64,000 nucleotides of DNA, taken from positions 3,394,001 to 3,458,000 of the forward strand of contig OCMG01000004.1 of the NCBI GenBank assembly GCA_900215285.1, read 5' to 3'. Every line of letters starts with the position of its first letter. Position 1 is the first letter of the stretch. Below are positions 1 to 64,000 of this stretch, piece after piece. This DNA comes from Ensifer adhaerens. GTDB taxonomy: Bacteria > Pseudomonadota > Alphaproteobacteria > Rhizobiales > Rhizobiaceae. The notes below the pieces were generated by a model. The model saw nothing but the letters and a program-made list of their open reading frames with translations. It ran no database searches and was not told where the DNA came from. The translations under genes were made by a program, and so were the position numbers.

Positions 1-125
1 CCCAAGGGGAGATTGGAGCAAGCGGACGCGGCATGCTCCCCATCTCCCCCCTTGGTGGGGGAGAAAGCAAAATCACGGTCTTAGCCGCAGGCTAAGTCGT
101 AGATTTTGCAAGAGAGGGGGTCGGC
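1..125. repeat. Rhizobial palindromic intergenic repeat, copy 1
   Basis: The segment carries the C-rich/G-rich arms (CCCCATCTCCCCCCTTGG and TGGGGGAGA) that recur at about 3.65, 13.3-13.5, 42.2 and 43.3 kb. The inner part holds a second palindrome, AGCCGCAGGCT. It looks like one half of a RIME-like mosaic repeat. No gene is seen in it. Confidence 0.65.
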
Positions 126-166
126 CACCGAAGCCGCCGCAATCTGTTATTCCAACGTTTAAGAAC

Positions 167-337
167 TCAATGCTTGACCGGCTCGCCGCGATCGTCCAGT
201 TCGACCCGTTCGGGGATCTGCCCGAAACGCTCGTATCGTACGCCGGTGAAAAGCAGAATCTGCGCGTCCGTCGCGGCCGGATCGGCCCGGCGCGGATTGC
301 GCGGCAAGCGCTCACGAATGCTGATGACCTGTGCCAT
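167..337 (-). CDS. Small conserved hypothetical protein (56 aa)
   Basis: A 56-residue soluble protein beginning MAQVISIRERL. It has no membrane segment or signal peptide, and its middle reads TDAQILLFTGVRYERF. Proteins of this size and pattern occur in Rhizobiaceae without known function (recalled, not searched). The internal ATG at 337 is preferred over the ATG at 379 because the family usually begins MAxVIxxR. The C-terminus ends near the flanking repeat. The function is unknown; support is the coherent small reading frame and recognised pattern only. Confidence 0.6.
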   Translation of the reverse strand: MAQVISIRERLPRNPRRADPAATDAQILLFTGVRYERFGQIPERVELDDRGEPVKH

Positions 338-708
338 GCTCGTCTCCCCAAACTTCGAGACGGATGAACGAAGAACCAAAATTCACCCTGTCCGCCTGTC
401 GTTTGCGGACCAGCGCAATTTCCGGGTGACGCAGGAGGACATTCTCCTGCCCATGCCGGGACATCTGCGCTTTCTCATCACCTGTCTGCGGCCCTTCCGG
501 GCCGCCTGCCAAACGATGCTTTCCGCAGAGGTTTAACGCTCCACGGCGCAAGCGGTTCCTGCCGCCTGCGTGAGATCATCAAGCCATACGATAGTTAATG
601 GGTTGTAAACGCTTTTCCCTTAAATTGCGTAGATATGGGACAGGCAGCAACTACGGCGCGTTTTAGCCGGCCCGTCCGGTATTGTATTGCGTAGCGTCAG
701 GTGTACCC
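338..708. other. Divergent intergenic region
   Basis: This is a gap of about 370 bases between two divergent genes. It contains an AT-rich stretch near 590-640 with TTAA-N7-TAAA at 595-609, one base off the CtrA pattern TTAA-N7-TTAA. No gene of its own is seen; the short frames here lack homology that I can recognise. Confidence 0.35.
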
Positions 709-1815
709 GTGTTGGACAGGTTCAGAGAGTTGGAGAAGCCGCACTCCATTCGCAGGCGAGATGTGGTCCTGCTGGCGACCGTCACCAGTTTCGAAGCGCT
801 GAGCAAACCGTCCCGGATCGAACTGAAGCAGTTCGCCGAACTCTTCCGCCCGCTCTACGAACATTCCAGCCACGAGGCCCGCCGGCAGGCGGTTGCCGCC
901 CTCTCCCGCCTCGAAACGCTGCCGCAGGCCGTCTGCTTTTTCGTCGGCTCGCAGCCGATCAACATCGCCGCGATCTTCCTGTCGCAGTCGCCGGCGATTT
1001 CCGATGCCACCCTGATCGACGTCGCCCGCAGCCAGGGCGAAGCGCATGCGCATGCGATTGCCACGCGCGCCAACCTCTCCCCCATTGTCGTCGATGCACT
1101 GGCCGCCCTGCATGACGGCAGCAGCTATCGCCGCAACAGGCCCGTCGCGGCCGAGCCCGATATGGGCGAGGATATCGACAGCGAAACCGGCTCCGCCTCC
1201 AGCGCGACGCGCGTTTCCGGTCCCACTGCGGAGGCCCGCGACGCGCGGGCCACGACAGGCGGGCAGGAAGCCGCACGGCTCGCCCGCGAAGAGGCGCTGC
1301 GCAACGAACTTCGGCTGATGGTTGCGGTGCGGGCTCCCGAAGACGCGCCCGCGCCCGTCATGCTGCGCGCCGCCGACGAGATGCAGACGGCGCTTTTTGC
1401 CCGCTTCGCCCGCGCCAGGCAGATGCCGCTCTTCGCGCGCGTGCTGACCGAGACGCTCGACGCCTCCGCGGCGCTTTCGGAGCGGATCCTTCTCGACGTC
1501 TCGGGACAGCAGCTGGCCACGACGCTGGTCGCGCTCGGCTGCCGCGCCTCGGACATCCGTCAGATCCTGACATCGATCTATCCGCATCTGGCGCAGATCG
1601 TCGATGGCCGCAACCGCGCCTACCAGCTCGTGCGCGCCCTCGACCCGGCCGATTGCGTGGCCCGCGTCATTGCCTGGCGGCGCGCCGACATCTACACCCG
1701 CACCGGCCGCTACGAGGATGTGGAAGCCGACATGGCAGCCCAGGCTGAAGCCGCTGCCGCTGCAGCCGGCAACAGCAATGCCGCACCCTCCGGCAAGCGG
1801 GCGCTGCGCGGCTAG
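709..1815 (+). CDS. DUF2336 domain protein
   Basis: About 368 aa, soluble and rich in Ala/Arg. Residues 1-170 form helical HEAT-like repeats (FAELFRPLYEHSSHEARRQA, then FLSQSPAISD), the pattern of the DUF2336 family in Alphaproteobacteria. A low-complexity linker follows, then a second helical half (RAADEMQTALFARFARARQM). Some family members are linked to the general stress response or motility, but no activity is established. Frames open at a TTG (682), but the GTG at 709 sits about 7 bases after AGGTG and gives a better start. It is monocistronic and convergent with the DUF1491 gene. Confidence 0.75.
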   Translation: MLDRFRELEKPHSIRRRDVVLLATVTSFEALSKPSRIELKQFAELFRPLYEHSSHEARRQAVAALSRLETLPQAVCFFVGSQPINIAAIFLSQSPAISDATLIDVARSQGEAHAHAIATRANLSPIVVDALAALHDGSSYRRNRPVAAEPDMGEDIDSETGSASSATRVSGPTAEARDARATTGGQEAARLAREEALRNELRLMVAVRAPEDAPAPVMLRAADEMQTALFARFARARQMPLFARVLTETLDASAALSERILLDVSGQQLATTLVALGCRASDIRQILTSIYPHLAQIVDGRNRAYQLVRALDPADCVARVIAWRRADIYTRTGRYEDVEADMAAQAEAAAAAAGNSNAAPSGKRALRG

Positions 1816-1866
1816 TTCGTTTCGATGTTTCATGGAAACGCTGAAACGATCTATCTCTTTGTTTTT

Positions 1867-1915
1867 GCGCAATTGCGGACGCGAAACCGGTCTCCACTTT
1901 CGCTGGAATTGCTCT
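1867..1915. repeat. Short interspersed palindrome (GCAATT...AATTGC family), copy 1
   Basis: An imperfect inverted repeat runs from GCGCAATTGCGG to CGCTGGAATTGCTC with the core CCGGTCTCCACTTTCGC. The same unit occurs at 12740-12783 and in diverged form at 22375-22464. It lies between convergent genes and includes the stop codon of the minus-strand gene, so it may fold as a transcript 3' end. Confidence 0.65.
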
Positions 1916-2258
1916 AGTTGTCGGCAAGGTCGATATAGTCGCCCAGGGGCTTCTCCGTCTCGACCTCGACGACCCAGAGATCCGGGTCGAAGCGAATTTC
2001 GCGCGAGAGTGCCTCGCGCACGCTGTCCTCCTCCGCCCGCTCGCGGCGCTGCTCGAACTTGCGCCCCCTCTCTTCGCCATCATCGAAGGCGGTTTGCGGC
2101 GCCGGAGCAAACAACGATACCGTGCCGTCTCGAAAGCGCTGCGTGACAAAGATCGCGCCCGCCTGCTCCTCGCCCTTGCGCTCGACAGCGGCAAAACCGC
2201 CATCGGCGAAGATGCGGCGCACAAGGGCAGAAACGACGAATTCGGTTTTCAGGCGCAT
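1914..2258 (-). CDS. DUF1491 family protein
   Basis: 114 aa and soluble, beginning MRLKTEFVVSALVRRIFADGGFAAV and containing GAIFVTQRF and the C-terminal DPDLWVVEVE; this matches the compact DUF1491 family of Rhizobiales. The function is unknown. An upstream ATG at 2408 adds an arginine/proline-rich stretch that looks non-coding, so the start at 2258 is chosen. The stop codon overlaps the interspersed palindrome at 1867-1915. Confidence 0.8.
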   Translation of the reverse strand: MRLKTEFVVSALVRRIFADGGFAAVERKGEEQAGAIFVTQRFRDGTVSLFAPAPQTAFDDGEERGRKFEQRRERAEEDSVREALSREIRFDPDLWVVEVETEKPLGDYIDLADN

Positions 2259-2534
2259 GCCAGGCACTCCTCGGGCTCTGTGGGTGATGACGGAGAAAGG
2301 CGCGCAAGGCAAGTGCGGCAATCGGTCCGCACCCGCCACAATTGACCGAACGCAAGTCTCGCGATAGCGCTTTCCCCGGAGAGTGGGACGCCGGAGCAAG
2401 CGGAGCATGGCTGGCGGCGAAAGCTGCGCCGAATTTGCGCTGCGTCAAAGATCGCAAGCCGTTCCTGACGCAAGAAGTCCCAGGCATTCCTGCCGGGCAA
2501 TTCTTGCCGGGGTGTCGGATCGGGGACAGGTTTC

Positions 2535-2921
2535 ATGCCGCAAAGGCTGAACATATGCGTGCGGATGATGATCGTCGTCGCCCTGACGATGATCGGCTTC
2601 GCGCACAAGCCGGTGATGGCGGGCGAGGTTCCCGCCTCGGTCCTTTATGCCGCCTATACGCTGCCCGATGGCACGCTGCCGGTCCTCTGCATCACCGTCA
2701 CCGGGGACGAGGACAAGGCGAGCGCGCCGAAGGGGACGATGCGCGATTACGGCTGCGACGCCTGCCGGCTGGCGGCCTCGATCCTCACCGCGGAGCCACC
2801 GGTACTCGAGGGCAGCGCCATCGAATTTCCGCACCGGCGCTGCGCGCATTGCCGGGATATTCCAAAGCCGCAGGGGGCCGCCGTCTCGCGCGCCCTGCCC
2901 CGCGCCCCGCCCCATGCCTGA
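2535..2921 (+). CDS. Secreted DUF2946-like protein of a copper locus
   Basis: 128 aa. An N-terminal hydrophobic segment (residues 10-29) ends in VMAGEV, a likely signal peptide. The mature part holds YTLPDGTLPVLCITVTG, then CDACRLAASIL and later RRCAHCRDI, giving two CxxC pairs that could bind metal. DUF2946 proteins of this form are commonly found beside copper genes (family knowledge), and ycnI and copCD follow directly downstream. A paralogous N-terminal motif (LPDGSLPSLCVT) occurs in the protein at 16114-16503. Start at ATG 2535, preceded by GGGGACAGG. Family assignment is moderate. Confidence 0.65.
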   Translation: MPQRLNICVRMMIVVALTMIGFAHKPVMAGEVPASVLYAAYTLPDGTLPVLCITVTGDEDKASAPKGTMRDYGCDACRLAASILTAEPPVLEGSAIEFPHRRCAHCRDIPKPQGAAVSRALPRAPPHA

Positions 2922-3074
2922 TTTCGAGCCCCGGCCGGAGCCTCATGCTGCCGGGCCCGGGGCATCGTGAGCAGCCCGAAACTTCTCCAACAACACGGAC
3001 GGCCGGACGCCTTGGATCGACGCGCGCAGCGCGCACGGGCCTGCCGCCATCCGAACCGACTGCAAGGAACATCC

Positions 3075-3596
3075 ATGTCCAGATTTCTCACCTCCACGCT
3101 CGCCCTGACACTTGCCTGCATCATCGCCGGTCCCGCGCTTGCGCATGTCACGCTGGAAAAGCAGGAAGCCACCGTCGGCGGCGGCTACAAGGCCGTCTTC
3201 CGCGTGCCGCATGGCTGCAAGGGTCAGGCCACAAGCTCCATCCGCGTCCAGATCCCCGAAGGGGTCGTCAACGCCAAGCCGATGCCGAAGGCCGGCTGGA
3301 CGCTGGAGAAGGTGAAGGGCAAATATGCCAATACCTACAAGCCCTACGGTCACGAGGTTTCCGAAGGCGTGAAGGAAATCGAGTGGAAGGGCGGCAACCT
3401 GCCCGACGACGAGTATGACGAATTCACCGTCTCCACCTATCTCGACGCCAGCCTCAAGGCAGGCACGACGCTCTATTTTCCCGTCGTGCAGACCTGCGTC
3501 GACGGATCGGTCACGCGCTGGATCGAAATCCCTGTCGACGGCAAGGCCGAACCGGAATCGCCCGCACCGGGCGTCAAGCTGATCGAGAAGAAGTAA
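3075..3596 (+). CDS. YcnI-type periplasmic copper-binding protein (DUF1775)
   Basis: 173 aa. A signal peptide (residues 1-23) ends in GPALA, so the mature protein starts with His24 (HVTLEK). In YcnI/DUF1775 proteins the N-terminal His with nearby acidic and Trp residues binds copper (family knowledge). The body shows GGYKAVFRVPHGCKG, WTLEKVKGKY and the LPDDEYDEFTV region, covering the full domain. A ribosome site AAGGA lies just before ATG 3075. The stop codon is 2 bases from the copCD start, so the two are probably translationally coupled. Role: periplasmic copper handling with CopC-CopD. Confidence 0.9.
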   Translation: MSRFLTSTLALTLACIIAGPALAHVTLEKQEATVGGGYKAVFRVPHGCKGQATSSIRVQIPEGVVNAKPMPKAGWTLEKVKGKYANTYKPYGHEVSEGVKEIEWKGGNLPDDEYDEFTVSTYLDASLKAGTTLYFPVVQTCVDGSVTRWIEIPVDGKAEPESPAPGVKLIEKK

Positions 3597-3598
3597 GC

Positions 3599-5344
3599 AT
3601 GGCCGCACCGTTCTCCATCTCCGGCGCGCCCAGTCAGTTCCACCTCTGGCTGCCGCCCTCTCCGTCAAAAGCGGGGAGACGGATGGGGCACGGCAGTCAC
3701 GCGCCCTCCCCCTTGCGGGGAGGGTTGGGGTGGGGTCTCTTCAACCTCACTCACACGCTCTTCCGGACGCTTGGGGTCGTTCTCGGCGTCCTTCTCCTGC
3801 CCACGCTGGCGCTCGCCCATGCGCAGCTCGTGTCCTCCGCGCCGGCCGATGGCGCGGTCGTGGCAACCGCCCCCTCCAGCCTCACCCTGACTTTTAACGA
3901 GCCGGTCTCGCCGATCACGGTCAAGCTGGCGCGGCCGGATGGCGAAGTGACGCTCATCGAGGCGGTCAAGATCGACGGCGCGGGGCTTGCGGTCACGCCG
4001 CCTGCCCGGCTCGCGAACGGCACCTACGCGCTCAGCTATCGCGTCATCTCCGAAGACGGGCACCCCGTCGGCGGCACGGTCATGTTTTCCATCGGCGCGG
4101 CGAGCGCCGGGGCGGTTCCCGTGACCGGCGACGCGACGCCACGGGCGAGCCGGCTGCTGATCCTTGCCCAGCGGGTCGCGCTCTATCTCGGGCTCTTCCT
4201 CGGTGTCGGCGGGGTCTTCGCGCTCCACTGGTTTGGCCGTCAGGCGCGCGATGGCATCGGTGCGATCCGGGGTCTGCTGGCGCTCGGTCTCCTCTCGGCC
4301 GGGCTCGGCATTGGGCTGCAGGGCCTCGACATGCTGGCCGTCTCGCCCTCGGCTCTTCTGCGCACCGCGCCCTGGCTGCAGGGTGTGACGGCGACCTATG
4401 CGCTGACGCTGGCGCTCTCGGCTGTGGCGATGGCCGTCGCCTTGTGCGCCACGAGGACGACGGGGCCGCTGGCCAAGGGTTTCGCGCTGCTGGCACTCCT
4501 CCTCACCGGGCTTGCGGTCGCCGCAAGCGGGCATGCCAGCGCGGCCGCACCGCAGGGACTGATGCGGCCGGCGGTCTTTCTCCACGCGGTCTGCGTCGCC
4601 ATCTGGATCGGCGCGCTTCTGCCGCTCCTCCTCGCGCTGCGACGCGGCCAGGCGGAGGGTGCGGCCATGCTCGCACGCTTCTCGCGCCACATCCTGCCTG
4701 TCGTCGCCCTGTTGCTCGCCACCGGCGTCGTGCTGGCAGCGGTGCAGGCGCGCCAGGTGGAGGCCCTGTGGACGACGGCCTATGGCGTCGTGCTGGTGGT
4801 CAAGCTCGCGCTCCTGGTCGCACTGTTTGCAGCGGCGGCGGTCAACCGGGCGCTCCTGACGGCACCGGCGGTCAACGCGCTGGAAGCGGGAGAGGCGAGG
4901 ACCAGCCCCCTCTTCTTCTCCATCATCTTAGAAATCCTGCTGGTGCTCGCGATCCTCGTCACGGTTGCCAACTGGCGCTTCACCATCCCGCCGCGCGCCC
5001 TGCAATTGGCCGCACGACAGGCGGTCGCGACCGAGCTGATGTCGGACCGCGCCATGGTCGAGGTCCGGATATTCCCGGCATCTGCCGGGCCGGTGACGGT
5101 CACGCTGGCGCCCATGGCACATGGGACGGCCGATCTGACCGTCAAGGAAATCTCCGTCACCCTCGCAAACCCCGCCGCCGGCATCGAGCCGATCCGGCGC
5201 AAGGCGCAGATGAATGACGATGGTGATTACGTCGTTGAAGGCCTTCGGCTTCCGGTTCCCGGCCGCTGGCATATCCGCGTCGAAATCCTGATTTCCGATT
5301 TCGAGATGACGGCGCCGGAGGGGGAGATCACGATCGGACCTTGA
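3599..5344 (+). CDS. Fused CopC-CopD copper protein with C-terminal YtkA-like domain
   Basis: 581 aa. After an unusual N-terminal extension and a signal peptide (about residues 50-73), the mature chain starts at His74 (HAQLVSSAPADGAV), the CopC copper-site start. CopC spans about 74-170 and includes FNEPVSPI and SEDGHPVGGTVMFSI. About eight membrane helices follow (185-470), the CopD part, with FLHAVCVAIWIGALLPLL. The C-terminal 110 residues (MVEVRIFPASAGPVTVTL onward) resemble a YtkA-like beta domain. It is probably an inner-membrane protein moving or sensing copper. Residues 18-47 are encoded by a palindromic repeat (see 3650-3745). Confidence 0.88.
   Translation: MAAPFSISGAPSQFHLWLPPSPSKAGRRMGHGSHAPSPLRGGLGWGLFNLTHTLFRTLGVVLGVLLLPTLALAHAQLVSSAPADGAVVATAPSSLTLTFNEPVSPITVKLARPDGEVTLIEAVKIDGAGLAVTPPARLANGTYALSYRVISEDGHPVGGTVMFSIGAASAGAVPVTGDATPRASRLLILAQRVALYLGLFLGVGGVFALHWFGRQARDGIGAIRGLLALGLLSAGLGIGLQGLDMLAVSPSALLRTAPWLQGVTATYALTLALSAVAMAVALCATRTTGPLAKGFALLALLLTGLAVAASGHASAAAPQGLMRPAVFLHAVCVAIWIGALLPLLLALRRGQAEGAAMLARFSRHILPVVALLLATGVVLAAVQARQVEALWTTAYGVVLVVKLALLVALFAAAAVNRALLTAPAVNALEAGEARTSPLFFSIILEILLVLAILVTVANWRFTIPPRALQLAARQAVATELMSDRAMVEVRIFPASAGPVTVTLAPMAHGTADLTVKEISVTLANPAAGIEPIRRKAQMNDDGDYVVEGLRLPVPGRWHIRVEILISDFEMTAPEGEITIGP
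3650..3745. repeat. Rhizobial palindromic repeat inside the copCD reading frame, copy 2
   Basis: CTGGCTGCCGCCCTCTCCG, then GGGGAGACGGAT, followed by CCTCCCCCTTGCGGGGAGG and GGTTGGGGTGGGGTCTCTTC. The arms match the intergenic copies at 13.3, 42.2 and 43.3 kb. Here the element lies between the copCD start codon (3599) and its signal peptide and keeps the frame open. Confidence 0.75.
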
Positions 5345-5347
5345 CGA

Positions 5348-6235
5348 TCAGTCCGCTCCGCTCCGTCCCGCCTCGCGCAGCAGAAAGTGGCGCAGCGTCC
5401 CGACTTCCGGCCGAGCCAGCGACGTGGGCGGATAGACGAGGAAATAGGCGAGCGCATTGGCCACGCCTTGCGGAAAGGGGGCGACAAGCGTTTCCGCCTC
5501 CAGCTCGCGCGCCACCAGAGAGCGCCGGGCAAGTGCCACGCCATGGCCCGCCCTGGCCGCGTCGATCGCGCCATTGCTGCCGGTAAAGATCGGCCCCGAT
5601 CCGGCCTCCACGCTCTCGGCGCCCACCGCCGCGAGCCAGAGCCGCCAGTCGTCGCGGCTTTCATCATGCAGCAGCGTGTGTCCCGCCAGCGCTTCGGCCG
5701 AGACGAGGACGTCAGCCAAAGCGGGCGCCGCGACGGGCGTCAGCTCATCATCCAGCAGACGCTCGGCCACCAGTCCGTCATAGCGGCCCAGTCCATGACG
5801 GATCGCCAGATCCACGGCATCGCGGCTGAAATCGACCAGCCGATGCGAGATACTGATGCGGACATCGATTCCGGGATGATCCGCCTCGAAACGTCCGAGC
5901 CTCGGCACCAGCCATTGCACGGCCATTGTTGACGTGCAGCTCACCGTGACCACGCGGGCGCGGGCCGTCTTCTGAAGCGCTTCGGTCGCCTCCCGCAGCA
6001 TGCGAAAGGCGACCTTCAGGCTGGCGAAATAGGCCTGCCCCTCCGGCGTCAGCGCCAGTGCGCGCGGCTTGCGGACGAAGAGCTTCAACCCCAGCAGTGT
6101 TTCCAGCTCCTTCACTTGCAGGCTGACGGCGCCCGGGGTTACGCAAAGCTCTTCCGCCGCAAGGCTCATGCTCATATGCCGCGCGGCGGCCTCGAAGGCG
6201 CGCAGGCCGGCGAGCGGGGGAAGCAAGGGGGCCAT
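5348..6235 (-). CDS. LysR-family transcriptional regulator (GcvA-like)
   Basis: 295 aa. Residues 1-65 form the winged helix-turn-helix (AFEAAARHMSMSLAAEELCVTPGAVS...LLGLKLFVR). Residues 90-290 form the effector-binding periplasmic-binding-protein fold (VTVSCTSTMAVQWLVPRLGRF). The wording of the DNA-binding domain (PLAGLRAFEAAARH, PGAVS, QVKELE) is that of the GcvA/AmpR-like subgroup. It is divergent from the DMT exporter at 6382 with 146 bases between them, so it probably controls that gene. It converges on copCD, the two stops 3 bases apart. The effector is unknown. Confidence 0.9.
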   Translation of the reverse strand: MAPLLPPLAGLRAFEAAARHMSMSLAAEELCVTPGAVSLQVKELETLLGLKLFVRKPRALALTPEGQAYFASLKVAFRMLREATEALQKTARARVVTVSCTSTMAVQWLVPRLGRFEADHPGIDVRISISHRLVDFSRDAVDLAIRHGLGRYDGLVAERLLDDELTPVAAPALADVLVSAEALAGHTLLHDESRDDWRLWLAAVGAESVEAGSGPIFTGSNGAIDAARAGHGVALARRSLVARELEAETLVAPFPQGVANALAYFLVYPPTSLARPEVGTLRHFLLREAGRSGAD

Positions 6236-6381
6236 GGTTTAGCAAAACTCAATCATGAACAGAAAAGGACTCGTTTGCAAGAAACGGGTGGATCGCCGAT
6301 TTTGAGGAGAAAATAATGGCTCCACCGCAGGCCGACAACAGGAATCAGCTTTAGCTGACAAAACATGAAAAGGGTCAGATC

Positions 6382-7344
6382 ATGAGTGTACGCAGAACCA
6401 TGGGAGCGGCGGAATGGGCCATGCTGATTGCGCTGTCCCTGTTGTGGGGCGGATCGTTCTTCTTCAATGGCGTGGCGGTGAAGGCCTTGCCGCCGCTGAC
6501 GCTGGTGTTTCTGCGGGTGGCGATGGCGGCACTGACGTTGAATGCCCTGCTCATTGTGCGCGGAACGCCGCTGCCCCTGGACCGGCGCATCTGGAGCGCT
6601 TTTTTCGGCATGGGGCTTCTGAACAATGTGTTGCCGTTCACGCTGATCGTCTGGGGGCAGACGCATATCGCCAGCGGCGTTGCCTCCATTCTGAACGCCA
6701 CGACGCCGCTCTTTGCCGTGATCGCCGCGCATCTTCTGACGGCCGACGAGAAGATGTCGGCCAACCGGGTCTTCGGCGTTCTGGCGGGCTTTTCCGGCGT
6801 CGTGCTCATGATCGGGTCAACCGCGCTGTCGGGCGCGACGGTGAACCTATGGGCACAATGCGCGGTGCTGGGGGCTGCGATCTCCTATTCGCTGGCGGGC
6901 ATTTTCGGCCGGCGCTTCAAGGTCCTTGGGGTTTCGCCGCTCGCCACCGCGACGGGACAGGTCACGGCCTCCGCCATCCTTCTGGCGCCCGTGGCCGCCG
7001 TTGTCGACATGCCCTGGCGGCTCGGCTTTCCGACCGCCGATGTCTGGCTTTCCGTCGCCGGCATCGCGCTGCTTTCGACCGCGCTCGCCTATATCCTCTA
7101 TTTCCGCATCCTGTCCTCGGCGGGGGCCACGAACATCGCGCTCGTCACCTTGCTGATCCCCGTCAGCGCCATCCTGCTCGGGGCGCTGTTTCTCGGCGAA
7201 CGGCTGATGCCGCGCCACATCGGCGGGCTGGCCCTCATTGCCGTCGGGCTTGCCGCCATCGACGGGCGGCCGTTGACGGCGCTGCGCAGGCTGGCGCGCG
7301 GCAAGCGAAGCGATCCGGGTGTCTACATGGGGCGCGATATCTGA
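6382..7344 (+). CDS. EamA/DMT-family exporter
   Basis: 320 aa with about ten membrane segments in two EamA repeats. Repeat 1 begins AEWAMLIALSLLWGGSFFFNG and includes TLVFLRVAMAAL; repeat 2 begins NLWAQCAVLGAAISYSLAGIFGRR and ends with ILLGALFLGERL, the usual EamA signature. Members export metabolites or amino acids, and the substrate is not readable here. The adjacent divergent LysR gene is the likely regulator. The C-terminus (RGKRSDPGVYMGRDI) is cytoplasmic. Confidence 0.9.
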   Translation: MSVRRTMGAAEWAMLIALSLLWGGSFFFNGVAVKALPPLTLVFLRVAMAALTLNALLIVRGTPLPLDRRIWSAFFGMGLLNNVLPFTLIVWGQTHIASGVASILNATTPLFAVIAAHLLTADEKMSANRVFGVLAGFSGVVLMIGSTALSGATVNLWAQCAVLGAAISYSLAGIFGRRFKVLGVSPLATATGQVTASAILLAPVAAVVDMPWRLGFPTADVWLSVAGIALLSTALAYILYFRILSSAGATNIALVTLLIPVSAILLGALFLGERLMPRHIGGLALIAVGLAAIDGRPLTALRRLARGKRSDPGVYMGRDI

Positions 7345-7347
7345 AAA

Positions 7348-8802
7348 TCACACCTTCGCCGCAAGCCGTACGCCGCCCCAATGCCGGCCATTGACGATGA
7401 TGGGGGCGGAGATGTCCTTCATGATGATGAAGTGTCCGCCGCCCATGTCGCGACGGTAGGTCTGCACGAGGAAGGGCTGCGTGTTGCGGCCTGCGCCGAG
7501 GCCGGTGCGATCGTTGAAGATCCGGCGATTGCGGCTGTTGGCCGTGTTCCAATCCACCTCGCCCGGCCGCTGCGCCTGGGAGAATTTCAGGTTATGCGTC
7601 GGCAGGTAGCCGTTTTCGTCCACGCAGGCGCAGAAGGCGAGCGAGGGATCGGCCTCGATGACACCTTCCTGGATGGGCGTGAGCACCCGGTCGGCGAAAT
7701 CGATATAGCGGGTGGAGAACTGTTTCGGGTCGGTGCCGGGGATTTCGCGGTAGCTGCGGTCAAAGAGATCGGCCATGGAAATGCGGCCTGATGCAATGCC
7801 GGCCTCGAAGGCGGCGGAGACGGTGGCCGCAACCTCCTGCACCTTGACGATATAGCGATGATCGGGCGTTTCGATCCCGGCCGTGGCGGCAACCTGGATG
7901 ATGCGCTCGGACATGTCGACGAGACCGTCCACCCGCTCGGCAGCGCCCTGCAGATGCTTGTTGGAGGCCAGCATCTCGTCAAGCGCCGATTCCAATTGGG
8001 TCACGAAGCCGGTGCAGCGTGTCTCGACGCCGGCCGTGGTGCTGGAAAGCTGTTGAGAATTGTCGAGAATGCTGGTGAAAACCTCCTCCATCAGGCGGAA
8101 GGACGCATCCATCGCGGTGGTGATTTCCTTGATCTCGCCCGCCGAACGGGCAGCGCCCTCGCCCGCCTCGCCCAGGCGCAGGATGCGGCTGCGAATGTCG
8201 GAAAGCGTCTTCTGGATCGTTGCCGTCACCGTCGAGGTCTGGAGGGACAGCGCACGGATTTCGGCCGCGACCACGGCAAAACCCTTGCCGGCCTCGCCGG
8301 CGCGCGCCGCCTCGATGGCCGCATTGAGCGCGAGCAGATTGGTCTGGCGGGCGATAGAGCCGATTTCGCCGGCGAACTTGTCGACATCGTTGAGCGAGAC
8401 CGCGAATTGCGAGATTTCTCCGGTAATGTCACCGCTGACCTCGACCATGGCGTCGATGCCGGCAGAAGATCGCACCAGGTCTCCTGCGGATCGCTTCAAT
8501 GCATCGCGCGCACGCCCCGCCATGTGATCGGTGCCGCGCAGCGCGTCCGCAATGCTGCGATTGGCATCGGCAATTTCATGCGCCGTGCCGGTCAATTGGC
8601 GGAAGACATTGGAATGCTTGGCCGATGAGGCCGCCACCGTCTGGATGGCGCCTGCGATGTCGACAAGGTCGATCCCGAGACGGGAGGCATCCTGCGACAA
8701 GCGGACAATCACCTCCCGCAGAAGCTCCGGTGCGGGCGGCGCGTTCGGCGCAGGCTCAGCATCCAGCGGTTCTTCAGGCATGCGATAGGCAGCCGTGTTC
8801 AT
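7348..8802 (-). CDS. Soluble methyl-accepting chemotaxis protein with C-terminal sensory domain
   Basis: 484 aa, no transmembrane segments. Residues about 20-290 form a coiled-coil signalling domain with the hairpin tip [20 protein letters not shown] and [10 protein letters not shown]. The order is reversed from classical receptors: the sensor sits C-terminally (about 310-484), with [20 protein letters not shown] and [20 protein letters not shown], a Cache/PAS-like pattern seen in cytoplasmic rhizobial receptors. It probably senses an internal signal and acts on CheA/CheW. No che genes are adjacent. Ligand unknown. Confidence 0.88.
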
Positions 8803-8968
8803 CTTACCCCCCTTTGTCCGGTTAATGGAGGGTGACGGAACGAAGTAAATAAACCTCTAACATAGCCCCCGGGCTTCCGCCGCCGGTGCTGCAGTTGCTT
8901 CACTTTTGCAACATATCCGAAGCCGGGAGCGGGAATTCGCTGCCGGTCCCAGGATCAGGATCTGCTGG

Positions 8969-10147
8969 TCAGAGAGCGCCTATCTTCTTCAGCTTTTCCA
9001 GAACCGCTTCGTTCGGTTCGCCGGTCACGGGAAGCCGGTAGTGCTTTTCGAAGTGGCGGATCGCCTCGCGCGTCTGCTCGCCGGGGACCCCGTCGACCGT
9101 GACGTCGCGATAGGCCAGGTTGGCGAGACCCTTCTGGATCGCCATCGTCAGGTTGGAGGGCGTGGCCGCATCGGCGGCTCTGCCGGGCATCTCCATTTTT
9201 GCCGGCGTAGCGGCCGGGCGCGCGGTTGCCGCACCGATCTTCTGGGCCACGGGCTTTTCACGCTGAGCCTTCAGCCTTTCCTTCTCCAGCGCCTTCTCGC
9301 GGGCAGCCTTTTCGGCGGCCTTGGGCGAGGGCTTGGCTGGCGCCTTTGCAGTGGCATTGGGGATCGGGGCGGGCGGCACGGGGGGGGCGACCGCAGGCCG
9401 TGCTGTCCTTGCGGTTTCGGCCGGCGCCTGCGGACGCGGCGCTTTCGCAATCAGCGCAGCGACAGGATCGACCGCCTTCTGCGCAGGCTTGTCGGCGGGC
9501 TTCTGCGGTGCCTTCGCAGCGATGGCGCCGGTGACGTCGGAGGGCCGATCGGGCGGCACGACGTTGAATTCGGCATTGTCCTTTTTCAGAAGATCGAGCA
9601 CGGCCGCATCCGCAGAGCCCGTCTGCGGGAGGCCGCGCGTTTCCTGATAGAACATGATTGCGGCTTCGGTCTTGGCGCCCATGACTCCGTCGACCGGGCC
9701 TTCATAAAGGCCGCGCCTGGCGAGATTGGCCTGGATCTGGCTCACCAGATCGTCCGCCACGGCATTTGCCGCCGGGGCCGGGTCGTCATGCACGACGACG
9801 CCGTCAACGGGTTTAGGTGCTCCTCTTGCCACGGTCGCATCCGGCTGCGCGGTGGCGTCGCGTTCGACGCGGTAGGTCGTCTCGGGCTGCGCGCCGGGAT
9901 GCATGGCCTGGGCCGCATAGTCGCGGAAGGCATCGCGCGTGTCGAGCCACGGATGCGGATGGGAGCTGGGCTGATACCAGAGCGCGTTGGCGGCCACGAA
10001 GGCAAAGACGATGGCAAAGGCCGTCGTCCCACCGGTCGCGACGGGATTGCGCATGGCTGCTTGACCGATCATCGCCGCGCCGCCCGCCATCATCCGCGAG
10101 ACGCGCCCGGCCTGCCTCTTAGGCGGTCTGCGCTTTCGCGTGGTCAT
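8969..10147 (-). CDS. Membrane-anchored protein with two peptidoglycan-binding domains
   Basis: 392 aa. A basic N-terminus (TTRKRRPPKRQ) is followed by one membrane helix (about 40-60, TTAFAIVFAFVAANALW). Then come PG_binding_1 domain A (VSQIQANLARRGLYEGPVDG...KTEAAIMFYQ), an Ala/Pro/Lys-rich spacer of about 130 residues, and domain B at the C-terminus (MAIQKGLANLAYRDVTVDGV...TREAIRHFEKHY). It probably spans periplasm to cell wall. ATG 10147 is chosen over 10153 and 10168 because AAGGA lies 8 bases upstream. The start overlaps the end of the upstream kinase gene by 29 bases, so both are probably one transcript. Confidence 0.85.
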   Translation of the reverse strand: MTTRKRRPPKRQAGRVSRMMAGGAAMIGQAAMRNPVATGGTTAFAIVFAFVAANALWYQPSSHPHPWLDTRDAFRDYAAQAMHPGAQPETTYRVERDATAQPDATVARGAPKPVDGVVVHDDPAPAANAVADDLVSQIQANLARRGLYEGPVDGVMGAKTEAAIMFYQETRGLPQTGSADAAVLDLLKKDNAEFNVVPPDRPSDVTGAIAAKAPQKPADKPAQKAVDPVAALIAKAPRPQAPAETARTARPAVAPPVPPAPIPNATAKAPAKPSPKAAEKAAREKALEKERLKAQREKPVAQKIGAATARPAATPAKMEMPGRAADAATPSNLTMAIQKGLANLAYRDVTVDGVPGEQTREAIRHFEKHYRLPVTGEPNEAVLEKLKKIGAL

Positions 10148-11714
10148 GGGCATTTTCCTTCTTGTCATTCATGCTTTTCGCTGCGGCCGGGAGGCGCGGC
10201 GGAAATTCGTGTCTGGCGTCGAGGGCGACGACCTGGGCGGCAGCGGCCGGCGCTGCCTGGGTGGTGGTGGTTTCGGGTCCGGCTTCGGGGAAGCTGACGG
10301 AGACGACGGTGCCCTCGCCCAGCCGGCTGGAGATGGCCACTCGGCCGCCATGCAGCTCCACCAGGCCCTTGACGAGCGAGAGGCCGAGGCCAGTGCCTTC
10401 ATATTTGCGGGCGTAATCGTTCTGCACCTGCATGAACGGGCGGCCGAGCAGCGCGATCTTGTCTTGCGGAATACCGATGCCAGTGTCGCTGACGGTGAAG
10501 ACGAGATCGCCGGCCTTGCGCTCCACATCGAGCGAGACGACGCCGCCGGCATCGGTGAATTTCAGCGCGTTGCCGACGAGATTGATCAGAACCTGCTGCA
10601 CGGCGCGGCGGTCGGCGACGAGATCGCCGGCGTCGCGGGCGATGCGGGTGGTCAGCGTCACGCCCTTGTTCTTCGCCTGCAGCGCCAGCATCTGTTCGCA
10701 GGCCGAGACAGCCTCGGAGGCGGCAAAGTCCTCGCATTGGAGTTCATAACGGCCGGCTTCAATCTTGCTCATGTCGAGCATGGTGTTGACGACCGCGAGC
10801 AGGTGATTGCCCGACTGGTTGATGAGGGCGACATATTCGCGCTGGCGATCATTCTCGAGCTTGCCGAAATATTCACCTGCGAGAATGTCGGAGAAGCCGA
10901 GAATGGCATTCAGCGGCGTGCGCAATTCATGGCTGACGGCCGCCAGGAAGCGCGTCTTCGCCTCGTTGGCGTTGTTTGCCTCGTCGGCCCTGGCGGAGAG
11001 GGCGCGGGTCATCGCCTCCTCCTCGGCATTGTCGAGCATCTGCGAGAGGAAGCCGGCAAACTCGCCGCCCGGAGCAAAGATGGCGCTGAGCAGCAGGCGG
11101 CGGTGAACGAACTGGCTGCGGGCGTCTTCGTCGGTGGTGCGCGTTTCGAAGCGGAGGTCGATCGAGGAGCCCGTGCCGCCCTGGCGCATGGCATCGACGG
11201 CCTGCAGGAAGAGGATGCGGTCGGAAACGTGGATCTGGTCAAGGAAGCCCTTGGCGTCCAGCGCGCGCAGATCGCGCATCAACATCGCGCGGTCGCGGCC
11301 ACGCATGCGGGTGACGAGCCCGCGTTCGTTGTGAAGGGTGACGAGGCCCGGCATGAGATCCAGCAGCGGGTCTTCGGCATGCCGGGCAATGACGTCTTCG
11401 GCGACGATGTCGGCAGCAGCGGACTGTTCGCGCGGCTCCCGGGAAAGCCAGGCGGCAGCGGCAAGCGTCAGCGCGGCCACACCGCCAGCGCCGGCCGGCA
11501 GCGCGACGGCGGGGCTTGTCACCAGGGAAAGGGCCGCCGGGGCGACCATCATGCCGTAAATGCCGAAAGCGGCCGCACGCTCGAGCCGGCGGGCGGCGCC
11601 GGGATCGGCGGCGGCAAGGCCGGGTGCCCATGCGTTCGCCAGCCGTGTCGGCAGCGACGATATCTTTCCGGCCATGTTACGCAGAACTCGCAACGCGATT
11701 ACCCTGTGACTCAT
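10119..11714 (-). CDS. Membrane sensor histidine kinase, DivJ/PleC-like
   Basis: 531 aa. Two membrane helices (about 50-68 and 72-90) precede a PAS-like region (110-225). The dimerisation helix carries the phosphorylated His at about 262 (FLAAVSHELRTPLNAILGFS). The catalytic part has NLVGNALKFT, DTGIGIPQDK and GTGLGLSL. The H-box wording FLAxxSHELRTPLNAIxGFSxIL is that of the DivJ/PleC/PdhS cell-cycle kinases of Alphaproteobacteria, but which paralogue this is cannot be decided. The protein has no receiver domain. The overlapping downstream gene for a wall-binding protein fits a role in cell-cycle or envelope control. Confidence 0.85.
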   Translation of the reverse strand: MSHRVIALRVLRNMAGKISSLPTRLANAWAPGLAAADPGAARRLERAAAFGIYGMMVAPAALSLVTSPAVALPAGAGGVAALTLAAAAWLSREPREQSAAADIVAEDVIARHAEDPLLDLMPGLVTLHNERGLVTRMRGRDRAMLMRDLRALDAKGFLDQIHVSDRILFLQAVDAMRQGGTGSSIDLRFETRTTDEDARSQFVHRRLLLSAIFAPGGEFAGFLSQMLDNAEEEAMTRALSARADEANNANEAKTRFLAAVSHELRTPLNAILGFSDILAGEYFGKLENDRQREYVALINQSGNHLLAVVNTMLDMSKIEAGRYELQCEDFAASEAVSACEQMLALQAKNKGVTLTTRIARDAGDLVADRRAVQQVLINLVGNALKFTDAGGVVSLDVERKAGDLVFTVSDTGIGIPQDKIALLGRPFMQVQNDYARKYEGTGLGLSLVKGLVELHGGRVAISSRLGEGTVVSVSFPEAGPETTTTQAAPAAAAQVVALDARHEFPPRLPAAAKSMNDKKENAHDHAKAQTA

Positions 11715-12163
11715 ATTCTTATATGGGACGACATTGGCGCAGCCGGCTTAAGGAAAGTCTAAAAACCGGACCCGCAGACTTGCGTTTTTCCGTCGCAATC
11801 CTGTTTTGGAACGATTTCGGCGGGGCTTTGGAGATTGTGGTTAACGGGGCGTAAGCGCCTGAAAAAGCTCGATTTGCCGCAAGCGTTAACATTTGCCCGG
11901 GGCGTGCTGCCCGCAAAGCCCTGCCGGACCTGAACTTTGAAAAGACCAGCATTAACGAAGATCGGTCAAATGCGGCGCAAATCGTTCGAAAAGGAAAATC
12001 GATAAAATTTGAGACAAAATTGTCTCGAAGGCGCGGATTTTTTGAAAAGCCGCCTTTGGAACTTCGCGTCTAATCTCCTCTCAAGCCGGAAGGAAACACG
12101 AACCGGCGGCCACAAACCGGCAAGAAGACCGGACAAGAAAAACAAAAGACAGGAACCTGAACC
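11715..12163. other. Divergent regulatory region with a CtrA-like site
   Basis: This 449-base gap lies between the kinase gene and the DUF5330 gene. TTAA-N7-TAAG at 11841-11855 differs by one base from the CtrA consensus TTAA-N7-TTAA, and further TTAAC words lie at 11886 and 11952. The segment is AT-rich near 11990-12050. No gene is seen in it. CtrA binding is inference. Confidence 0.35.
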
Positions 12164-12598
12164 ATGGGCATGCTGATCAAAGGAACCTTCTGGTTTTGCG
12201 TCGTGCTCGTCGTGCTGCCCTTCTTCGACGGCGAGGCACAGAAGAAGCTGGAAGGCGCGCCGCAGGTCGAAGCAGCAGACGCCGTGAGCGCCGCGACAGG
12301 CGCACTCTCTTATATCGGAGAAATGTGCGCCCAGCGTCCGGACGTCTGCATCAAGGGAGCCGAGACCGTCTCGGCGCTCGGCAACCGGGCCAAGGAAGGC
12401 GCGCTTGTCGCCTACAAGCTGCTCGACAAGAATTTCTCCGACAAGCCCTCAGCCGCCGCCGCGACAGCCGAAACCCCGGCCGGCCCGAGCGTGGCAGAGG
12501 CAACCCAATCCATTCCCGCCGCCGCCGAGCAGCCGCTGCCCGACGCGGTCGTCACGGGAACCGTCATCCCCGTGCCGTCGGCCCGCCCCAAACATTGA
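12164..12598 (+). CDS. DUF5330 domain protein
   Basis: 144 aa with an N-terminal hydrophobic helix (residues 5-24, KGTFWFCVVLVVLPFF), either a signal anchor or a signal peptide. The conserved centre is AATGALSYIGEMCAQRPDVCIKG with two Cys seven apart, followed by SALGNRAKEGALVAYKLLD, matching the DUF5330 family of Rhizobiales. The C-terminus is Pro/Ala-rich. The function is unknown; it probably faces the periplasm. ATG 12164 is preceded by AGGAACCTGAACC. A hairpin terminator follows at 12657. Confidence 0.8.
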   Translation: MGMLIKGTFWFCVVLVVLPFFDGEAQKKLEGAPQVEAADAVSAATGALSYIGEMCAQRPDVCIKGAETVSALGNRAKEGALVAYKLLDKNFSDKPSAAAATAETPAGPSVAEATQSIPAAAEQPLPDAVVTGTVIPVPSARPKH

Positions 12599-12656
12599 AA
12601 GACCGACTGCCCGATATCGCCATTCTCTGATCCTGCCTGAACTCGCGATTTTCGCG

Positions 12657-12690
12657 AACGCCGCAAGCCCCGTGCCTGCGGCGTTTTCTT
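12657..12690 (+). terminator. Rho-independent terminator after the DUF5330 gene
   Basis: A perfect 9-bp stem, AACGCCGCA with TGCGGCGTT, encloses an 11-base loop and is followed by TTCTTTT. Confidence 0.8.
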
Positions 12691-12739
12691 TTGTCCAGAC
12701 AGAACAGGTTTCATTGGGCGGCTTTGAATTTGCGTCAAC

Positions 12740-12783
12740 GCAATTCCGGAGGCAAAACCGGTTTCCACTTTCGCTGGAATTGC
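12740..12783. repeat. Short interspersed palindrome, copy 2
   Basis: GCAATTCC at 12740 pairs with GGAATTGC at 12776; the core ACCGGTTTCCACTTTCGCT is nearly identical to the copy at 1867-1915. It lies 40 bases upstream of the sufE start, so it could be in its leader. Confidence 0.7.
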
Positions 12784-12822
12784 TCTATATCCGGGCCTGA
12801 CAAGAAAACAGACAGGCATGAC

Positions 12823-13236
12823 ATGGCGACCATCGAGCAGATCATCGAGGACTTTTCCTTTCTCGACGAGTGGGAAGACCGCTATCGCTATGTGATCGAG
12901 CTGGGCAAGGCGCTGCCGGACCTGCCGGAGAGCGACAAGTCTCTGGAGAACAAGGTGCAGGGCTGCGCCAGCCAGGTCTGGCTCGTCAGCCACAAGGGCG
13001 AAGGTCCGGACCCGGTGATGACGTTCGAAGGCGACAGCGACGCCCATATCGTGCGCGGCCTCGTCGCCATCGTGCTGACCATCTATTCAGGCCACAAGGC
13101 CTCCGAGATCGTGGCAACGGACGCCATCGACACGTTCAATCAGATTGGTCTGGTGGAGCATCTGTCGTCGCAGCGGGCGAACGGGTTGAGGTCGATGATC
13201 AAGCGGATCAGGGCCGAGGCGGCGGCGGCGGCCTAA
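12823..13236 (+). CDS. sufE: SufE cysteine desulfuration protein
   Basis: 137 aa. SufE accepts persulfide sulfur from the cysteine desulfurase SufS for Fe-S cluster assembly in the cytoplasm. The acceptor Cys is at about residue 48 in LENKVQGCASQVWL, and LVAIVLTIYSGHKASEI and LSSQRANGLRSMI are typical SufE segments. Length is normal. ATG 12823 is chosen because the protein family starts just before the IEQIIEDFSFL helix; frames open upstream only through the repeat. There is no suf cluster nearby, so it stands alone, as often in rhizobia. Confidence 0.93.
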   Translation: MATIEQIIEDFSFLDEWEDRYRYVIELGKALPDLPESDKSLENKVQGCASQVWLVSHKGEGPDPVMTFEGDSDAHIVRGLVAIVLTIYSGHKASEIVATDAIDTFNQIGLVEHLSSQRANGLRSMIKRIRAEAAAAA

Positions 13237-13257
13237 TGTCTCGTTCGCGTAGGCGGG

Positions 13258-13510
13258 TTTGAGGAGACCCCTCCCCACCCTCCCCACAAGGGGGAGGGAG
13301 ACCGTGAGGCACCGATTTCCCGCCTCACAAGCGATACGCACGAGGCGATGCATGGCGACTCCTCAAAGCCGGCCGGCTCACGGAAACATCACATTTGAGA
13401 AATCGTGAGCAGCGTTGGCGGCGTCGCTGTCGGACTGGGCGGCGCCTCTATCCGTCTCCCCCCTTGTGGGGGAGATGGCGGCAGCCAGAGGGGGACTTTT
13501 TGACACCCCC
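13258..13510. repeat. Rhizobial palindromic repeat, copy 3 (two separated halves)
   Basis: One half at 13263-13300 reads GACCCCTCCCCACCCTCCCC then ACAAGGGGGAGGGAGA. The other at 13449-13510 reads CTATCCGTCTCCCCCCTTG, TGGGGGAGATGGCGGCAGCC, AGAGGGGGAC. About 150 bases of unrelated sequence separate them. The same two halves lie closer together at 42170 and 43255. The copy fills the gap between the convergent sufE and DUF6456 genes. Confidence 0.75.
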
Positions 13511-14320
13511 TCACATCTCCGGCCGGAAACCCTCCTCGCCCCATTGCCGCATCTCGCGCCGTGCCGGGGGCGTATAGTGGCGGTGGAGCGCCATGAGCGC
13601 CGTCTTCAGCATCAGTTTCGCCGAGCGCGGCGGCCATTGGCGTTCGCGTTCGACCGTTTCCAGTCCCTTCATGAAACAGCAGACGTCGAGTGCCACGCCG
13701 GAGAGGTCGGGGCCGAGGGCAGCGAGCGCGCGGTTGACGCGGAGCCGTGCGGCCATGGCTGAGTCGGAGAGATCGGCGACGCCGCCGCGTGCGCCCTTGA
13801 CGCTCGTTCCCAACCTGGGTTCGAAGCGCATGGTGATCTGCGGCTGCAGCTGTCCGCGGGTGAAATCGGCATGCAGTCGCTCGCCGGCGGCCATGGCCTC
13901 GCGGGGGAAATAGGTCTCGCCTGCCCTGCCCTTCAGGCGTTCGAGCGCCGAAAGCGGGGATTCTGACAGGTTGCGGGTGACGCGCGCGGTCTCGCCCTCC
14001 ATGGCGATGGTCGCTTCCGTCAGGTCGCGATGCGGGCGGGCGAAGTCGGGTTCCGGCGTTTCGTGGCGCGTGATGAACGTCTTGGCTTCCGGCAGCGGAC
14101 GGATGCGCGTGCCTTCGCGGGCGATCAGTCCGTGACGGGCGGCGAGGAGCAGGATGGCGGGCGCGACGCGGAGCCGCGCTGACGGGGTCTGCAGTTCAAG
14201 CGTTGCGACCGATGCACCGGCCTTCGGCGCGGACGTAGCGCAAATCTGCGCACCGGCGGGCGGCAGGGATTTGAGGAAGCGCAACAGCAGAGATATTGTC
14301 TTCGTCGCGGTCTCAGTCAT
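13511..14320 (-). CDS. DUF6456 domain protein
   Basis: 269 aa and soluble. An N-terminal third (SARLRVAPAILLLAARHGLIAREG) looks like a winged-helix-type segment. The C-terminal 170 residues carry the DUF6456 pattern: NLSESPLSALERLK, FPREAMAAGERLHADFTRGQLQPQIT as a shortened motif, MAARLRVNRALAALGPDLSG and the AKLMLKTALMALHRHY end. No catalytic residues are recognised. Start at 14320 (ATGACTGAG) lies inside the stop region of the DnaA-like gene (8-base overlap), so the two are translated together, suggesting joint DNA-linked work. Function unknown. Confidence 0.78.
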   Translation of the reverse strand: MTETATKTISLLLRFLKSLPPAGAQICATSAPKAGASVATLELQTPSARLRVAPAILLLAARHGLIAREGTRIRPLPEAKTFITRHETPEPDFARPHRDLTEATIAMEGETARVTRNLSESPLSALERLKGRAGETYFPREAMAAGERLHADFTRGQLQPQITMRFEPRLGTSVKGARGGVADLSDSAMAARLRVNRALAALGPDLSGVALDVCCFMKGLETVERERQWPPRSAKLMLKTALMALHRHYTPPARREMRQWGEEGFRPEM

Positions 14321-14738
14321 GAGCGACCTCGCTGACATGACCAAAGGCGAGAAGGGCGATACGTTCGATGGCTGCGACGAATTCGTCGAAGTCGCGGTCG
14401 TCGCGGCGGTCCTCGACGACGGCACAGGCATGCGCCACCGTGGAACGGTCGCGGCCGAAGCCCTCGCCGATCGTTGTCATGCGCATCTGCAATGCGACGT
14501 GACAGACATACATGGCGATCTGGCGGACATGGCAGGCAAGACGTCGGCGCTCGCGGCGCATGCCGATGCGGTCACCGGAGACGAAGAGAAATTCCGCCGT
14601 CATCAGCCTGACGGACTGGCAAATGACGCGTTCGGGGCGGTTCTCGCGAAAGGTTGTCAGGGGTGGACGAAAATCCGGAGCACGGTCTGCGCCGCGCCCT
14701 ACACGCGCCTCCCGCTCCTGGTTCTTGCTGGCAATCAT
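14313..14738 (-). CDS. Stand-alone DnaA domain-IV-like DNA-binding protein
   Basis: 141 aa. Residues about 37-115 follow the DnaA C-terminal domain: VICQSVRLMTAEFLFVSGDRI, then RQIAMYVCHVALQM, TTIGEGFGRDRSTVAHA and CAVVEDRRDDRDFDEFV. The GRDRSTVxHA stretch corresponds to the DnaA signature GRDHTTVxHA that contacts the DnaA box. No AAA+ domain is present. It could bind DnaA-box-like sites as a regulator (inference). ATG 14738 has a near-ideal AGGAGG 5 bases upstream. It overlaps the DUF6456 gene by 8 bases. Confidence 0.78.
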   Translation of the reverse strand: MIASKNQEREARVGRGADRAPDFRPPLTTFRENRPERVICQSVRLMTAEFLFVSGDRIGMRRERRRLACHVRQIAMYVCHVALQMRMTTIGEGFGRDRSTVAHACAVVEDRRDDRDFDEFVAAIERIALLAFGHVSEVAHD

Positions 14739-14905
14739 GAAAGCCTCCTATGGAATAGGAATTTATTCATACACCCTAGAGGGATTTTGTGGATGTTTGG
14801 AAGCGATCCTTGGCAATCTATGATTGTTTTTTCTTAAGTTTTCGCAAATTTCTTCACCAATTATGGGATTTTTTTCCTCGTTCACCAGAAGCATGCATCA
14901 AGCAA

Positions 14906-14940
14906 AAGGGCGGGCCCCGCAGGACCCGCCCTTCTTGTCA
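14906..14940. terminator. Hairpin terminator downstream of cbiM
   Basis: AAGGGCGGGCCC pairs with GGACCCGCCCTT (one mismatch) around a CGCA loop. A short A-run on the left gives U-residues to minus-strand transcripts (cbiM side), and TTCTTGT follows on the plus strand. Confidence 0.7.
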
Positions 14941-14961
14941 CGATCGATTGACGACACCGGC

Positions 14962-15615
14962 TCAGGCGAAGTTCAGCCGGCCCAGTTCGGTGAAGCGCGC
15001 GAGCGCGCCGGAATTGCGCCAGGTCTTCATGATCGTCACCGTGGTAAAGGTGATCAGCGCCTCAAGGCCGAACACAGGCATGTAGGCGAGCGCCCAGCGG
15101 CCCCAATCCACGAGAGCGAAGCTGTCGTTGGAGATCATCAGCCAGAAGGCCACCATGGCGGAGACGCCGGCATAATAGACCGCATCGATACGCAGCACGC
15201 GGGCGAAGCTGAAGCGCTCTGCCGCGTTCGTCGCAAAGAGCCGCTTGCCGAAGGTCTCGTGCACCGCCACCATCGGCAGCATGAGGGACAGCGAATTGAC
15301 GCCGAGATGGACGAGATCCTGCGGCTCGAAGAAGAAGCCCTGCAGGAAGAGGCCGAGCGCAAAACCCACCATGGCCGGCGCGAAGCCGAAGAGCAGATAG
15401 ACGGTCGTCGCCCCGATCAGATGCAGTTCGGACGGGCCAACGGCGAGATGCCAGGACTGCATGAGCACGGAGAAGACGATGGCCGCGAGGCCGGCTTTGA
15501 CGATGTTGAGCGGCGCGCGGACGAGCGCCGGAAGCTGCGTTGCGACAACGGCGAGTGCCACGGCATTGGCGGCCGTCACGCGCAGGGGATCGATGATTCC
15601 AGGTTCAATATGCAT
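14962..15615 (-). CDS. CbiM-like ECF transporter substrate component, solitary
   Basis: 217 aa with about six membrane helices. The N-terminus MHIEPG matches the CbiM/NikM start MHIxxG, in which Met1 and His2 bind the metal ion, and HLAVGPSELHLIGATTVY supplies the further conserved His residues. No CbiN, CbiQ or CbiO gene adjoins, unlike the complete nickel set at 35702. A cobalamin riboswitch lies just upstream on the same strand, so the cargo is probably cobalt for B12. Start at 15615 is preceded by AAAAAAGGAAACGAAC. It could use T and A components from elsewhere or work alone. Confidence 0.82.
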   Translation of the reverse strand: MHIEPGIIDPLRVTAANAVALAVVATQLPALVRAPLNIVKAGLAAIVFSVLMQSWHLAVGPSELHLIGATTVYLLFGFAPAMVGFALGLFLQGFFFEPQDLVHLGVNSLSLMLPMVAVHETFGKRLFATNAAERFSFARVLRIDAVYYAGVSAMVAFWLMISNDSFALVDWGRWALAYMPVFGLEALITFTTVTIMKTWRNSGALARFTELGRLNFA

Positions 15616-15685
15616 GTTCGTTTCCTTTTTTAGCGCCCACCGCGCAAAAGGTGTTTGTCGAACCGCAGCCTTCAGGCCGCGGCGG

Positions 15686-15885
15686 TCCATGGCAGGTCTC
15701 CTGGCTTGCGGGTCGTCGCCTTTTCCTTCGCCTTATCGGTCATTTTTCTGGCCTGTCACGATCGACAGGCCTCAGACCAATGGCATTCGAAGGAAGGCTC
15801 TCCGCTCACAGTTGCGGGGGCAGCCACGGTTTCGGGTCCTGATGGATACGCCTCACCGTGTTCCCTTTTAATCCTCGCGCCTGGG
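15686..15885 (-). promoter_or_regulatory. Cobalamin (AdoCbl) riboswitch
   Basis: On the minus strand the conserved elements occur in order: GGGAACACGGTGAGG (15851-15865), the B12 box GCCCCCGCAACTGTGAGCGG (15803-15823 region), GCCATTGGTCTGAGGCC pairing elements, and the closing GCCAGGAGACCTGCC (15691-15705). A GC-rich hairpin (ACCGC...GCGGT) lies between it and the cbiM start, suited to switching termination or translation. Known behaviour: high cobalamin turns the gene off. Confidence 0.92.
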
Positions 15886-16113
15886 GCGCGATGGAACCAC
15901 TGGGACAATTGCTAGATGGTTTGGTGACCGTGGGCAAGCGGGTGAGCGCCACAGACTTGTGGAGTTGCGCCAGCGCAAAGTCTTCGCGCGCGATCTCGTG
16001 TATCCGGTGGGATGAAGAATGAAGAATCACATGCCCGACGGGCAAGAATGCCGCATTGACGTTTGAGCCCTTGCGGCCTATCCGTGGTGCAGGACGAGGG
16101 AATTTTACTGGCT

Positions 16114-16503
16114 ATGCAGCCGAGACGGGCGACAATGATGGGGATCGTGACGCGCATCTTCTGCGCGGTCGCCCTCCTGTCGCTTGCGCTTTCCGCCCCG
16201 GCGGAGGCCAATTCCCGCGCGCTGTCTTCCGAGGAAATCGCGGCCTTCATGCTGCCGGACGGCTCGCTGCCGTCTCTCTGCGTCACCATTCCCGATGGCT
16301 CCGGCCAGGGCAAGATCGTCAAGCTCGGAGCAGACGGCCTCGGGCTTCATCATCATGACGTGATGCTGCCCATGCCTGCCGAAGCCGCGGGTGCGCGCCT
16401 CGTCATCGTGGCCGAACGGCTGGATCCTGCGCGACCGGACGCGCTTCGCCACCTTCTCTATCCGCCAGGTGCCGGCCCGCGCGCACCACCCCATTCCGCC
16501 TGA
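16114..16503 (+). CDS. Secreted hypothetical protein related to the DUF2946-like copper protein
   Basis: About 129 aa. A signal peptide is evident (FCAVALLSLALSAPAEANS). The mature chain holds FMLPDGSLPSLCVTIPDGSG, strikingly like YTLPDGTLPVLCITVTG in the protein at 2535-2921, but the CxxC pairs are replaced by a GLHHHDVMLPMP segment that could bind metal by His/Met. It precedes the FNR-type regulator and metal importer genes on the same strand. The start is uncertain: ATG 16114, 16135 or 16138 are all possible. Function unknown; a copper role is inference from the paralogue and from PCuAC at 20273. Confidence 0.6.
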   Translation: MQPRRATMMGIVTRIFCAVALLSLALSAPAEANSRALSSEEIAAFMLPDGSLPSLCVTIPDGSGQGKIVKLGADGLGLHHHDVMLPMPAEAAGARLVIVAERLDPARPDALRHLLYPPGAGPRAPPHSA

Positions 16504-16610
16504 CAGACCGAACCGGCGTCGCGGCCCTGTGTCCGACGTCCTCTGTCATGCGCGGAAAGCGACCGGCCCATCGCGGCGCGGCGCATCCGCCAGCCAAGCG
16601 GATATCACCC

Positions 16611-17306
16611 ATGCTGCACATCAACGCACGGCAGAATGCCTTGCCGCATCCTGTTCTCATTCATCCGGCACTCAGGCCGGTCCCGGCGGACAAGCCCTTC
16701 CTGCAGCTCGTTGCGCCCGGCGCCGACCTCGGCGAGGCCGACACGAGCCCGCGGCTCTATCGCGTCGTCGATGGCTGCCTTGCCGTCTATCAGCTGCTCG
16801 CCGACGGCCGGCGGCAGATCACCGACATTCTGGGGCCCGGCCGGGCAATCACCCATCAGCTCAAGTCTGACGGCGGGCGGGCAATCAGGGCGCTGACCTT
16901 CACCGAGGTGGAGGTTCTCGACCCCACGGGCCATTGCGAACTCGCCGCCGAAACCGCGCTCGCGGCGCTCGCCCGGCTGACCCGGCATGCCACGCTGCTC
17001 GGCCGGATGAATGCCGCAGAAAAGGTGGCGAACGGGCTCCTCGACCTTGCCGAACAATTTCCCCGCAAGCTGCGCCAGGGCCGGCCGGTGTTGACGCTCT
17101 ACCTGACGCGTGGCGATCTCGCCGACTGGCTGGGCCTGACCGTCGAAACGGTGAGCCGCACGCTCAACCAGTTCAAGCGCGACGGCCTGATCGATTACAC
17201 CCATGCCGAAATCGTGACGCTGAGCCAGCCCGAGCGACTGAAGGAAATCGCCTCGGGAAGCAGCCCATCGGTCACGACCCGCAGCAGCAGGGGAAGCGCC
17301 CAATGA
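16611..17306 (+). CDS. Crp/Fnr-family transcriptional regulator
   Basis: 231 aa. The N-terminal cyclic-nucleotide-type beta barrel spans about 25-125 (RVVDGCLAVYQLLADGRRQI, LGPGRAITHQL), a long helix follows, then a winged HTH (LTRGDLADWLGLTVETVSRTLNQFKRDGLI). The recognition helix ETVSRTLxxF is that of FNR/FixK proteins, which read TTGAT-N4-ATCAA. The N-terminal cysteine set of oxygen-sensing Fnr is absent, so it is FixK- or NnrR-like. Its stop overlaps the next gene's ATG (ATGA), making it the first gene of the ABC operon. Boxes of the expected type lie at 20917-21353. Confidence 0.85.
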   Translation: MLHINARQNALPHPVLIHPALRPVPADKPFLQLVAPGADLGEADTSPRLYRVVDGCLAVYQLLADGRRQITDILGPGRAITHQLKSDGGRAIRALTFTEVEVLDPTGHCELAAETALAALARLTRHATLLGRMNAAEKVANGLLDLAEQFPRKLRQGRPVLTLYLTRGDLADWLGLTVETVSRTLNQFKRDGLIDYTHAEIVTLSQPERLKEIASGSSPSVTTRSSRGSAQ

Positions 17307-18421
17307 AGGTCTTCAAGACACTGGCGCTTTCGGCCGCCGCCCTTCTTCTCGGCACGACTGTCGGATTCTCCGCCACGATCACCGACATTCTCGATCGCAA
17401 GGTGGAGGTGGCCAGCCCGCCGCAGCGCATCCTGCTCGGTTTCAATTTCGAGGACTTCATGGCGGTGGGCGGTCCCGGCGTCATGGATCGCGTCGTGGCC
17501 ATCTCCGCGCCCGTGTGGCGCGACTGGCGGCCGGCGCAATATGCGACCTATGTGAAGGCGATCCCCTCCATTGCCGACAAGGTGGATGTGGGCGACACCG
17601 AGGCCGGGACCTTCTCGATCGAAAAGGCGATTTCGGCGCGGCCCGATCTCGTCCTCCTTGCCGCCTGGCAATTCAAGTCGCTGGGCGAGACGGTGAAGCA
17701 GTTCGAGGCGGCGGGCGTTCCGGTCGTCGTCATCGACTACAATGCGCAGACGGTTGAGAAGCATCTGCGCTCGACCACCATTCTTGGCGAGGTGCTGGGG
17801 CAGCCGGAGCGCGCGCGGAAGCTCGGCGACTTCTACAAGGCCTCCGTCGAGGACACGATCGCCCGCGTCAAGGCGGCGCAGAAGACCGAAAGCGGGCCAC
17901 CGAAGAAGGTCTATGTGGAACTGGCCCAGAAGGGCCCGGGCGAGTTCGGCAATTCCTATGGCGACACGATGTGGGCCGGCGTGATCGACATGGCCGGCGG
18001 CGCGAATATCGCCAAGGGCCAGGTGGGCAACTGGGGGCCGCTGCGTCCTGAATATGTGCTCTCCGCAGCCCCTGATGCGATCTTTCTGGCGGGCTCGGAA
18101 TGGCTGAACAAGCCGCAGGCCGTTTCTGTCGGCTTCGGCGCGGATCCGGCCGTCGTCAACCAGCGCATCGCCGCCTATCTGAAGCGGCCCGGCTGGGATC
18201 AGCTGCCGGCGGTGAAGGCGGGCGAAGTCCACGCCGTCTATCACGGCGGAACGCGCACGCTCTCCGACTTCGTCTATGTGCGCTACATGGCGAAGGTCCT
18301 GCATCCCCAGGCCTTCGAGGATGTCGATCCGAATGCGGAAATCCGCGCCTTCTACAAGGCGTGGTTGCCGATCGAGGCCAATGGCGTCTTCATCCAGCAG
18401 TACAAGGCTGCGGCGCAATGA
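17303..18421 (+). CDS. Metal-chelate ABC transporter, substrate-binding protein
   Basis: 372 aa. Signal peptide 1-23 (ALSAAALLLGTTVGFSA), then TITDILDRKVEVASPPQRI, the start of the BtuF/FepB fold, with ISARPDLVLLAAWQF and AAGVPVVVIDYNA in the usual places. This family binds ferric siderophores, haem, cobalamin or metal chelates. The cargo is not readable; the long insert around EFGNSYGDTMWAGVIDMAGGANIAKG is typical of the family. It overlaps the regulator (ATGA) upstream and the permease (ATGA) downstream. Confidence 0.88.
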   Translation: MKVFKTLALSAAALLLGTTVGFSATITDILDRKVEVASPPQRILLGFNFEDFMAVGGPGVMDRVVAISAPVWRDWRPAQYATYVKAIPSIADKVDVGDTEAGTFSIEKAISARPDLVLLAAWQFKSLGETVKQFEAAGVPVVVIDYNAQTVEKHLRSTTILGEVLGQPERARKLGDFYKASVEDTIARVKAAQKTESGPPKKVYVELAQKGPGEFGNSYGDTMWAGVIDMAGGANIAKGQVGNWGPLRPEYVLSAAPDAIFLAGSEWLNKPQAVSVGFGADPAVVNQRIAAYLKRPGWDQLPAVKAGEVHAVYHGGTRTLSDFVYVRYMAKVLHPQAFEDVDPNAEIRAFYKAWLPIEANGVFIQQYKAAAQ

Positions 18422-19482
18422 GCGAGGCCGCCGTTCTCGCAAGCCCGGCTGCACGGGCTCAGCGGTCTGGCGCGACGGGGAAACTCGTCGCGCTCGGCCT
18501 CTGCGGCCTGGCGCTGATCGCAGCACTCGCCATCGATCTGTCAACCGGGCCGTCGGGTATGCCGCTCGAAGCACTCATCCCGACCCTGCTTGCCGGACCG
18601 CACGGGGCCGACCGCATGGCCGCCACGATCCTCTGGCAGCTTCGCATGCCGGAGGCGGCCATGGCGACCCTGGTCGGGGCCTGCCTTGGCCTTTCGGGAT
18701 TGCAGATGCAGACGATCCTCGACAATCCGCTGGCGAGCCCGTTCACGTTGGGCTTTTCGGCCGCTGCCGGCTTTGGCGCGGCCGTCGCCATCCTGTTCGA
18801 GCTGAGCCTGCCATTGCCGGCCATCTATGCGATCCCGGTCGCCGCGTTCGCCATGACGCTGGTCGCGGCGGCCATCGTCTATCTGATTGCGCGCATCAGC
18901 GGCGCGAGCCCGGAAGTGCTGGTTCTGGCCGGGATCGCGGTTCTCTTCTTCTTCCAGTCGCTGCAATCCTTCCTGCAATACATGGCCTCGCCGGAAGTGC
19001 TGCAGCAGATCGTCTTCTGGCTGTTCGGCAGTCTGCAGAAGGCGACGTGGAGCGGGGTTCTGACAGTCTTCGTCATCCTTGTCTTCACGCTGCCCTTGAT
19101 CATCCGCGACTGCTGGCAGCTGACGGCGCTGCGGCTCGGCGAGGACAATGCGGCGAGCCTGGGCGTCAAGACCTGGGCGCTGCGCCGGCGGACCTTCGTG
19201 CTCACAGCACTGCTGACGGCGGCGGCCGTCTCCTTTACCGGCACGATCGGCTTTATCGGCCTCATTGCGCCGCATGCGGGGCGCGCGCTGGTCGGCGAGG
19301 ATCACCGCTTTGCGTTGCCGATGTCGGCGCTGGCGGGTGCGGCGATGCTTGCAGGAGCCTCCGCATTCGGCAAAACGGTTTCGCCCGGCGGGGTCATTCC
19401 CGTGGGGATCGTCACGGCGGTGATCGGCGTTCCGGTGCTTTTTGCGATCCTCGTCTTTTCCCGGAAAGGACGGCTGGCATGA
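18418..19482 (+). CDS. Metal-chelate ABC transporter, FecCD/BtuC-type permease
   Basis: 354 aa with about nine to ten membrane helices. Segments such as RMPEAAMATLVGACLGLSGLQMQ, NPLASPFTLGFSAAAGFGA and the ATPase-coupling region GFIGLIAPHAGRALVGEDHR are characteristic of FecCD permeases (the usual text is GFIGLVxPHxxR). It presumably works as a homodimer in the inner membrane. The start ATG overlaps the binding-protein stop; its own stop overlaps the ATPase start. Confidence 0.92.
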   Translation: MSEAAVLASPAARAQRSGATGKLVALGLCGLALIAALAIDLSTGPSGMPLEALIPTLLAGPHGADRMAATILWQLRMPEAAMATLVGACLGLSGLQMQTILDNPLASPFTLGFSAAAGFGAAVAILFELSLPLPAIYAIPVAAFAMTLVAAAIVYLIARISGASPEVLVLAGIAVLFFFQSLQSFLQYMASPEVLQQIVFWLFGSLQKATWSGVLTVFVILVFTLPLIIRDCWQLTALRLGEDNAASLGVKTWALRRRTFVLTALLTAAAVSFTGTIGFIGLIAPHAGRALVGEDHRFALPMSALAGAAMLAGASAFGKTVSPGGVIPVGIVTAVIGVPVLFAILVFSRKGRLA

Positions 19483-20237
19483 GCCTCGAAGTTCGCGACA
19501 TGAATGTCACCCGCGGGGCGAAGAAGACGCTTTGCGATGTCTCGCTGTCGCTTCCCGGCGGCGGGGTCACGGCCGTCGTCGGGCCGAACGGGGCCGGCAA
19601 ATCCACCTTTCTCTCGGCGCTGGCCGGGCTGCTGCCGCATGACGGGGCGGTCACCTGGAAAGGCGAGGCCGTCGACCGCCGGGCGCTGGCCTACATGCCG
19701 CAGAACACCGATGTGCGCTCGGCGTTGACGGTGCTGGAGGTCATGCTGCTCGGACGGCTGGAGCGGCTCGGTGTGCGCGTCGGCGACGACGACATTGCCG
19801 ATGCGATGGCGCTGCTTTCCCGTTTCGGTCTTGCCGACCTGGCGTCACGCGCCATGCCGACGCTGTCGGGCGGACAGCGGCAGCTTGTCATGCTGTCGCA
19901 ACGGCTGATGCGGCGGCCGGAGTTGCTCATCATGGACGAGCCGACCAGCGCGCTCGACATCCGCCACCAGATGGAGGCGCTCGGCCATGTCGAGACGTAC
20001 GCGCGCGAAAGCGGCGCGCTGGTTCTCGTCGCGCTGCATGACATCAACCTTGCCGCCCGCTTCTGCGGGCAGATGCTGCTCTTCGCGCGCGGCCGGCTGA
20101 TTGGCGCCGGCGCGCATGAGGACGTGCTGACGGCAACCACCATTCGCGCGGCCTATGGCGTGGAGGCGGAATTCGTTGCCTCGCCCGCCGGCCACCGCGT
20201 CTTCATCCCCACCGGGCTCGCCCCGGCGGGCTTCTGA
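19479..20237 (+). CDS. Metal-chelate ABC transporter, ATP-binding protein
   Basis: 252 aa. Walker A GPNGAGKST (residues 36-44), Q-loop in YMPQNTD, signature LSGGQRQ, Walker B LLIMDEPTSALD and the switch His in VALHDINLAARF are all intact. It is the FepC/BtuD type and powers the permease at 18418. The start overlaps the permease stop by four bases. The last 20 residues (VFIPTGLAPAGF) are family-typical. The stop lies 35 bases before the copper chaperone gene. Confidence 0.93.
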   Translation: MSLEVRDMNVTRGAKKTLCDVSLSLPGGGVTAVVGPNGAGKSTFLSALAGLLPHDGAVTWKGEAVDRRALAYMPQNTDVRSALTVLEVMLLGRLERLGVRVGDDDIADAMALLSRFGLADLASRAMPTLSGGQRQLVMLSQRLMRRPELLIMDEPTSALDIRHQMEALGHVETYARESGALVLVALHDINLAARFCGQMLLFARGRLIGAGAHEDVLTATTIRAAYGVEAEFVASPAGHRVFIPTGLAPAGF

Positions 20238-20272
20238 CAACCCGAACCATCCAATCAACAAGGAGAACACCC

Positions 20273-20785
20273 ATGAAAATGATCAGGACCCTCGGCCTCG
20301 CGCTCGCCGCCGGGCTTCTCGCCACCGCCGCCTTTGCCCATGAATACAAGGTCGGCGATCTCGAAATCGTCCATCCGGCCAGCCGCGCCATGGTTCCGGG
20401 GGCCGCCGTGGGCGGCGGCTTCATGGAGATCATCAATCGCGGCAAGAGCGATGACACGCTCGTCTCCATCACCTCCCCCGCCACGCCCAACGTTCAGCTG
20501 CACGAAATGGCTGTCACCGATGGGGTGATGAAGATGCGCCAGATGAAGGACGGCATTCCGGTTCCGGCCGGCAAGACGGTGGAGCTGAAGAAGGGCGGAC
20601 TGCATGTCATGTTCATGGACGTGAAAACGCCCTTCAAGGAAGGCGACAAGGTGCCGGCCGTGCTGCACTTCCAGAAGGCCGGTGACGTGAAGGTCGAATT
20701 CGACGTCGGCCCGGCCAATGGCGGCGAGATGAAGCATGACATGAAGGACATGAAAGACATGAGCGGCCAGAAGCCGAAGATGTAA
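20273..20785 (+). CDS. PCu(A)C periplasmic copper chaperone
   Basis: 170 aa. A signal peptide (1-22) ends in AAFAH. The mature domain carries the PCuAC copper site pattern H-x-M...H-x-M: LHEMAVTDGVMKMRQM then GGLHVMFMDVK. It supplies Cu(I) to cytochrome oxidase assembly in the periplasm (family knowledge). The C-terminal tail (MKHDMKDMKDMSGQKPKM) is rich in Met/His and may bind more copper. AAGGAG precedes ATG 20273. It is probably the last gene of the ABC operon, hinting that the importer may handle copper or a copper-linked chelate (inference). Confidence 0.92.
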   Translation: MKMIRTLGLALAAGLLATAAFAHEYKVGDLEIVHPASRAMVPGAAVGGGFMEIINRGKSDDTLVSITSPATPNVQLHEMAVTDGVMKMRQMKDGIPVPAGKTVELKKGGLHVMFMDVKTPFKEGDKVPAVLHFQKAGDVKVEFDVGPANGGEMKHDMKDMKDMSGQKPKM

Positions 20786-20799
20786 TGCGAAACGCCTTT

Positions 20800-20830
20800 C
20801 ATTCACCCTGGCAATGCGCCGGGGTGAATG
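20800..20830 (+). terminator. Hairpin after the copper chaperone gene
   Basis: CATTCACCC pairs perfectly with GGGTGAATG around a 13-base loop, 15 bases after the stop codon. No U-run follows, so it may be a weak terminator or a 3'-end stabiliser. Confidence 0.5.
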
Positions 20831-20916
20831 GCTGCCGCCCCCCTGCGGCAGAATGCTGCATCGCGAATTATTTGCTTTACCGCAAATAACCTCGGCTTTA
20901 CTGCGCTATGAATAAT

Positions 20917-20930
20917 TTGACGAAGATCAC
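20917..20930. promoter_or_regulatory. FNR/FixK-like box 1
   Basis: TTGACGAAGATCAC fits TTGAY-N4-RTCAA except for the last base. It lies 127 bases upstream of the small membrane protein gene. Confidence 0.5.
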
Positions 20931-20998
20931 AGGCAAGAAGATATAGCCGCCAGGCGGCACGATGTCTTCACCCATCTTGTTTTGCATTTCGTCAATTC

Positions 20999-21012
20999 TT
21001 GATCAAGCGCAA
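20999..21012. promoter_or_regulatory. FNR/FixK-like box 2 (weak right half)
   Basis: TTGATCAAGCGCAA has a perfect left half-site and CAA of the right half. It lies 45 bases upstream of the start at 21057, a position suited to activation near the -40 region. Confidence 0.45.
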
Positions 21013-21056
21013 ATCTCGGAAGCACCCGACTTCCGGAGAGCTGAAAGGACCGTGTC

Positions 21057-21281
21057 ATGCAGGCTGTCATCTACAATATCCCCGTCTTTGGCTGGATGCT
21101 GCGCGAGGCCGCGCAGGGAACCGTGGCGGCGAAGCTGCTCTTCGTCATCAACTGCCTGCTCATCTGGGCGCTCGCGATCGTCATCTTCGGCTTTCCGGCG
21201 ATCATCATTCCCGCTCTTGCGGCGGTCGCCGGCATGTTCATGATTCTCATCGTCCTCTCCTGGCCCTATCATGGCGATTGA
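21057..21281 (+). CDS. Small two-helix membrane protein
   Basis: 74 aa with two hydrophobic segments (about 24-45, AKLLFVINCLLIWALAIVIFGF, quoted in part, and 48-68). AGGACCGTGTC precedes ATG 21057. No family is recognised. Two FNR/FixK-like boxes lie upstream and two downstream in front of uspA, which suggests expression under low oxygen. It may sit in the inner membrane as a small accessory protein. Confidence 0.65.
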   Translation: MQAVIYNIPVFGWMLREAAQGTVAAKLLFVINCLLIWALAIVIFGFPAIIIPALAAVAGMFMILIVLSWPYHGD

Positions 21282-21317
21282 GCCCGAAAGGCGCCTTGCG
21301 ATGGATCAATCCGACGC

Positions 21318-21331
21318 TTGACAGAGATCAA
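21318..21331. promoter_or_regulatory. FNR/FixK box 3
   Basis: TTGACAGAGATCAA fits the TTGAY-N4-ATCAA pattern fully. It is 121 bases upstream of the universal stress protein start. Confidence 0.75.
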
Positions 21332-21339
21332 GCAAAATC

Positions 21340-21353
21340 TTGATCTCAATCAA
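21340..21353. promoter_or_regulatory. FNR/FixK box 4
   Basis: TTGATCTCAATCAA is a perfect FNR/FixK consensus site. Its centre lies 22 bases downstream of box 3, about two helical turns, and about 105 bases upstream of uspA. Confidence 0.82.
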
Positions 21354-21451
21354 TGCGGGGCAGGACGAAAAGGCAGAGTCTCCCCATCAAGACGGATGCA
21401 TTGAAGCGAGGCCGCGTGGCCCCACGATGCATCTGCCGGATGGAGAGCGTC

Positions 21452-21862
21452 ATGTTCAAGAAAATCATCGTCGCCGTGGATATGGCGCAGATCGACAAGG
21501 GTGCGAAGATCCTCAAGAAGGCCGAAGCGCTCGCCGACGACGGCGGCGAGATCGTGCTTCTGAATGTGGTCGAGGATATTCCCGGTTACCTGGCCATAGA
21601 CGTGCCGGGCCATGTCATCGAGAAAAACCGCCAGCAGGCGCTGGAGACGCTCGACAAGCTGCGCGCCGAGATCAAGGTGCGCACGCGCGCCGAATTGCGC
21701 ACGGGTCAGGCCGCCAGCAACATTCTGGCCGCCGCGCAGGCACATGCGGCAGACCTGATCATGGTCGCGTCTCACCGACCCGACATCTCCAACTACTTTC
21801 TCGGTTCCACCGCCGACCGCGTGGTGCGCCATGCCGACATCTCGGTGCTGGTCGACCGCTGA
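21452..21862 (+). CDS. Universal stress protein (UspA family)
   Basis: 136 aa, a single Usp domain: MFKKIIVAVDMAQIDKG at the start, GEIVLLNVVEDIPGYL in the middle, and ADLIMVASHRPDISNYFLGSTADRV near the end. The nucleotide-binding loop lacks the full G-x2-G-x9-G pattern, so ATP binding is uncertain. Usp proteins aid survival in energy or oxygen limitation. ATG 21452 has GGAGAG five bases upstream. Two strong FNR/FixK boxes precede it, and a DksA-like gene follows after 32 bases, probably in the same transcript. Confidence 0.9.
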   Translation: MFKKIIVAVDMAQIDKGAKILKKAEALADDGGEIVLLNVVEDIPGYLAIDVPGHVIEKNRQQALETLDKLRAEIKVRTRAELRTGQAASNILAAAQAHAADLIMVASHRPDISNYFLGSTADRVVRHADISVLVDR

Positions 21863-21894
21863 GTCTCAAAAAACCCCAATCCGGAGAGAGACCA

Positions 21895-22212
21895 ATGAAC
21901 GCCATGAGCCCCGACGTCGCCAGATTGATGGCCCGCAAGCAGGAGTTGACGCAGCGCCTCGGTAAGATCGAGACCGATCTGGACAGCACCCGCAATCCCG
22001 ACAGCGAGGAGCGCGCCACGGAGCGGGAAAATGACGAAGTTCTGGAGGAACTCGGCCTGCAGGGACAGATCGAGCTGAAGGCCATAGAGGCGGCGTTGAA
22101 GCGCGTCGCCGACGGCACCTACGGCACCTGCGTGCGCTGCGGCGGCGAGATCAGCCGCGAACGGCTGGACGCCGTGCCGCACGCCGCCCTGTGCAGTGAC
22201 TGCATGCGCTGA
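21895..22212 (+). CDS. TraR/DksA-type zinc-finger protein
   Basis: 105 aa. An N-terminal coiled coil (residues 8-72, ELTQRLGKIETDLDSTR onward) leads into a four-Cys zinc finger: CVRCGGEISRERL and ALCSDCMR. This is the short TraR/DksA class that binds in the RNA polymerase secondary channel; the acidic coiled-coil tip (TERENDEVLEEL) is the part expected to enter it. AGAGAGACCA precedes the ATG. It is coupled to uspA, so the pair may retune transcription in the low-oxygen state (inference). A terminator follows at 22324. Confidence 0.9.
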   Translation: MNAMSPDVARLMARKQELTQRLGKIETDLDSTRNPDSEERATERENDEVLEELGLQGQIELKAIEAALKRVADGTYGTCVRCGGEISRERLDAVPHAALCSDCMR

Positions 22213-22323
22213 ACCCAGCGCGCCGCACGGAAGAGGCATCCATCTCTTTCGGGCGGAAATGGAAAAACGATGCGCGGACCGTTCCGGGGGTGAGGCGGTT
22301 AAACCCTTTCTCCGCGCAACGTC

Positions 22324-22365
22324 GAGGCCGGGTGACAACGGGGGCCACCCGGCCTCATTGTTTTC
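22324..22365 (+). terminator. Rho-independent terminator after the DksA-like gene
   Basis: A perfect 11-bp stem, GAGGCCGGGTG with CACCCGGCCTC, is followed by ATTGTTTTC. Confidence 0.8.
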
Positions 22366-22374
22366 AACACGGCC

Positions 22375-22464
22375 GGCGACACCGGAGCCCACTTTTCCTC
22401 GGAATTACGCTTTCTTCCATCGCATTCCGGACGGAAAACCGGGGCCCACTTTTCCTCGGAATGC
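22375..22464. repeat. Short interspersed palindrome, diverged tandem copies 3 and 4
   Basis: Two copies of CCCACTTTTCCTCGGAAT occur about 60 bases apart, each after CCGGAG or CCGGGG. The second is bounded by GCATTCCGG (22422) and CGGAATGC (22457), matching the GCAATTCC/GGAATTGC arms of the copies at 1867 and 12740. Confidence 0.6.
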
Positions 22465-22465
22465 T

Positions 22466-22885
22466 TTACTTATCCGGCGTGAAATTCATCGCCGTGCCGT
22501 TCAGGCAATAGCGCAGGCCAGTCGGCGGCGGCCCATCCGGGAAGACGTGGCCGAGATGGGCGTCGCAACGGGCGCAGCGGATTTCCGTGCGCACCATGAA
22601 ATGCGAGCGATCCTCGATCTCGGTGATCGCATCCTCCGATACCGCCTTGAAAAAGCTCGGCCATCCGCAGCCGGCATCGAATTTCGTGTCCGACACGAAG
22701 AGCGGCGCGTCGCAGCAGACGCAGGAATAGGTGCCACGATCGAACGTGTTCCAGAAGGGGCCGGTGAAGGGCCGCTCCGTGCCATGCTCGCGGGTGACGT
22801 GATATTGTGCCGGCGTGAGCTGGTCGCGCCATTCTTCGTCCGACTTGGTGATGACGGGGACTATGCGTGCCATATGCGCCTCCAT
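22466..22885 (-). CDS. msrB: Peptide-methionine (R)-S-oxide reductase MsrB
   Basis: 139 aa, cytosolic. MsrB reduces the R form of methionine sulfoxide in proteins. The zinc CxxC pairs are at [11 protein letters not shown] and [13 protein letters not shown]; the catalytic Cys is in [12 protein letters not shown] near the C-terminus, and the substrate-pocket segment is GCGWPSFF. Length is normal. The start may be ATG 22885 or 22873 (MARIVPV); both have a GGAGG at an acceptable distance. It is monocistronic. Confidence 0.94.
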
Positions 22886-23206
22886 GCGACTTGCACCTCC
22901 CGCTTCAGAAACTGATTCAACTCAGAAACCGATTCAAGGGGCGGCATTCTGCCAATTGATTTCGTTGAAGTTACGCGACCTCAGATGGGGATGTCGAGCA
23001 GGATCGGCAATGGGGCGGGAGGTCAAGCGGGATCACCTTGGTGTGAGCGGCGCTCGAGCAGCCATCGCAAGCGGCTCAATCATGCACTGTCCCTTGCTCA
23101 GCCTGACCACCCTGGATAGGCTTCGCGCAGGCAAGCCTGGAGATCGTGTGCTCGCCGCAGACCATTTCCCTGGAACACGACCAGGGTTCAGAGGTAGACA
23201 CCAGCT
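22886..23206. other. Divergent intergenic region
   Basis: About 320 bases with no gene seen. A direct repeat of CAGAAAC(T/C)GATTCAA occurs at about 22905-22937, close to the msrB start. No terminator or known box is evident. Confidence 0.35.
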
Positions 23207-24412
23207 ATGCGCGGAAAACTCATTCTCTCTACCTTCTTGTTCTCATGGTTGGCGACGGCCGCCGCTTCAGAAGCCGCGGCACCGATGATGTGCCTGGTTC
23301 GCGTGGCCAACAGCGAGCCCGGAGAGGCAGAAAACTTTGAAGCCTGGCGCATGGTGAATACCATGAAGACTTTCCCCGGTATTCCGATGCCCATTATCTA
23401 CAACAATCGCGGAGGCGCTTTCACGATCAATGACGATGATTCACTCGTCAAAATCAGCGGAATGTTTCCGGAAAATGAGGTTCACGACGAATATGCAAGA
23501 GATCCCATTTCCGGCGTCGTCGTCGGCGTCAACCGAAATGGAATTTACAAGATAGCCCCAGGCGAACACTCATTCATCCCCTTGGCTGAAAAAGAGAAAC
23601 TCCCGGGGAATCCCACCTCGATTGTCTTTATCAATCGCTGGAAGAGCTTCATCTTCCGGAGCGGCACGCATTTGTACAAGTTGAGCGAAGACTGGAAAAT
23701 CAACGAATTGCCTCTGCGGAACTGGACGCCAGACGGTCCGGGACGTGTCTTTGATCTGCCGACGGTGGACGCCCTGTTGCTCGAGGACAAAAACGCCATC
23801 TATGTTTATCGGAAATCAGGCTCGGTCGAGAAGATTGCAGATCTCGAAAAATTCGATTTTGTCGATCAAGTCGCTTCCCTCTCTCAGAGCGAAATCCGTA
23901 TTCAAACCCACCATTTCGAATACCTGCTCACGGTATCAAGCAACCCTGCGAAGGACGGGTCGGCGAAATTGGAGGTGTCGCCGAAGCGGAACAGGAAACG
24001 TGACTCGAATTCCACACGTTCCGATGACACGCGGATCATCGAAACAAGCTGGGGAGCAACCTATTCGTGGAGTACGCGTAGCCTCTCCGAACACAGAGGC
24101 AACGCGGTTCGGACAATTGCAACGTCCCAGCTTTTCGACCCAGCCAATCCCAAGGCACGAATTCAGGAGGTCATCGAGTTCCCGAGCGCTCATATTCTTG
24201 TGATACTGACGAGTGCGAGCGGCATATTCATGTTGAGTGACGACAACATCGTTTCCAAGATTCCCGGTAGCGAAAATATTGGCGTACCGTTCTTTAGAAC
24301 CCAGGGAGTAATACCCGTCCGGCAAAGCATGCTGATTGTGGGTCAATCGGGCTTATATCTCCTTTCCAAGAGAATTGGCGCTCCCGGCGACAGATGCATC
24401 GCTGAAAATTGA
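23207..24412 (+). CDS. Secreted hypothetical protein, possibly beta-propeller
   Basis: 401 aa. A signal peptide (1-25, ending SEAAA) is clear. The mature chain is beta-rich with recurring short units such as GVVVGVNRNGIYKIAPGEH, FRSGTHLYKLSEDW, KNAIYVYRKSGSVEKI, ASGIFMLSDDNIV and GQSGLYLLSKR, which suggests blades of a beta-propeller (inference). No known family is recognised. Codon usage is visibly lower in GC than in neighbouring genes, with many A/T third positions, pointing to acquired DNA. Two Cys lie near the ends of the mature chain. It has no operon partner. Confidence 0.75.
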   Translation: MRGKLILSTFLFSWLATAAASEAAAPMMCLVRVANSEPGEAENFEAWRMVNTMKTFPGIPMPIIYNNRGGAFTINDDDSLVKISGMFPENEVHDEYARDPISGVVVGVNRNGIYKIAPGEHSFIPLAEKEKLPGNPTSIVFINRWKSFIFRSGTHLYKLSEDWKINELPLRNWTPDGPGRVFDLPTVDALLLEDKNAIYVYRKSGSVEKIADLEKFDFVDQVASLSQSEIRIQTHHFEYLLTVSSNPAKDGSAKLEVSPKRNRKRDSNSTRSDDTRIIETSWGATYSWSTRSLSEHRGNAVRTIATSQLFDPANPKARIQEVIEFPSAHILVILTSASGIFMLSDDNIVSKIPGSENIGVPFFRTQGVIPVRQSMLIVGQSGLYLLSKRIGAPGDRCIAEN

Positions 24413-24418
24413 CACATG

Positions 24419-24431
24419 GATAATCATTATC
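24419..24431. promoter_or_regulatory. Perfect 6-1-6 palindrome resembling a Fur box
   Basis: GATAATCATTATC equals the last 13 bases of the classical Fur consensus. It lies just after the secreted-protein gene and 240 bases before mrpA. Rhizobial Fur/Mur sites differ, so this is only a candidate. Confidence 0.3.
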
Positions 24432-24669
24432 GCAGGGCACACATCGGCTGCTTTCGACTTTGCTTGCCCTTATGCCGTCACTCCTGTTGAAATTGGGTGC
24501 TCTGTTTTGCCGGATTTCAATCATACGCAGCATTGCGTCCAATCTCCGGGCGAACGGCGAGAGCTCTAAACGTCAGTCCTACCCCGACATTCCCCAAAAA
24601 ATCCTCTCCAAAGCTTGAGCCTGCCCCCACATTGCCCTATCCATCCTCCTCTCACGTGACGGAGACCTC

Positions 24670-27084
24670 ATGGCGGCGAGCGACGCGCCCTACATCTTCC
24701 TGGCCCTGATCGCGCCGTTTCTTGCGGCGGCGGTTGCGCCTGTTCTGACGCGGCTCATGGGGCATTGGGCGTCCGTGCCGCTGGCGCTGGTGCCGGCCGG
24801 TATCTTCGCCTTCTTCTGCCGGGCGCTGCCCGACGTGCAGGGCGGGCAGGCGCTGACGGGCGGCTATGTCTGGGTTCCCTCCTTCAATGTCAGCTATTCC
24901 TGGCTGATCGACGGGCTGTCGCTGACCTTCGTTCTCCTGATCTCCGGGATCGGCGCACTGATCGTGCTCTATTCGGGCGGCTATCTGAAAGGGCATCCAC
25001 AGCTCGGTCGGTTCTTCTCGTTCATCTTCCTGTTCATGGGCTCGATGCTGGGCGTCGTGGTGTCCGACAGTTTCCTGATGCTCTTCATCTACTGGGAACT
25101 GACCTCGATCACCTCCTTCCTGCTGATCGGCTTCGACCATTCGCGCGAGGCCTCGCGGCGGGCGGCGATCCAGGCGCTGGTCGTGACCGGCAGCGGCGGA
25201 CTGGCGCTGCTCGCCGGCCTGATCCTTGTCTGGAACATGACCGGCGTCAGCACGATCTCGCTGCTGATCGAATATGCGCAGGCGGTGAAGGCGAGCCCCT
25301 ATTTCTTCGCGGCGCTTCTCTTGATCCTGGGCGGCGCCTTCACGAAGTCGGCGCAGTTTCCGTTTCACTTCTGGCTGCCGAACGCGATGGAGGCCCCGAC
25401 GCCCGTTTCGGCCTATCTGCATTCCGCAACCATGGTGAAGGCGGGCGTGTTCCTGCTGCTCAGGCTGCAACCGGTGTTTGGCGATACTGCTGCCTGGGAG
25501 ACGATCCTTCCCGTTTTCGGGGCCGCGACGCTGCTTGCCGGCACGGTCATCGGTCTTCGGCAGACGGACCTGAAGCTGATGCTGGCCTATACGACCGTCG
25601 CCTCGCTCGGGCTCCTGGTCATGATGACGGGCTTCGGCACGCCGCATGCGATCGAGAGCGCGGTGCTCTACCTTCTGGCGCATGCGCTGTTCAAGGGCGC
25701 GCTGTTCATGGTGGCCGGCGCCGTCGACCACGAGGCGGGCACGCGCGACATCACGCGGCTGGGCGGGCTGTGGCGCGCCATGCCCCTCACCTTCGTCGCA
25801 GCCTTGCTGGCCGCGCTGTCCATGGGCGGGCTGCCGCCGTTTCTCGGCTTCCTCGCCAAGGAAGAGGTCTACGAGGCCCTGGCGGGCGACAATCCGCGCG
25901 CCATCGCCTTCACGCTGGCCGCCGTCATCGGCAACGGGCTGATGTTCGCACTGGCCTTCGCGGTGGCGCTGAAGCCCTTCATCGGGGCGGAACGGGCATT
26001 GCCGGGGCCGCACCATGGCTCGGCGCCCGCCTCTGCCGCGACCGGCAAGGTGGACGGCCCGCATATCCATGAAGCCCCCTTTCTCATGCTGGCAGGTCCG
26101 ATCACGCTGGCACTGACGGGTCTGTTGGCCGGCCTCTTCTCCGACGCGTTCCACGCTGCCATCTCCTCCCCCATGGCCTCGGCGATCGCGCATGAGGCGC
26201 GCACGGTCACCATCTCGGCCATGCCGCATCTGTCGTTGCCCTTGCTGCTGTCGCTCGCCACCATTGCGCTCGGTGTCGTCGTCTATCTGCTGCTGGATCG
26301 CGCCCGCGATGCGGCGGCGGCGGCGCTCGAGTCGATCGGCTGGGGACCGGACCAGGGCTTCGACCAGGCCATGCGCGGGCTGGTGCGGGGTGCATTCCTG
26401 ATCACGCGCGGCATCCAGACCGGACGGCTGGAAACCTATATCCTGGTGACCTTCATCGTGATCGCGGCATCCCTCCTCGTGCCCATGACGGTATTTTCCG
26501 AGTGGCCCGCGTTTCCGGCATGGCCGGCGGAGGCGGGCTTCCACGAATTAATGATTTTCGCCATCGCCGTCATCGGCCTGTTCGCCGTCGTCGTTGCCGC
26601 CGACCGTCTGACGGCGATCGTGTCGCTCGGCATTCAGGGCTTCTGCGTCGCCGTGATCTTCATGCTCTACGGCGCGCCGGATCTCGCCTTCACGCAGTTC
26701 ATGGTGGAAACGCTGTCCGTCGTGATCCTGGCGCTGGTCATGACCCGGCTCGACCTGCAGCCGAGCGACCATCGCTACGGCTTCGAACGCATCAAGGATG
26801 CGGCGATCGCCGTCGCCTGCGGCGTGGGCTTCTCCGCGCTGCTCATGCGCGCGGTGCAGGCGCCCTTCAACAACGAGCTGACCGACTTCTTCAATGCCTG
26901 GTCGAAGGTGGTGGCGCACGGGACGAATGTCGTCAATGTCATCATCGTCGACTTCCGCGGCACCGACACGCTGGGCGAGATCGCGGTCGTGACGATGACC
27001 GGCCTTGCCATTCTCGCGCTGATCCGCATCCGCGTGCATGGGACGGTCAAGCCGGCGGACAATGATCCGGAAAGGAGCGCCTGA
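24670..27084 (+). CDS. mrpA: Mrp Na+(K+)/H+ antiporter subunit A
   Basis: 804 aa with about 20 membrane helices, the normal length for a separate MrpA. The NuoL-like core (120-430) carries FWEL-type residues ([22 protein letters not shown]) and [30 protein letters not shown] in pieces, with conserved Glu/Lys/His for proton movement. The C-terminal third contains the MbhE/MnhB-like part ([20 protein letters not shown]). Part of the seven-subunit complex in the inner membrane that extrudes Na+ or K+ at high pH. The mrpB start overlaps the stop. Confidence 0.93.
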
Positions 27085-27542
27085 TGGCAGAACGGGGCGG
27101 CATGCGGAGTCCCGCGCGCGGGATGGACACGCTGATCTTCGGCACGATGGCGCCCTATCTGACGGCGCTGATGGTGCTCTTCTCGGTCTTCGTGCTGCTG
27201 CGCGGGCATAACCAGCCCGGCGGCGGTTTCATCGGCGGGCTGATTGCGGCCTCGGCCTTCGCGATCCTCGGCATTGCCAATGGCGTGTCATCGGTACGGC
27301 GGGCGCTGTGGTTCGATCCGATCACGATTGCGGCGGCGGGACTGGCGGTGGCGGCGCTGGCCGGCCTCATGTCGCTGTTCGAAGACGTGCCGTTCATGAC
27401 GGCGCTCTGGGTGTTTCCGAACGTGTTCGGCACGGAAGTGGCGCTCTCGACACCGATGATGTTCGATATCGGCGTCTATCTGGTCGTGACGGGCGCCATC
27501 ACCACCATCGCGCTGGCGCTTGAAGAGCGGGAGGACGACTGA
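27084..27542 (+). CDS. mrpB: Mrp antiporter subunit B
   Basis: 152 aa with four membrane helices. The conserved [22 protein letters not shown] loop near residues 49-70 is diagnostic of MrpB/MnhB. It starts directly at the end of mrpA (one-base overlap at 27084) and is followed by mrpC after 2 bases. It is required for assembly of the antiporter rather than forming a separate pump. Confidence 0.93.
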
Positions 27543-27544
27543 GC

Positions 27545-27922
27545 ATGGAAGGCTTCATGGCGTTCATTGTCGGCATCTTCTTCGCCATCGCGATCTATCT
27601 GATGCTGTCGAAATACATCATTCGCATCCTGATCGGCGTCGCCATTCTCGGCAATGCGGTCAATATGCTGCTGTTCGTCGCCGGACGCGTGACGCGCGAA
27701 GTGCCGCCGATCATCGGCAAGGACATGGAGACGCTGCCGGCCAGCGCTGCCAATCCGCTGCCGCAGGCGCTGATCCTGACGGCCATCGTCATTTCGTTCT
27801 CCTTCTTCGCTTTCCTGCTGGTGCTCGCCTATCGTACCTATCAGGCGCTGAAGACCGACGACACGCATGAAATGCGTCTCGCCGAGCCGGAAGACGCATC
27901 GCCACCGCCGCTCGGCTACTGA
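27545..27922 (+). CDS. mrpC: Mrp antiporter subunit C
   Basis: 125 aa with three membrane helices, homologous to NuoK. The segment LIGVAILGNAVNMLLFVAG and the later PLPQALILTAIVISFSFFAFLL are typical of MrpC/MnhC. The C-terminus is an acidic cytoplasmic tail (EMRLAEPEDASPPPLGY). It follows mrpB by 2 bases and precedes mrpD by 21. Confidence 0.93.
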   Translation: MEGFMAFIVGIFFAIAIYLMLSKYIIRILIGVAILGNAVNMLLFVAGRVTREVPPIIGKDMETLPASAANPLPQALILTAIVISFSFFAFLLVLAYRTYQALKTDDTHEMRLAEPEDASPPPLGY

Positions 27923-27943
27923 CGCGAAGGACAAGAACAGCAG

Positions 27944-29506
27944 ATGGCCGCCAGCAGCATACCCATGGAAACGCTCGAGAAGTCGATGGTGCTCGCGCCG
28001 GTGCCGGGCGCCCATTGGCTCGTCATCGCGCCGCCCGTCTGGTGCATGCTCGTCGGCGCGATCCTCATCATGCTGCGCAAGCGCGATCGCCTGCAGGCAT
28101 CGCTGGCGATCCCGGCGCTGGCGATCCTTGCCTTCATCGATGCCGCATTGCTGGTCGCGGTGATGCGCGAGGGCCCGATCACCATGGTCATGGGCCGCTG
28201 GCTGCCGCCCTTCGGCATCGCCTTCACCGTCGACCTGACCGGCGCGCTGTTTAACCTGGCGACCGGCCTCGCGGCGCTGGCCGGCGGGGTCCATGCGCTG
28301 GGCGATGTCGACAAGACGCGTCGCACCTACGGCTTCTTCCCCTTCCTGTTCCTGATGGTGGGTGGAGTTTCCGGGGCGTTCCTGACCGGCGATATCTTCA
28401 ACCTCTATGTCTGGTTCGAAGTTCTGCTGATCTCCTCCTTCGGCCTCCTCATTCTCGGCTCGGAGCGGGAGCAACTCGACGGCGCGACGAAATACGCGAT
28501 CCTCAACCTCATCGGCACGACGCTGTTCCTGATTGCGGTCGGGATACTCTATGCCGTCTTCGGCACGCTCAACATGGCCGATATCGCCGCGAAGGCGCCG
28601 AGGCTTGGCTCCACCGCGCCGATGATGACGCTCGGCCTCGTCTTCATCGCCGCCTTTTCGATGAAGGCTGCCGCCTTTCCGGTCAATTTCTGGCTTCCGG
28701 CCTCCTATCACACGCCGCGCATCGTCGTGGCCGGGCTCTTTGCCGGCCTGCTGACCAAGGTCGGCGTCTATGCGCTGGTCCGCGTCATGGTCATGATGTT
28801 TCCGGAGGAAGGAAACGCCTATGCGCTGCTGATCGGGGTTGTTGCCGTCGCCACCATGCTGACCGGCGCGCTCGGCGCACTCGCGCAGGCCGATCTGAGG
28901 CGGATGATGGGTTACATGGTGATCAGCGGCATCGGCATCATGCTGAGCGGCGTGTCGCTCGGCGGACAGACGGCGATTGCGGGCACCATCCTCTACGCAC
29001 TCCATTCGATGATCGTGATGCTGGCGCTCTATCTGGTGGCCGGCGTGGCGGGCCGCATGGGCGGCTCGTTCTCGCTGCACGACCTTTCCGGACTGTATGC
29101 GCGAAGCCCGCTTTTCGCGGCCATCACGCTGGCGCTTTTCCTCTCCGTCTCGGGGCTGCCGCCCCTGTCCGGTTTCTGGCCGAAGGCCATGCTCGTCAAG
29201 GCAGCCTTCGATTTCGGTGCGTGGTGGCAGGGAACCGCGATCCTCGTTTCCGGCCTGCTGACGACGATTGCCGCCATGCGCGCCTTCGCGCTCGGCTGGT
29301 GGCGGATGCCGGCGTCCGGAGAGGCAGCGCCCATGCGGATGCAGGCCAGCGAACTGATCCCGCTTGCCGGGCTGACGCTTGCCTCGCTTGCCGTCGGGCT
29401 CTATCCGGAACCGCTTCTGGCGCTGGCGCAGGCGGCGGCGAACGGGCTCATGGATCCGACCGCCTATATCCATTCCGTCTTCCCGCATGGGGGTCAAACG
29501 CCATGA
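27944..29506 (+). CDS. mrpD: Mrp antiporter subunit D
   Basis: 520 aa with about 14 membrane helices, the NuoN/NuoL-like proton channel subunit. Conserved parts: NLYVWFEVLLISSFGLLILG (Glu in helix 5), SMKAAAFPVNFWLPASYHT and LTKVGVYALVRV with the key Lys, and GLPPLSGFWPKAMLVKAAF. The stop overlaps the mrpE ATG (ATGA at 29503-29506). AAGGACAAGAACAGC precedes the start. Confidence 0.93.
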   Translation: MAASSIPMETLEKSMVLAPVPGAHWLVIAPPVWCMLVGAILIMLRKRDRLQASLAIPALAILAFIDAALLVAVMREGPITMVMGRWLPPFGIAFTVDLTGALFNLATGLAALAGGVHALGDVDKTRRTYGFFPFLFLMVGGVSGAFLTGDIFNLYVWFEVLLISSFGLLILGSEREQLDGATKYAILNLIGTTLFLIAVGILYAVFGTLNMADIAAKAPRLGSTAPMMTLGLVFIAAFSMKAAAFPVNFWLPASYHTPRIVVAGLFAGLLTKVGVYALVRVMVMMFPEEGNAYALLIGVVAVATMLTGALGALAQADLRRMMGYMVISGIGIMLSGVSLGGQTAIAGTILYALHSMIVMLALYLVAGVAGRMGGSFSLHDLSGLYARSPLFAAITLALFLSVSGLPPLSGFWPKAMLVKAAFDFGAWWQGTAILVSGLLTTIAAMRAFALGWWRMPASGEAAPMRMQASELIPLAGLTLASLAVGLYPEPLLALAQAAANGLMDPTAYIHSVFPHGGQTP

Positions 29507-29976
29507 CGCGACTGGTGGTGCTCATTTTCTTCACGCTGGCCTGGGCCGCGGTGACCGGCTCCTTCACGCTGCTGAACCTCGTCTTCGGGATGCTCCTGTC
29601 CGCCGTCGCGCTGTTTCTCATCCGGGAGGCCGTTCAACCCAGCAAGATCGCCATCCGACCGCTCGGCGTCCTGGCACTGACGCTTCTCTTCTTCAAGGAA
29701 CTGGCGCTTTCCGCCTTCAAGGTGGCGGTGCTGGTGACCCGGCGCAGGATGGATATCAAGCCCGGCATCTTCGCCTTTCCGCTGAAGGTCGATCGCGATT
29801 TCGAAATCACGCTGCTGGCCAATCTCATCACGCTGACGCCGGGCACGCTCTCGGTCGACGTCTCGGACGACCGTCGATTCCTCTATGTGCATGCCCTCGA
29901 CTGCGCCGACGCGGATGCGGCGATCCGTGACATTGCCGACGGGTTCGAGGCGAAAATCCTGGAGGCGTTCCGATGA
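29503..29976 (+). CDS. mrpE: Mrp antiporter subunit E
   Basis: 157 aa. Two or three N-terminal membrane helices are followed by a cytoplasmic domain. [15 protein letters not shown] near residues 105-120 is the MrpE hallmark. Overlaps at both ends (mrpD and mrpF) by four bases indicate one polycistronic unit. Confidence 0.93.
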
Positions 29977-30338
29977 CGGCTGGCGACCAGATCCTTTACT
30001 GGGCGACCGGGTTCGCGCTGATCGCGCTGCCGATCGCCTTCCTCATGACGGCCATTCGCGTGATCGTGGGACCGAGCCTGCCCGACAGGGTGGTGGCGCT
30101 CGACATGCTGGTGGCGATCGCCATCGGCTTCATCGCGGTGATCGCCCTGAAGACGGGTTTTCATCTCTATATCGACATCGCCATGGCGCTCGGTCTGGTC
30201 GGCTTTCTGGCGACGATCGCCTTCGCGCGCTTCATCCTGACCACCGCGGGGAAGGCCAAGGCCGGCGTGCCGAAGCCCGGCGTCGCCGCCAAGGGCAAGG
30301 TGAAACGCAAAGCGGTGACGGGACGGAGGAAGACATGA
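29973..30338 (+). CDS. mrpF: Mrp antiporter subunit F with basic C-terminal tail
   Basis: 121 aa. Three membrane helices include [22 protein letters not shown], the MrpF motif. The usual protein ends near residue 92; here an extra tail of about 28 residues ([20 protein letters not shown] onward) is strongly basic and probably cytoplasmic. It overlaps mrpE and mrpG by four bases each. Confidence 0.92.
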
Positions 30339-30685
30339 CGCTCTGGCTTGCCATTCCGGTCGGCATTCTTCTCGTCGGCGGGTCGCTTTTCGCGCTGCTG
30401 GCGGCGCTGGGTCTCCTGCGCCTGCCCGATGTCTATACGCGCATGCATGCCGCGTCCAAGGCGGGAACGGTGGGCTCGGGGCTGATGCTTTTGGCGGCCG
30501 GTCTCGGATCGCAGGATCCGGCCATCCTCGTGCGGGCTCTTGCGGGCTTCGTCTTCTTCATCCTGACGGCACCGGTGTCGGCCCATCTGCTGGCGCGCGC
30601 CGCACACCTGTCGCGCGTTCCTCTCGATCGCGCCAGCGTGCGCGACGATTACCGTCGTGACGAGGATCGCGCCCGGTTGAAATAG
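30335..30685 (+). CDS. mrpG: Mrp antiporter subunit G
   Basis: 116 aa with three membrane helices. [23 protein letters not shown] is the MrpG signature, and [18 protein letters not shown] closes the third helix. It completes the mrpABCDEFG order without fusions. No terminator hairpin with U-run is visible directly after the stop. Confidence 0.93.
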
Positions 30686-31078
30686 TTGCATGGGCGCTAC
30701 AACTCGAAAGACAGAACGTTCTAATTCGGGACTTGGTTCAGCGATTGGTGAACATTCCGCGTGTTCTATTCCTGTATCGTTCAGGGCAATTGTTACGGAT
30801 TGGTTAGAATTGGTAAATTCGCCTTACTGCCGTATGGACTTTTACTGAAACAGTGGTAATCACGACGACTGTAAAGGTTTTGCTTCGCCGGAAATTCCTC
30901 TCCATGCCTTTGTGCCAAGAGGATTATGCAGAAACTAAGTGGACATAGACTTCGATGCGTCCAAGGGTCGGCGTCGGCAAGACCATAGTTTTTTCACGAC
31001 TGTCCGTCGCGCGATGGGCGGAACTAGCATTGTGAAAGGCGCGCTTCGGGCGCTTCTCACCATCTCTAGGAGAATAAG
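30686..31078. promoter_or_regulatory. AT-rich leader and promoter region of mucR
   Basis: A 393-base gap, clearly more AT-rich than its surroundings. It holds the palindrome AGAACGTTCT (30713-30722), an inverted repeat GTTCA-N8-TGAAC (30736-30753) and ATTGGTTAGAATTGGTAAATT-like direct repeats near 30796-30820. MucR proteins bind AT-rich targets and repress their own gene (family knowledge), so self-control here is plausible. AGGAG precedes the mucR start. Confidence 0.45.
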
Positions 31079-31510
31079 ATGACAGAAAACGCAAAAACCC
31101 CGGATCAGGGACTACTCGTGGAACTGACCTCGGATATCGTGTCGGCCTATGTCGGCAACCATGTCGTTCCTGCGAGCGATCTTCCGAACCTGATTGCCGA
31201 GGTCTTCGGCGCCCTGTCGCATACCTCCTCCCCCGCCCCGGCGGCTGCCATTGTCGAAAAGCCGAAGCCGGCCGTGTCGGTTCGCCGCTCGGTGCAGGAC
31301 GACCAGATAACATGCCTGGAATGCGGCGGCTCGTTCAAGTCGCTGAAGCGCCACCTCATGACACACCACAACCTCACCCCCGAGCAGTATCGCGAAAAGT
31401 GGGATCTGGCAGCAGACTATCCGATGGTCGCGCCGGCCTATGCGCAGGCCCGTTCGCGCCTCGCCAAGGAAATGGGCCTTGGCCAGAGCCGCAAGGGTCG
31501 CGGCCGCTAA
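31079..31510 (+). CDS. mucR: MucR/Ros-family zinc-finger regulator
   Basis: 143 aa. MucR is a global regulator of exopolysaccharide, motility and cell-cycle genes in rhizobia. The N-terminal half ([19 protein letters not shown]) is the oligomerisation segment. The zinc finger is [19 protein letters not shown] (C-x2-C-x9-H-x4-H), followed by [19 protein letters not shown], the conserved DNA-binding extension. Length is exactly that of the family. A strong terminator follows at 31577. Confidence 0.95.
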
Positions 31511-31576
31511 GATCTGAACATGCCACGCAATGCCTTTCGGGGCTCTTGCGATCCGGACATGCGTTGACGACAATGA

Positions 31577-31620
31577 AGCGTGGATGCGATTCCAGGGGAT
31601 CGCATCCACGCTTTTTTCTT
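31577..31620 (+). terminator. Rho-independent terminator after mucR
   Basis: A perfect stem, AGCGTGGATGCGAT with ATCGCATCCACGCT, and a short loop, followed by TTTTTTCTTTTC. Confidence 0.92.
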
Positions 31621-31699
31621 TTCTTTTTTGCGTTGCGCCTGTCGCGTGGAGCCCGCGATGCCGGGGCGCGACACGCTTTGAACCTGGGGGCAGGACCGA

Positions 31700-32377
31700 A
31701 TGCTGACGATCTATGGTGTCTATCTGTCGCGCGCGTCGCGGGTCTACTGGGCTGCCGAGGAGCTTGGCATTCCCTTCACGGCCGTGAAGGTCACACAGGC
31801 GCGATATCTGAAGGACCCCTTCGCCGAAGACGCGCCTTTCAACACCCGCTCCCCCGATTTCCTTGCCGTCAATCCGTTGGCGCAAATTCCCGCCATCGAC
31901 GATGATGGTCTGGTTCTGACCGAGTCGCTTGCCATCACGCTCTATCTCGCCAAGAAGAATGGCGGCCCGCTCGCCCCGGCCAATATCGCCGAGGAGGGCG
32001 AGATGCTGCGCTGGACGCTCTGGGCCGCGACCGAGCTTGAGCCGCAGACGGTGCAGATCGTGCTCGTTCACGACGCGGGCCAGGAAACGAGCGAGGGCGG
32101 CCGCAAGGCGATTTCGGTTGCGAGCCGGATGCTGAAAATGCCGCTCGCCGCTCTGGAACTGCATCTGGCCGGGCGCGACTATCTCGTCGGCGACCGCTTC
32201 ACCATCGCCGATCTCAACGTGGCGGAAGTGATGCGCTACGCCATGGGCGAGCCGAAGCTGTTCGAGGACAAGCCGAATATCCGCGCCTGGTACGAGACCT
32301 GCCATAACCGCCCGGCATTCGAAAAGATGATGGCAGGCCGGCGGGCGGAGGCGGAGGCGCTGAGCGCGGCGGGATAA
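31700..32377 (+). CDS. Glutathione S-transferase family protein
   Basis: 225 aa. The thioredoxin-like N-domain (1-85) contains [20 protein letters not shown] followed by AITLYLAKK, where the cis-Pro and Glu-Ser bind glutathione. The C-terminal helical domain (95-215) has the usual [34 protein letters not shown] occupies the catalytic region; its Ser residues are candidates. Substrate unknown. A G-rich GGGGGCAGGACCGA precedes the ATG. The adjacent GST-fold gene at 34412 belongs to a different subgroup. Confidence 0.88.
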
Positions 32378-32434
32378 AGAGCGACCCGCCAGCGAGGCGT
32401 CGCTTTCGCTGCGGCTTGCGGCACCCCCCTCACC

Positions 32435-34339
32435 TCACAGGAATGGTGCCTGCCGCGCCGGCAGGGCCTCGACGTCGATGTGATCGGGGGCGAGGCCGGC
32501 CCGCGCACGTTCCGCCATCATCTCATAGGCGCGTTCGAGATGGAGGGTGAAACGTTCGCTGTCGAAGAGCGGCTGGATGCGGGTGTTTTGCGCCAGTTTT
32601 GTCCGCAGGTCCGCCCGACGCTCCGGGTCGTCGTGCAGCGCCACGGCGAGGTCGGCATAAGCGGCGCGGTCGTGGACGGCGAGTTGCGGAAGTCCGATGG
32701 CGTGAAGCAGGCTTTCGGCGACGCGCGAGGTGAAGCTATTGCCGGACAGCGCCACCACCGGAACGCCAGCCCAGAGCGCATCGGAGGTCGTCGTGTGGCC
32801 GTTGCAGGGGAAGGTGTCGAGAGCAAGGTCCGCGAGCGCCATCCGGTCGACATGCTTTTCATAGGCGATCGCTTCGGCAAAGACGAGACGATCCGGCCCG
32901 ATGCCGTCGCGGGCGAAGGCCGCCAGCAGGTTGGCGCGGGCGGAGACCGGCGCCAGACACCAGAAAATGCTGCCGGGCGTGCGCGCCAGGATCTGAGCCC
33001 ACAAGCCGACCATTTCCCGATTGATCTTCATGACATTGTTGAAGGAGGCGAAGACGACGGCGCCTTCCGGCAGGCCATGATCGGCGCGACGGGCGGAACC
33101 CGGACGGGCTCGCGCCGCGCTGTCGTTGGCCTGATAGGTTTCCGGCAACCGGCAGAGCCTCTCCTCGTAGAAGGGCCGCGAACTGTCCGGCGTGACGATC
33201 GGGTCCGTGATGGCATAGTCGAGCCCGACGCCCGGCACCGAACCGGGAAAGCCGAGCCAGGTCGCCTTGACCGGAGCATCCGAGAGAGACACGATGCCCA
33301 GCCTGTGACCACCGGTAAAGCCCTTCAGGTCGACCAGGATATCGGCGCGCCATTCGGAGATCGCCCGTGCGGCGGCGGCGTCGTCGAGGTCGCGTAGCGG
33401 TATGATGGCCTGCCTGAGCACATCCGGCCAGGCTTCCTGCTCCGCCGAGTGATCGGCGGCGGTGTGGCAGAAGAGGCCGATCTCGAAGCGGGTGCGGTCA
33501 TGCGCCATCAGCACTTCGCGCAGGAGTATCATCGTGGCGTGGCCGTAGAAGTCGCCGGAGAGATAGCCGACGCGTATTTTCTCGTGCGCCGCGCCAAAGC
33601 GCCGGCGGGCGGGTGTGTAGCCGTTGATCTGCCGGGACAAAAGGAAATGATCGAGACCGGGGCGCATATTGGCCGCCTCGTCATCCGACCACATGAGCCG
33701 GCGATGCATAGACTGTGCGGCGAACATGTTCTGCCCGGCATCGTCGCCCTCGTCCATGATGCGGCGCAGGCAATCGGCCTGGATATCGAAATCGCACAGA
33801 TCGAGCGCGGCGTTGAAGCGCTCGGCATTGAGCATGCCGTCGGAGGGGAAATGCTGCAGCGCTGCATCCAGAAGCGGCAGCATCCGGTCAATGCTGTTGG
33901 CGCTGCGCAATACCGTCACGCCCAGCATGACCTGCGCCGGGTCTGCCGGGTCGAGCCGCGAGACGAAATCGGCGGCTTCCGCGCCACGACCGGCGCCCTG
34001 CAGGGCGCTCACGATGGCGCTGGCCAGAGCCGGGTCCTCTGTGACGGACTGCAGAATCTCGACACCAGCCTCGGCAAGACGCGTGGTCTCGCCGGCCTGA
34101 TCCAGCATGCGCCCCGCCAGCCGCAGCAGTAGCGCCTTGTCGGCCCCGGGCATGCGGGCAGCGCGCAGGAAGGTTTCGCCGGCGGCGCGGGATTCGCCTC
34201 GCCGCGCGAAGATATTGGCCTTCAGCGCCAGCGCCTGCAGCGGCATGGCGGTGTCCGGCATATGCGACAGGAGCTGGAGCGCACGTTCGAAATCTCCCGC
34301 CTGATAGGCCGCGACTGCTTCGACCAGATATTGCTGCAT
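32435..34339 (-). CDS. O-GlcNAc-transferase-like (SPINDLY type) TPR glycosyltransferase
   Basis: 634 aa. The N-terminal 220 residues form TPR-like helices (AVAAYQAGDFERALQLLSHM). The catalytic region is GT41-like: RVGYLSGDFYGHATMILLRE, DILVDLKGFTGGHRLGI, APVKATWLGFPGSVPG and FASFNNVMKINREMVGLWAQ, then the nucleotide-sugar pocket DTFPCNGHTTTSDALWAGVP. It may transfer a sugar to cytoplasmic or exported proteins; the acceptor is unknown. There are no flagellin or polysaccharide genes next to it. The gene is monocistronic, with a GST gene upstream 72 bases away. Confidence 0.87.
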   Translation of the reverse strand: MQQYLVEAVAAYQAGDFERALQLLSHMPDTAMPLQALALKANIFARRGESRAAGETFLRAARMPGADKALLLRLAGRMLDQAGETTRLAEAGVEILQSVTEDPALASAIVSALQGAGRGAEAADFVSRLDPADPAQVMLGVTVLRSANSIDRMLPLLDAALQHFPSDGMLNAERFNAALDLCDFDIQADCLRRIMDEGDDAGQNMFAAQSMHRRLMWSDDEAANMRPGLDHFLLSRQINGYTPARRRFGAAHEKIRVGYLSGDFYGHATMILLREVLMAHDRTRFEIGLFCHTAADHSAEQEAWPDVLRQAIIPLRDLDDAAAARAISEWRADILVDLKGFTGGHRLGIVSLSDAPVKATWLGFPGSVPGVGLDYAITDPIVTPDSSRPFYEERLCRLPETYQANDSAARARPGSARRADHGLPEGAVVFASFNNVMKINREMVGLWAQILARTPGSIFWCLAPVSARANLLAAFARDGIGPDRLVFAEAIAYEKHVDRMALADLALDTFPCNGHTTTSDALWAGVPVVALSGNSFTSRVAESLLHAIGLPQLAVHDRAAYADLAVALHDDPERRADLRTKLAQNTRIQPLFDSERFTLHLERAYEMMAERARAGLAPDHIDVEALPARQAPFL

Positions 34340-34411
34340 GCGCCATTGTCCGTTTTGAGCTGCGCCGATCCTACCGGCCGCCGCTTGCCCGAAACGGGCG
34401 GCGCGCAGGGC

Positions 34412-35029
34412 TCAGAGCGTGACGGCCAGCGCAGCCTTGACCGCCGGGCGCTCGCTCATGCGCTTGAAATGGTCGTGCACGCGGGGGAAATTGGCGATGT
34501 CGACGCCATCGCCCTTCAGCCATGTGCAAAGCGTGAAGAGATAGGGATCGGCGATGGAATAATTATCTCCCATGACCCATGGCCCCTTGAACATGGTCGT
34601 TTCGATCAGGTTGAAGCACTCGGTCATATTGCCCGGCACGCGACGCTTCATGTCCTCGATCGAGCTTTCCTCATCCGCCCAGCGGCTGCCGCGGGGGCGA
34701 TGGGCATGTGCGACATGGACGGTGGACGAGAGATAGGCGTTGAAGGCCTGGAGTTCGGCAAGGGCGAACGGATCGGCAAGCGGCGCGAGGCCGACCTGCG
34801 GGGCGATCTGGGCAAGATAGAGCAGAATGGCCGGTGTTTCGGTCAGGATGCCCTGATGGGACTTGAGCGCAGGGACCCTTCCCTTGGGATTGACGGCGAG
34901 GAATTCCGGCTTGCGTTGTTCACCTTCGGCAAAGTTCACGACATGCACCGTGTGGTCGATATCCGCCTCCTTCAACGTGATCAGCGAGGCAAGCGAACAG
35001 GTTCCGGGGGCGTGAAAGAGGGTCAGCAT
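34412..35029 (-). CDS. Glutathione S-transferase family protein (GstA-like)
   Basis: 205 aa. MLTLFHAPGTCSLASLITLKE is typical of bacterial beta-class GSTs, with the Cys/Ser of PGTCSLA at the active site, and NPKGRVPALKSHQGILTETP carries the cis-Pro and Glu-Thr of the glutathione site. The C-domain has MGDNYSIADPYLFTL. The start at 35029 is chosen because an upstream ATG (35077) only adds a non-family 16-residue extension. Probable detoxification enzyme, substrate unknown. Confidence 0.88.
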   Translation of the reverse strand: MLTLFHAPGTCSLASLITLKEADIDHTVHVVNFAEGEQRKPEFLAVNPKGRVPALKSHQGILTETPAILLYLAQIAPQVGLAPLADPFALAELQAFNAYLSSTVHVAHAHRPRGSRWADEESSIEDMKRRVPGNMTECFNLIETTMFKGPWVMGDNYSIADPYLFTLCTWLKGDGVDIANFPRVHDHFKRMSERPAVKAALAVTL

Positions 35030-35132
35030 GCATGTCTCCGACGTTTCAGGTGATGCGGCGATCATGCTCAAAAACACCTTGCGAACAAGCCAGTTCCGCT
35101 GATCAAACGATCAAATGGCTTGAACGGAGCCT

Positions 35133-35534
35133 TCACGACGACGGGATGATGGCGAGTTCACCATGCGTGACATTGCGCTCGGCCGTCACATGCTCGGCGA
35201 AATGGCGGACCTCGTCGGCCGAGCCCTTCAGGATGCTGACCTCCAGACACCGGTCGTGATCGAGATGCACATGCATGCTGGCGACCGAGATATCATGATG
35301 GTCGTGGAAGGTGTTGGTCAGCCTGCGCGCGAGATCGCGGGCCTTGTGATCATAGGTATAGGAAAGTACGCCCACGCAGTGGGACATGTCGCCGGCCTCG
35401 ACACGGGCCTGCTTCAACCCCGCGCGGGCAAGATCGCGAATCGCCTCGGAGCGGTTCTGGTAACCGCGCTCGGCCATGACGCGATCAAGCTCGGCCATCA
35501 GGTCGTCGTCCAGGGTCACGGTCACGCGCTGCAT
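35133..35534 (-). CDS. nikR: Nickel-responsive regulator NikR
   Basis: 133 aa. The ribbon-helix-helix domain is [20 protein letters not shown]...[14 protein letters not shown]. The C-terminal ACT-like domain keeps the nickel ligands: His77, His88 and His90 in SMHVHLDH and Cys96 in RCLEV, offset by one from E. coli NikR. It represses nickel-import genes when nickel is plentiful. It faces the nikMN-nikQ-nikO operon, with a NikR-type operator in the 167-base gap. Confidence 0.95.
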
Positions 35535-35617
35535 CAGGTCCTCTCCTTATCCGGAATTCCGGTCTCGAGATAGCATAGGGCCGTGCCGCATACGAGCCTG
35601 TGAAATGTCGAAATCGG

Positions 35618-35645
35618 TGATGACAAATTTTGAAAAAGATCATAC
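35618..35645. promoter_or_regulatory. NikR operator
   Basis: TGATGA and TCATAC are separated by exactly 16 bases. The E. coli NikR site is GTATGA-N16-TCATAC, so the right half is perfect and the left half matches four of six. It lies between the divergent nikR and nikMN genes, able to control both. Confidence 0.82.
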
Positions 35646-35701
35646 TTTTCGTTCATCACAACACGCAGGACCCAAACAGGGCTGCTTACGGAGACTGAAC
35701 C

Positions 35702-36775
35702 ATGCACATCCCAGACGGATATCTTTCGCCCAGCACCTGCGCCGTGACCTTTGCGGCCGCAGCACCCTTCTGGTATGTCGCGTCGCGCAAGGTGGGGCGG
35801 ATGCTCAACACGAAGGCAGTCCCGCTGATTTCGGTCGTTTCGGCCTTTTCCTTCACCGTCATGATGTTCAACCTGCCGCTTCCGGGCGGCACGACGGGTC
35901 ATGCCGTTGGCATGGGGATTGCGGCGATCGTGCTCGGGCCCTGGGCGGCGATGCTGGCGATATCCATCGGTCTGCTGGTGCAGGCCATCTTCTTCGGCGA
36001 CGGCGGGATCACGGCCTTCGGCGCGAATGCGCTCAACATGGCGATCGTCGGCTCGCTGGTCGCCTACGGTCTCTACAGACTGATCGCGGGCTCCTCGCCG
36101 CTGACGTCGGGACGACGCGTGGTGGCGGGCGCCATTGCCGGCTATGCGGCAATCAACGTGTCAGCGCTGCTGGCGGCCATCGAATTCGGCATCCAGCCCA
36201 TGCTGTTCCACGACGCATCCGGGGCACCGCTCTATGCGCCCTACCCGCTTTCCATCGCCATCCCGGCGATGATGCTGGGCCACCTGACCTTTGCCGGACT
36301 GGCCGAGCTTCTGATTACCGGCGGCCTCGTCGCCTATCTGCAGCGCTATGATGTGGACCTGCTCAAGGCCAGTGCGCCCGGCGTTGCCCGAGGCACGGCC
36401 GCGACGTGGAAAGCGACCCGCAAGCTCTGGGCGGGACTGGCCGCGCTGATGATCGCAAGCCCGCTGGGGCTGCTGGCCGCCGGCACGGCCTGGGGCGAAT
36501 GGGGCGTCGAGGCCTTCCAGGATCCGCAGGCACGCGCGGAAATTGCCGCCGCCTCGCACAATATCGCACCGCCGGACGGCGTTCCGGCCGGGCTTGAAAG
36601 GCTTTCGAGCTTCTGGACTGCGCCCTTCCCCGACTATGCGCCCGCCTTCCTGCATAGCCACGCCTTCGGCTACATCCTCTCCGCACTTCTGGGCGGTGGC
36701 CTGATCATCCTCATCTTCCTGGCGCTTTCGGCGCTGGCAAACCGCGCGCGGCACGAGACGCCGGACGCGGTGTGA
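35702..36775 (+). CDS. nikMN: Nickel ECF transporter substrate component NikMN (CbiM-PDGLE fusion)
   Basis: 357 aa. The CbiM/NikM domain (1-205) starts MHIPDGYLSP, in which Met1 and His2 bind the metal, with about six helices and NLPLPGGTTGHAVG carrying the conserved His. The C-terminal part (250-350) corresponds to the PDGLE/NikN domain: a large loop (PDGVPAGLERLSSFWTAPFP) between two helices. Nickel specificity is inferred from the NikR gene and box. The stop overlaps the nikQ start (TGATG). Confidence 0.9.
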   Translation: MHIPDGYLSPSTCAVTFAAAAPFWYVASRKVGRMLNTKAVPLISVVSAFSFTVMMFNLPLPGGTTGHAVGMGIAAIVLGPWAAMLAISIGLLVQAIFFGDGGITAFGANALNMAIVGSLVAYGLYRLIAGSSPLTSGRRVVAGAIAGYAAINVSALLAAIEFGIQPMLFHDASGAPLYAPYPLSIAIPAMMLGHLTFAGLAELLITGGLVAYLQRYDVDLLKASAPGVARGTAATWKATRKLWAGLAALMIASPLGLLAAGTAWGEWGVEAFQDPQARAEIAAASHNIAPPDGVPAGLERLSSFWTAPFPDYAPAFLHSHAFGYILSALLGGGLIILIFLALSALANRARHETPDAV

Positions 36776-37644
36776 TGGGGGACGAAGGCACCTCGCTCTG
36801 GGCTGCCTCACGGCAAAAGTCCCACCGCAAACCACACCGCCGTCTCTTCCGCACGCCCTCCCATCTCCTCCATGCCCTCACCCACGCCATGGAGGCCGAG
36901 GATCTGGCGAACCGGAACGGGCTTCTCCAGAGCCTCGATCCACGCGCCAAGCTTGCGGGCGCGCTGCTGCTCATCATTGCCGTGACCATGCTGCATTCGC
37001 TGGTCTGGCTCGGCCTTCTCTTCGCGCTCGCCGTCGTTCTGGCACTCGGCTCCCGCATCCCCCTCATGCGGCTTTTCAAGCAGGTCTGGCTCGGCGTGCT
37101 CGCCTTTACCGGCGCGATCGCGCTGCCCTCGCCCTTTCTCGTGACAGGCAAGGTGGTTGCAACCCTCCCCCTGCTGCATTGGACGATCAGCGAACAGGGA
37201 TTGCGCAGCGCCGCCTTCCTGATCGGGCGGGCCGAAACCGCTGCGACATTCGCGGCGCTTCTCGTTCTCACCACAAGCTGGCCGCATGTGATGAAGGCGA
37301 TGCGGTCGTTGGGCGTGCCGGTGGCGGTGGTGGCCGTGCTCGGCATGACGCATCGCTACATTTTCGTGCTGATGACGACGGCGACGCAGATGATGGAGGC
37401 GCGGCGCGCGCGGCAACTCGGACCGCTGAAACCCGCGGACCAGCGCCGGCTGATTTCCGCCAGCGCCGGCGTGCTGCTCAGCAAGACGCTCGCCATGGCC
37501 GGCGATGTCCACATGGCCATGATCGCGCGCGGTTATCGCGGCGAAGTGCGGCTGATCGACGACTTCCGGTTCCGCACCCGCGATGGCTTGGCGCTTCTCC
37601 TGGCGGCGCTCGTGCCTGCCGGCATTTTCTGGATGCAACGATGA
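36775..37644 (+). CDS. nikQ: ECF transporter transmembrane component NikQ/CbiQ
   Basis: 289 aa. Five or so helices lie between residues 60 and 285. The coupling-helix motif of T components (A-R-G) appears as MMEARRARQLG and later as MIARGYRG. DLANRNGLLQSLDPRAKLAGALLLI is the typical N-terminal start. It joins the substrate component to the ATPase dimer. The ATG at 36775 overlaps the nikMN stop; nikO begins 4 bases before its end. Confidence 0.9.
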   Translation: MGDEGTSLWAASRQKSHRKPHRRLFRTPSHLLHALTHAMEAEDLANRNGLLQSLDPRAKLAGALLLIIAVTMLHSLVWLGLLFALAVVLALGSRIPLMRLFKQVWLGVLAFTGAIALPSPFLVTGKVVATLPLLHWTISEQGLRSAAFLIGRAETAATFAALLVLTTSWPHVMKAMRSLGVPVAVVAVLGMTHRYIFVLMTTATQMMEARRARQLGPLKPADQRRLISASAGVLLSKTLAMAGDVHMAMIARGYRGEVRLIDDFRFRTRDGLALLLAALVPAGIFWMQR

Positions 37645-38462
37645 CCGAAACCGTCTTTTCCCTCGCAGACATCGATTACGACTATCGCGACCAGCCGGCG
37701 CTCGCCGGACTGGGCCTGACGGTGACGTCCGGCGAACGCATTGCGCTGATCGGGCCTAACGGCTCCGGAAAATCGACCTTGCTACGGCTGCTGTCCGGCC
37801 TCGCCTTTGCCGCGCGCGGCGTGGCGCAGGCCTTTGGCGCGCCGCTCACCGAGGCGCGGTTTGAGGATGAGGATGCCCATTACGCCTTCCGCCGCCGCGT
37901 CGGGCTGGTGTTCCAGAATCCCGATATCCAGCTGTTCAACCCGACCGTCTTCGATGAGATCGCCTTCGGCCCGCTCCAGCTTGGCTGGGACAAGGCCCGT
38001 ATCCGGGCGGCCATCGAGGAACAGCTGGAGCGCTTCGAACTCGCACATCTGAAGGACCGCGCGCCGCATAGGCTGTCGGGTGGCGAGAAGAAGCGCGTGG
38101 CGCTGGCGAGCGTTCTGGTCACGGAACCGGACGTGCTGCTGCTGGATGAACCGACGGCCGCGCTCGATCCGCAAAGCCGCGACAAGCTGGTGCATTTTCT
38201 CGCAGGCCATCTTGGGCAAGGCCGCACGGTGATCACCGCGACACATGACCTCGATATCCTCACCGCGATTGCCACCCGCGCCGTCGTCATGGCCGGCGGG
38301 CATGTGGTGGGCGATGGAGCCGTCACGGATATCCTGCAGGACACAGACCTGCTCCGCCGGGCACGCCTCACGCACGCCCATATCCACCATCACGCCAATG
38401 GCAGCCCGCATGCGCATCATCATGTGCATGCTCTGGATCGCGACGGGCATGTGCATGGGTGA
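37641..38462 (+). CDS. nikO: ECF transporter ATPase NikO/CbiO with His-rich tail
   Basis: 273 aa. Walker A GPNGSGKST (38-46), Q-loop LVFQNPDIQLF, signature LSGGEKKRVALA, Walker B LLLDEPTAALD and the switch His in TATHDLD are all present. The last 30 residues (from about 244) contain 12 His, for example AHIHHHANGSPHAHHHVHA, a probable nickel-binding store not usual for the family. The start overlaps nikQ by four bases. Confidence 0.92.
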   Translation: MTETVFSLADIDYDYRDQPALAGLGLTVTSGERIALIGPNGSGKSTLLRLLSGLAFAARGVAQAFGAPLTEARFEDEDAHYAFRRRVGLVFQNPDIQLFNPTVFDEIAFGPLQLGWDKARIRAAIEEQLERFELAHLKDRAPHRLSGGEKKRVALASVLVTEPDVLLLDEPTAALDPQSRDKLVHFLAGHLGQGRTVITATHDLDILTAIATRAVVMAGGHVVGDGAVTDILQDTDLLRRARLTHAHIHHHANGSPHAHHHVHALDRDGHVHG

Positions 38463-38509
38463 ACGGGTCCAGACGGACCATCAGCCGCGCTTCACAGACG
38501 CGCGAAATA

Positions 38510-38944
38510 TCAATGCGTCGGCGGACCGTACAGCGCCGACGTGCCGGGCGGGCCGACGAAGATGCCACAGGGCACGAAAAGGCCCGTCTTGGCTCGCGTG
38601 AAACCGGACTTGTTGACGAGTTTCCAGCCCTTGGGCGCGAGATAATGGGCGAAGTGGCCTATATCGGTGCCCCATACCCATTTCCAGGGTCGATGTTCGG
38701 AATTGGGTGCAAAGGTGATATTGACGAGGATGCTGTTGCGGATGGAACTGCCGCTGGAGTCGTCCCTGCATTCGATTTTCACCGGTATCAACCGCTTGGC
38801 GTTCATCTCACGGGACCGACCAGGCAAGTCCCGCGAATCAACCCAGCCCGTCGACTGCTGCTCGCCAGCGGCCATCCCTGTCACAGGCGGGAGCGATATC
38901 GAAGCAAAAACGAGCACGGCTTGAATGATGGAGGTTTTGCGCAT
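38510..38944 (-). CDS. Secreted hypothetical protein
   Basis: 144 aa. A signal peptide (1-24, KTSIIQAVLVFASISLPP, ending MAAG) is evident. The mature chain is about 120 residues: DLPGRSREMNAKRLIPVKIECRDD, shortened, then FAPNSEHRPWKWVWGTDIGHF and APKGWKLVNKSGF, with two Cys that could pair. No family is recognised. The gene is convergent with nikO and has no clear partner. The start at 38944 is preferred over 39010 because the added residues read as non-coding (Pro/Arg-rich). Confidence 0.6.
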   Translation of the reverse strand: MRKTSIIQAVLVFASISLPPVTGMAAGEQQSTGWVDSRDLPGRSREMNAKRLIPVKIECRDDSSGSSIRNSILVNITFAPNSEHRPWKWVWGTDIGHFAHYLAPKGWKLVNKSGFTRAKTGLFVPCGIFVGPPGTSALYGPPTH

Positions 38945-39087
38945 GCGAGCTCCCTGGGGCGGTTGCGGGCGAGGCCTTTCCCAAGCCGGAAAGCGAGAGA
39001 TCGGCGGCACTTCTCAAGCTAACAGCCACGAGGCCTCCGCCGCAATCAGTGCGGGAAACCTGTCCGAAATTTAATCTTTGGCGCTAC

Positions 39088-39343
39088 ACCTTCCAGCAGG
39101 CTCAAGGATGAGCGCGCGAAGGCGATGATCGTTGCACGGCTGCTGCGGCTGGCGGAAGGCAATCCGGGCGATGTCGCGCCGGTTGGCGATGCCATCAGCG
39201 AGTTGCCCATCCATTACGGTCCCGGGTGCCAGAAAGGAGCGGTCGTCATCCTGCTCCTATGCGGTGGTGACAAGAGCTCGCAGACGAAAGACATCGCGAC
39301 TGCCAAGGCCATCGCGAAACAGTGGAGTGACGAATTTGAGTGA
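39088..39343 (+). pseudogene. Decayed HigB/RelE-type toxin
   Basis: The residual reading frame encodes LKDERAKAMIVARLLRLAEG, NPGDVAPVGDAISEL, then HYGPG directly joined to CQKGAVVILLLCGGDKSSQ. Intact members of this toxin family (COG3657-like) read HYGPGYRVYF at this point, so about five residues of a core strand are missing. Upstream, TFQQ appears in a different frame, suggesting a frameshift, and no start codon or ribosome site is seen for a full N-terminus. It is probably non-functional. The antitoxin frame overlaps the end. Confidence 0.7.
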
Positions 39344-39626
39344 TAAGTTTCACGATTTCGACCCGGCCGATCTCCTGAAGAGCGACGAAGCGGTCGCTGT
39401 GTTTCTCTCCGAAGCGTTCGAAACCGGCAATGCCGGGCATATCGCAAATGCACTCGGCGTGGCAGCCCGGGCCAAGGGGATGTCCAAGGTGGCGCGCGAG
39501 ACGGGACTGGCGCGCGAGCAGCTCTACAAGTCGCTGAGCGAAAACGGCAATCCGACGCTGGCGACCACGCTTGCCGTCCTGAAGGCCATCGGCTTCGAGA
39601 TCACGAGCAAGCAGACGGCCGCCTGA
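39336..39626 (+). CDS. HigA-type antitoxin (addiction module antidote family)
   Basis: 96 aa. The chain FDPADLLKSDEAVAVFLSEAF leads into a helix-turn-helix with MSKVARETGLAREQLYKSLS and NGNPTLATTLAVLKAIGFEI, typical of the probable addiction module antidote family (COG3636-like). Start is TTG 39336 with GGAG 8 bases upstream, or GTG 39327. It overlaps the decayed toxin by 8 bases, the usual toxin-first order. The antitoxin looks intact although its toxin is broken. Confidence 0.8.
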   Translation: MSDKFHDFDPADLLKSDEAVAVFLSEAFETGNAGHIANALGVAARAKGMSKVARETGLAREQLYKSLSENGNPTLATTLAVLKAIGFEITSKQTAA

Positions 39627-39631
39627 ATGTA

Positions 39632-39657
39632 AAAAGGGGCGCCCTTCGACGCCCCTC
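39632..39657. terminator. Bidirectional terminator between the antitoxin gene and cysN
   Basis: AGGGGCG pairs with CGCCCCT around an 8-base loop. The A-run at 39632-39636 supplies a U-run to minus-strand (cysN) transcripts; the plus-strand side is followed by CTTCGGT. Confidence 0.75.
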
Positions 39658-39683
39658 TTCGGTCACTCTTGGGAGTCAATTCT

Positions 39684-41159
39684 TCAGCTATCCAGTTCGC
39701 CCAGCAGCTCGGCCGCGCGGCCGGGATTGGTGCGGCGGATGTCGACTTCGTCACGGCGCTCGGACAACAGGCCGCTTGCCAGGATCTTGTCGGCGAGGTC
39801 GGCGGGGAGCGAGAGGATGACGCGCTCGGCCTCGTTGTTGAGGCCGCCGACGTCGCCGCGCTTGGCCGAAATCATGCCGCCGGCCACCGTGTTGTTGGTG
39901 TCCGGATCGATGAGGATGAAGGCGCCGGTCGTGCGGTTCAGCTCATAGGCGTCGAAGATCGCGGCTTCGTCGAAGGACAGATGGACCTTGCCGATGGCGT
40001 TCATCGGCAGCGCGCCGTCGTGGCGGTTCCACTTGCCGGACTTGAGGTCGAGCAGGCTGGAGGGCTGCACGGTCACGCGCTGGCGGCGCGAGCCGGATTT
40101 CAGCCAGTAGCGCTTGCCGGGCTCGATGCCGCCGGGCTGGAGGGCAACCAGCTGGGCATCGAAGGCCAGACCAACCTGCGGCTGGGCGTCGATGGTGGCG
40201 ATCATGTCGCCGCGCGCAACGTCGACCTGACGGTCGAGGACGAGCGTGATCGCGTCGCCAGCAACGGCCGCATTGCGGACGAGGTCGAAGGTGACGATCT
40301 GCTTGACGTTGGCGACCATGCCGGAGGGCAGGATGACGACGCTGTCGCCCGGCTTGACGGCGCCGCCGGCGACCGTGCCCTGATAGCCGCGGAAGCTTTC
40401 ACCCGGACGCGAGACGCGCTGGACGGGAAGACGGAAGCCGACGGTCTGGGCGGAACGGACGGTTGCCAGTTCCAGCACCTCGACCAGCGTCGGGCCTTCA
40501 TACCACGGCATGGAGGCCTTGCCGTCATAGACGACGTTTTCGCCCTTCAGCGCCGAAACCGGGATCGCGGTCACCTGCTTGACGCCGAGCGAAAGCGCGA
40601 TTTCCTTGAACTCGCGCGAAAGCTCGTCGAAGCGGGCCTTGTCGTAGTTGACGAGGTCGATCTTGTTGATCGCCAGCACGAACTGCTTGATGCCCATCAG
40701 GGTCGCGATGGTAGCATGGCGGCGGGTCTGCTCGAGAATGCCGGCGCGGGCATCGACCAGCAGGACGGCGAGATCGGCGGTCGAAGCGCCGGTTGCCATG
40801 TTGCGCGTGTACTGTTCGTGGCCGGGCGTGTCGGCGACGATGAAGGAGCGCTTGTCGGTGGCGAAATAGCGATAGGCCACGTCGATGGTGATGCCCTGCT
40901 CGCGCTCGGCCTGGAGGCCGTCGAGCAGCAGCGCGAAGTCGGGCAGGCCAAGATCGTTCTGCTTGCCGCTATCGCGGTTCAGCGCGGCGGCCTGGTCTTC
41001 CTTGACGGCCTTGGTGTCCCAGAGGAGACGACCGATCAGGGTGGACTTGCCGTCATCGACGGAGCCGCAGGTGATGAGGCGGAGCGGACGCGTGTCGCGA
41101 AGGGCGGGTGCTGCTTCTGCGGCGGGGGCGATAACGGCGGCGGTTGCTGTAGCAGTCAT
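39684..41159 (-). CDS. cysN: Sulfate adenylyltransferase subunit 1 CysN
   Basis: 491 aa. This GTPase drives ATP sulfurylase to make APS. The G-domain motifs are GSVDDGKSTLIGRLL (G1), ITIDVAYRYF (G2), DTPGHEQY (G3) and NKIDL (G4). Beta-barrel domains II-III follow and the protein stops at LLGELDS, so the APS kinase (CysC) part found in NodQ/CysNC fusions is absent. This fits the APS-reductase route given by CysH upstream. The start at 41159 is one base after the cysD stop. Confidence 0.94.
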   Translation of the reverse strand: MTATATAAVIAPAAEAAPALRDTRPLRLITCGSVDDGKSTLIGRLLWDTKAVKEDQAAALNRDSGKQNDLGLPDFALLLDGLQAEREQGITIDVAYRYFATDKRSFIVADTPGHEQYTRNMATGASTADLAVLLVDARAGILEQTRRHATIATLMGIKQFVLAINKIDLVNYDKARFDELSREFKEIALSLGVKQVTAIPVSALKGENVVYDGKASMPWYEGPTLVEVLELATVRSAQTVGFRLPVQRVSRPGESFRGYQGTVAGGAVKPGDSVVILPSGMVANVKQIVTFDLVRNAAVAGDAITLVLDRQVDVARGDMIATIDAQPQVGLAFDAQLVALQPGGIEPGKRYWLKSGSRRQRVTVQPSSLLDLKSGKWNRHDGALPMNAIGKVHLSFDEAAIFDAYELNRTTGAFILIDPDTNNTVAGGMISAKRGDVGGLNNEAERVILSLPADLADKILASGLLSERRDEVDIRRTNPGRAAELLGELDS

Positions 41160-41160
41160 A

Positions 41161-42111
41161 TCAGAAATATCCTTCGCGCTTCTTCTTCTCCATCGAACCG
41201 GCCTGGTCGCGGTCGATGGCGCGGCCCTGGCGTTCGGAGACGGTGGCGATTTCGAGTTCGGCAATCACGTCGTCGAGCGTGGTGGCATGGCTCCTGATGG
41301 CACCGGTCAGCGGCCAGCAGCCGAGGGTCCGGAAGCGGATGTAGTCTTCCTGTACCTGCTCGCCCGGCAGCGCCTCGAAGCGCTTGTCCTCGGCCCACAT
41401 GAGCATGCCGTCGCGTTCGACGAACTTGCGCTTGGCGGCGTAGTAGAGCGGCGGCAGCGGGATGTTTTCCGCCTGGATGTAGCGCCAGATGTCGACTTCG
41501 GTCCAGTTGGACAGCGGGAAGGCGCGCACGCTTTCGCCGCGGCGGATCATGCCGTTATAAACGTTCCAAAGTTCCGGACGCTGGTTGCGCGGGTCCCACT
41601 TGTGGTCGGGCGTGCGGAAGGAGTAGATGCGCTCCTTGGCGCGGCTTGCCTCCTCGTCGCGGCGCGCGCCGCCGAAGGCCGCGTCATACTGGCCGGCGTC
41701 GAGCGCCTGGCGCAGCGCTTCCGTCTTCATGATGTCAGTGTGCAACGCCGAACCATGCGTGAAGGGCGAGATGTTTTCCTTGGCACCGCGCGGATTGGTG
41801 TGGACCACCAGATCGAGATCGAAGCGCTTGGCCATCTCGTCGCGGAAGGCGATCATCTCGGGGAACTTCCAGCCGGTGTCGATGTGCAGCAGCGGGAACG
41901 GGATGCGGCCGGGATAGAAAGCTTTGCGCGCCAGATGCAGCAGGACGGACGAATCCTTGCCGATCGAATAGAGCATGACCGGGCGCTCGAACTCGGCGGC
42001 CACTTCACGGAAGATGTGGATCGCCTCGTTTTCCAGCGCCTTCAGATGCGGATCGAGCGGCGGCTTGGCCTGCTTGTCCTGGGTATGGGCGTCGAATTCG
42101 GAAATGTGCAT
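41161..42111 (-). CDS. cysD: Sulfate adenylyltransferase subunit 2 CysD
   Basis: 316 aa, the adenylyltransferase subunit of the PP-loop family. [20 protein letters not shown] holds the PP-loop (SxGKDSS), with [11 protein letters not shown] and [16 protein letters not shown] further on. It pairs with CysN. Its stop is one base before the cysN start. The gap to cysH (165 bases) is filled by a palindromic repeat. Confidence 0.95.
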
Positions 42112-42169
42112 TTTGTCTTTCCTTGTGGGCGGTTGCCCGTCATTCGTTCAATTCGTTGCGCGAGGAAGA

Positions 42170-42275
42170 AGACCCCCTCTGGCTGCCGCCATCTCCCCCA
42201 CAAGGGGGGAGACGAAAATGGCTCGACGGTCACTCCCCCTCCCCCTTGTGGGGAGGGTTGGGGAGGGGTCTTTAT
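42170..42275. repeat. Rhizobial palindromic repeat between cysH and cysD, copy 4
   Basis: It holds both halves back to back: ACCCCCTCTGGCTGCCGCCA, then CACAAGGGGGGAGACG, a short centre, and CCCCCTCCCCCTTGTGGGG, AGGGTTGGGGAGGGGTCTTT. This is the most complete copy in the window, about 105 bases, and lies inside a probable operon 1 base after the cysH stop. Confidence 0.8.
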
Positions 42276-42276
42276 T

Positions 42277-43041
42277 TCATGCTCCGGCCGTCTGCTCGGG
42301 AAGCGCGGACGCCTCCGGCACATGCAGGCCGCATTCGCGCTTCTCGTCGTTTTCCCACCACCAGCGGCCGGCGCGCTCCGGTTCGCCGGGGCGGATGGCG
42401 CGGGTGCAGGGCTCGCAGCCGATCGAGGGATAGCCCTTGTCGTGCAGCGGGTTATAGGGGATTGCATCCGCCTTCACATGGGCGCGGATCTGATCGATGT
42501 CCCAGTCGGCCAGCGGGTTGATCTTGATGAGGCCGCGCTCGGCGTCGAACTCGGCGAACGGGGTCGTTGCGCGATTGCCGGACTGGCCACGGCGCAGGCC
42601 GGTGATCCAGAAGGATGCGCCTTCCAGCGCACGCGCCAGCGGCTTCAGCTTGCGCACACCGCAGCAGGCGTGACGGGCCTCCACGCTTTCGTAAAAGCCG
42701 TACTTGCCATACTGCGCGACATAGGCTTCCACGTCGGCCTCTTCCGGATGGAAGCGGCGGATTTCGATCCCATAACGTTCTTCGGTTTCGCCTATCAGAT
42801 CGACGGTTTCCTTGAAGAGCATGCCGGTCTCAAGCGTCGCCACGTCGATCTGAGGACAGTGCGTGCCGATGGCGGCGGTGATCACCTGGTCCTCGATGCC
42901 GAGCGAGGTCGTGAAGACGGCGCGACCGCCCAGCGATGCGACGAGCTTCAGCCGTCCCGCGAGATCGAGCTTGGCGAGTTCGGCATCGAGCGATGATGCG
43001 GTTTCGACGCCGGGTGTGCTGCCGGAGATATTCAAGGTCAT
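42277..43041 (-). CDS. cysH: Adenosine 5'-phosphosulfate (APS) reductase CysH
   Basis: 254 aa. It reduces APS to sulfite with thioredoxin. The [4Fe-4S] ligands are the CC pair in ARHACCGVRKL and CxxC in GCEPCTRAI, which marks the APS-using rather than the PAPS-using class, and the catalytic Cys is in the C-terminal RECGLH. LGIEDQVI and ATLETGMLF are substrate-site segments. It is the first gene of cysH-cysD-cysN. The start at 43041 is about 40 residues before the conserved core, as usual. Confidence 0.93.
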   Translation of the reverse strand: MTLNISGSTPGVETASSLDAELAKLDLAGRLKLVASLGGRAVFTTSLGIEDQVITAAIGTHCPQIDVATLETGMLFKETVDLIGETEERYGIEIRRFHPEEADVEAYVAQYGKYGFYESVEARHACCGVRKLKPLARALEGASFWITGLRRGQSGNRATTPFAEFDAERGLIKINPLADWDIDQIRAHVKADAIPYNPLHDKGYPSIGCEPCTRAIRPGEPERAGRWWWENDEKRECGLHVPEASALPEQTAGA

Positions 43042-43254
43042 TGCGATGTCCCGAGGGGTGTTGCGATGTTGGGTTCAATATCGCAGCCGCAGAGGCGGAA
43101 AAACAGGAACAGGGATTTAAAGCGGCATCGGAACGGAAGAAATATCTCTCCGGAAAGCCGGTTTGGCGAAAAACATCCCCAAAGTGAGCTTCTGAATGTC
43201 CACTTTATCTGTAGATATTTAATCTTGAATTAGAAAAGAATTTGCAAGGGGGGT

Positions 43255-43374
43255 GCCTCTATCCGTCTCCCCTTGTGGGGGAGATGGCGGCAGCCAGAGG
43301 GGGAATTTCCAGCCCTGAGCAAGCGGATAGAAAGACCCCTCCCCACAAGGGGGAGGGAGAGTGACCGCCTGCCC
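43255..43374. repeat. Rhizobial palindromic repeat, copy 5
   Basis: CTATCCGTCTCCCCTTGTGG, GGGAGATGGCGGCAGCCAGA, GGGGGAA, then a 30-base spacer and GACCCCTCCCCACAAGGGGG, AGGGAGAG. It fills the end of the gap upstream of cysH. An AT-rich stretch at 43190-43240 between the repeat and cysH probably holds the cysH promoter. Confidence 0.78.
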
Positions 43375-44700
43375 TCAATCGGTGAATTCGATATACGTCA
43401 CGGCATCCTTCAGCGCCGGGTCGGTGCGACCCACGATGGTCTCGCCATTGAAGACCGCCGTCACGCTTTCCGGCTTGTCGCCGGCCACCGGCACATTGGC
43501 ACTGGCCACATGCGGCACCGGATCGTTGGGGTCGATGCCCGGCAGCACGAGGCCATTGGCGGTCGCCTGGTCGTCTGGGCCGAAATAGCCGCGCGGGCGC
43601 TTTACGAAGACGAAATTGCCCTGGGCGGGCGCCGGCTGCAGGCGCAAGTCCATGTAACGGAAAGAGCGCGGCAGCAGGCCCCGGAAATAGCGGGTTTCCG
43701 GATAGCCTTCCGCCTTGATGTCGAATTCATAGGTCTGGCTGGGCCGGGCGTGGAAATCACCCCAGACGCCATCAGCGCCGACTGTCTTTTCATAGACGGG
43801 CGGACCGAAGCGTTCTCCCGTCTTGGGATCTGTCGCGTAGATGGCAAGCTTCGCGCCCGGCACCGGCAGATTGGTCGGCGCGCCGTTTTCATAGCCGGTG
43901 ATCATGCCGGACAAAACCGGGTTTTCTTCCGCCACGATCGCATGGGTGCCGGCCTTCTCGCCGGTGATCGCCTCATAGATGATCTCGAAGGCGAGCTTCG
44001 AATAGGCCGATTCACGGTGATCCGCGCCGGGAATGACGCGATTGTCCGCGCCTTTCAGTTCCTGTGACTCGTAATTGATGCCGGTCGACTTGCCGGCCAT
44101 GCCGATATACTTGCCGTCCGGCTGCGTATAGAGGTCGAACTTGTCGGAACGGATGACGGTCACGGGTATACCCGGCGGCAATTCCGGCTCCTGCGCCAGC
44201 CCCTTCAGGAAGGGTCCGGCGCCGTTGAACTCGGAGCCGAGCGCGCCATTGGGGTTTACATAGACGCCGTGGTGAACGCAGCCGCCCAGCACCATTCGTT
44301 CGACCTTGGCCGCGCCGCCGAAGTTCTTCACATAGTTGCGCGCCGTCTGGCAGCCGCGCGAATTGGCGACCAGAACGACCTTGTCCGCGCCCGTAACCTT
44401 CAAGGCCTGATCGACTTCGGCCGCGACAGCTTGGGCGGCATCCGTTGTGGAGGAGCGGTTCACCTCCTGCGCGTTGTCGTCGGCGCGGGCGCTGGGATGC
44501 GGGATATCGACCGCAAACAAATGATCCTGCGGATAACCGTTGCTCTCGAAACGCCAGAATTGCGTCATCCACAGCGCTGCCGTGTCACCATTGCCATGGA
44601 TGAAGACGACCGGCGGAACCTTGGTGTCGGCGGCATATGCTGCGGTCATGGCGGTCATGGAGACGAGGGATGCAAGGACAAGACGCGAGAGCTTCGACAT
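43375..44700 (-). CDS. Exported alpha/beta hydrolase (esterase/lipase-like)
   Basis: 441 aa. A signal peptide (1-23) ends in AAYAA. PPVVFIHGNGDTAALWMTQF is the oxyanion region of lipases, and VVLVANSRGCQTARNYV gives the nucleophile elbow (ANSRG, a G-x-S-x-G variant). GADHRESAYSKLAF probably carries the catalytic His. The C-terminal 170 residues (MITGYENGAPTNLPVPGAKLA, shortened) look like a beta-sandwich carrying KTGERFGPPVYEK. Substrate unknown. No partner genes in the same transcript are obvious. Confidence 0.82.
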   Translation of the reverse strand: MSKLSRLVLASLVSMTAMTAAYAADTKVPPVVFIHGNGDTAALWMTQFWRFESNGYPQDHLFAVDIPHPSARADDNAQEVNRSSTTDAAQAVAAEVDQALKVTGADKVVLVANSRGCQTARNYVKNFGGAAKVERMVLGGCVHHGVYVNPNGALGSEFNGAGPFLKGLAQEPELPPGIPVTVIRSDKFDLYTQPDGKYIGMAGKSTGINYESQELKGADNRVIPGADHRESAYSKLAFEIIYEAITGEKAGTHAIVAEENPVLSGMITGYENGAPTNLPVPGAKLAIYATDPKTGERFGPPVYEKTVGADGVWGDFHARPSQTYEFDIKAEGYPETRYFRGLLPRSFRYMDLRLQPAPAQGNFVFVKRPRGYFGPDDQATANGLVLPGIDPNDPVPHVASANVPVAGDKPESVTAVFNGETIVGRTDPALKDAVTYIEFTD

Positions 44701-44781
44701 GACTAGTCTTCCGGTGTGACGGGATCGTAACGGTCTCCCATGGGATCATGACAGGATCATGTCGGACCGGCCGCGGCGATT

Positions 44782-46152
44782 TCAGGCATGGGCAGGCTTC
44801 TCGCTCGCTGCCCCGTCGCCGCGATCGCGGTTGCGCTGATGGCGGATCGTGTCGGCCATGAAGGCGCGCGAAAGGCCGTGATAGAGCGGTTCGCGGTTGA
44901 TGACGCGCGAAGTGATATAGCCAAGCATTGCGGTCGCCATCAGCGCAATCACGTTCTCGTGGCTGTCGGTCATTTCGAGAATGATGACGAAAGCGGTCAT
45001 CGGTGCCTGCACGACGCCGGCGAAATAGCCCGCCATGCCGAGCAGCGCCGCAATGCCGGCATTGGTGCCCATGACGAGGCCGATCGTGGAACCGAGACCG
45101 GCGCCGACGGCCAGCGACGGCGCGAAGAGGCCGCCGGGAATGCCGGACATGGTGCAGAGGAAGGTGGCTGCAAGCTTTTCCAGGAAATAGAGCGGCGGCA
45201 GGGGATTTCCCTCGAGCGCGGCGCGGGCCTGGTTGTAGCCGGTGCCGAAGGTGAGCCCCCCGGAGACGATGCCGATGACGGCGACGAGAAAGCCGAAGCC
45301 GGCCGCGATCATCAGCAGGCGCGGCAGCGGCGCGGCCTGCCGCCAGCGCTTCAGCCGGATGGTCAGCCAGAGCACGCCGGAGGAGAAGAACGCGCCGAAC
45401 GCGCCGCCCCCGATGCCGCACAACAGCACAAGCCACCAGTCATGCAGGCCGTTCATGACATCATGCGTCGAGCCGAAATAGGTGTTGTAATCGCCAAGCA
45501 GGCCGAGGGCCGCCAGGCCGGACAGGATGACGGCCGTCACCACAGCGCCGTTGACGCGCATTTCGAAATTGCGGCTCATCTCCTCGATGGCGAAGACGAT
45601 GCCGGCCAGCGGCGTATTGAAGGCGGCGGCGATACCGGCTGCGGAACCGGCCAGAATCAGGCCCCTCGCCTGCACGACACCGCCCAGGCGCGCGACCTGC
45701 AGCATGATCGAGGCGCCGACCTGCACTGTCGGCCCTTCACGACCGATGGAGCCGCCGCAGAAGATGCCGAAGACCGTCAGCACGATCTTGGCGGCCGCGA
45801 GCTTCAGCGACAGCAGGAAATCGCGGCTTTCCGCATCATGAAAATGTCTGGCCGCAATCGCCTGCGGAATGCCCGACCCTTGGGAATTCGGGAAATAGCG
45901 GAAGGAGAGCCACGCGGAAAACGCAAAACCCGCCGGTGTCAGGGCCAGCGGGATCAGGAACGCATACGTGCCGGCATGCGTGACATGGTTGAAGGCCTCG
46001 CTCGCCCAGTCGGACACCTTGGCGAAGGCCACGCTGACGAGACCGATTGCCAGCGCGCCCGCCCAGAAGACCACGCGGGATTTCCACATGTTGCGCCGGC
46101 CCCGCATGACCTTGATACGGCGGAGGAGCTTCAGCTTGCGAAGATTGGGCAT
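44782..46152 (-). CDS. ClC-family chloride/proton exchanger
   Basis: 456 aa with the long helices of ClC proteins. Selectivity motifs are GSGIPQ (92-97), GREGPTVQ with the gating Glu139, and GGLFAPSLAVGAGLG. Glu191 in FAIEEM corresponds to the intracellular proton Glu203 of EcClC, so it should be an exchanger rather than a channel. It has no C-terminal CBS pair. The start at 46152 is chosen over 46272 because the added 40 residues are Cys-rich and non-family. Confidence 0.92.
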   Translation of the reverse strand: MPNLRKLKLLRRIKVMRGRRNMWKSRVVFWAGALAIGLVSVAFAKVSDWASEAFNHVTHAGTYAFLIPLALTPAGFAFSAWLSFRYFPNSQGSGIPQAIAARHFHDAESRDFLLSLKLAAAKIVLTVFGIFCGGSIGREGPTVQVGASIMLQVARLGGVVQARGLILAGSAAGIAAAFNTPLAGIVFAIEEMSRNFEMRVNGAVVTAVILSGLAALGLLGDYNTYFGSTHDVMNGLHDWWLVLLCGIGGGAFGAFFSSGVLWLTIRLKRWRQAAPLPRLLMIAAGFGFLVAVIGIVSGGLTFGTGYNQARAALEGNPLPPLYFLEKLAATFLCTMSGIPGGLFAPSLAVGAGLGSTIGLVMGTNAGIAALLGMAGYFAGVVQAPMTAFVIILEMTDSHENVIALMATAMLGYITSRVINREPLYHGLSRAFMADTIRHQRNRDRGDGAASEKPAHA

Positions 46153-46529
46153 GGTGGACTCGCATGTCAGGCGGATAAGGCTATGCGCCCTTAAACGCTG
46201 CGGCTTTGACGATTTCAAGGTTTTTCGGCACATAGCACACGAGTTCCACCCGCATGTCCCTATTTGGCACACCTTGTCCCACCCGACTGCCGGCGCCTTT
46301 CCCGCAGTAATACTGATGGAAATACACGGCTTTTTGTCTGGCTTCCCGCCTTAATAAGCTTCCCATAGCATTTCTCCTTGCAGGGATTGCTTAAACAACC
46401 GGGACTTGCCTTCCATCCCGGAAAAATTTCTAGGGATAGTCTTTAAGGCTCTATTTAATTGTCATGTTTATATCGACAAACCTGTGGTAAACGCCGCGCT
46501 CTGCGTCGGGTGGGACATCAGGAACAGAC
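46153..46529. other. Divergent intergenic region with a small hairpin
   Basis: 377 bases between the ClC and lysyltransferase genes. A hairpin, CCGGGA with TCCCGG (46399-46421), is followed by AAAAATTT. An AT-rich stretch at 46445-46480 could hold a promoter for the plus-strand gene. No gene is seen. Confidence 0.35.
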
Positions 46530-47834
46530 ATGGTCGATATGACGGCTTTGGCCGCAACGGATACGGCAAACTCCATGGTTCATTCGGGAGAGACGGCTGC
46601 GCTCGCTCAACAGCGCCGGCGCAGGTCGTCGCGCTGGGCGACCCCGGCTGCCATCTCGGCACTGGCACTGTACGCCGCCGTGAGCGCCGCATTTGACGGC
46701 GCGGTGGTGGGACCTCTCATCAGGCAGATCTCACGGCTCGTGTTTCACGAGCCCGTCGGCGGCGGCGTCGCCCTTGCGGCGGCGGTCAGCATGCTGGCAG
46801 GCCACCGCGCCTTGCGCGCCTATCGGCAGGGCGGTGCCGTTCCAGTCTTCGGTGACATTCGCCTCGCCTCCGAGATCGCGTCCAGGCAGGACAATGCCGC
46901 TGCGGGTCTCGTGCGCCTGGGCGACAAGAAGCTGCTCTTTTCCGATTGCGGCCAGGCCTTCATCATGTATGGCTGCCGCGGCGGGTCCATGGTGGCGCTT
47001 TTCGATCCGGTCGGGCCGCGCCATCTTTGGGCGCCGCTGGTCATGAAGTTCCGGGCCGAGGCCCAGCGCCTGCTGCTGCGCCCGGTCTTCTATCAGGTCT
47101 CCTGCGATTTCCTTCCCCTGGCGGTCGAAACCGGGATGAAACCTTACAAGATCGGAGAAGAGGCCGTCCTGGATCTGACAACCTTCTCGCTGGCCGGCGG
47201 AGACTGGCTGAAGCTTCGCCGCTCGATCAATCGGGCGGAGCGGGACGGACTGAGCTTCGAAATGCTGGCTCCCGAGGCCGTGCCCGCCGTGATGGACGAA
47301 CTCGAGCGCGTCTCCGACCTGTGGCTTTCGACGCAGAACGCCAGCGAAAAGGGTTTCTCCCTCGGCACGTTCCGCGAGGACTACGTGCGTTCCACGCCGG
47401 TGGCCGTCATCCGCGTGGACGGTCGCATCGTCGCCTTCGCCAATGTGCTCACGACCGAGAAGGGAAACGCCTTCATCGACCTGATGCGCTCGCTGCCGGG
47501 CGTTCACCGGGGCGCGATGGACCTTTTGTTCGTGCGCATCATGGAGAGCCTGAAACAGGCCGGCTACACGAGGCTCAATCTCGGCATGGCTCCGCTCTCG
47601 GGCCTATCGGATCACGCCGGCGCCCCCATGTGGAACCGCATCTGCAAGCAGGTCTTCGAGAAGGGCGAACGCTTCTACAATTTCAAGGGCGTGAAGACCT
47701 TCAAGTCGAAATTCGACCCCGAATGGCAACCGCGCTACCTGATCGCCGGCGGCTTCGGATTGCCGGTCTCAGCGATGCTCGACGTCACGCTACTGATCGG
47801 CGGGGGCTTGCGCGGGGTGTTCAGGCGGTCGTGA
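46530..47834 (+). CDS. Short MprF/LpiA-like lysyl-phosphatidylglycerol synthase domain protein (DUF2156)
   Basis: 434 aa. Two weak N-terminal membrane segments (about 38-58 and 74-92) are followed by the DUF2156/GNAT-like synthase domain: RQDNAAAGLVRLGDKKLLFS, GGSMVALFDPVG, RRSINRAERDGLSFEM, VSDLWLSTQNASEKGFSLG and FYNFKGVKTFKSKFDPEWQP. These match the C-terminal catalytic half of MprF, which adds lysine from Lys-tRNA to phosphatidylglycerol. The large flippase half (LpiA is near 870 aa) is missing. It may make lysyl- or another aminoacyl-lipid, or act on a different acceptor. Confidence 0.82.
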   Translation: MVDMTALAATDTANSMVHSGETAALAQQRRRRSSRWATPAAISALALYAAVSAAFDGAVVGPLIRQISRLVFHEPVGGGVALAAAVSMLAGHRALRAYRQGGAVPVFGDIRLASEIASRQDNAAAGLVRLGDKKLLFSDCGQAFIMYGCRGGSMVALFDPVGPRHLWAPLVMKFRAEAQRLLLRPVFYQVSCDFLPLAVETGMKPYKIGEEAVLDLTTFSLAGGDWLKLRRSINRAERDGLSFEMLAPEAVPAVMDELERVSDLWLSTQNASEKGFSLGTFREDYVRSTPVAVIRVDGRIVAFANVLTTEKGNAFIDLMRSLPGVHRGAMDLLFVRIMESLKQAGYTRLNLGMAPLSGLSDHAGAPMWNRICKQVFEKGERFYNFKGVKTFKSKFDPEWQPRYLIAGGFGLPVSAMLDVTLLIGGGLRGVFRRS

Positions 47835-47862
47835 TGCGGGCGCGTTCCCGCACTCCCTTCGA

Positions 47863-48201
47863 TCACACGGAACCGGCAGCCTTCGCCAGCACATCCTCCG
47901 CCCATTGGTTGAGGCTCTTGCCCGACAGTTCGGCAGCGATAGCGGCGCGGCGATGGATTTCGGGATCGACACGGAACATCATCTTGCCGGAATAGGGCTT
48001 TTCCGGCGGTTTGCCGATCTTGCGGCAGGTTTCGAGATAATCGTCGACAGCCTCGTGGAAGGCAGATTTCAGCTCCGCGACGCTCTCGCCGTGAAAGCCC
48101 ACCCCGTCGGTGATACCAGCGATCCGCCCGAAGAAAATCTCGTCTTCGGCGTCGTAGTCCACCCGCGCGCTATAGCCCTTATAGGTCATGACGTTGTTCA
48201 A
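47863..48201 (-). CDS. hicB: HicB antitoxin
   Basis: 112 aa. The RNase-H-like part YKGYSARVDYDAEDEIFFGRIAG with ESVAELKSAFHEAVDDYL is typical of HicB, and the C-terminus (MMFRVDPEIHRRAAIAAELSG) is a ribbon-helix-helix DNA-binding segment. It neutralises HicA and represses the operon. Start may be 48201 or 48189. It overlaps hicA by four bases (toxin gene first). Confidence 0.92.
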   Translation of the reverse strand: MNNVMTYKGYSARVDYDAEDEIFFGRIAGITDGVGFHGESVAELKSAFHEAVDDYLETCRKIGKPPEKPYSGKMMFRVDPEIHRRAAIAAELSGKSLNQWAEDVLAKAAGSV

Positions 48202-48452
48202 GGCGTTACTCCCATGCGTCTCAGGAAGTCGCGCGCGGCCTTGACCTGATAGCGCTTGGCTTCCTTCTCGGGATGCGGTCGATGAAACGTCTCGACGGCA
48301 TCCCCTTTGCAGAATCTGACGCGCGAGCCGGAGCCTTCGATGACTTCAGCACCCGCAGCAACCAGCAAAGCCTCTATATCCGCCCAGGCAATCGTGCCCG
48401 ACACAGGATCCTTGAAGACAGCGATCAAGGTCTTCCGATGCTTGCTGTTCAT
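48198..48452 (-). CDS. hicA: HicA toxin (mRNA interferase)
   Basis: 84 aa, a double-stranded-RNA-binding-like fold that cleaves mRNA. Sequence KTLIAVFKDPVSGTIAWADIEALL leads to the active His in ETFHRPHP and the end VKAARDFLRRMG. It is slightly longer than the minimal family at the N-terminus. Together with hicB it forms a complete type II module, upstream of betA. Confidence 0.9.
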   Translation of the reverse strand: MNSKHRKTLIAVFKDPVSGTIAWADIEALLVAAGAEVIEGSGSRVRFCKGDAVETFHRPHPEKEAKRYQVKAARDFLRRMGVTP

Positions 48453-48504
48453 GCAAGCATATTGGCATCAGGGAGCAAAAATGCAAGCGCTTTACGCTAG
48501 CACT

Positions 48505-50160
48505 CTACCGGTCACTCACCTCCCAGCGCGGATTGATCCACGGCTGCTGGTTCGAGCGCGCCAGTCGCGGCTTGCCCAGGATATGGTCGGCGGCCTTTTC
48601 GCCGGTCATGATCGAGGGGCCGTTGAGGTTGCCGTAGGTCAGGCGCGGAAAGATGGACGAGTCCGCGACGCGCAGGCCTTCGACGCCGATGACCTTCGTG
48701 TCAGGGTCGACGACGGACATGGGGTCGTCCTTGGCGCCCATCTTGCAGGTGCCGCAGGGGTGATAGGCGCTTTCGAGATGTTCGCGCAGGAAGGCGTCGA
48801 TCTCAGCGTCCGTTTGCACGCCCTCGCCCGGCTGGATTTCCGGGCCCCGATAAGGGTCGAAGGCCTTCTGGGAGAAAATTTCGCGGGTGAGCCGCACGCA
48901 GTGGCGGAACTTCACCCAGTCTTCCTCGTGGCTCATGTAGTTGAACTTGATGACCGGATCGGCCATCGGGTCGGGCGAGCGCAACGTTACGGTCCCGCGC
49001 GATTTCGAATGGTTGTAGCCCACATGGACCTGGAAGCCGTGGCTCTTGGCGGCGGCCTTGCCGTCATACGAGATCGCCACGGGCAGGAAATGGAACTGGA
49101 TGTCCGGCTGCTTCACGCCGGGTGCCGAGCGCACGAAGGCGCAGCTTTCGAACTGGTTGGACGTGCCGAGCCCTGAACGGGCGAAGAGCCATTGCGCGCC
49201 CGCAACGCCCTGCCAGAACCATGGCAGCCAGGAATAGAGCGACACGGGCTTGGTCGCGACCTGCTGAAAGTAAAATTCCATGTGGTCCATCAGGTTTGCG
49301 CCGACGCCGGGACGGTCGGCGACGACCTCGATGCCCATCTCCTTCAGATGCGCCGCCGGGCCGATGCCGGAGAGCATGAGGAGCTTCGGCGAATTGAAGG
49401 ACGAGGCGGACACGATGACTTCGCGGTTGGCGCGCACCACTTCGATCTTGCCGCCGCGATCCACTTCCACGCCCACGGCGCGCTTGCCTTCGAAGACGAC
49501 GCGGCGGGCAAAGCAGCGCAGCAGATCGACATTGGGCCGCTTCAGCGCGGGCTTCAGATAGGCGGAGGCCGCCGACCAGCGCTTGCCCTCATGGATCGTC
49601 TGCTCCATCAGACCGAAGCCTTCCTGCTTCTCGCCGTTATAGTCCTCCGTCGTCTCGAACCCGGCCTCGCGGCCCGCCTCGACGAAGGCGCGCACGAGAG
49701 GATTCTTGGCCGGCCCGCGCTGGACATGCAGCGGCCCGTCGGTGCCGCGCCAGCCGGCCTGCCCGCCCTTGGAGTTTTCCTGCCGCTTGAAATAGGGCAG
49801 CACGTCGGCATAGGCCCAGCCGGTTGCGCCCAGCTCGTCCCAGGTGTCGAAATCCTCCGCGGAGCCACGCACATAGACCATGCCGTTGATCGACGACGAC
49901 CCGCCGATGACCTTGCCGCGCGGGGCGGTGATGCGGCGGTTGTTGAGGTTCGGCTCTGGCTCGGAGAGATAACCCCAATTGTAGCGCTTCATGCTCATCG
50001 GCCAGGCAAGCGCTGCCGGCATCTGGATGAACGGGCCGACGTCGGAGCCACCGTATTCCAGCACGAGCACGTTGTAGCGGCCGTCTTCCGAGAGGCGGGC
50101 GGCGAGTGCGGAACCGGCAGAGCCGGAGCCTACGATGACGTAATCAGCTTGCATGGTCAT
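48505..50160 (-). CDS. betA: Choline dehydrogenase BetA
   Basis: 551 aa, a GMC-family flavoenzyme oxidising choline to betaine aldehyde. The FAD-binding [17 protein letters not shown] is at the N-terminus, with the GMC signature [19 protein letters not shown], and the catalytic His region [12 protein letters not shown] near the C-terminus. Length is normal. In related rhizobia betA follows betB directly; here about 1.1 kb of unrelated sequence separates them, so betA may need its own promoter. The hicA stop region lies downstream. Confidence 0.93.
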
Positions 50161-50211
50161 TGGGAGCTCCCATTACGCTCTGTTAGCCACGACCAAATCG
50201 TATGGCCGATC

Positions 50212-50631
50212 TTGTATTTGTGGTTGTTGAAATTTGCAGGTGCCAATGCCATCTTGGGGTTGTATCGGCGGAAGGGGTTTGAATTTCACGTGACCGGAAA
50301 AGGTTTCAGCAAGACGGTGTTGGAGCGGCTTCAAGCGGTCTCGCGGGAAAGCGTCGCAGCGGAGCAACGCAGGGCGGAGCTTGTGAAGCGTAGCCCGAAT
50401 GTTCAGCAGCAGCGTTGGGATAGTCAGCCGTTCTTCTTCAGATACAGCCTCGGCATGATGCGATTCAGCGCCTATCTGTTTGCAATTGTTTTGATTGCTC
50501 GCTGCCTGTCCGAGCTTACGGTGATCCCTTTTCATGTCTTCTTCATTCTTCTGATGACACTTGTGATCTTCGACGCATGGCAGCGCGCCAAGCGGCGATG
50601 GGGCTTGCCGGAAAAACGTGACGGAGAGTGA
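50212..50631 (+). CDS. Small membrane protein of unknown function
   Basis: About 139 aa. Hydrophobic segments lie at the start (LYLWLLKFAGANAILGLY) and at about residues 80-120 (RFSAYLFAIVLIARCLSEL, FHVFFILLMTLVIF). A basic amphipathic middle (FSKTVLERLQAVSRESVAAE) links them. The start is uncertain, TTG 50212 being one choice. GC is lower than in the flanking bet genes. It runs opposite to bet and is followed by an XRE-type gene after 60 bases. No family is recognised. Confidence 0.45.
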   Translation: MYLWLLKFAGANAILGLYRRKGFEFHVTGKGFSKTVLERLQAVSRESVAAEQRRAELVKRSPNVQQQRWDSQPFFFRYSLGMMRFSAYLFAIVLIARCLSELTVIPFHVFFILLMTLVIFDAWQRAKRRWGLPEKRDGE

Positions 50632-50691
50632 GGTCAGGCCCAAATTCCCGCTGTGATTGTTTGAAAAACAGTCTTCTACTATGGTGTTGCC

Positions 50692-51045
50692 ATGGAAATC
50701 GACATCCAGAAGATCACGCTCGACGGCAAGAATTACGTGCTCCTCAGCGAGGACGACTTCGAGGACATGATCGACGGCTTGAAGGCTCAGGCGGTTCTCG
50801 CGCGTGTTCAGGCGGGCGAGGAAACGTGGCCGTGGGAGATCGTGGAGGCTCGCGCAAATAGCGAAAACTCCGTGCGGGTTTTCCGCAAATACCGCGGCAT
50901 GACCATGACGGAGCTGGCGGCGGCCGTGGGAATTTCGCAGACGCATCTGTCGGATATCGAGAACGGCAAGAAAACGGGTTCGGTCGATGTGCTGAAGCGG
51001 ATTGCTGTGGCGCTGAAGGTCGATCTGGATGATCTGGTGGTTTGA
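50692..51045 (+). CDS. XRE-family transcriptional regulator / antitoxin-like protein
   Basis: 117 aa. The N-terminal 45 residues (GKNYVLLSEDDFEDMIDGLKA) resemble the dimerisation part of small antitoxins; the C-terminal HTH is GMTMTELAAAVGISQTHLSD then IENGKKTGSVDVLKRIAVAL. No toxin gene adjoins in the usual place, only the small membrane protein at 50212. ATG 50692 is preceded by GGTGTTGCC, a poor ribosome site. It may regulate itself or be a remnant of a mobile module inserted in the bet locus. Confidence 0.75.
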   Translation: MEIDIQKITLDGKNYVLLSEDDFEDMIDGLKAQAVLARVQAGEETWPWEIVEARANSENSVRVFRKYRGMTMTELAAAVGISQTHLSDIENGKKTGSVDVLKRIAVALKVDLDDLVV

Positions 51046-51064
51046 AGTGTTGGCGGAAGCGTCA

Positions 51065-51265
51065 CACTCCTCCGTCATGCTCGGGCCTGTCCCGAGCATC
51101 TGCTCCGTTGCAACTGCGGTGACTTGCGTAGATCCTCGGGACAGGCCCGAGGATGACGACGGGTGGGGTGCCCGTCGGCGGGCTGAATGATCCAACGACG
51201 AACGGGTCCTTTCGCGCGACGGACGTCGCGCGGCTGGATCCCGGATCAAGTCCGGGATGACGGGA
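51065..51265. repeat. Cluster of REP-like palindromes between betB and betA
   Basis: Inverted units are present: CATGCTCGGGCCTGTCCCGA, GATCCTCGGGACAGGCCCGA followed by GGATGACG, and CTGGATCCCGGATCAAGTCC followed by GGGATGACG. Each is a C/G-rich palindrome ending in ATGACG, a kind widespread in rhizobial intergenic DNA. A further half-palindrome of the third unit overlaps. No gene is seen. Confidence 0.7.
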
Positions 51266-51290
51266 AGTGGGAGGGGGCCGCTCACCACCA

Positions 51291-52754
51291 TCAATACGGC
51301 GCCTCGCATGCGCCCATCGCGACATAGACCGTCTTCAGCTCGGTATAGTGGTTCAGCGCGGCGAGCGAATTCTCGCGGCCGAAGCCGGATTGCTTGACGC
51401 CGCCGAAGGGGATTTCGACGGGGCAGAGGTTGTAGGTGTTGATCCAGACCGTGCCGGCCTCCAGCGCGTCGACCACGCGATGGGCGCGGGCCATGTCGGC
51501 AGTGAAGACGCCGCCGGCGAGGCCGAATTCGGTGGCATTGGCGCGGGCGATCACCTCGTCCTCATGGTCGAAATCGAGAACGCACATGACGGGGCCGAAG
51601 ATTTCCTCGCGGGCAATCGTCATGTCGTCGGTCACGTCGGCAAAGACGGTCGGCTGGACGAAGCAGCCTTCGGAGGAGACATCGTTGGGAATGCCGCCGC
51701 CGGTCAGGAGACGCGCGCCCTCGGCCTTGCCCTTCTCGATATAGCCCAGCACTTTTTCGCGCTGCGAGCGGTTGACAAGCGGGCCCATCTGGGTCGCCTC
51801 GTCCAGCGGCTCGCCCATGCGGATCGCTTCGGTGCGCTCTTTTAGGCGTGACAGGAATTGCTCCTTGATGCCCTTCTGCACGAAGACGCGGGTGCCGTTG
51901 GAGCAGACCTGGCCGGCGGAGTAGAAATTGCCGAGCATGGCGCCGGAAATGGCGCTTTCGACATCGGCATCGTCGAAGACGATCATCGGCGACTTGCCGC
52001 CGAGTTCCATGGTGACATGCTTGAGCTGACCGGCAGCGGCACCCGCCACCTTGCGGCCGGTCGGCACGGAGCCGGTCAGCGAGACCTTGGCGATGTCGGG
52101 ATGGTTGACCAGCAGCGGGCCGGCCTCGCGGTCGCCCTGCACGACATTGAACAGGCCCTTGGGCAGGCCCGCCTCGATCATGATTTCGGCGATCTTCAGC
52201 GCGCCGAGCGGCGTCACTTCAGACGGCTTGAAGATGAAGGCATTGCCGGCGACGAGCGCGGGGGCTGCCTTCCAGCAGGCGATCTGCTGCGGATAGTTCC
52301 ATGCGCCGATGCCGAGCACGATGCCGAGCGGAATGCGCTTCGTATAGGCCCAGTCGGCGCCGAGCGGGATCTGCTCGCCATTGAGCGCGGCAGGCGCGAC
52401 GCCGCCGAAGAATTCCATCGCATCCGCGCCGGAGGTCGAGTCGGCGACAATCGTTTCCTGGATCGGCTTGCCGGTGTCCAGCGTTTCCAGTTCGGAGAGT
52501 TCGCGGTTGCGCTCGCGGATGATCTGCGAGGCGCGATAGAGGATGCGGCCGCGCGCCGTCGGGCTCATCTTCGCCCAATCCTTTTGGGCAGCCTTGGCCG
52601 AGGCAATCGCCTTCTCGACTATTGCCGGCGTGGCGGAATGCAGCCGTGCGATCACCTCGCCGGTGGCCGGATAGACGCATTCGATGACGTTACCGGCGGT
52701 GTCCTCGATATACTCGCCGTTGATGAAATGGCTGGCTTTCGGTTGGGCGCGCAT
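51291..52754 (-). CDS. betB: Betaine aldehyde dehydrogenase BetB
   Basis: 487 aa, an NAD(P)-dependent aldehyde dehydrogenase giving glycine betaine. Catalytic Cys in [15 protein letters not shown], general-base Glu in [13 protein letters not shown], and cofactor loop [18 protein letters not shown]. Residues 148-175 ([20 protein letters not shown]) are the family norm. It follows betI by 30 bases on the same strand, so both are probably under the operator at 53406. Confidence 0.93.
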
Positions 52755-52784
52755 GGCTCGCTCTCTTTCTTTTCAGGAGTCGCT

Positions 52785-53372
52785 TCAGCGGGTTACCGCG
52801 TTCAATTTCAAGGTTACGTAATCTTCCACCAGCGCCACCGCCTCCCCGACATCGAGGCGCGCAGCGTCCAGCGCGCGGCGGATGTAGAAGCCGTCAATCA
52901 GCGCTGCTGCGCCTTCTGCAATGTGGTGCGCCTCTACCCTGCCACAGAGCGGCGACAGGGCCGCGACAAGGTTGGAATGGAGACGACGGGCATAGACGGT
53001 GAGCAGGCGCCTGGTCTCGTCCGAGCGCTGCGCCTCGACATAGAAGGCGAGCCAGGCGGCAACCGTGGAGGCGGCGAACTGCTCAGCCCCGAAAGAGACG
53101 GCGATCAGCGCGTTGACCTTGCCACGCGGCGTCTCGGCCTGGCGCATGGCGGCTACCGCCTCTTCCTTTAATTGACGCAGGAGGCTGCGCATGGTGGCGA
53201 GCAGCAATTGCTCCTTGGAACCGAAATAGTGGAACGCGAGCGCGGGTGACACGCCGGCGCTTTTGGCGATTTCCTGCATCGTGACGTCGAGCGACCCGTG
53301 ATCGCCGATCGCCTTCAGCGCGGCATCCACAAGCGCCTTGCGGCGAACTGGCTCCATTCCGATTTTAGGCAT
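52785..53372 (-). CDS. betI: Transcriptional repressor BetI
   Basis: 195 aa, TetR family. The HTH is [20 protein letters not shown] then [20 protein letters not shown]. The ligand domain contains [19 protein letters not shown]. BetI represses bet genes and lets go on choline. The start [17 protein letters not shown] is the BetI beginning. A palindromic operator lies 34 bases upstream at 53406. Confidence 0.93.
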
Positions 53373-53405
53373 GACGGCATCCTCTTGATGAAAGCCAGTC
53401 TAATT

Positions 53406-53425
53406 TTGATTGATCCATCAATCAA
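53406..53425. promoter_or_regulatory. BetI operator
   Basis: TTGATTGATCCATCAATCAA is a perfect inverted repeat (9-bp arms, 2-base centre) located 34 bases upstream of the betI start. BetI sites in other bacteria contain ATTGATTG-type arms, so this is the most likely BetI target. It may also overlap the betI promoter. Confidence 0.85.
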
Positions 53426-53835
53426 TAAAAAATCGGCGGGATGGCGAACTTGCAAAGAAGATTCTTTTCGATCTCTCAACCAACTGAAAGTTCTTACTTT
53501 TTCTGAAGGACACCCGGGACTGACAAGCCTCGCGGGGCGCATTCACTGCAGGTGCAATCGCTTCGATCGGCGGGAATAGCCCCTCGTCCGTCATTGGCAC
53601 GGCCTGGAAGTCCCCTCACCCGATTACGTCGCACCGGCCTGCGCGGCGGACCTCAATAACCAGCCTGACGGGCCACTCGCACACGTGCGCCGATGGCTGA
53701 AGGCAACATCACCATGTCAGATTTCTCTTTTTTGGTGTTGTTAACAATATTTCTTTCTTTAGTTGTATTTTGCGCTGGACATTCGGGTCCGCTCGCGCTC
53801 TTCTTTCCCCGTACCCAATATCCTGGAGGGGCGGG
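53426..53835. other. Intergenic region upstream of the lipoprotein gene
   Basis: About 410 bases, more AT-rich than its surroundings, especially 53715-53765 (TTGGTGTTGTTAACAA then TATTTCTTTCTTTAG). It probably holds the promoter of the lipoprotein/lysozyme unit. No gene or terminator is seen. Confidence 0.4.
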
Positions 53836-54921
53836 ATGCGGTGGTTTCGCATAATGGTGGGATGCGTGGCGGCGCTGGCGACAGCGGCCTGCAGCCCCAT
53901 GTCCGAGCAATATCTGGACGGAGGCGTCGGCTCCGCGCTCAATTCGGGCCAGCTGAGCCAGGAGACGGAGCGGCAGGACGAGTATATCTATTACATCTGC
54001 CGTCAGAGCGGCGGCTCCGAGACTGCTGGCGCGGGGGCAAGAGGGTGCTCCATCAGCAGCTGGCCGACATTCATCACGGCGGGGATGAACGATATCGACC
54101 GGCGATGCGATGCCTATCTCACATGGCTGGACTCGCAGAGACGCAACAGACCTGCCGTGCTTGAACAGATCTCCGCCACAGGGACCGCGACAAGCGGCAT
54201 CTTAAGCGTGACCGGCGCCGGAACGAAAGCCATGGCGCTCGTGGCCTCCGCCTTCGGACTGGCAGGCGCAACGTATGGCAACTGGAATTCCCGGCTCTTG
54301 CTGGCGGTCGACCATTCCACGGTGCAGGCGCTGGTTTACCGGCGCCAGGAACAATTTCGGCAGGACAACATCAGCGCCATCAAAAGCGTGTCCGACCGCC
54401 CGACCGCGATTTATCTGTTGCGCGGCTACCTGCGTATCTGCATGCCGATGACGATCGAGACCGATATCAACAGCACGATAACCCTTGTGCAGAGCGACGC
54501 CCCGCAATCCGTGGTGCGTGCGGCGATCGTCCGCCCGGCGGGCATTGCGGGCGCGATTTCGGATGTCGGCAAACCGTTTCCCGAGCCGAAGCGCTACGAG
54601 AACCCGAACCTGAAGAACAAGCTGACAGACAAGGAACGTGGCCTGTCTGACTCTCGGATCGCAGAGCTTCAACGGGCGCTTTGCATCAAGACGCCAACGG
54701 AGAGCTTCGGACCGAGGGGATCGGAGATCAGGAAGGCGATGTCCGAGTTCTTTGTTGGCGCAGGTCTGGGAGCGTCCGAGACAATCAAGGATCAGCGGAT
54801 GTTGGATCGCTTGACCAAGGGGGCCGACGACCTCATCGGCGACGGCGAAACATGCCAAAGCAAGGGCTATGCGAATGCCCGTGCAGTCGGCGAAGCCGTG
54901 AAACCGGCCAAGAAGAGCTAG
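53836..54921 (+). CDS. Lipoprotein with a peptidoglycan-binding-like C-terminal segment
   Basis: 361 aa. The lipobox ALATAAC follows a basic N-terminus, so Cys19 is probably lipidated. The mature part is Cys-rich (YYICRQSGG, ARGCSISSW, DRRCDAYL), with a hydrophobic helix near 120-150 (SVTGAGTKAMALVASAFGLA). Residues about 270-310 (SDSRIAELQRALCIKTPTES then FGPRGSEIRKAMSEFF) look like a PG_binding_1 repeat. Start ATG 53836 has CTGGAGGGG upstream. It is followed after 61 bases by the lysozyme-like gene, so the two may act together. No named family. Confidence 0.72.
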   Translation: MRWFRIMVGCVAALATAACSPMSEQYLDGGVGSALNSGQLSQETERQDEYIYYICRQSGGSETAGAGARGCSISSWPTFITAGMNDIDRRCDAYLTWLDSQRRNRPAVLEQISATGTATSGILSVTGAGTKAMALVASAFGLAGATYGNWNSRLLLAVDHSTVQALVYRRQEQFRQDNISAIKSVSDRPTAIYLLRGYLRICMPMTIETDINSTITLVQSDAPQSVVRAAIVRPAGIAGAISDVGKPFPEPKRYENPNLKNKLTDKERGLSDSRIAELQRALCIKTPTESFGPRGSEIRKAMSEFFVGAGLGASETIKDQRMLDRLTKGADDLIGDGETCQSKGYANARAVGEAVKPAKKS

Positions 54922-54982
54922 GTCAGCTCCATCGAAGAGGAGCCGGCCTCGCATCCATTCAAAGAGCAAAATGGGGGCTGAA

Positions 54983-55945
54983 ATGGCAGACATCAATCCG
55001 AAAAGCTTTGCAAATCACTGCGTAACGGTCGGTGCCATGTATGGGGCCAGCGCCCATTACGTCATGGCCGTGGCGATGCTGCGATCACAACTCAAGGATG
55101 ACGCGAAGGACGGCAAGGCCGGACCCTATGCCTGGACCCAAGCCGAATGGGACGCCAATCCCGACCGGCAGAATCCCGCGCTGGGCTCTCCTTACGAGAC
55201 CGATGAAATATTCGACTGGCGCGCGCAGGTCAGCGTGTTCACTCTGATGACGATCAGACAGTTTACGGCGCTGCAACTGAAACTGGGGCAAAACCCGAGC
55301 GCCCTGCAGCTCTATCTGGCGCAGTGGCCCGAAGAGGGCGATGCGCTTGTCGGCAACCTGCAAAAGGCCTGCGACGACACGAGGCAGGCAATCCTCGATG
55401 CCCTCGACAAGCAGTTTCCCGATCCTGCGCAGGCAGCGGCCCAGGCCATCGACGGGCCGAAAAGCCCCGTCCCCCCGCAGTCCTCCATGCCGCCGGCCAG
55501 CCTCAAGACGAGGCTGCAGCGCAATCAGTGGATAGCCTATCATGCCGCGCTCGGCGCCGGTCTTGGCGATCCTCCCGCGCGTGCGATGGTGGCAAATCTC
55601 AGCGGTGAATCTCTCAGCAATCCGGCGGACGTGCATTTCGACGTGTCACATATCGCGCGCGGAATTGTGCAATGGGATCCTGGCCGGTCGGATGCGATCA
55701 AAGCCCATTTCGGCCGTTATCCGAACGAGATGTCAGTCGAAGATCAGACACGGGCGGCGATCTGGGAAATTCAGTCAAATTCGGCCTACAAGGAGACCCG
55801 AGACGCGCTTTTCGTGCCGGGCAAGAGTGTCGAGGACATGATTGGGGTTCTGGTCAGGAACTACGAGAGGCCGGCCAAACCGGATAAAGCAATCGCTGAC
55901 CGCATCAAGTTTCTACCGGCTCTGGCTAAAGTGCTCCAGGCCTAA
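54983..55945 (+). CDS. Phage-tail-lysozyme-like protein with a conserved N-terminal domain
   Basis: 320 aa, no signal peptide or membrane helix. Residues 5-110 form a domain with CVTVGAMYGASAHYVMAVAM, then GPYAWTQAEWDANPDRQ and ALQLYLAQWPEEGDALVG, recalling the scaffold of lytic-transglycosylase-like proteins. After a Pro-rich linker (PVPPQSSMPPAS) the C-terminal 145 residues read ARAMVANLSGESLSNPADVH then ARGIVQWDPGRSDAI and MSVEDQTRAAIWEI, fitting the phage tail lysozyme fold (ES, GIxQW, R, Q..W.E). The Glu in SGESL is the probable catalytic acid. It may cut peptidoglycan; the export route is unclear. Confidence 0.7.
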   Translation: MADINPKSFANHCVTVGAMYGASAHYVMAVAMLRSQLKDDAKDGKAGPYAWTQAEWDANPDRQNPALGSPYETDEIFDWRAQVSVFTLMTIRQFTALQLKLGQNPSALQLYLAQWPEEGDALVGNLQKACDDTRQAILDALDKQFPDPAQAAAQAIDGPKSPVPPQSSMPPASLKTRLQRNQWIAYHAALGAGLGDPPARAMVANLSGESLSNPADVHFDVSHIARGIVQWDPGRSDAIKAHFGRYPNEMSVEDQTRAAIWEIQSNSAYKETRDALFVPGKSVEDMIGVLVRNYERPAKPDKAIADRIKFLPALAKVLQA

Positions 55946-56380
55946 CGAGGAACGGCCGGTCTTCTGCGTAAGCCTTTGCAACGATCTTGACCGAGGACCA
56001 TAGCAGCCACCTGAGCCTTGACGGGCGCAAAGGTGTCGCATGGTCGTGACCCGTGATCGCCGATCACTGTCAGAGCGGCATTCACGTGAGCGATGCGGCG
56101 ACTGGTCTGGTTGCATTTTCCGGCTGCCGAATTCTCCCTGATGGATGTCGACGTGATCTGATGGGGGCCTCAATCACCGAGAATCGGCCTGCGGATGCGA
56201 AATCCCGGAAGCCTGTGTTTGCCTCTTCTTAACCTTGCGAAAACGCAATGATTTCAAACCCATCGCGTCGGGCATCCTGTCACAGAAGTTTCATATCCGG
56301 TGAAGGATTTGTTGACGATTAGAATTGAAGTTCTTGATCATATTCCAACAAGCCCCGCTCGCCCCCGTCGGAGTTTCAAC
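55946..56380. other. Intergenic region
   Basis: About 435 bases of mixed composition after the lysozyme-like gene. No terminator with U-run, no conserved box and no convincing gene is seen. A GTG-started extension of the downstream protein (56300) would cover the last 81 bases but lacks a ribosome site. Confidence 0.35.
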
Positions 56381-58174
56381 ATGCCCGCAATCCTTCCGCT
56401 GAAAGGTCACGATCCGGCGGCTTATAGCCGGATGGCGCTCATGCCGCTGGCCAAGGCCGCGCTCGACACGGCCTTCCAGCCGATTGTCGAAACCGTGTCC
56501 GGCAAGATCCACGGCTATGAATCGCTGATGCGTGGGCATGACAAGCTGGGCTTCGACACGCCGCCGGCGCTGCTGGATACATTTGCGCTTTCCGGCGAAC
56601 TGACCGACCTCGAACTTTTCACGACGTCGCGCGCCTTCGCCAAGTTCACATCGCTCGCCGAGTTCGAGAAGCGCACACTGTTCCTCAATCTCGATCACCG
56701 CATGCTCGCAACCGGCCAGCGCCTGCTGCCGCTGCTGCTCGCCTATCTGCAGAAGAATGCCATCTCGCCCTCCTCCGTCTGCATCGAGCTGTCGGAACGT
56801 TCGGACAATTCCAGCGCGCCCGACTTTCCCGACCTGATCGCCCAGATGCGGCGCATGGGCTTCAAGCTGGCGATCGACGATTTCGGCACGGGCCATGCCG
56901 AGATGAAGCTTCTGAGCGACTACGACCTCGACTACCTGAAGATCGACCGGCATCTCGTCTCCAAGATCGACGCATTGCCGCGCAAGCGCCATCTGACCAA
57001 GACGGTCGTCGACATGGCCCATGTTCTGGGTGTTCGCGTCATTGCGGAAGGCGTCGAGACAGAGGGCGAGTTCCTCGTCTGCCGCGATCTCGGCATAGAC
57101 CTCGTGCAGGGCTGGTTCGTGGCCTACCCCTCGCTCGATCCGTCCGAGTTCCGCGATGGTTTCCCGCATTTGCGCGATCTCGGACAGAACCGGCGCGTGC
57201 GCCGTTCGGTCGACGAGGTGCTGGTGCGCCAGCAGGTGGAAGCCGTGCCGACGATCCGCGAGGATGCCGCGATCGAGACCCTGTTCGAGATTTTCCGCCA
57301 GCATTCCGATCTGCCCTTCATTCCGGTCGTCAACGCCCATGGCGAGCCGCGCGGGATCGTTCAGGAGGCCCGGCTGAAGAGCTACATCTACCAGCCCTAT
57401 GGGCGCGACCTTCTGCAGAACCGCTTCTATGGTGGAACCATCGCCCGCTTCATCGATCCCGCCCCCGTGGTCGACATCGGAGCGGATTCGAACAGGCTCA
57501 TGGCCGTGTTCTCCGGCACAGAAGATGCGAAATGCGTGATCCTCACCGAAAACATGCGCTATGCCGGGGTGATTTCGGCGGCCGCACTCGTCAAGATCAT
57601 CAACGCCAAGCTGGTGCGCCAGGCGCAGGACCAGAACCCGCTGACGGGACTTCCCGGCAACCAGGCGATCCATTCCTATCTTGAGGAGACGATGGCGGAT
57701 GGGGGCGCAACGCGGCATTTCTGCTATTGTGACTTCGACAATTTCAAGCCGTTCAACGATCATTACGGCTTCCAGCGCGGCGACGAGGCGATCTCGCTCT
57801 TCGCCCGGCTGATGAAACGCTACTTCTTCTCGCCCTCCATCTTCCTCGGCCATGTCGGCGGCGACGACTTCTTTGCCGGGATGACGGGCTGGTCGAACGA
57901 GGAACTGGAAATGATCTTCGAGCGGCTGCTTGAGGATTTTGAAAACGATGCGCTCAGGCTCTATGCACCAGAAGATCGGGAACGCGGGCATATCGAGGGC
58001 GTCGATCGCGCCGGCATCCGCCGCGCCTTCGATTTCCTCAGTTGCTCGGTCGCCATCATCGAAGTGCCCGCAGGCCGGGTCTTTGGCGATCCGGCGGTGC
58101 TTTCGGCCCATATTGCGGGCCTCAAGAAGCGGGTGAAGTCAAACCGCGACGGAATCCTGTTCCAGACGATCTAG
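56381..58174 (+). CDS. EAL-CBS-GGDEF cyclic-di-GMP protein
   Basis: 597 aa, cytoplasmic. The EAL domain (about 15-250) keeps the catalytic set: HGYESLMR, NLDHRM, ELSERS, IDDFGTGHAEMK, LKIDRHL, EGVETE and QGWFVAYP; the motif is ESL instead of EAL, a tolerated change. A CBS pair (about 270-400) holds VPTIREDAAIETLFEIF. The C-terminal GGDEF domain has FCYCDFDNFKPFNDHYGFQR and HVGGDDFF, i.e. GGDDF in place of GGDEF, so cyclase activity is doubtful. It probably degrades c-di-GMP with control by nucleotide at CBS or the GGDEF site. Confidence 0.88.
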   Translation: MPAILPLKGHDPAAYSRMALMPLAKAALDTAFQPIVETVSGKIHGYESLMRGHDKLGFDTPPALLDTFALSGELTDLELFTTSRAFAKFTSLAEFEKRTLFLNLDHRMLATGQRLLPLLLAYLQKNAISPSSVCIELSERSDNSSAPDFPDLIAQMRRMGFKLAIDDFGTGHAEMKLLSDYDLDYLKIDRHLVSKIDALPRKRHLTKTVVDMAHVLGVRVIAEGVETEGEFLVCRDLGIDLVQGWFVAYPSLDPSEFRDGFPHLRDLGQNRRVRRSVDEVLVRQQVEAVPTIREDAAIETLFEIFRQHSDLPFIPVVNAHGEPRGIVQEARLKSYIYQPYGRDLLQNRFYGGTIARFIDPAPVVDIGADSNRLMAVFSGTEDAKCVILTENMRYAGVISAAALVKIINAKLVRQAQDQNPLTGLPGNQAIHSYLEETMADGGATRHFCYCDFDNFKPFNDHYGFQRGDEAISLFARLMKRYFFSPSIFLGHVGGDDFFAGMTGWSNEELEMIFERLLEDFENDALRLYAPEDRERGHIEGVDRAGIRRAFDFLSCSVAIIEVPAGRVFGDPAVLSAHIAGLKKRVKSNRDGILFQTI

Positions 58175-58189
58175 GCGCAACCGTGGCTA

Positions 58190-58216
58190 CGGAGCGCTTC
58201 AGCGCAAAGCGCTCCG
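58190..58216. terminator. Perfect hairpin between the convergent EAL-GGDEF gene and a small lipoprotein gene
   Basis: CGGAGCGCTT pairs with AAGCGCTCCG around a 7-base loop. No U-run adjoins. It lies 16 bases after the EAL-GGDEF stop and may end transcripts from both sides. Confidence 0.6.
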
Positions 58217-58253
58217 GATCTTCTGCTGAATTCGGGTCATCGGCCGGCAGTGC

Positions 58254-58457
58254 CTAGCGCCAGTGGCCGCGATGCCAGTAGCCGCGGCGGTCGTAGTGTC
58301 CCGGCACCCAGTATCCGCCGTCCCGATAATATCCGCGATAGGGGTAGTAATATCCGCTGTGGCGAACCACGACCACCTCGTCGGCAGGGTATTCGACGCA
58401 ACCCGCCAGTGTTCCCGCTCCCGCGACAATCATTGCCATTACGATCAGACGCTTCAT
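58254..58457 (-). CDS. Small Tyr/Gly-rich lipoprotein
   Basis: 67 aa. The lipobox LAGC follows MKRLIVMAMIVAGAGT. The mature 48 residues are rich in Tyr, Arg and Gly (SGYYYPYRGYYRDGGYWVPG then HYDRRGYWHRGHWR), like the YXWXXGHW repeat proteins of unknown function found in Proteobacteria outer membranes. AGGACAGGCAA precedes the start. Function unknown; perhaps an envelope structural lipoprotein. Confidence 0.75.
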   Translation of the reverse strand: MKRLIVMAMIVAGAGTLAGCVEYPADEVVVVRHSGYYYPYRGYYRDGGYWVPGHYDRRGYWHRGHWR

Positions 58458-58714
58458 TTGCCTGTCCTCACATTCTGCTGACCCATTCTGCGTGAGCGCA
58501 ATTTACGGCAAAAATTGGCTCATGATGATGCGCGCCGCAGATGCTGGACGGGACGCGCCGTGATCCCTATCTGATTGGGTGCCTTGAAAATTTCGGGTAC
58601 AGCAATCATCGGTCCACGGCGCGCTCCCGCCGGGACGACAGGCAGCCAATATTTCGTTTGCCTTCACCCGGCATCTGTCGGAGGATCGGCGACAAAACAA
58701 CAATGAGGACGCAC

Positions 58715-59722
58715 ATGAACGCCCCATCAACAACCCTGCCCCAGACCATGCGCCATGTCGATCTGACCGCCCCCGGGGGACCGGAGGCGATGAAGATCGT
58801 CGAAGGCCCCGTGCCTCAGCCGAAGGCAGGCGAGGTGCTGGTGAAGGTTCATGCTGCGGGTGTGAACCGGCCCGACGTGGCGCAGCGGCAGGGCACCTAT
58901 CCGCCGCCGCCGGGGGCAAGCCCGATCCTCGGGCTGGAAGTGGCCGGCGAGGTCGTGGCGCTGGGCGAAGGTGTCTCCGGCTTTTCCATTGGGGAGAAGG
59001 TGGCCGGTCTCGCCAATGGCGGGGGCTATGCGCAATACTGCGTCGTGCCGGCCGGACAGGCCCTGCCCTGGCCCAAGGGCTATGACGCGGTGCGCGCGGC
59101 AGCCGTGCCGGAAACCTTCTTCACCGTCTGGGCCAATGTCTTCGACATGGCCGGCCTGAAGGCGGGCGAGAAGTTCCTCGTTCATGGCGGCACGAGCGGC
59201 ATCGGCACGGTGGCGATCCAGCTCGCCAAGGCCTTCGGCGCCGAGGTCTATACGACAGCCGGCTCCGGCGAGAAGTGCCTTGCCTGCGTACAGCTTGGGG
59301 CGAAGCGGGCGATCAATTACAAGACGGAGGATTTCCTTTCCGTCATCAGGGAAGAGGCCGGATCGGTCGATGTCATTCTCGACATGATCGGCGGCTCCTA
59401 TTTCGACAAGAATATCGGGGCGCTAGGCAAGGACGGCCGGCTTTCGATCATCGCCCTGCTCGGTGGGGCGGTGGCGGAGAAGGCCAATCTCGGCGCGATC
59501 ATGATGAAGCGGCTGCGCGTCATGGGCTCGACGCTGCGGCCCCGCACCGGCGACGAGAAGCGGGCCATTCGCGATTCACTGCTGGAGAAGGTCTGGCCGA
59601 AGCTCGATGCCGGCGAGATCGCACCGGTGATCCACGCCGTCCTGCCGCTGGAACAGGTGGCGGAAGCCCATCGCGTGATGGAAGAGAGCGGGCATATCGG
59701 AAAGATCGTGCTGACGCTCTGA
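58715..59722 (+). CDS. NAD(P)H quinone oxidoreductase (zeta-crystallin/PIG3-like, MDR family)
   Basis: 335 aa. [20 protein letters not shown] and [20 protein letters not shown] are typical of the PIG3-like quinone reductases, and the NADPH-binding loop is [23 protein letters not shown]. It lacks the structural zinc cysteines. It reduces quinones or reactive carbonyls. ATG 58715 has GAGG six bases upstream; the ATG at 58703 is another in-frame possibility. It converges with the MFS gene (4-base gap). Confidence 0.92.
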
Positions 59723-59726
59723 ACGG

Positions 59727-60947
59727 TCAGCCGGCCGTGCCCTTCTGTGGCAGGTGCACCCCGCGTTCGATCGCGATCAGCAGCAGGGATGCCGCCAGGG
59801 TGATCGCCGCGCCGACGATGGCCGTGCCCTGATAGGACGTGAAATGGGTGGCGACGGCGAATGTGCCCGCCGCCGCCCCGGTGCCGAGAAAGGTCTGCAT
59901 CGGATAGAGCGAGGTGCCGAGCCCCGGCCGCTCCGGAAACATGTCCTGAAAATAGGAGATGGGGACGGAAAGGATTGCGGCGGCCCCCGCACCGGCAATC
60001 GGGATCAGCGCATGGACCTGCCAGACGCTTGTCGCAAGGCCCAGCCCCACCAGATAGACCGCATAAAGCGCCGAGCCTGCCGCCAGCGTCGTGACCGGAC
60101 CGAGCCGGCGCAATGCCGACGCCCAGGCAAGCATGAAGGGAATTTCCATCAGCGCGATACCGCTCGCCATGAAGCCGGCTTCCCCCAGGGTTCCGCCCAG
60201 AGTCGTCTTGATGATGAGCGCCTGGACATAGCCGTTCAGCCAGTTGACCGAACTCAGCAGCGAGACGGCGACGAGGCGAAGCAGGATGGCGGGATGGGCA
60301 AGCTCCTTCAGCGCCGCGCGGAACCCGGCAAGGCCGCCGGGTGCGGAGCCGGCGCGCGCCGTGTCCGGCAGAAAGATCAGGACAAGCACGAGGCAGAGTC
60401 CGAAGAGGCAGGCCATGACGGCCCAGACATTCATGACACCGAGCCCGCCCGTTTCCAGGACCAGAGCGACGGCGACCGGGATGAAGACCCAGGAGGCCGA
60501 CATGGTGGTGCGCACCACCGAATTGACAGAGGCGGCCTCGCGCGGATCGAGGCTCGCGGCTTCCATGCGCGTGCCGGCATAGATCATGGGGTTGATATTG
60601 GCGAAGGGCAGAAGGCAGATCACGGCCAGCGCCATCATCCAGGCCGTTTCCACCATCCAGATCAGGAGCGCGGCCGCAACACCGACCGACAGCAGGATCG
60701 CCATGAGCCGCCGGCGGTTGCCGGCAAAATCCGACACGATGCCGATGCAGACGCCAAAGACGAGCGCCGTCAGCGTCGACAGGAGCATCATGGCGGCAAA
60801 GGCCTGCTCGCTCATATGCAGCGTGTCGATGGCGATAAGCGCCCGATAAGGCAGCACGCAGGCCCCGGCCGAGGACGCGATGAACATCAACAGGCCATAG
60901 ATGCGCAGCACCGGATGGTGCGCGACGAAGCGGATGGTGGATAGCAT
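59727..60947 (-). CDS. MFS transporter, SetA-like (copy 1)
   Basis: 406 aa with 12 membrane helices. MLSTIRFVAHHPVLRIYGLL at the start and the MFS loop GIVSDFAGNRRRLMAIL are clear, and the later segment ALIPIAGAGAAAILSVPISYF then QDMFPERPGLGTSLYP recalls sugar efflux transporters of the SetA type. It is strongly similar along its whole length to the next gene, so they are tandem paralogues. The substrate is unknown; the sugar assignment is inference. Confidence 0.85.
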   Translation of the reverse strand: MLSTIRFVAHHPVLRIYGLLMFIASSAGACVLPYRALIAIDTLHMSEQAFAAMMLLSTLTALVFGVCIGIVSDFAGNRRRLMAILLSVGVAAALLIWMVETAWMMALAVICLLPFANINPMIYAGTRMEAASLDPREAASVNSVVRTTMSASWVFIPVAVALVLETGGLGVMNVWAVMACLFGLCLVLVLIFLPDTARAGSAPGGLAGFRAALKELAHPAILLRLVAVSLLSSVNWLNGYVQALIIKTTLGGTLGEAGFMASGIALMEIPFMLAWASALRRLGPVTTLAAGSALYAVYLVGLGLATSVWQVHALIPIAGAGAAAILSVPISYFQDMFPERPGLGTSLYPMQTFLGTGAAAGTFAVATHFTSYQGTAIVGAAITLAASLLLIAIERGVHLPQKGTAG

Positions 60948-61007
60948 GAAGGAACTCCCGGAGCTCTTGGGCTAGACCTTTCGCAGAGTCGGTTCAAGGG
61001 CCGTGCG

Positions 61008-62210
61008 TCACAGCTTCGGCACGAAACGCTCGACGGCAACGAGCATCACCGCGGCCATCGCCATGACGCCCGCGCCGATAAAGGCCGTGCCCTGATAGGT
61101 CGTGACATGGGTGCCGACGGCGAAGATGGCGGCCGAGGCGCCTGTGCCGATGAAGCCCTCGATGGGGGAGAGCGAGGTGCCGAGGCCCGGCCGGCCGGGG
61201 AAGAGGTCCTGAAAATAGGAGAGCGGCACCGACAGAAGCGCCGCCGCCCCCGCGCCCGCCAGCGGGATGAGTGCATGGACCTGCCAGACGGCGGTGGCCG
61301 AACCCATGAGCATGAGATAGGCCGCATAGAGTGCCGCACCGGCCAGGATCGTGTTCACGGCGCCGAGCCTGCGCAGGCCCGCCGCCCAGGCGAGCATGAA
61401 AGGGATTTCCATGAGCGCCACGCCGCTGGCCATGAAGCCGGCATCCGACAACGAGCCGCCGAGCGTCGTCTTGATGACGAGCGCCTGCAGATAGCCGTTC
61501 AGCCACTCGCCGGCCACGATCAGCGAGACCGCCAGCAGCCGCAGGAAGATGCCGGGATGAGCCAGCTCCTTCAGCGCCGCGAAATAGACGGCAAGCCCGC
61601 CTTGCGTGGAGCCCGCCCGCGCGGAATTCGGCAGGAACAGGAGCACGAGGAGGACGCAGATCGCAAAGAGCAGCGCCGTCACCAGCCAGACATTCATGAC
61701 GCCGAAGCCGCCCGACTGCAGCAGGAAGGCGACGGCGACCGGAATGATCACCCAGGCCGCCGACATGGTGGTGCGGATGATGGAGTTGACCGAAGCCGCC
61801 TCGTCCGGCTCCATCTCGGTGACCTCCATGCGCGTGCCGGCAAAGACGAGCGGCGCGATATTGGCAAAGGGCAGGATGACGATCAGCGAAACGGCGAGCA
61901 TCCAGGCCGATTGCAAGAGCCAGACCAGCCCGGCGCCCGCGACGCCGAGCGCCGCCAGGATCGCCATCAGCCGCCGCCGGTTTCCTGCAAAATCCGAGAG
62001 GATGCCGATCGTCACGCCGAAGACGAGGCTTGTCAGCGTCGAGACGAACATGGTCAGCGCAAAGCCCTGCCCGCTCATGTTGAGCGTATCGATCGCCACC
62101 AGCGCCAAATAGGGATGCATCGCCCCGCCCGCGCAGGCCGACACGAACAACAGAAGGGCATAGACGCGCAGCACCGGATGGCGCGCGACGAAGCGGATGG
62201 TGGACAGCAT
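61008..62210 (-). CDS. MFS transporter, SetA-like (copy 2)
   Basis: 400 aa, 12 helices: MLSTIRFVARHPVLRVYALL, then the loop GILSDFAGNRRRLMAIL, FAGTRMEVTEMEPDEAASVN, and ALLSVPLSYFQDLFPGRPGL. Roughly six residues in ten match copy 1 by eye. It is the upstream member of the pair; 60 bases separate the two genes, so they may be co-transcribed. Substrate unknown. Confidence 0.85.
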   Translation of the reverse strand: MLSTIRFVARHPVLRVYALLLFVSACAGGAMHPYLALVAIDTLNMSGQGFALTMFVSTLTSLVFGVTIGILSDFAGNRRRLMAILAALGVAGAGLVWLLQSAWMLAVSLIVILPFANIAPLVFAGTRMEVTEMEPDEAASVNSIIRTTMSAAWVIIPVAVAFLLQSGGFGVMNVWLVTALLFAICVLLVLLFLPNSARAGSTQGGLAVYFAALKELAHPGIFLRLLAVSLIVAGEWLNGYLQALVIKTTLGGSLSDAGFMASGVALMEIPFMLAWAAGLRRLGAVNTILAGAALYAAYLMLMGSATAVWQVHALIPLAGAGAAALLSVPLSYFQDLFPGRPGLGTSLSPIEGFIGTGASAAIFAVGTHVTTYQGTAFIGAGVMAMAAVMLVAVERFVPKL

Positions 62211-62363
62211 GGGAGATCGCTCCAGAAGACCCCAGCGCTAGATGCTTCGCGCGGCGGGATCAAGCGGGGAAAGGGCAATTCGTTGTCAACAAGACCAGCG
62301 CCCGTACTTTCATTCCCTTCATGGTTGTGACACTATGGCCAATTCCAAATTTGCCTTGCAGAA

Positions 62364-62379
62364 ATATCTTTGAAGATAT
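62364..62379. promoter_or_regulatory. Palindromic operator candidate of the toxin-antitoxin unit
   Basis: ATATCTTTGAAGATAT is a perfect inverted repeat (7-bp arms, 2-base centre) 17 bases upstream of the toxin start, in an AT-rich stretch. It is the likely binding site of the XRE antitoxin. Confidence 0.65.
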
Positions 62380-62395
62380 AATTTTAGGTCAACGG

Positions 62396-62755
62396 ATGGG
62401 GTTCAGGGTTCTTTTTCATCCCGAGTTCATCCCCGAATGGAAGGCTCTCGACGTCAGAGTGAAAGAGCTGACAGGCGAGATTCTGGACATGCTCGAAGAT
62501 GAGGGCCCTGCGTTGGGCAGGCCATCGGTCGACACGCTCCAGGGCTCACGCCACGCGAACATGAAGGAAATGCGGGTGCGATTTGCCGGGCATGTCTGGC
62601 GCTTTGCCTTCGCATTCGATCCCAAACAACGCGCGGTCGTTCTATGCGGTGGCGAAAAACAGGGCAGGAACCAGAGCCTCTTCTACAAGGCACTCATCGC
62701 CAAGGCTGACAGGCGGTTTGATGCATGGCTGACGGAGCACGAGCATGGACGTTGA
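62396..62755 (+). CDS. HigB/RelE-like toxin
   Basis: 119 aa. GFRVLFHPEFIPEWKALDVRV at the N-terminus, then SRHANMKEMRVRFAGHVWRF and AFAFDPKQRAVVLCGGEKQG, a RelE/HigB (phage Gp49-like) fold that cleaves mRNA at the ribosome. The C-terminus has FYKALIAKADRRFDAWL. It overlaps the antitoxin gene by 11 bases. ATG 62396 follows a short AT-rich promoter with a palindrome at 62364. It looks intact, unlike the broken homologue at 39088. Confidence 0.88.
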   Translation: MGFRVLFHPEFIPEWKALDVRVKELTGEILDMLEDEGPALGRPSVDTLQGSRHANMKEMRVRFAGHVWRFAFAFDPKQRAVVLCGGEKQGRNQSLFYKALIAKADRRFDAWLTEHEHGR

Positions 62756-63068
62756 ATGGAAAACACTGCGCGCCGAGCTTCCGGCGGATGTTCAGGAACG
62801 GCTCGATGCGCGCCGGGCTGCGCGGCGTCTTGGGAAGGCTCTCGCCGAGGTTAGAAAAGAAATGAACGTCACGCAGAAGGACGTCGCGACACGCGCTGCA
62901 ATGACGCAGAACACGGTTTCAAAAATCGAAAATGCAGAAGATATACTGCTTTCGTCCGTCATGCGTTACATGCACTCACTCGGTGGCAGCGTCGAACTCG
63001 TCCTGAAAACGCCTGGCGGTGGGACGCGCAAAATCGAGCTTGGCACGGATCTGACAGCTGAGCCATGA
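62745..63068 (+). CDS. HigA-like XRE antitoxin
   Basis: 107 aa. A helical N-terminus (ADVQERLDARRAARRLGKAL) leads to an HTH (EMNVTQKDVATRAAMTQNTV, then SKIENAEDILLSSVMRYMHS) and a short beta tail GGSVELVLKTPGG. It neutralises the upstream toxin and represses the operon. The overlap of 11 bases with the toxin gene indicates translational coupling. Confidence 0.9.
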   Translation: MDVEWKTLRAELPADVQERLDARRAARRLGKALAEVRKEMNVTQKDVATRAAMTQNTVSKIENAEDILLSSVMRYMHSLGGSVELVLKTPGGGTRKIELGTDLTAEP

Positions 63069-63146
63069 AACTTCCTCCCCTTGCATTCGCCCCTCGTTTC
63101 CTCCCATAAGGCGTGACAAGCAGCAAACACGATCAAAGGGCAAATC

Positions 63147-64000
63147 ATGGCCAATCCGGTTCTGGTGGAAGTCACGCGCGGCGACGTTGTCGAGAGCCGG
63201 CATCGCGGCGTGGTCGTGGTGGTGGACGGCGACGGGAAGGTCGTTTTCGAAGCGGGCGACATCGACGCGGCGGTGTTTCCGCGCTCGTCCTGCAAGGCGA
63301 TGCAGGCGCTGCCGCTGATGGAAAGCGGCGCGGCAGACGCTTACGGTTTCGGGGACAAGGAACTGGCGCTCGCCTGTTCCTCGCATTCCGGCGAAGATGG
63401 TCATGCCGAACTTGCGCGCGCCATGATCAGAGCCGCCGGACGCGATGAGGACACACTGGAATGCGGCGCGCACTGGTCGTTCCAGCAGCCGGTGCTGATC
63501 GAACAGGCTTCGCATGGTCCGAAGCCCGGCCAGCTCTACAACAATTGCTCGGGCAAGCATGCCGGCTTCATCTGCGCCTGCTGCCACACGGGCACGGACA
63601 CCAAGGGCTATGTCGGCTACGATCATCCGCTGCAGGCGGAAATCCGCGGCATCATGGAGAACCTGACCGGCTCGATCCTCGGCCACGACAATTGCGGCGT
63701 CGACGGCTGCTCGATCCCGACCTATGCCAGCCCGCTGAAAGGTCTGGCGCATGGCTTTGCCAAGATGGCGACGGGCGTTGGCCTCGAGCCGATCCGCGCC
63801 AAATCGGCCAAGCGCCTTATGCAGGCCTGCATGGCCGAGCCCTGGTATGTCGCCGGCACGAAGCGCGCCTGCACCGCCCTCATGCAGGCCGCGCCCGGCC
63901 GCATCTTCGCCAAGACCGGCGCCGAAGGCGTCTTTGTCGCAGCCATCCCTGAACAGGGCATCGCCATGGCGATGAAATGCGACGACGGTGCAACCCGGGC
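63147..64000 (+). CDS. L-asparaginase, R. etli type (partial, cut by window end)
   Basis: 284 residues visible; the family has about 330-370. PF06089-type enzyme, distinct from E. coli asparaginase II. MANPVLVEVTRGDVVESRHRG is the start. The SxxK pair FPRSSCKAMQALPLM (Ser47, Lys50) and CSSHSGEDGH supply the two catalytic Ser-Lys elements, and zinc ligands appear as Cys134 and Lys137 in NNCSGKHAGF and Cys188 in NCGVDGCSIP, as in R. etli ReAV. It hydrolyses Asn to Asp and ammonia. The 3' end is missing. Confidence 0.9.
   Translation, partial: MANPVLVEVTRGDVVESRHRGVVVVVDGDGKVVFEAGDIDAAVFPRSSCKAMQALPLMESGAADAYGFGDKELALACSSHSGEDGHAELARAMIRAAGRDEDTLECGAHWSFQQPVLIEQASHGPKPGQLYNNCSGKHAGFICACCHTGTDTKGYVGYDHPLQAEIRGIMENLTGSILGHDNCGVDGCSIPTYASPLKGLAHGFAKMATGVGLEPIRAKSAKRLMQACMAEPWYVAGTKRACTALMQAAPGRIFAKTGAEGVFVAAIPEQGIAMAMKCDDGATR

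Follow-up and report, generated by a model that had tools for sequence, protein, structure and literature searches.

A lipoprotein and wall-hydrolase gene pair inserted beside betI in Ensifer adhaerens: a candidate polymorphic toxin and protector cassette of the Hyphomicrobiales

The gene pair and its insertion site

Two consecutive genes of Ensifer adhaerens, gene A for a lipoprotein and gene B for a wall hydrolase (Table 1), were confirmed with their coordinates as a genuine two-gene unit of the 64-kb stretch of DNA that was analysed (the window). An alternative in-frame ATG for gene B lies at 54971. The pair sits in an insert of 2.6 kb, and tblastn and blastn searches against five congeneric genomes (L096-L100) found the site empty in 5/5, with betI directly adjoining the EAL gene. 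Identity between the window and L096-L099 ends at 53431-53448 and restarts at 56048. The GC content of the insert is lower than that of the window (59.8% versus 63.2%), as originally noted, the difference being mild.

Table 1. Features of the inserted segment and its gene pair (positions in the window).
Feature	Position	Strand	Basis or remark
Inserted segment	53449..56047	.	no counterpart at the site in 5/5 congeneric genomes; 59.8% GC
Gene A, lipoprotein, 361 aa	53836..54921	+	ORF and translation; no Pfam family
Gene A leader and lipobox, Cys19	53836..53892	+	hydropathy, alignment
Gene A conserved core, to about residue 215, Cys55/71/91/202	53893..54480	+	alignment; core end by motif
Gene A variable tail, Cys283 and Cys340	54481..54918	+	exchanged with hydrolase in relatives
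Gene B, wall hydrolase, 320 aa	54983..55945	+	ORF and translation, profile match
SLT (lytic transglycosylase)-like domain, residues 4-123	54992..55351	+	family profile
Arg34 codon	55082..55084	+	position of gp144 catalytic Glu115
Pro-rich linker of gene B	55430..55513	+	translation, by eye
PF18013 phage tail lysozyme domain, residues 181-308	55523..55906	+	profile match
Glu209 codon	55607..55609	+	aligned with phi29 gp13 Glu45
betI 5' region, partial diverged copy (81%)	56048..56105	+	insert right edge; original at 53293-53351

The surroundings bore out the expectation that no phage genes would be found. The seven flanking proteins (48508-60947) belong to ordinary Pfam families (GMC oxidoreductase, HTH, aldehyde dehydrogenase, BetI-type TetR, EAL/GGDEF, zinc dehydrogenase, and MFS), and a PHROGs search of the same seven returned regulators, metabolic or unnamed families or no match, with no tail or capsid family. 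No tRNA genes were found within the window, and Rfam gave no match at gathering scores across 52000-58000. An AT-rich promoter belonging to the pair had also been proposed. The AT-rich stretch upstream of gene A is visible by eye only, and the promoter itself was not recovered, as a scan of 53400-56400 for sigma-70-like sites returned a single site (0.8 expected) that lies downstream, at 56312. A hydrophobic ORF of 53 codons (53693-53854) immediately precedes gene A; it was considered as a holin-like gene and rejected, having no relative in the fetched loci, of which only 3/51 carry a comparable ORF there.

The lipoprotein

The lipobox column of Cys19 holds Cys in 63/66 aligned family members and a gap in the remaining three, and a simple lipobox rule recognised 33 of 38 family lipoproteins. 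With six further conserved cysteines, the description of gene A as encoding a Cys-rich lipoprotein stands; the peptidoglycan-binding-like repeat ascribed to it was not confirmed, the Pfam search of gene A containing no such match. A PF01471 (PG_binding_1) match was present in 17 of the 66 aligned members, and no NCBIfam model matched the protein of either gene. Core-like sequence also occurs in solo lipoproteins (L004, L005, and L070), the congener proteins L004 and L005 having no gene B within their fetched stretches. The L003 lipoprotein has its hydrolase gene, which runs off the fetched stretch, and the lipoprotein-profile match of L071 is limited to the later part of the protein.

The hydrolase

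The tail-lysozyme-like C-terminus proposed for gene B was upheld by a match of residues 181-308 to PF18013 (Phage_lysozyme2; E 2.5e-13, 50.8 bits, cut-off 28.2) and by similarity to phi29 gp13 (3csr; E 2.8e-5). Glu209 aligns with Glu45 of phi29 gp13, which we take to be the catalytic residue, and Glu occupies this position in all 25 aligned rows that have the PF18013 domain there. Gene B thus resembles phi29 gp13 and the PF18013 tail lysozymes in this domain and in the position of its catalytic Glu, but it lies outside a phage, is fused to an SLT-like domain and is paired with a lipoprotein. It does not appear to be a phage tail gene, given its ordinary flanks and the lack of any relative of the gene A or gene B protein among phage records at E 1e-5. 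The predicted Pro-rich linker is present, and a hydropathy rule found no hydrophobic stretch at the N-terminus, in agreement with the predicted lack of a signal peptide; only 2 of 38 partner proteins exceeded the threshold within their first 45 residues.

The N-terminal domain, originally described as unfamiliar, proved to be SLT-like. A wide family profile matched phiKZ gp144 (4.8e-8), and a profile built from 20 N-domains aligned with gp144 over nearly its full length; the narrow profile A2 alone found no SLT structure. When PF01464 was compared with 10 N-domains, L009 scored above the cut-off (27.4 versus 21.3 bits), L008 and L067 scored below it, and the domain of the window was not matched. 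An iterated profile, built from a small set, detected the domain in 33 of 38 partner proteins, the close copies L003, L016, L021, L028, L029, L034, and L038 having been excluded beforehand. Reversed sequences and 20 shuffles of each, used as a control for this profile, gave no match at E <= 10. Unlike gp144, gene B lacks the catalytic SLT Glu and carries Arg34 at the Glu115 position, and across the 33 family domains the residue is Glu in 19 and another residue in 14. The SLT-like module of gene B is probably inactive, with a role in binding the wall or a partner. Loss of the Glu is not in itself proof of a dead enzyme, because the gp144 Glu115 mutant retains about 30% activity, according to PMC5406664.

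Pairing, cutting domains and distribution

The two genes were found together in other genomes; neither of the outcomes named at the outset as refuting the idea, a missing lysozyme match or genes that occur apart, was observed. In one scan for lipoprotein relatives, covering 32 loci of which L040 ends before the next gene, the following gene was wall-hydrolase-like in 31/31 loci with sequence there, judged by Pfam, by the SLT-like domain or by blast clustering with such proteins. Among 11 further genomes the next gene was hydrolase-like in eight, encoded PG_binding_1 only in L069, encoded ankyrin repeats with no recognised cutting domain in L066, and had nothing recognised in L070. Plasmid annotations placed a hydrolase beside the lipoprotein in 5/5 records viewed out of 11; in these five the lipoprotein is a 'hypothetical protein' or unannotated, and the enzyme is called 'phage tail tip lysozyme', 'cell wall hydrolase' or 'NlpC/P60'. 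Scans of genome contigs and viral contigs with the hydrolase N-domain gave 77 and 43 candidate stretches, none of which was confirmed.

The partner proteins differ widely in the domain that cuts. PF18013, CHAP, M15_3, M23, DUF2272, Hydrolase_2, GH24, and Amidase_2 each scored above the cut-off in at least one protein, and precomputed matches added VanY, DUF3380, and DUF2778. The N-domains of P0023 and P0025 are 76% identical, with no detectable similarity beyond. This corresponds to the layout of polymorphic toxins, in which a common N-terminal part is joined to exchangeable toxin domains. Domestication of a phage tail enzyme, one of the origins first suggested, could at most account for the C-terminal domain seen here, as relatives have many other cutting domains.

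The pair is sporadic: of 397 genomes from the order, at least 14 carry it, including the genome studied here. Carrier genera, by record title, include Bradyrhizobium, Rhodopseudomonas, Rhizobium, Roseibium, and Methylobacterium, with root-nodule isolates among them, and 8 of the 11 plasmid records are predicted to be conjugative, some being near-duplicates.

Block exchange of the lipoprotein tail with the hydrolase

At the syntenic site shared by L012, L013, and L020, the flanks are mostly about 74-88% identical and the lipoprotein cores 71-76%, but no alignment was obtained through the lipoprotein tail and the hydrolase. A similar pattern was seen between L014 and L026, while other comparisons showed no swap, L014/L029 (69%) and L018/L021 (96%) aligning across the entire pair. 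Among metagenome lipoproteins, of which 93/121 entered the tail test, 44 pairs had cores at least 90% identical; their tails were alike in 37, unalike in six and intermediate in one. Gradual divergence of the tail was rejected, as the tails of pairs with alike cores are clearly alike or clearly not, with few intermediates. The number of exchange events behind this test is small, because the six unalike pairs stem from five proteins.

Mantel tests were performed on 31 of 38 pairs, with L009 (stop), L022 and L071 (core end unrecognised) and L033, L035, L066, and L069 (no SLT-like domain) dropped. Tail similarity followed hydrolase similarity when the core was held constant (r 0.29, p 0.0005; 18 non-redundant pairs r 0.23, p 0.018), and core similarity did not when the tail was held constant (r 0.07, p 0.24; 18 non-redundant pairs r -0.14, p 0.84). 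The tail correlated more strongly with the SLT-like domain (r 0.41; 0.34 non-redundant) than with the cutting half (r 0.16, p 0.01; non-redundant 0.04, p 0.34), and its correlation with the cutting half was absent when core and SLT-like domain were both held constant (r -0.12, p 0.93). In one run a correlation of the cutting half with the core itself was also seen (r 0.24, p 0.02). That the tail tracks the SLT-like domain more than the cutting half is unlike the expectation for a plug of the lysozyme active site, and close linkage alone could be the source of the correlation.

These results also bear on a wall-remodelling pair, in which the lipoprotein would anchor, activate or localise the hydrolase for the cell's own wall during growth, appendage assembly or the lysis of a few cells. 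Modular SLT and peptidoglycan-binding parts, the latter in 17/66 lipoproteins, a tail that tracks the SLT-like domain and retention of the SLT Glu in 19/33 would all suit such a role. We nevertheless consider this idea, raised at the outset, unlikely, as the cutting chemistry is freely exchanged, the enzyme has no evident signal peptide, and a housekeeping function fits poorly with the sporadic presence of the pair and the site left empty in all five congeners examined.

Delivery and defence markers

No delivery machine common to all carriers was found among T6SS, T4SS, and GTA-type markers. The surveys comprised 27 genome handles, of which G001 and G435 are apparently one genome; the carriers of L011, L016, L017, L019, L022, L027, L034, L038, and L040 and those found later lie outside them. 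The TssC/VipB family (PF05943) was absent from the genome studied here (rated 100% complete) and from 23/27 handles, occurring in four. The suggestion that gene B might be T6SS-type cargo is therefore largely refuted for this strain, and a T6SS effector with an immunity lipoprotein is extremely improbable, much as a polymorphic hydrolase with a lipoprotein partner resembles an effector-immunity pair. The VirB10 family occurs twice in this genome and in only 14/27 handles overall, and T4SS was rejected as the common route.

PF09931, presumably a tail family that forms part of gene transfer agents (GTAs), was detected in 11 of 26 genomes tested, including this one. Together with the tail-lysozyme domain, this would be compatible with a lysis or cargo gene of a GTA or tailocin; such a role is very unlikely, since PF09931 was not found in 15/26, none of the seven flanking proteins belongs to a structural phage family, and phage records hold no relative of either protein at E 1e-5.

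An anti-phage or altruistic-lysis module was likewise weighed, in which a cytoplasmic hydrolase would reach the cell's own wall only once a membrane hole or phage infection released it, and the lipoprotein would act as a brake or a sensor. The lack of an evident signal peptide, lysozyme kinds that phages also use, the mobile and diversifying two-gene cassette and the hydrophobic ORF just before gene A are consistent with this. PADLOC models matched none of five proteins at E up to 0.1, which speaks against a known anti-phage defence system, and the small ORF has no relatives in the fetched loci; we regard this explanation as quite unlikely.

A candidate toxin and protector cassette

With a rough probability of 55%, the pair is a horizontally acquired, polymorphic cassette in which a wall-hydrolase toxin is matched by a lipoprotein protector, by analogy with X-Tfe/X-Tfi. 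Of the options originally put forward, an antibacterial lysozyme with a periplasmic protector fits best, because the lipoprotein tail and hydrolase are exchanged together and the cutting domain is polymorphic; toxicity, protection and export we infer from sequence comparison. Gene B would be made in the cytoplasm and its lysozyme domain would cut peptidoglycan by way of the catalytic Glu, the SLT-like module binding the wall or a partner. Gene A would be exported as a lipoprotein that shields the producer's wall from gene B or from close kin, its variable tail matching the enzyme and its constant core serving anchoring or a common function. Across the Hyphomicrobiales, the cutting domain is freely exchanged and the lipoprotein tail moves along with the enzyme, a pattern shared with effector-immunity sets.

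Several findings count against a toxin and its protector: carriers share no delivery machine, the tail follows the SLT-like domain better than the cutting half, the core correlated with the cutting half in one run, some locus pairs align throughout and exchange events are few. So do the long conserved core, which most immunity proteins are not known to have, and the solo core-like lipoproteins.

The closest parallel is XAC2609/XAC2610 of Xanthomonas, described in PMC10933484 as a lysozyme effector that has no signal peptide, together with an immunity protein with a lipobox that keeps the producer from damaging itself; the present pair likewise joins a cytoplasmic wall hydrolase with no evident signal peptide to a lipobox partner. 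It differs from X-Tfe/X-Tfi in that 0/38 partner proteins matched a motif pattern of the C-terminal XVIPCD signal, VirB10 was found in only 14/27 carrier handles, and the lipoprotein combines a constant core with a tail that can be exchanged. PrgK of pCF10, reported to be a self-regulating muramidase, is also a multi-domain wall-cutting protein but is part of a conjugation machine. T4 Spackle, reported to be a periplasmic inhibitor of the gp5 tail lysozyme, serves superinfection exclusion of T4.

More tentatively, the pair may represent a mobile system of polymorphic wall hydrolases in alphaproteobacteria, independent of T6SS and T4SS and, by a literature search of limited extent, so far unnamed. 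Its upstream lipoprotein gene would act as a recombination anchor, with a constant core and then a replaceable tail for specificity; this tail and the whole hydrolase would be swapped as a block, and a repeatedly inactivated transglycosylase domain would serve as a docking or targeting module.

If the toxin and protector reading is right, the pair would represent a new antibacterial wall-hydrolase and protector family for the Hyphomicrobiales. It would predict the half of the lipoprotein that determines specificity, with natural swaps available at one site, and would imply an exit route for an enzyme with no evident signal peptide in carriers that share no common secretion machine.

Distribution and probable acquisition of the gene pair

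The lipoprotein gene (gene A) and the adjacent wall-hydrolase gene (gene B) lie in an insert of about 2.6 kb between betI and an EAL gene. In five congeners betI adjoins the EAL gene with neither gene A nor gene B between them; four align up to the insert edges, and the fifth (locus L100) is more diverged. In the congeners, the alignments to the left and right flank share about 140 bases, and an 81% copy of 58-59 betI bases is present at the right edge of the insert in the window. From this overlap and this copy we infer recombination as the mechanism by which, as the sequence suggests, the pair arrived from a relative. A third open reading frame of the insert, strongly hydrophobic and set in a T-rich stretch directly 5' of gene A, had no relative among the fetched loci and is perhaps due to chance.

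Coordinates of the features discussed (window positions where no locus is named)
Feature	Locus	Coordinates	Strand	Remark
Gene A		53836-54921	+	lipoprotein, 361 residues
Gene B		54983-55945 (alternative ATG 54971)	+	wall hydrolase, 320 residues
Hydrophobic frame		53693-53854		53 codons
Tandem lipoproteins and ankyrin-repeat protein	L066	3986-7817		genome G504
GH24 partner	L022	4411-5139		
GH24 partner	L035	10921-11727		
Lipoprotein relative	L073	3446-4867		
Lipoprotein relative	L074	3461-4864		
Lipoprotein relative	L004	1363-2172		
Lipoprotein relative	L005	1372-2226		
Hydrolase	L009	11332-12858		frame interrupted
Lipoprotein	L062	3980-5329		frame interrupted

The two-gene unit of the original prediction proved real and more general than supposed. 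A lipoprotein-profile scan of genome_contigs returned 32 loci, titled mostly as Hyphomicrobiales genera, with one (L016) a MAG titled Armatimonadetes. The gene directly 3' of the lipoprotein was wall-hydrolase-like (by Pfam, by an SLT-like domain, or by blast clustering with such proteins) in 31/31 loci with sequence there; L040 ends at this point. An order survey found the lipoprotein in 14 of 397 genomes, the window's own one counted, a lower bound with at most four candidates scored per genome. Among the 11 newly seen genomes, the partner carried an SLT-like or cutting domain in 8; that of L069 had PG_binding_1 only, that of L066 carried ankyrin repeats but nothing recognised as a cutting domain, and L070 had no recognised hydrolase partner. 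The class survey added 3 of 288 other genomes: at L072 the contig end was reached beside the lipoprotein, and at L073 and L074 no hydrolase was recognised beside it by inspection alone. Solo core-like lipoproteins were found in two congeners (L004 and L005), and one congener, G001, has its own pair at another place (L003). Among 394 genomes of the family, 3 (own one counted) carried the N-terminal domain of gene B, each time with the lipoprotein 5' of it. Eleven plasmid records, some of them near-duplicates, carried the lipoprotein, and 8 were predicted to be conjugative; an annotated hydrolase adjoined it in all five records inspected, one of which was from Skermanella (Rhodospirillales).

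Several loci depart from the common arrangement. L066 has two tandem family lipoproteins followed by one ankyrin-repeat protein, whose start appears SH3-like by eye. At L022 and L035 a phage-type lysozyme of family GH24 takes the partner's place, its N-terminus being of a different kind (SPOR-like by eye), and the lipoprotein core, the conserved part to about residue 215, is retained there though the partner lacks the SLT-like domain. The lipoproteins of L073, L074, L004 and L005 are more distant or core-only relatives with no recognised hydrolase adjoining, and their function may reveal the role of the core. The interrupted frames of L009 and L062 are either decaying copies or draft errors. 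A downstream gene, presumably UvrB, is common to seven loci of several genera (L008, L014, L015, L023, L026, L029 and L036), which would point either to one insertion site used in all of them or to long-standing vertical descent.

Domain structure of the two proteins

The gene A product had no match in Pfam (best E 0.3, far under cut-off) or in NCBIfam, PADLOC and PDB sequences. Relatives numbered 164 at E <= 0.001 among 8000 candidates scored. The lipobox Cys19 and six more cysteines were each kept by 60 or more of the 66 aligned sequences, a pattern to be expected in an oxidising compartment. PG_binding_1 was matched by 17 of the 66, the window's member being unmatched.

The N-terminus of the gene B product is not hydrophobic by a simple rule. 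Its predicted phage-tail-lysozyme C-terminus was confirmed by matches to PF18013 (residues 181-308, E 2.5e-13) and phi29 gp13 (E 2.8e-5). Glu209 aligned with gp13 Glu45, which we take to be the catalytic residue, and this position was Glu in 25/25 aligned rows having the PF18013 domain there.

Used as a query, gene B returned 28 proteins. In six relatives (at most 60% identity) the match was confined to the N-terminal ~165 residues, roughly half of the query; behind this N-domain they had VanY (P0023), DUF3380 and PG_binding_1 (P0025), M23 (P0026), Amidase_2 (P0029) or, in P0027 and P0028, no named domain. P0023 and P0025 shared 76% identity in the N-domain and no detectable similarity downstream of it. 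Both halves of P0024 matched gene B; P0030, with a match over 37%, has PF18013, and P0017 and P0018 (62-63% identity) have DUF2778 behind PF18013. The N-domains of P0028 and P0029 are 79% identical and their C-termini unrelated; both are listed with a 31561-base contig and probably lie on one contig.

An iterated profile detected this SLT-like domain in 33 of 38 proteins adjoining gene A or its relatives, the window's included, with zero matches in the control. When 10 domains were scanned with PF01464 (SLT), that of L009 exceeded the cut-off, two fell below it and seven, including the window's, were unmatched. A 20-domain family profile matched phiKZ gp144 (E 4.8e-8); profile A2, made from the window's close kin only, reached no SLT structure. 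The family Glu aligned on gp144 Glu115, the catalytic residue according to PMC5406664, and the window has Arg34 at that place. Among 33 domains this position was Glu in 19 and Arg (7), Ala (3), Gln (2), Ser (1) or His (1) in the other 14. Because there are five different replacement residues, the alignment suggests that the catalytic Glu was lost more than once. The window's SLT-like domain is likely inactive, though not certainly so, since a gp144 Glu115 mutant is reported to keep about 30% activity (PMC5406664).

Block exchange of lipoprotein tail and hydrolase

Eight DNA comparisons were made between loci. At the syntenic site of L012, L013 and L020 (titled Rhodopseudomonas and Bradyrhizobium), the flanks align mostly at about 74-88% (in one short piece at 69%) and the core of the lipoprotein at 71-76%, while its variable tail and the entire hydrolase are unalignable; alignment returns about 30-160 bases past the hydrolase stop. 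A similar exchange was seen for L014/L026. L020/L024 retained a short core piece alone, the core had no DNA-level match in L014/L015, and alignment was unbroken across the entire pair in L014/L029 and L018/L021.

Across 31 pairs, similarity of the tail correlated with that of the hydrolase after controlling for the core (r 0.29, p 0.0005), and similarity of the core, after controlling for the tail, did not (r 0.07, p 0.24); the values for 18 non-redundant pairs were r 0.23, p 0.018 and r -0.14, p 0.84. As counter-evidence, the core correlated with the cutting half behind the SLT-like domain (r 0.24, p 0.02), and the tail correlated with the SLT-like domain (r 0.41; non-redundant 0.34) and only weakly with the cutting half (r 0.16; non-redundant 0.04, not significant). 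This may reflect contact between the tail and the SLT-like domain, or just the joint inheritance of adjacent DNA. Among metagenome lipoproteins with cores at least 90% identical, tails were alike in 37 of 44 pairs, intermediate in 1 and unalike in 6, the last deriving from five proteins and hence few events; with cores at 80-90%, tails were alike in 94 of 164 pairs, unalike in 58 and intermediate in 12.

Proposed function and delivery

The cutting domain is exchanged and the tail with it, the pair is sporadic and mobile, and the lipoprotein has a leader where the enzyme has none; together these findings favour, with a probability of roughly 0.55, a toxin with a matching protector. Gene B would encode a polymorphic wall-cutting toxin made without a leader, and gene A an exported lipoprotein that would protect against the matching enzyme. 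Confidence in this reading is slightly reduced by the tandem lipoproteins of L066, which precede a protein without a recognised cutting domain, and by the correlation of core with cutting half; two rival readings, a wall-remodelling pair and an anti-phage or altruistic-lysis module, each gain very little from this.

Delivery is the weak point of the toxin-protector reading. The T6SS marker (TssC/VipB, PF05943) was present in 4 of 27 carrier handles, the T4SS marker (VirB10) in 14 of 27, and PF09931, which we take as a GTA-type marker, in 11 of 26 carriers; none of the three was found in 5/26. The closest described case is XAC2609/XAC2610, in which, according to PMC10933484, the enzyme lacks a signal peptide, the immunity protein XAC2610 has a lipobox, and self-damage is independent of the T4SS once the immunity protein is lost. 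This example illustrates that a protector can be required even when the export machine is absent.

The pair, also of interest for its missing delivery route, would be a variant of the polymorphic hydrolase-immunity pairs, with the new feature that half of the lipoprotein is constant and half is swapped.
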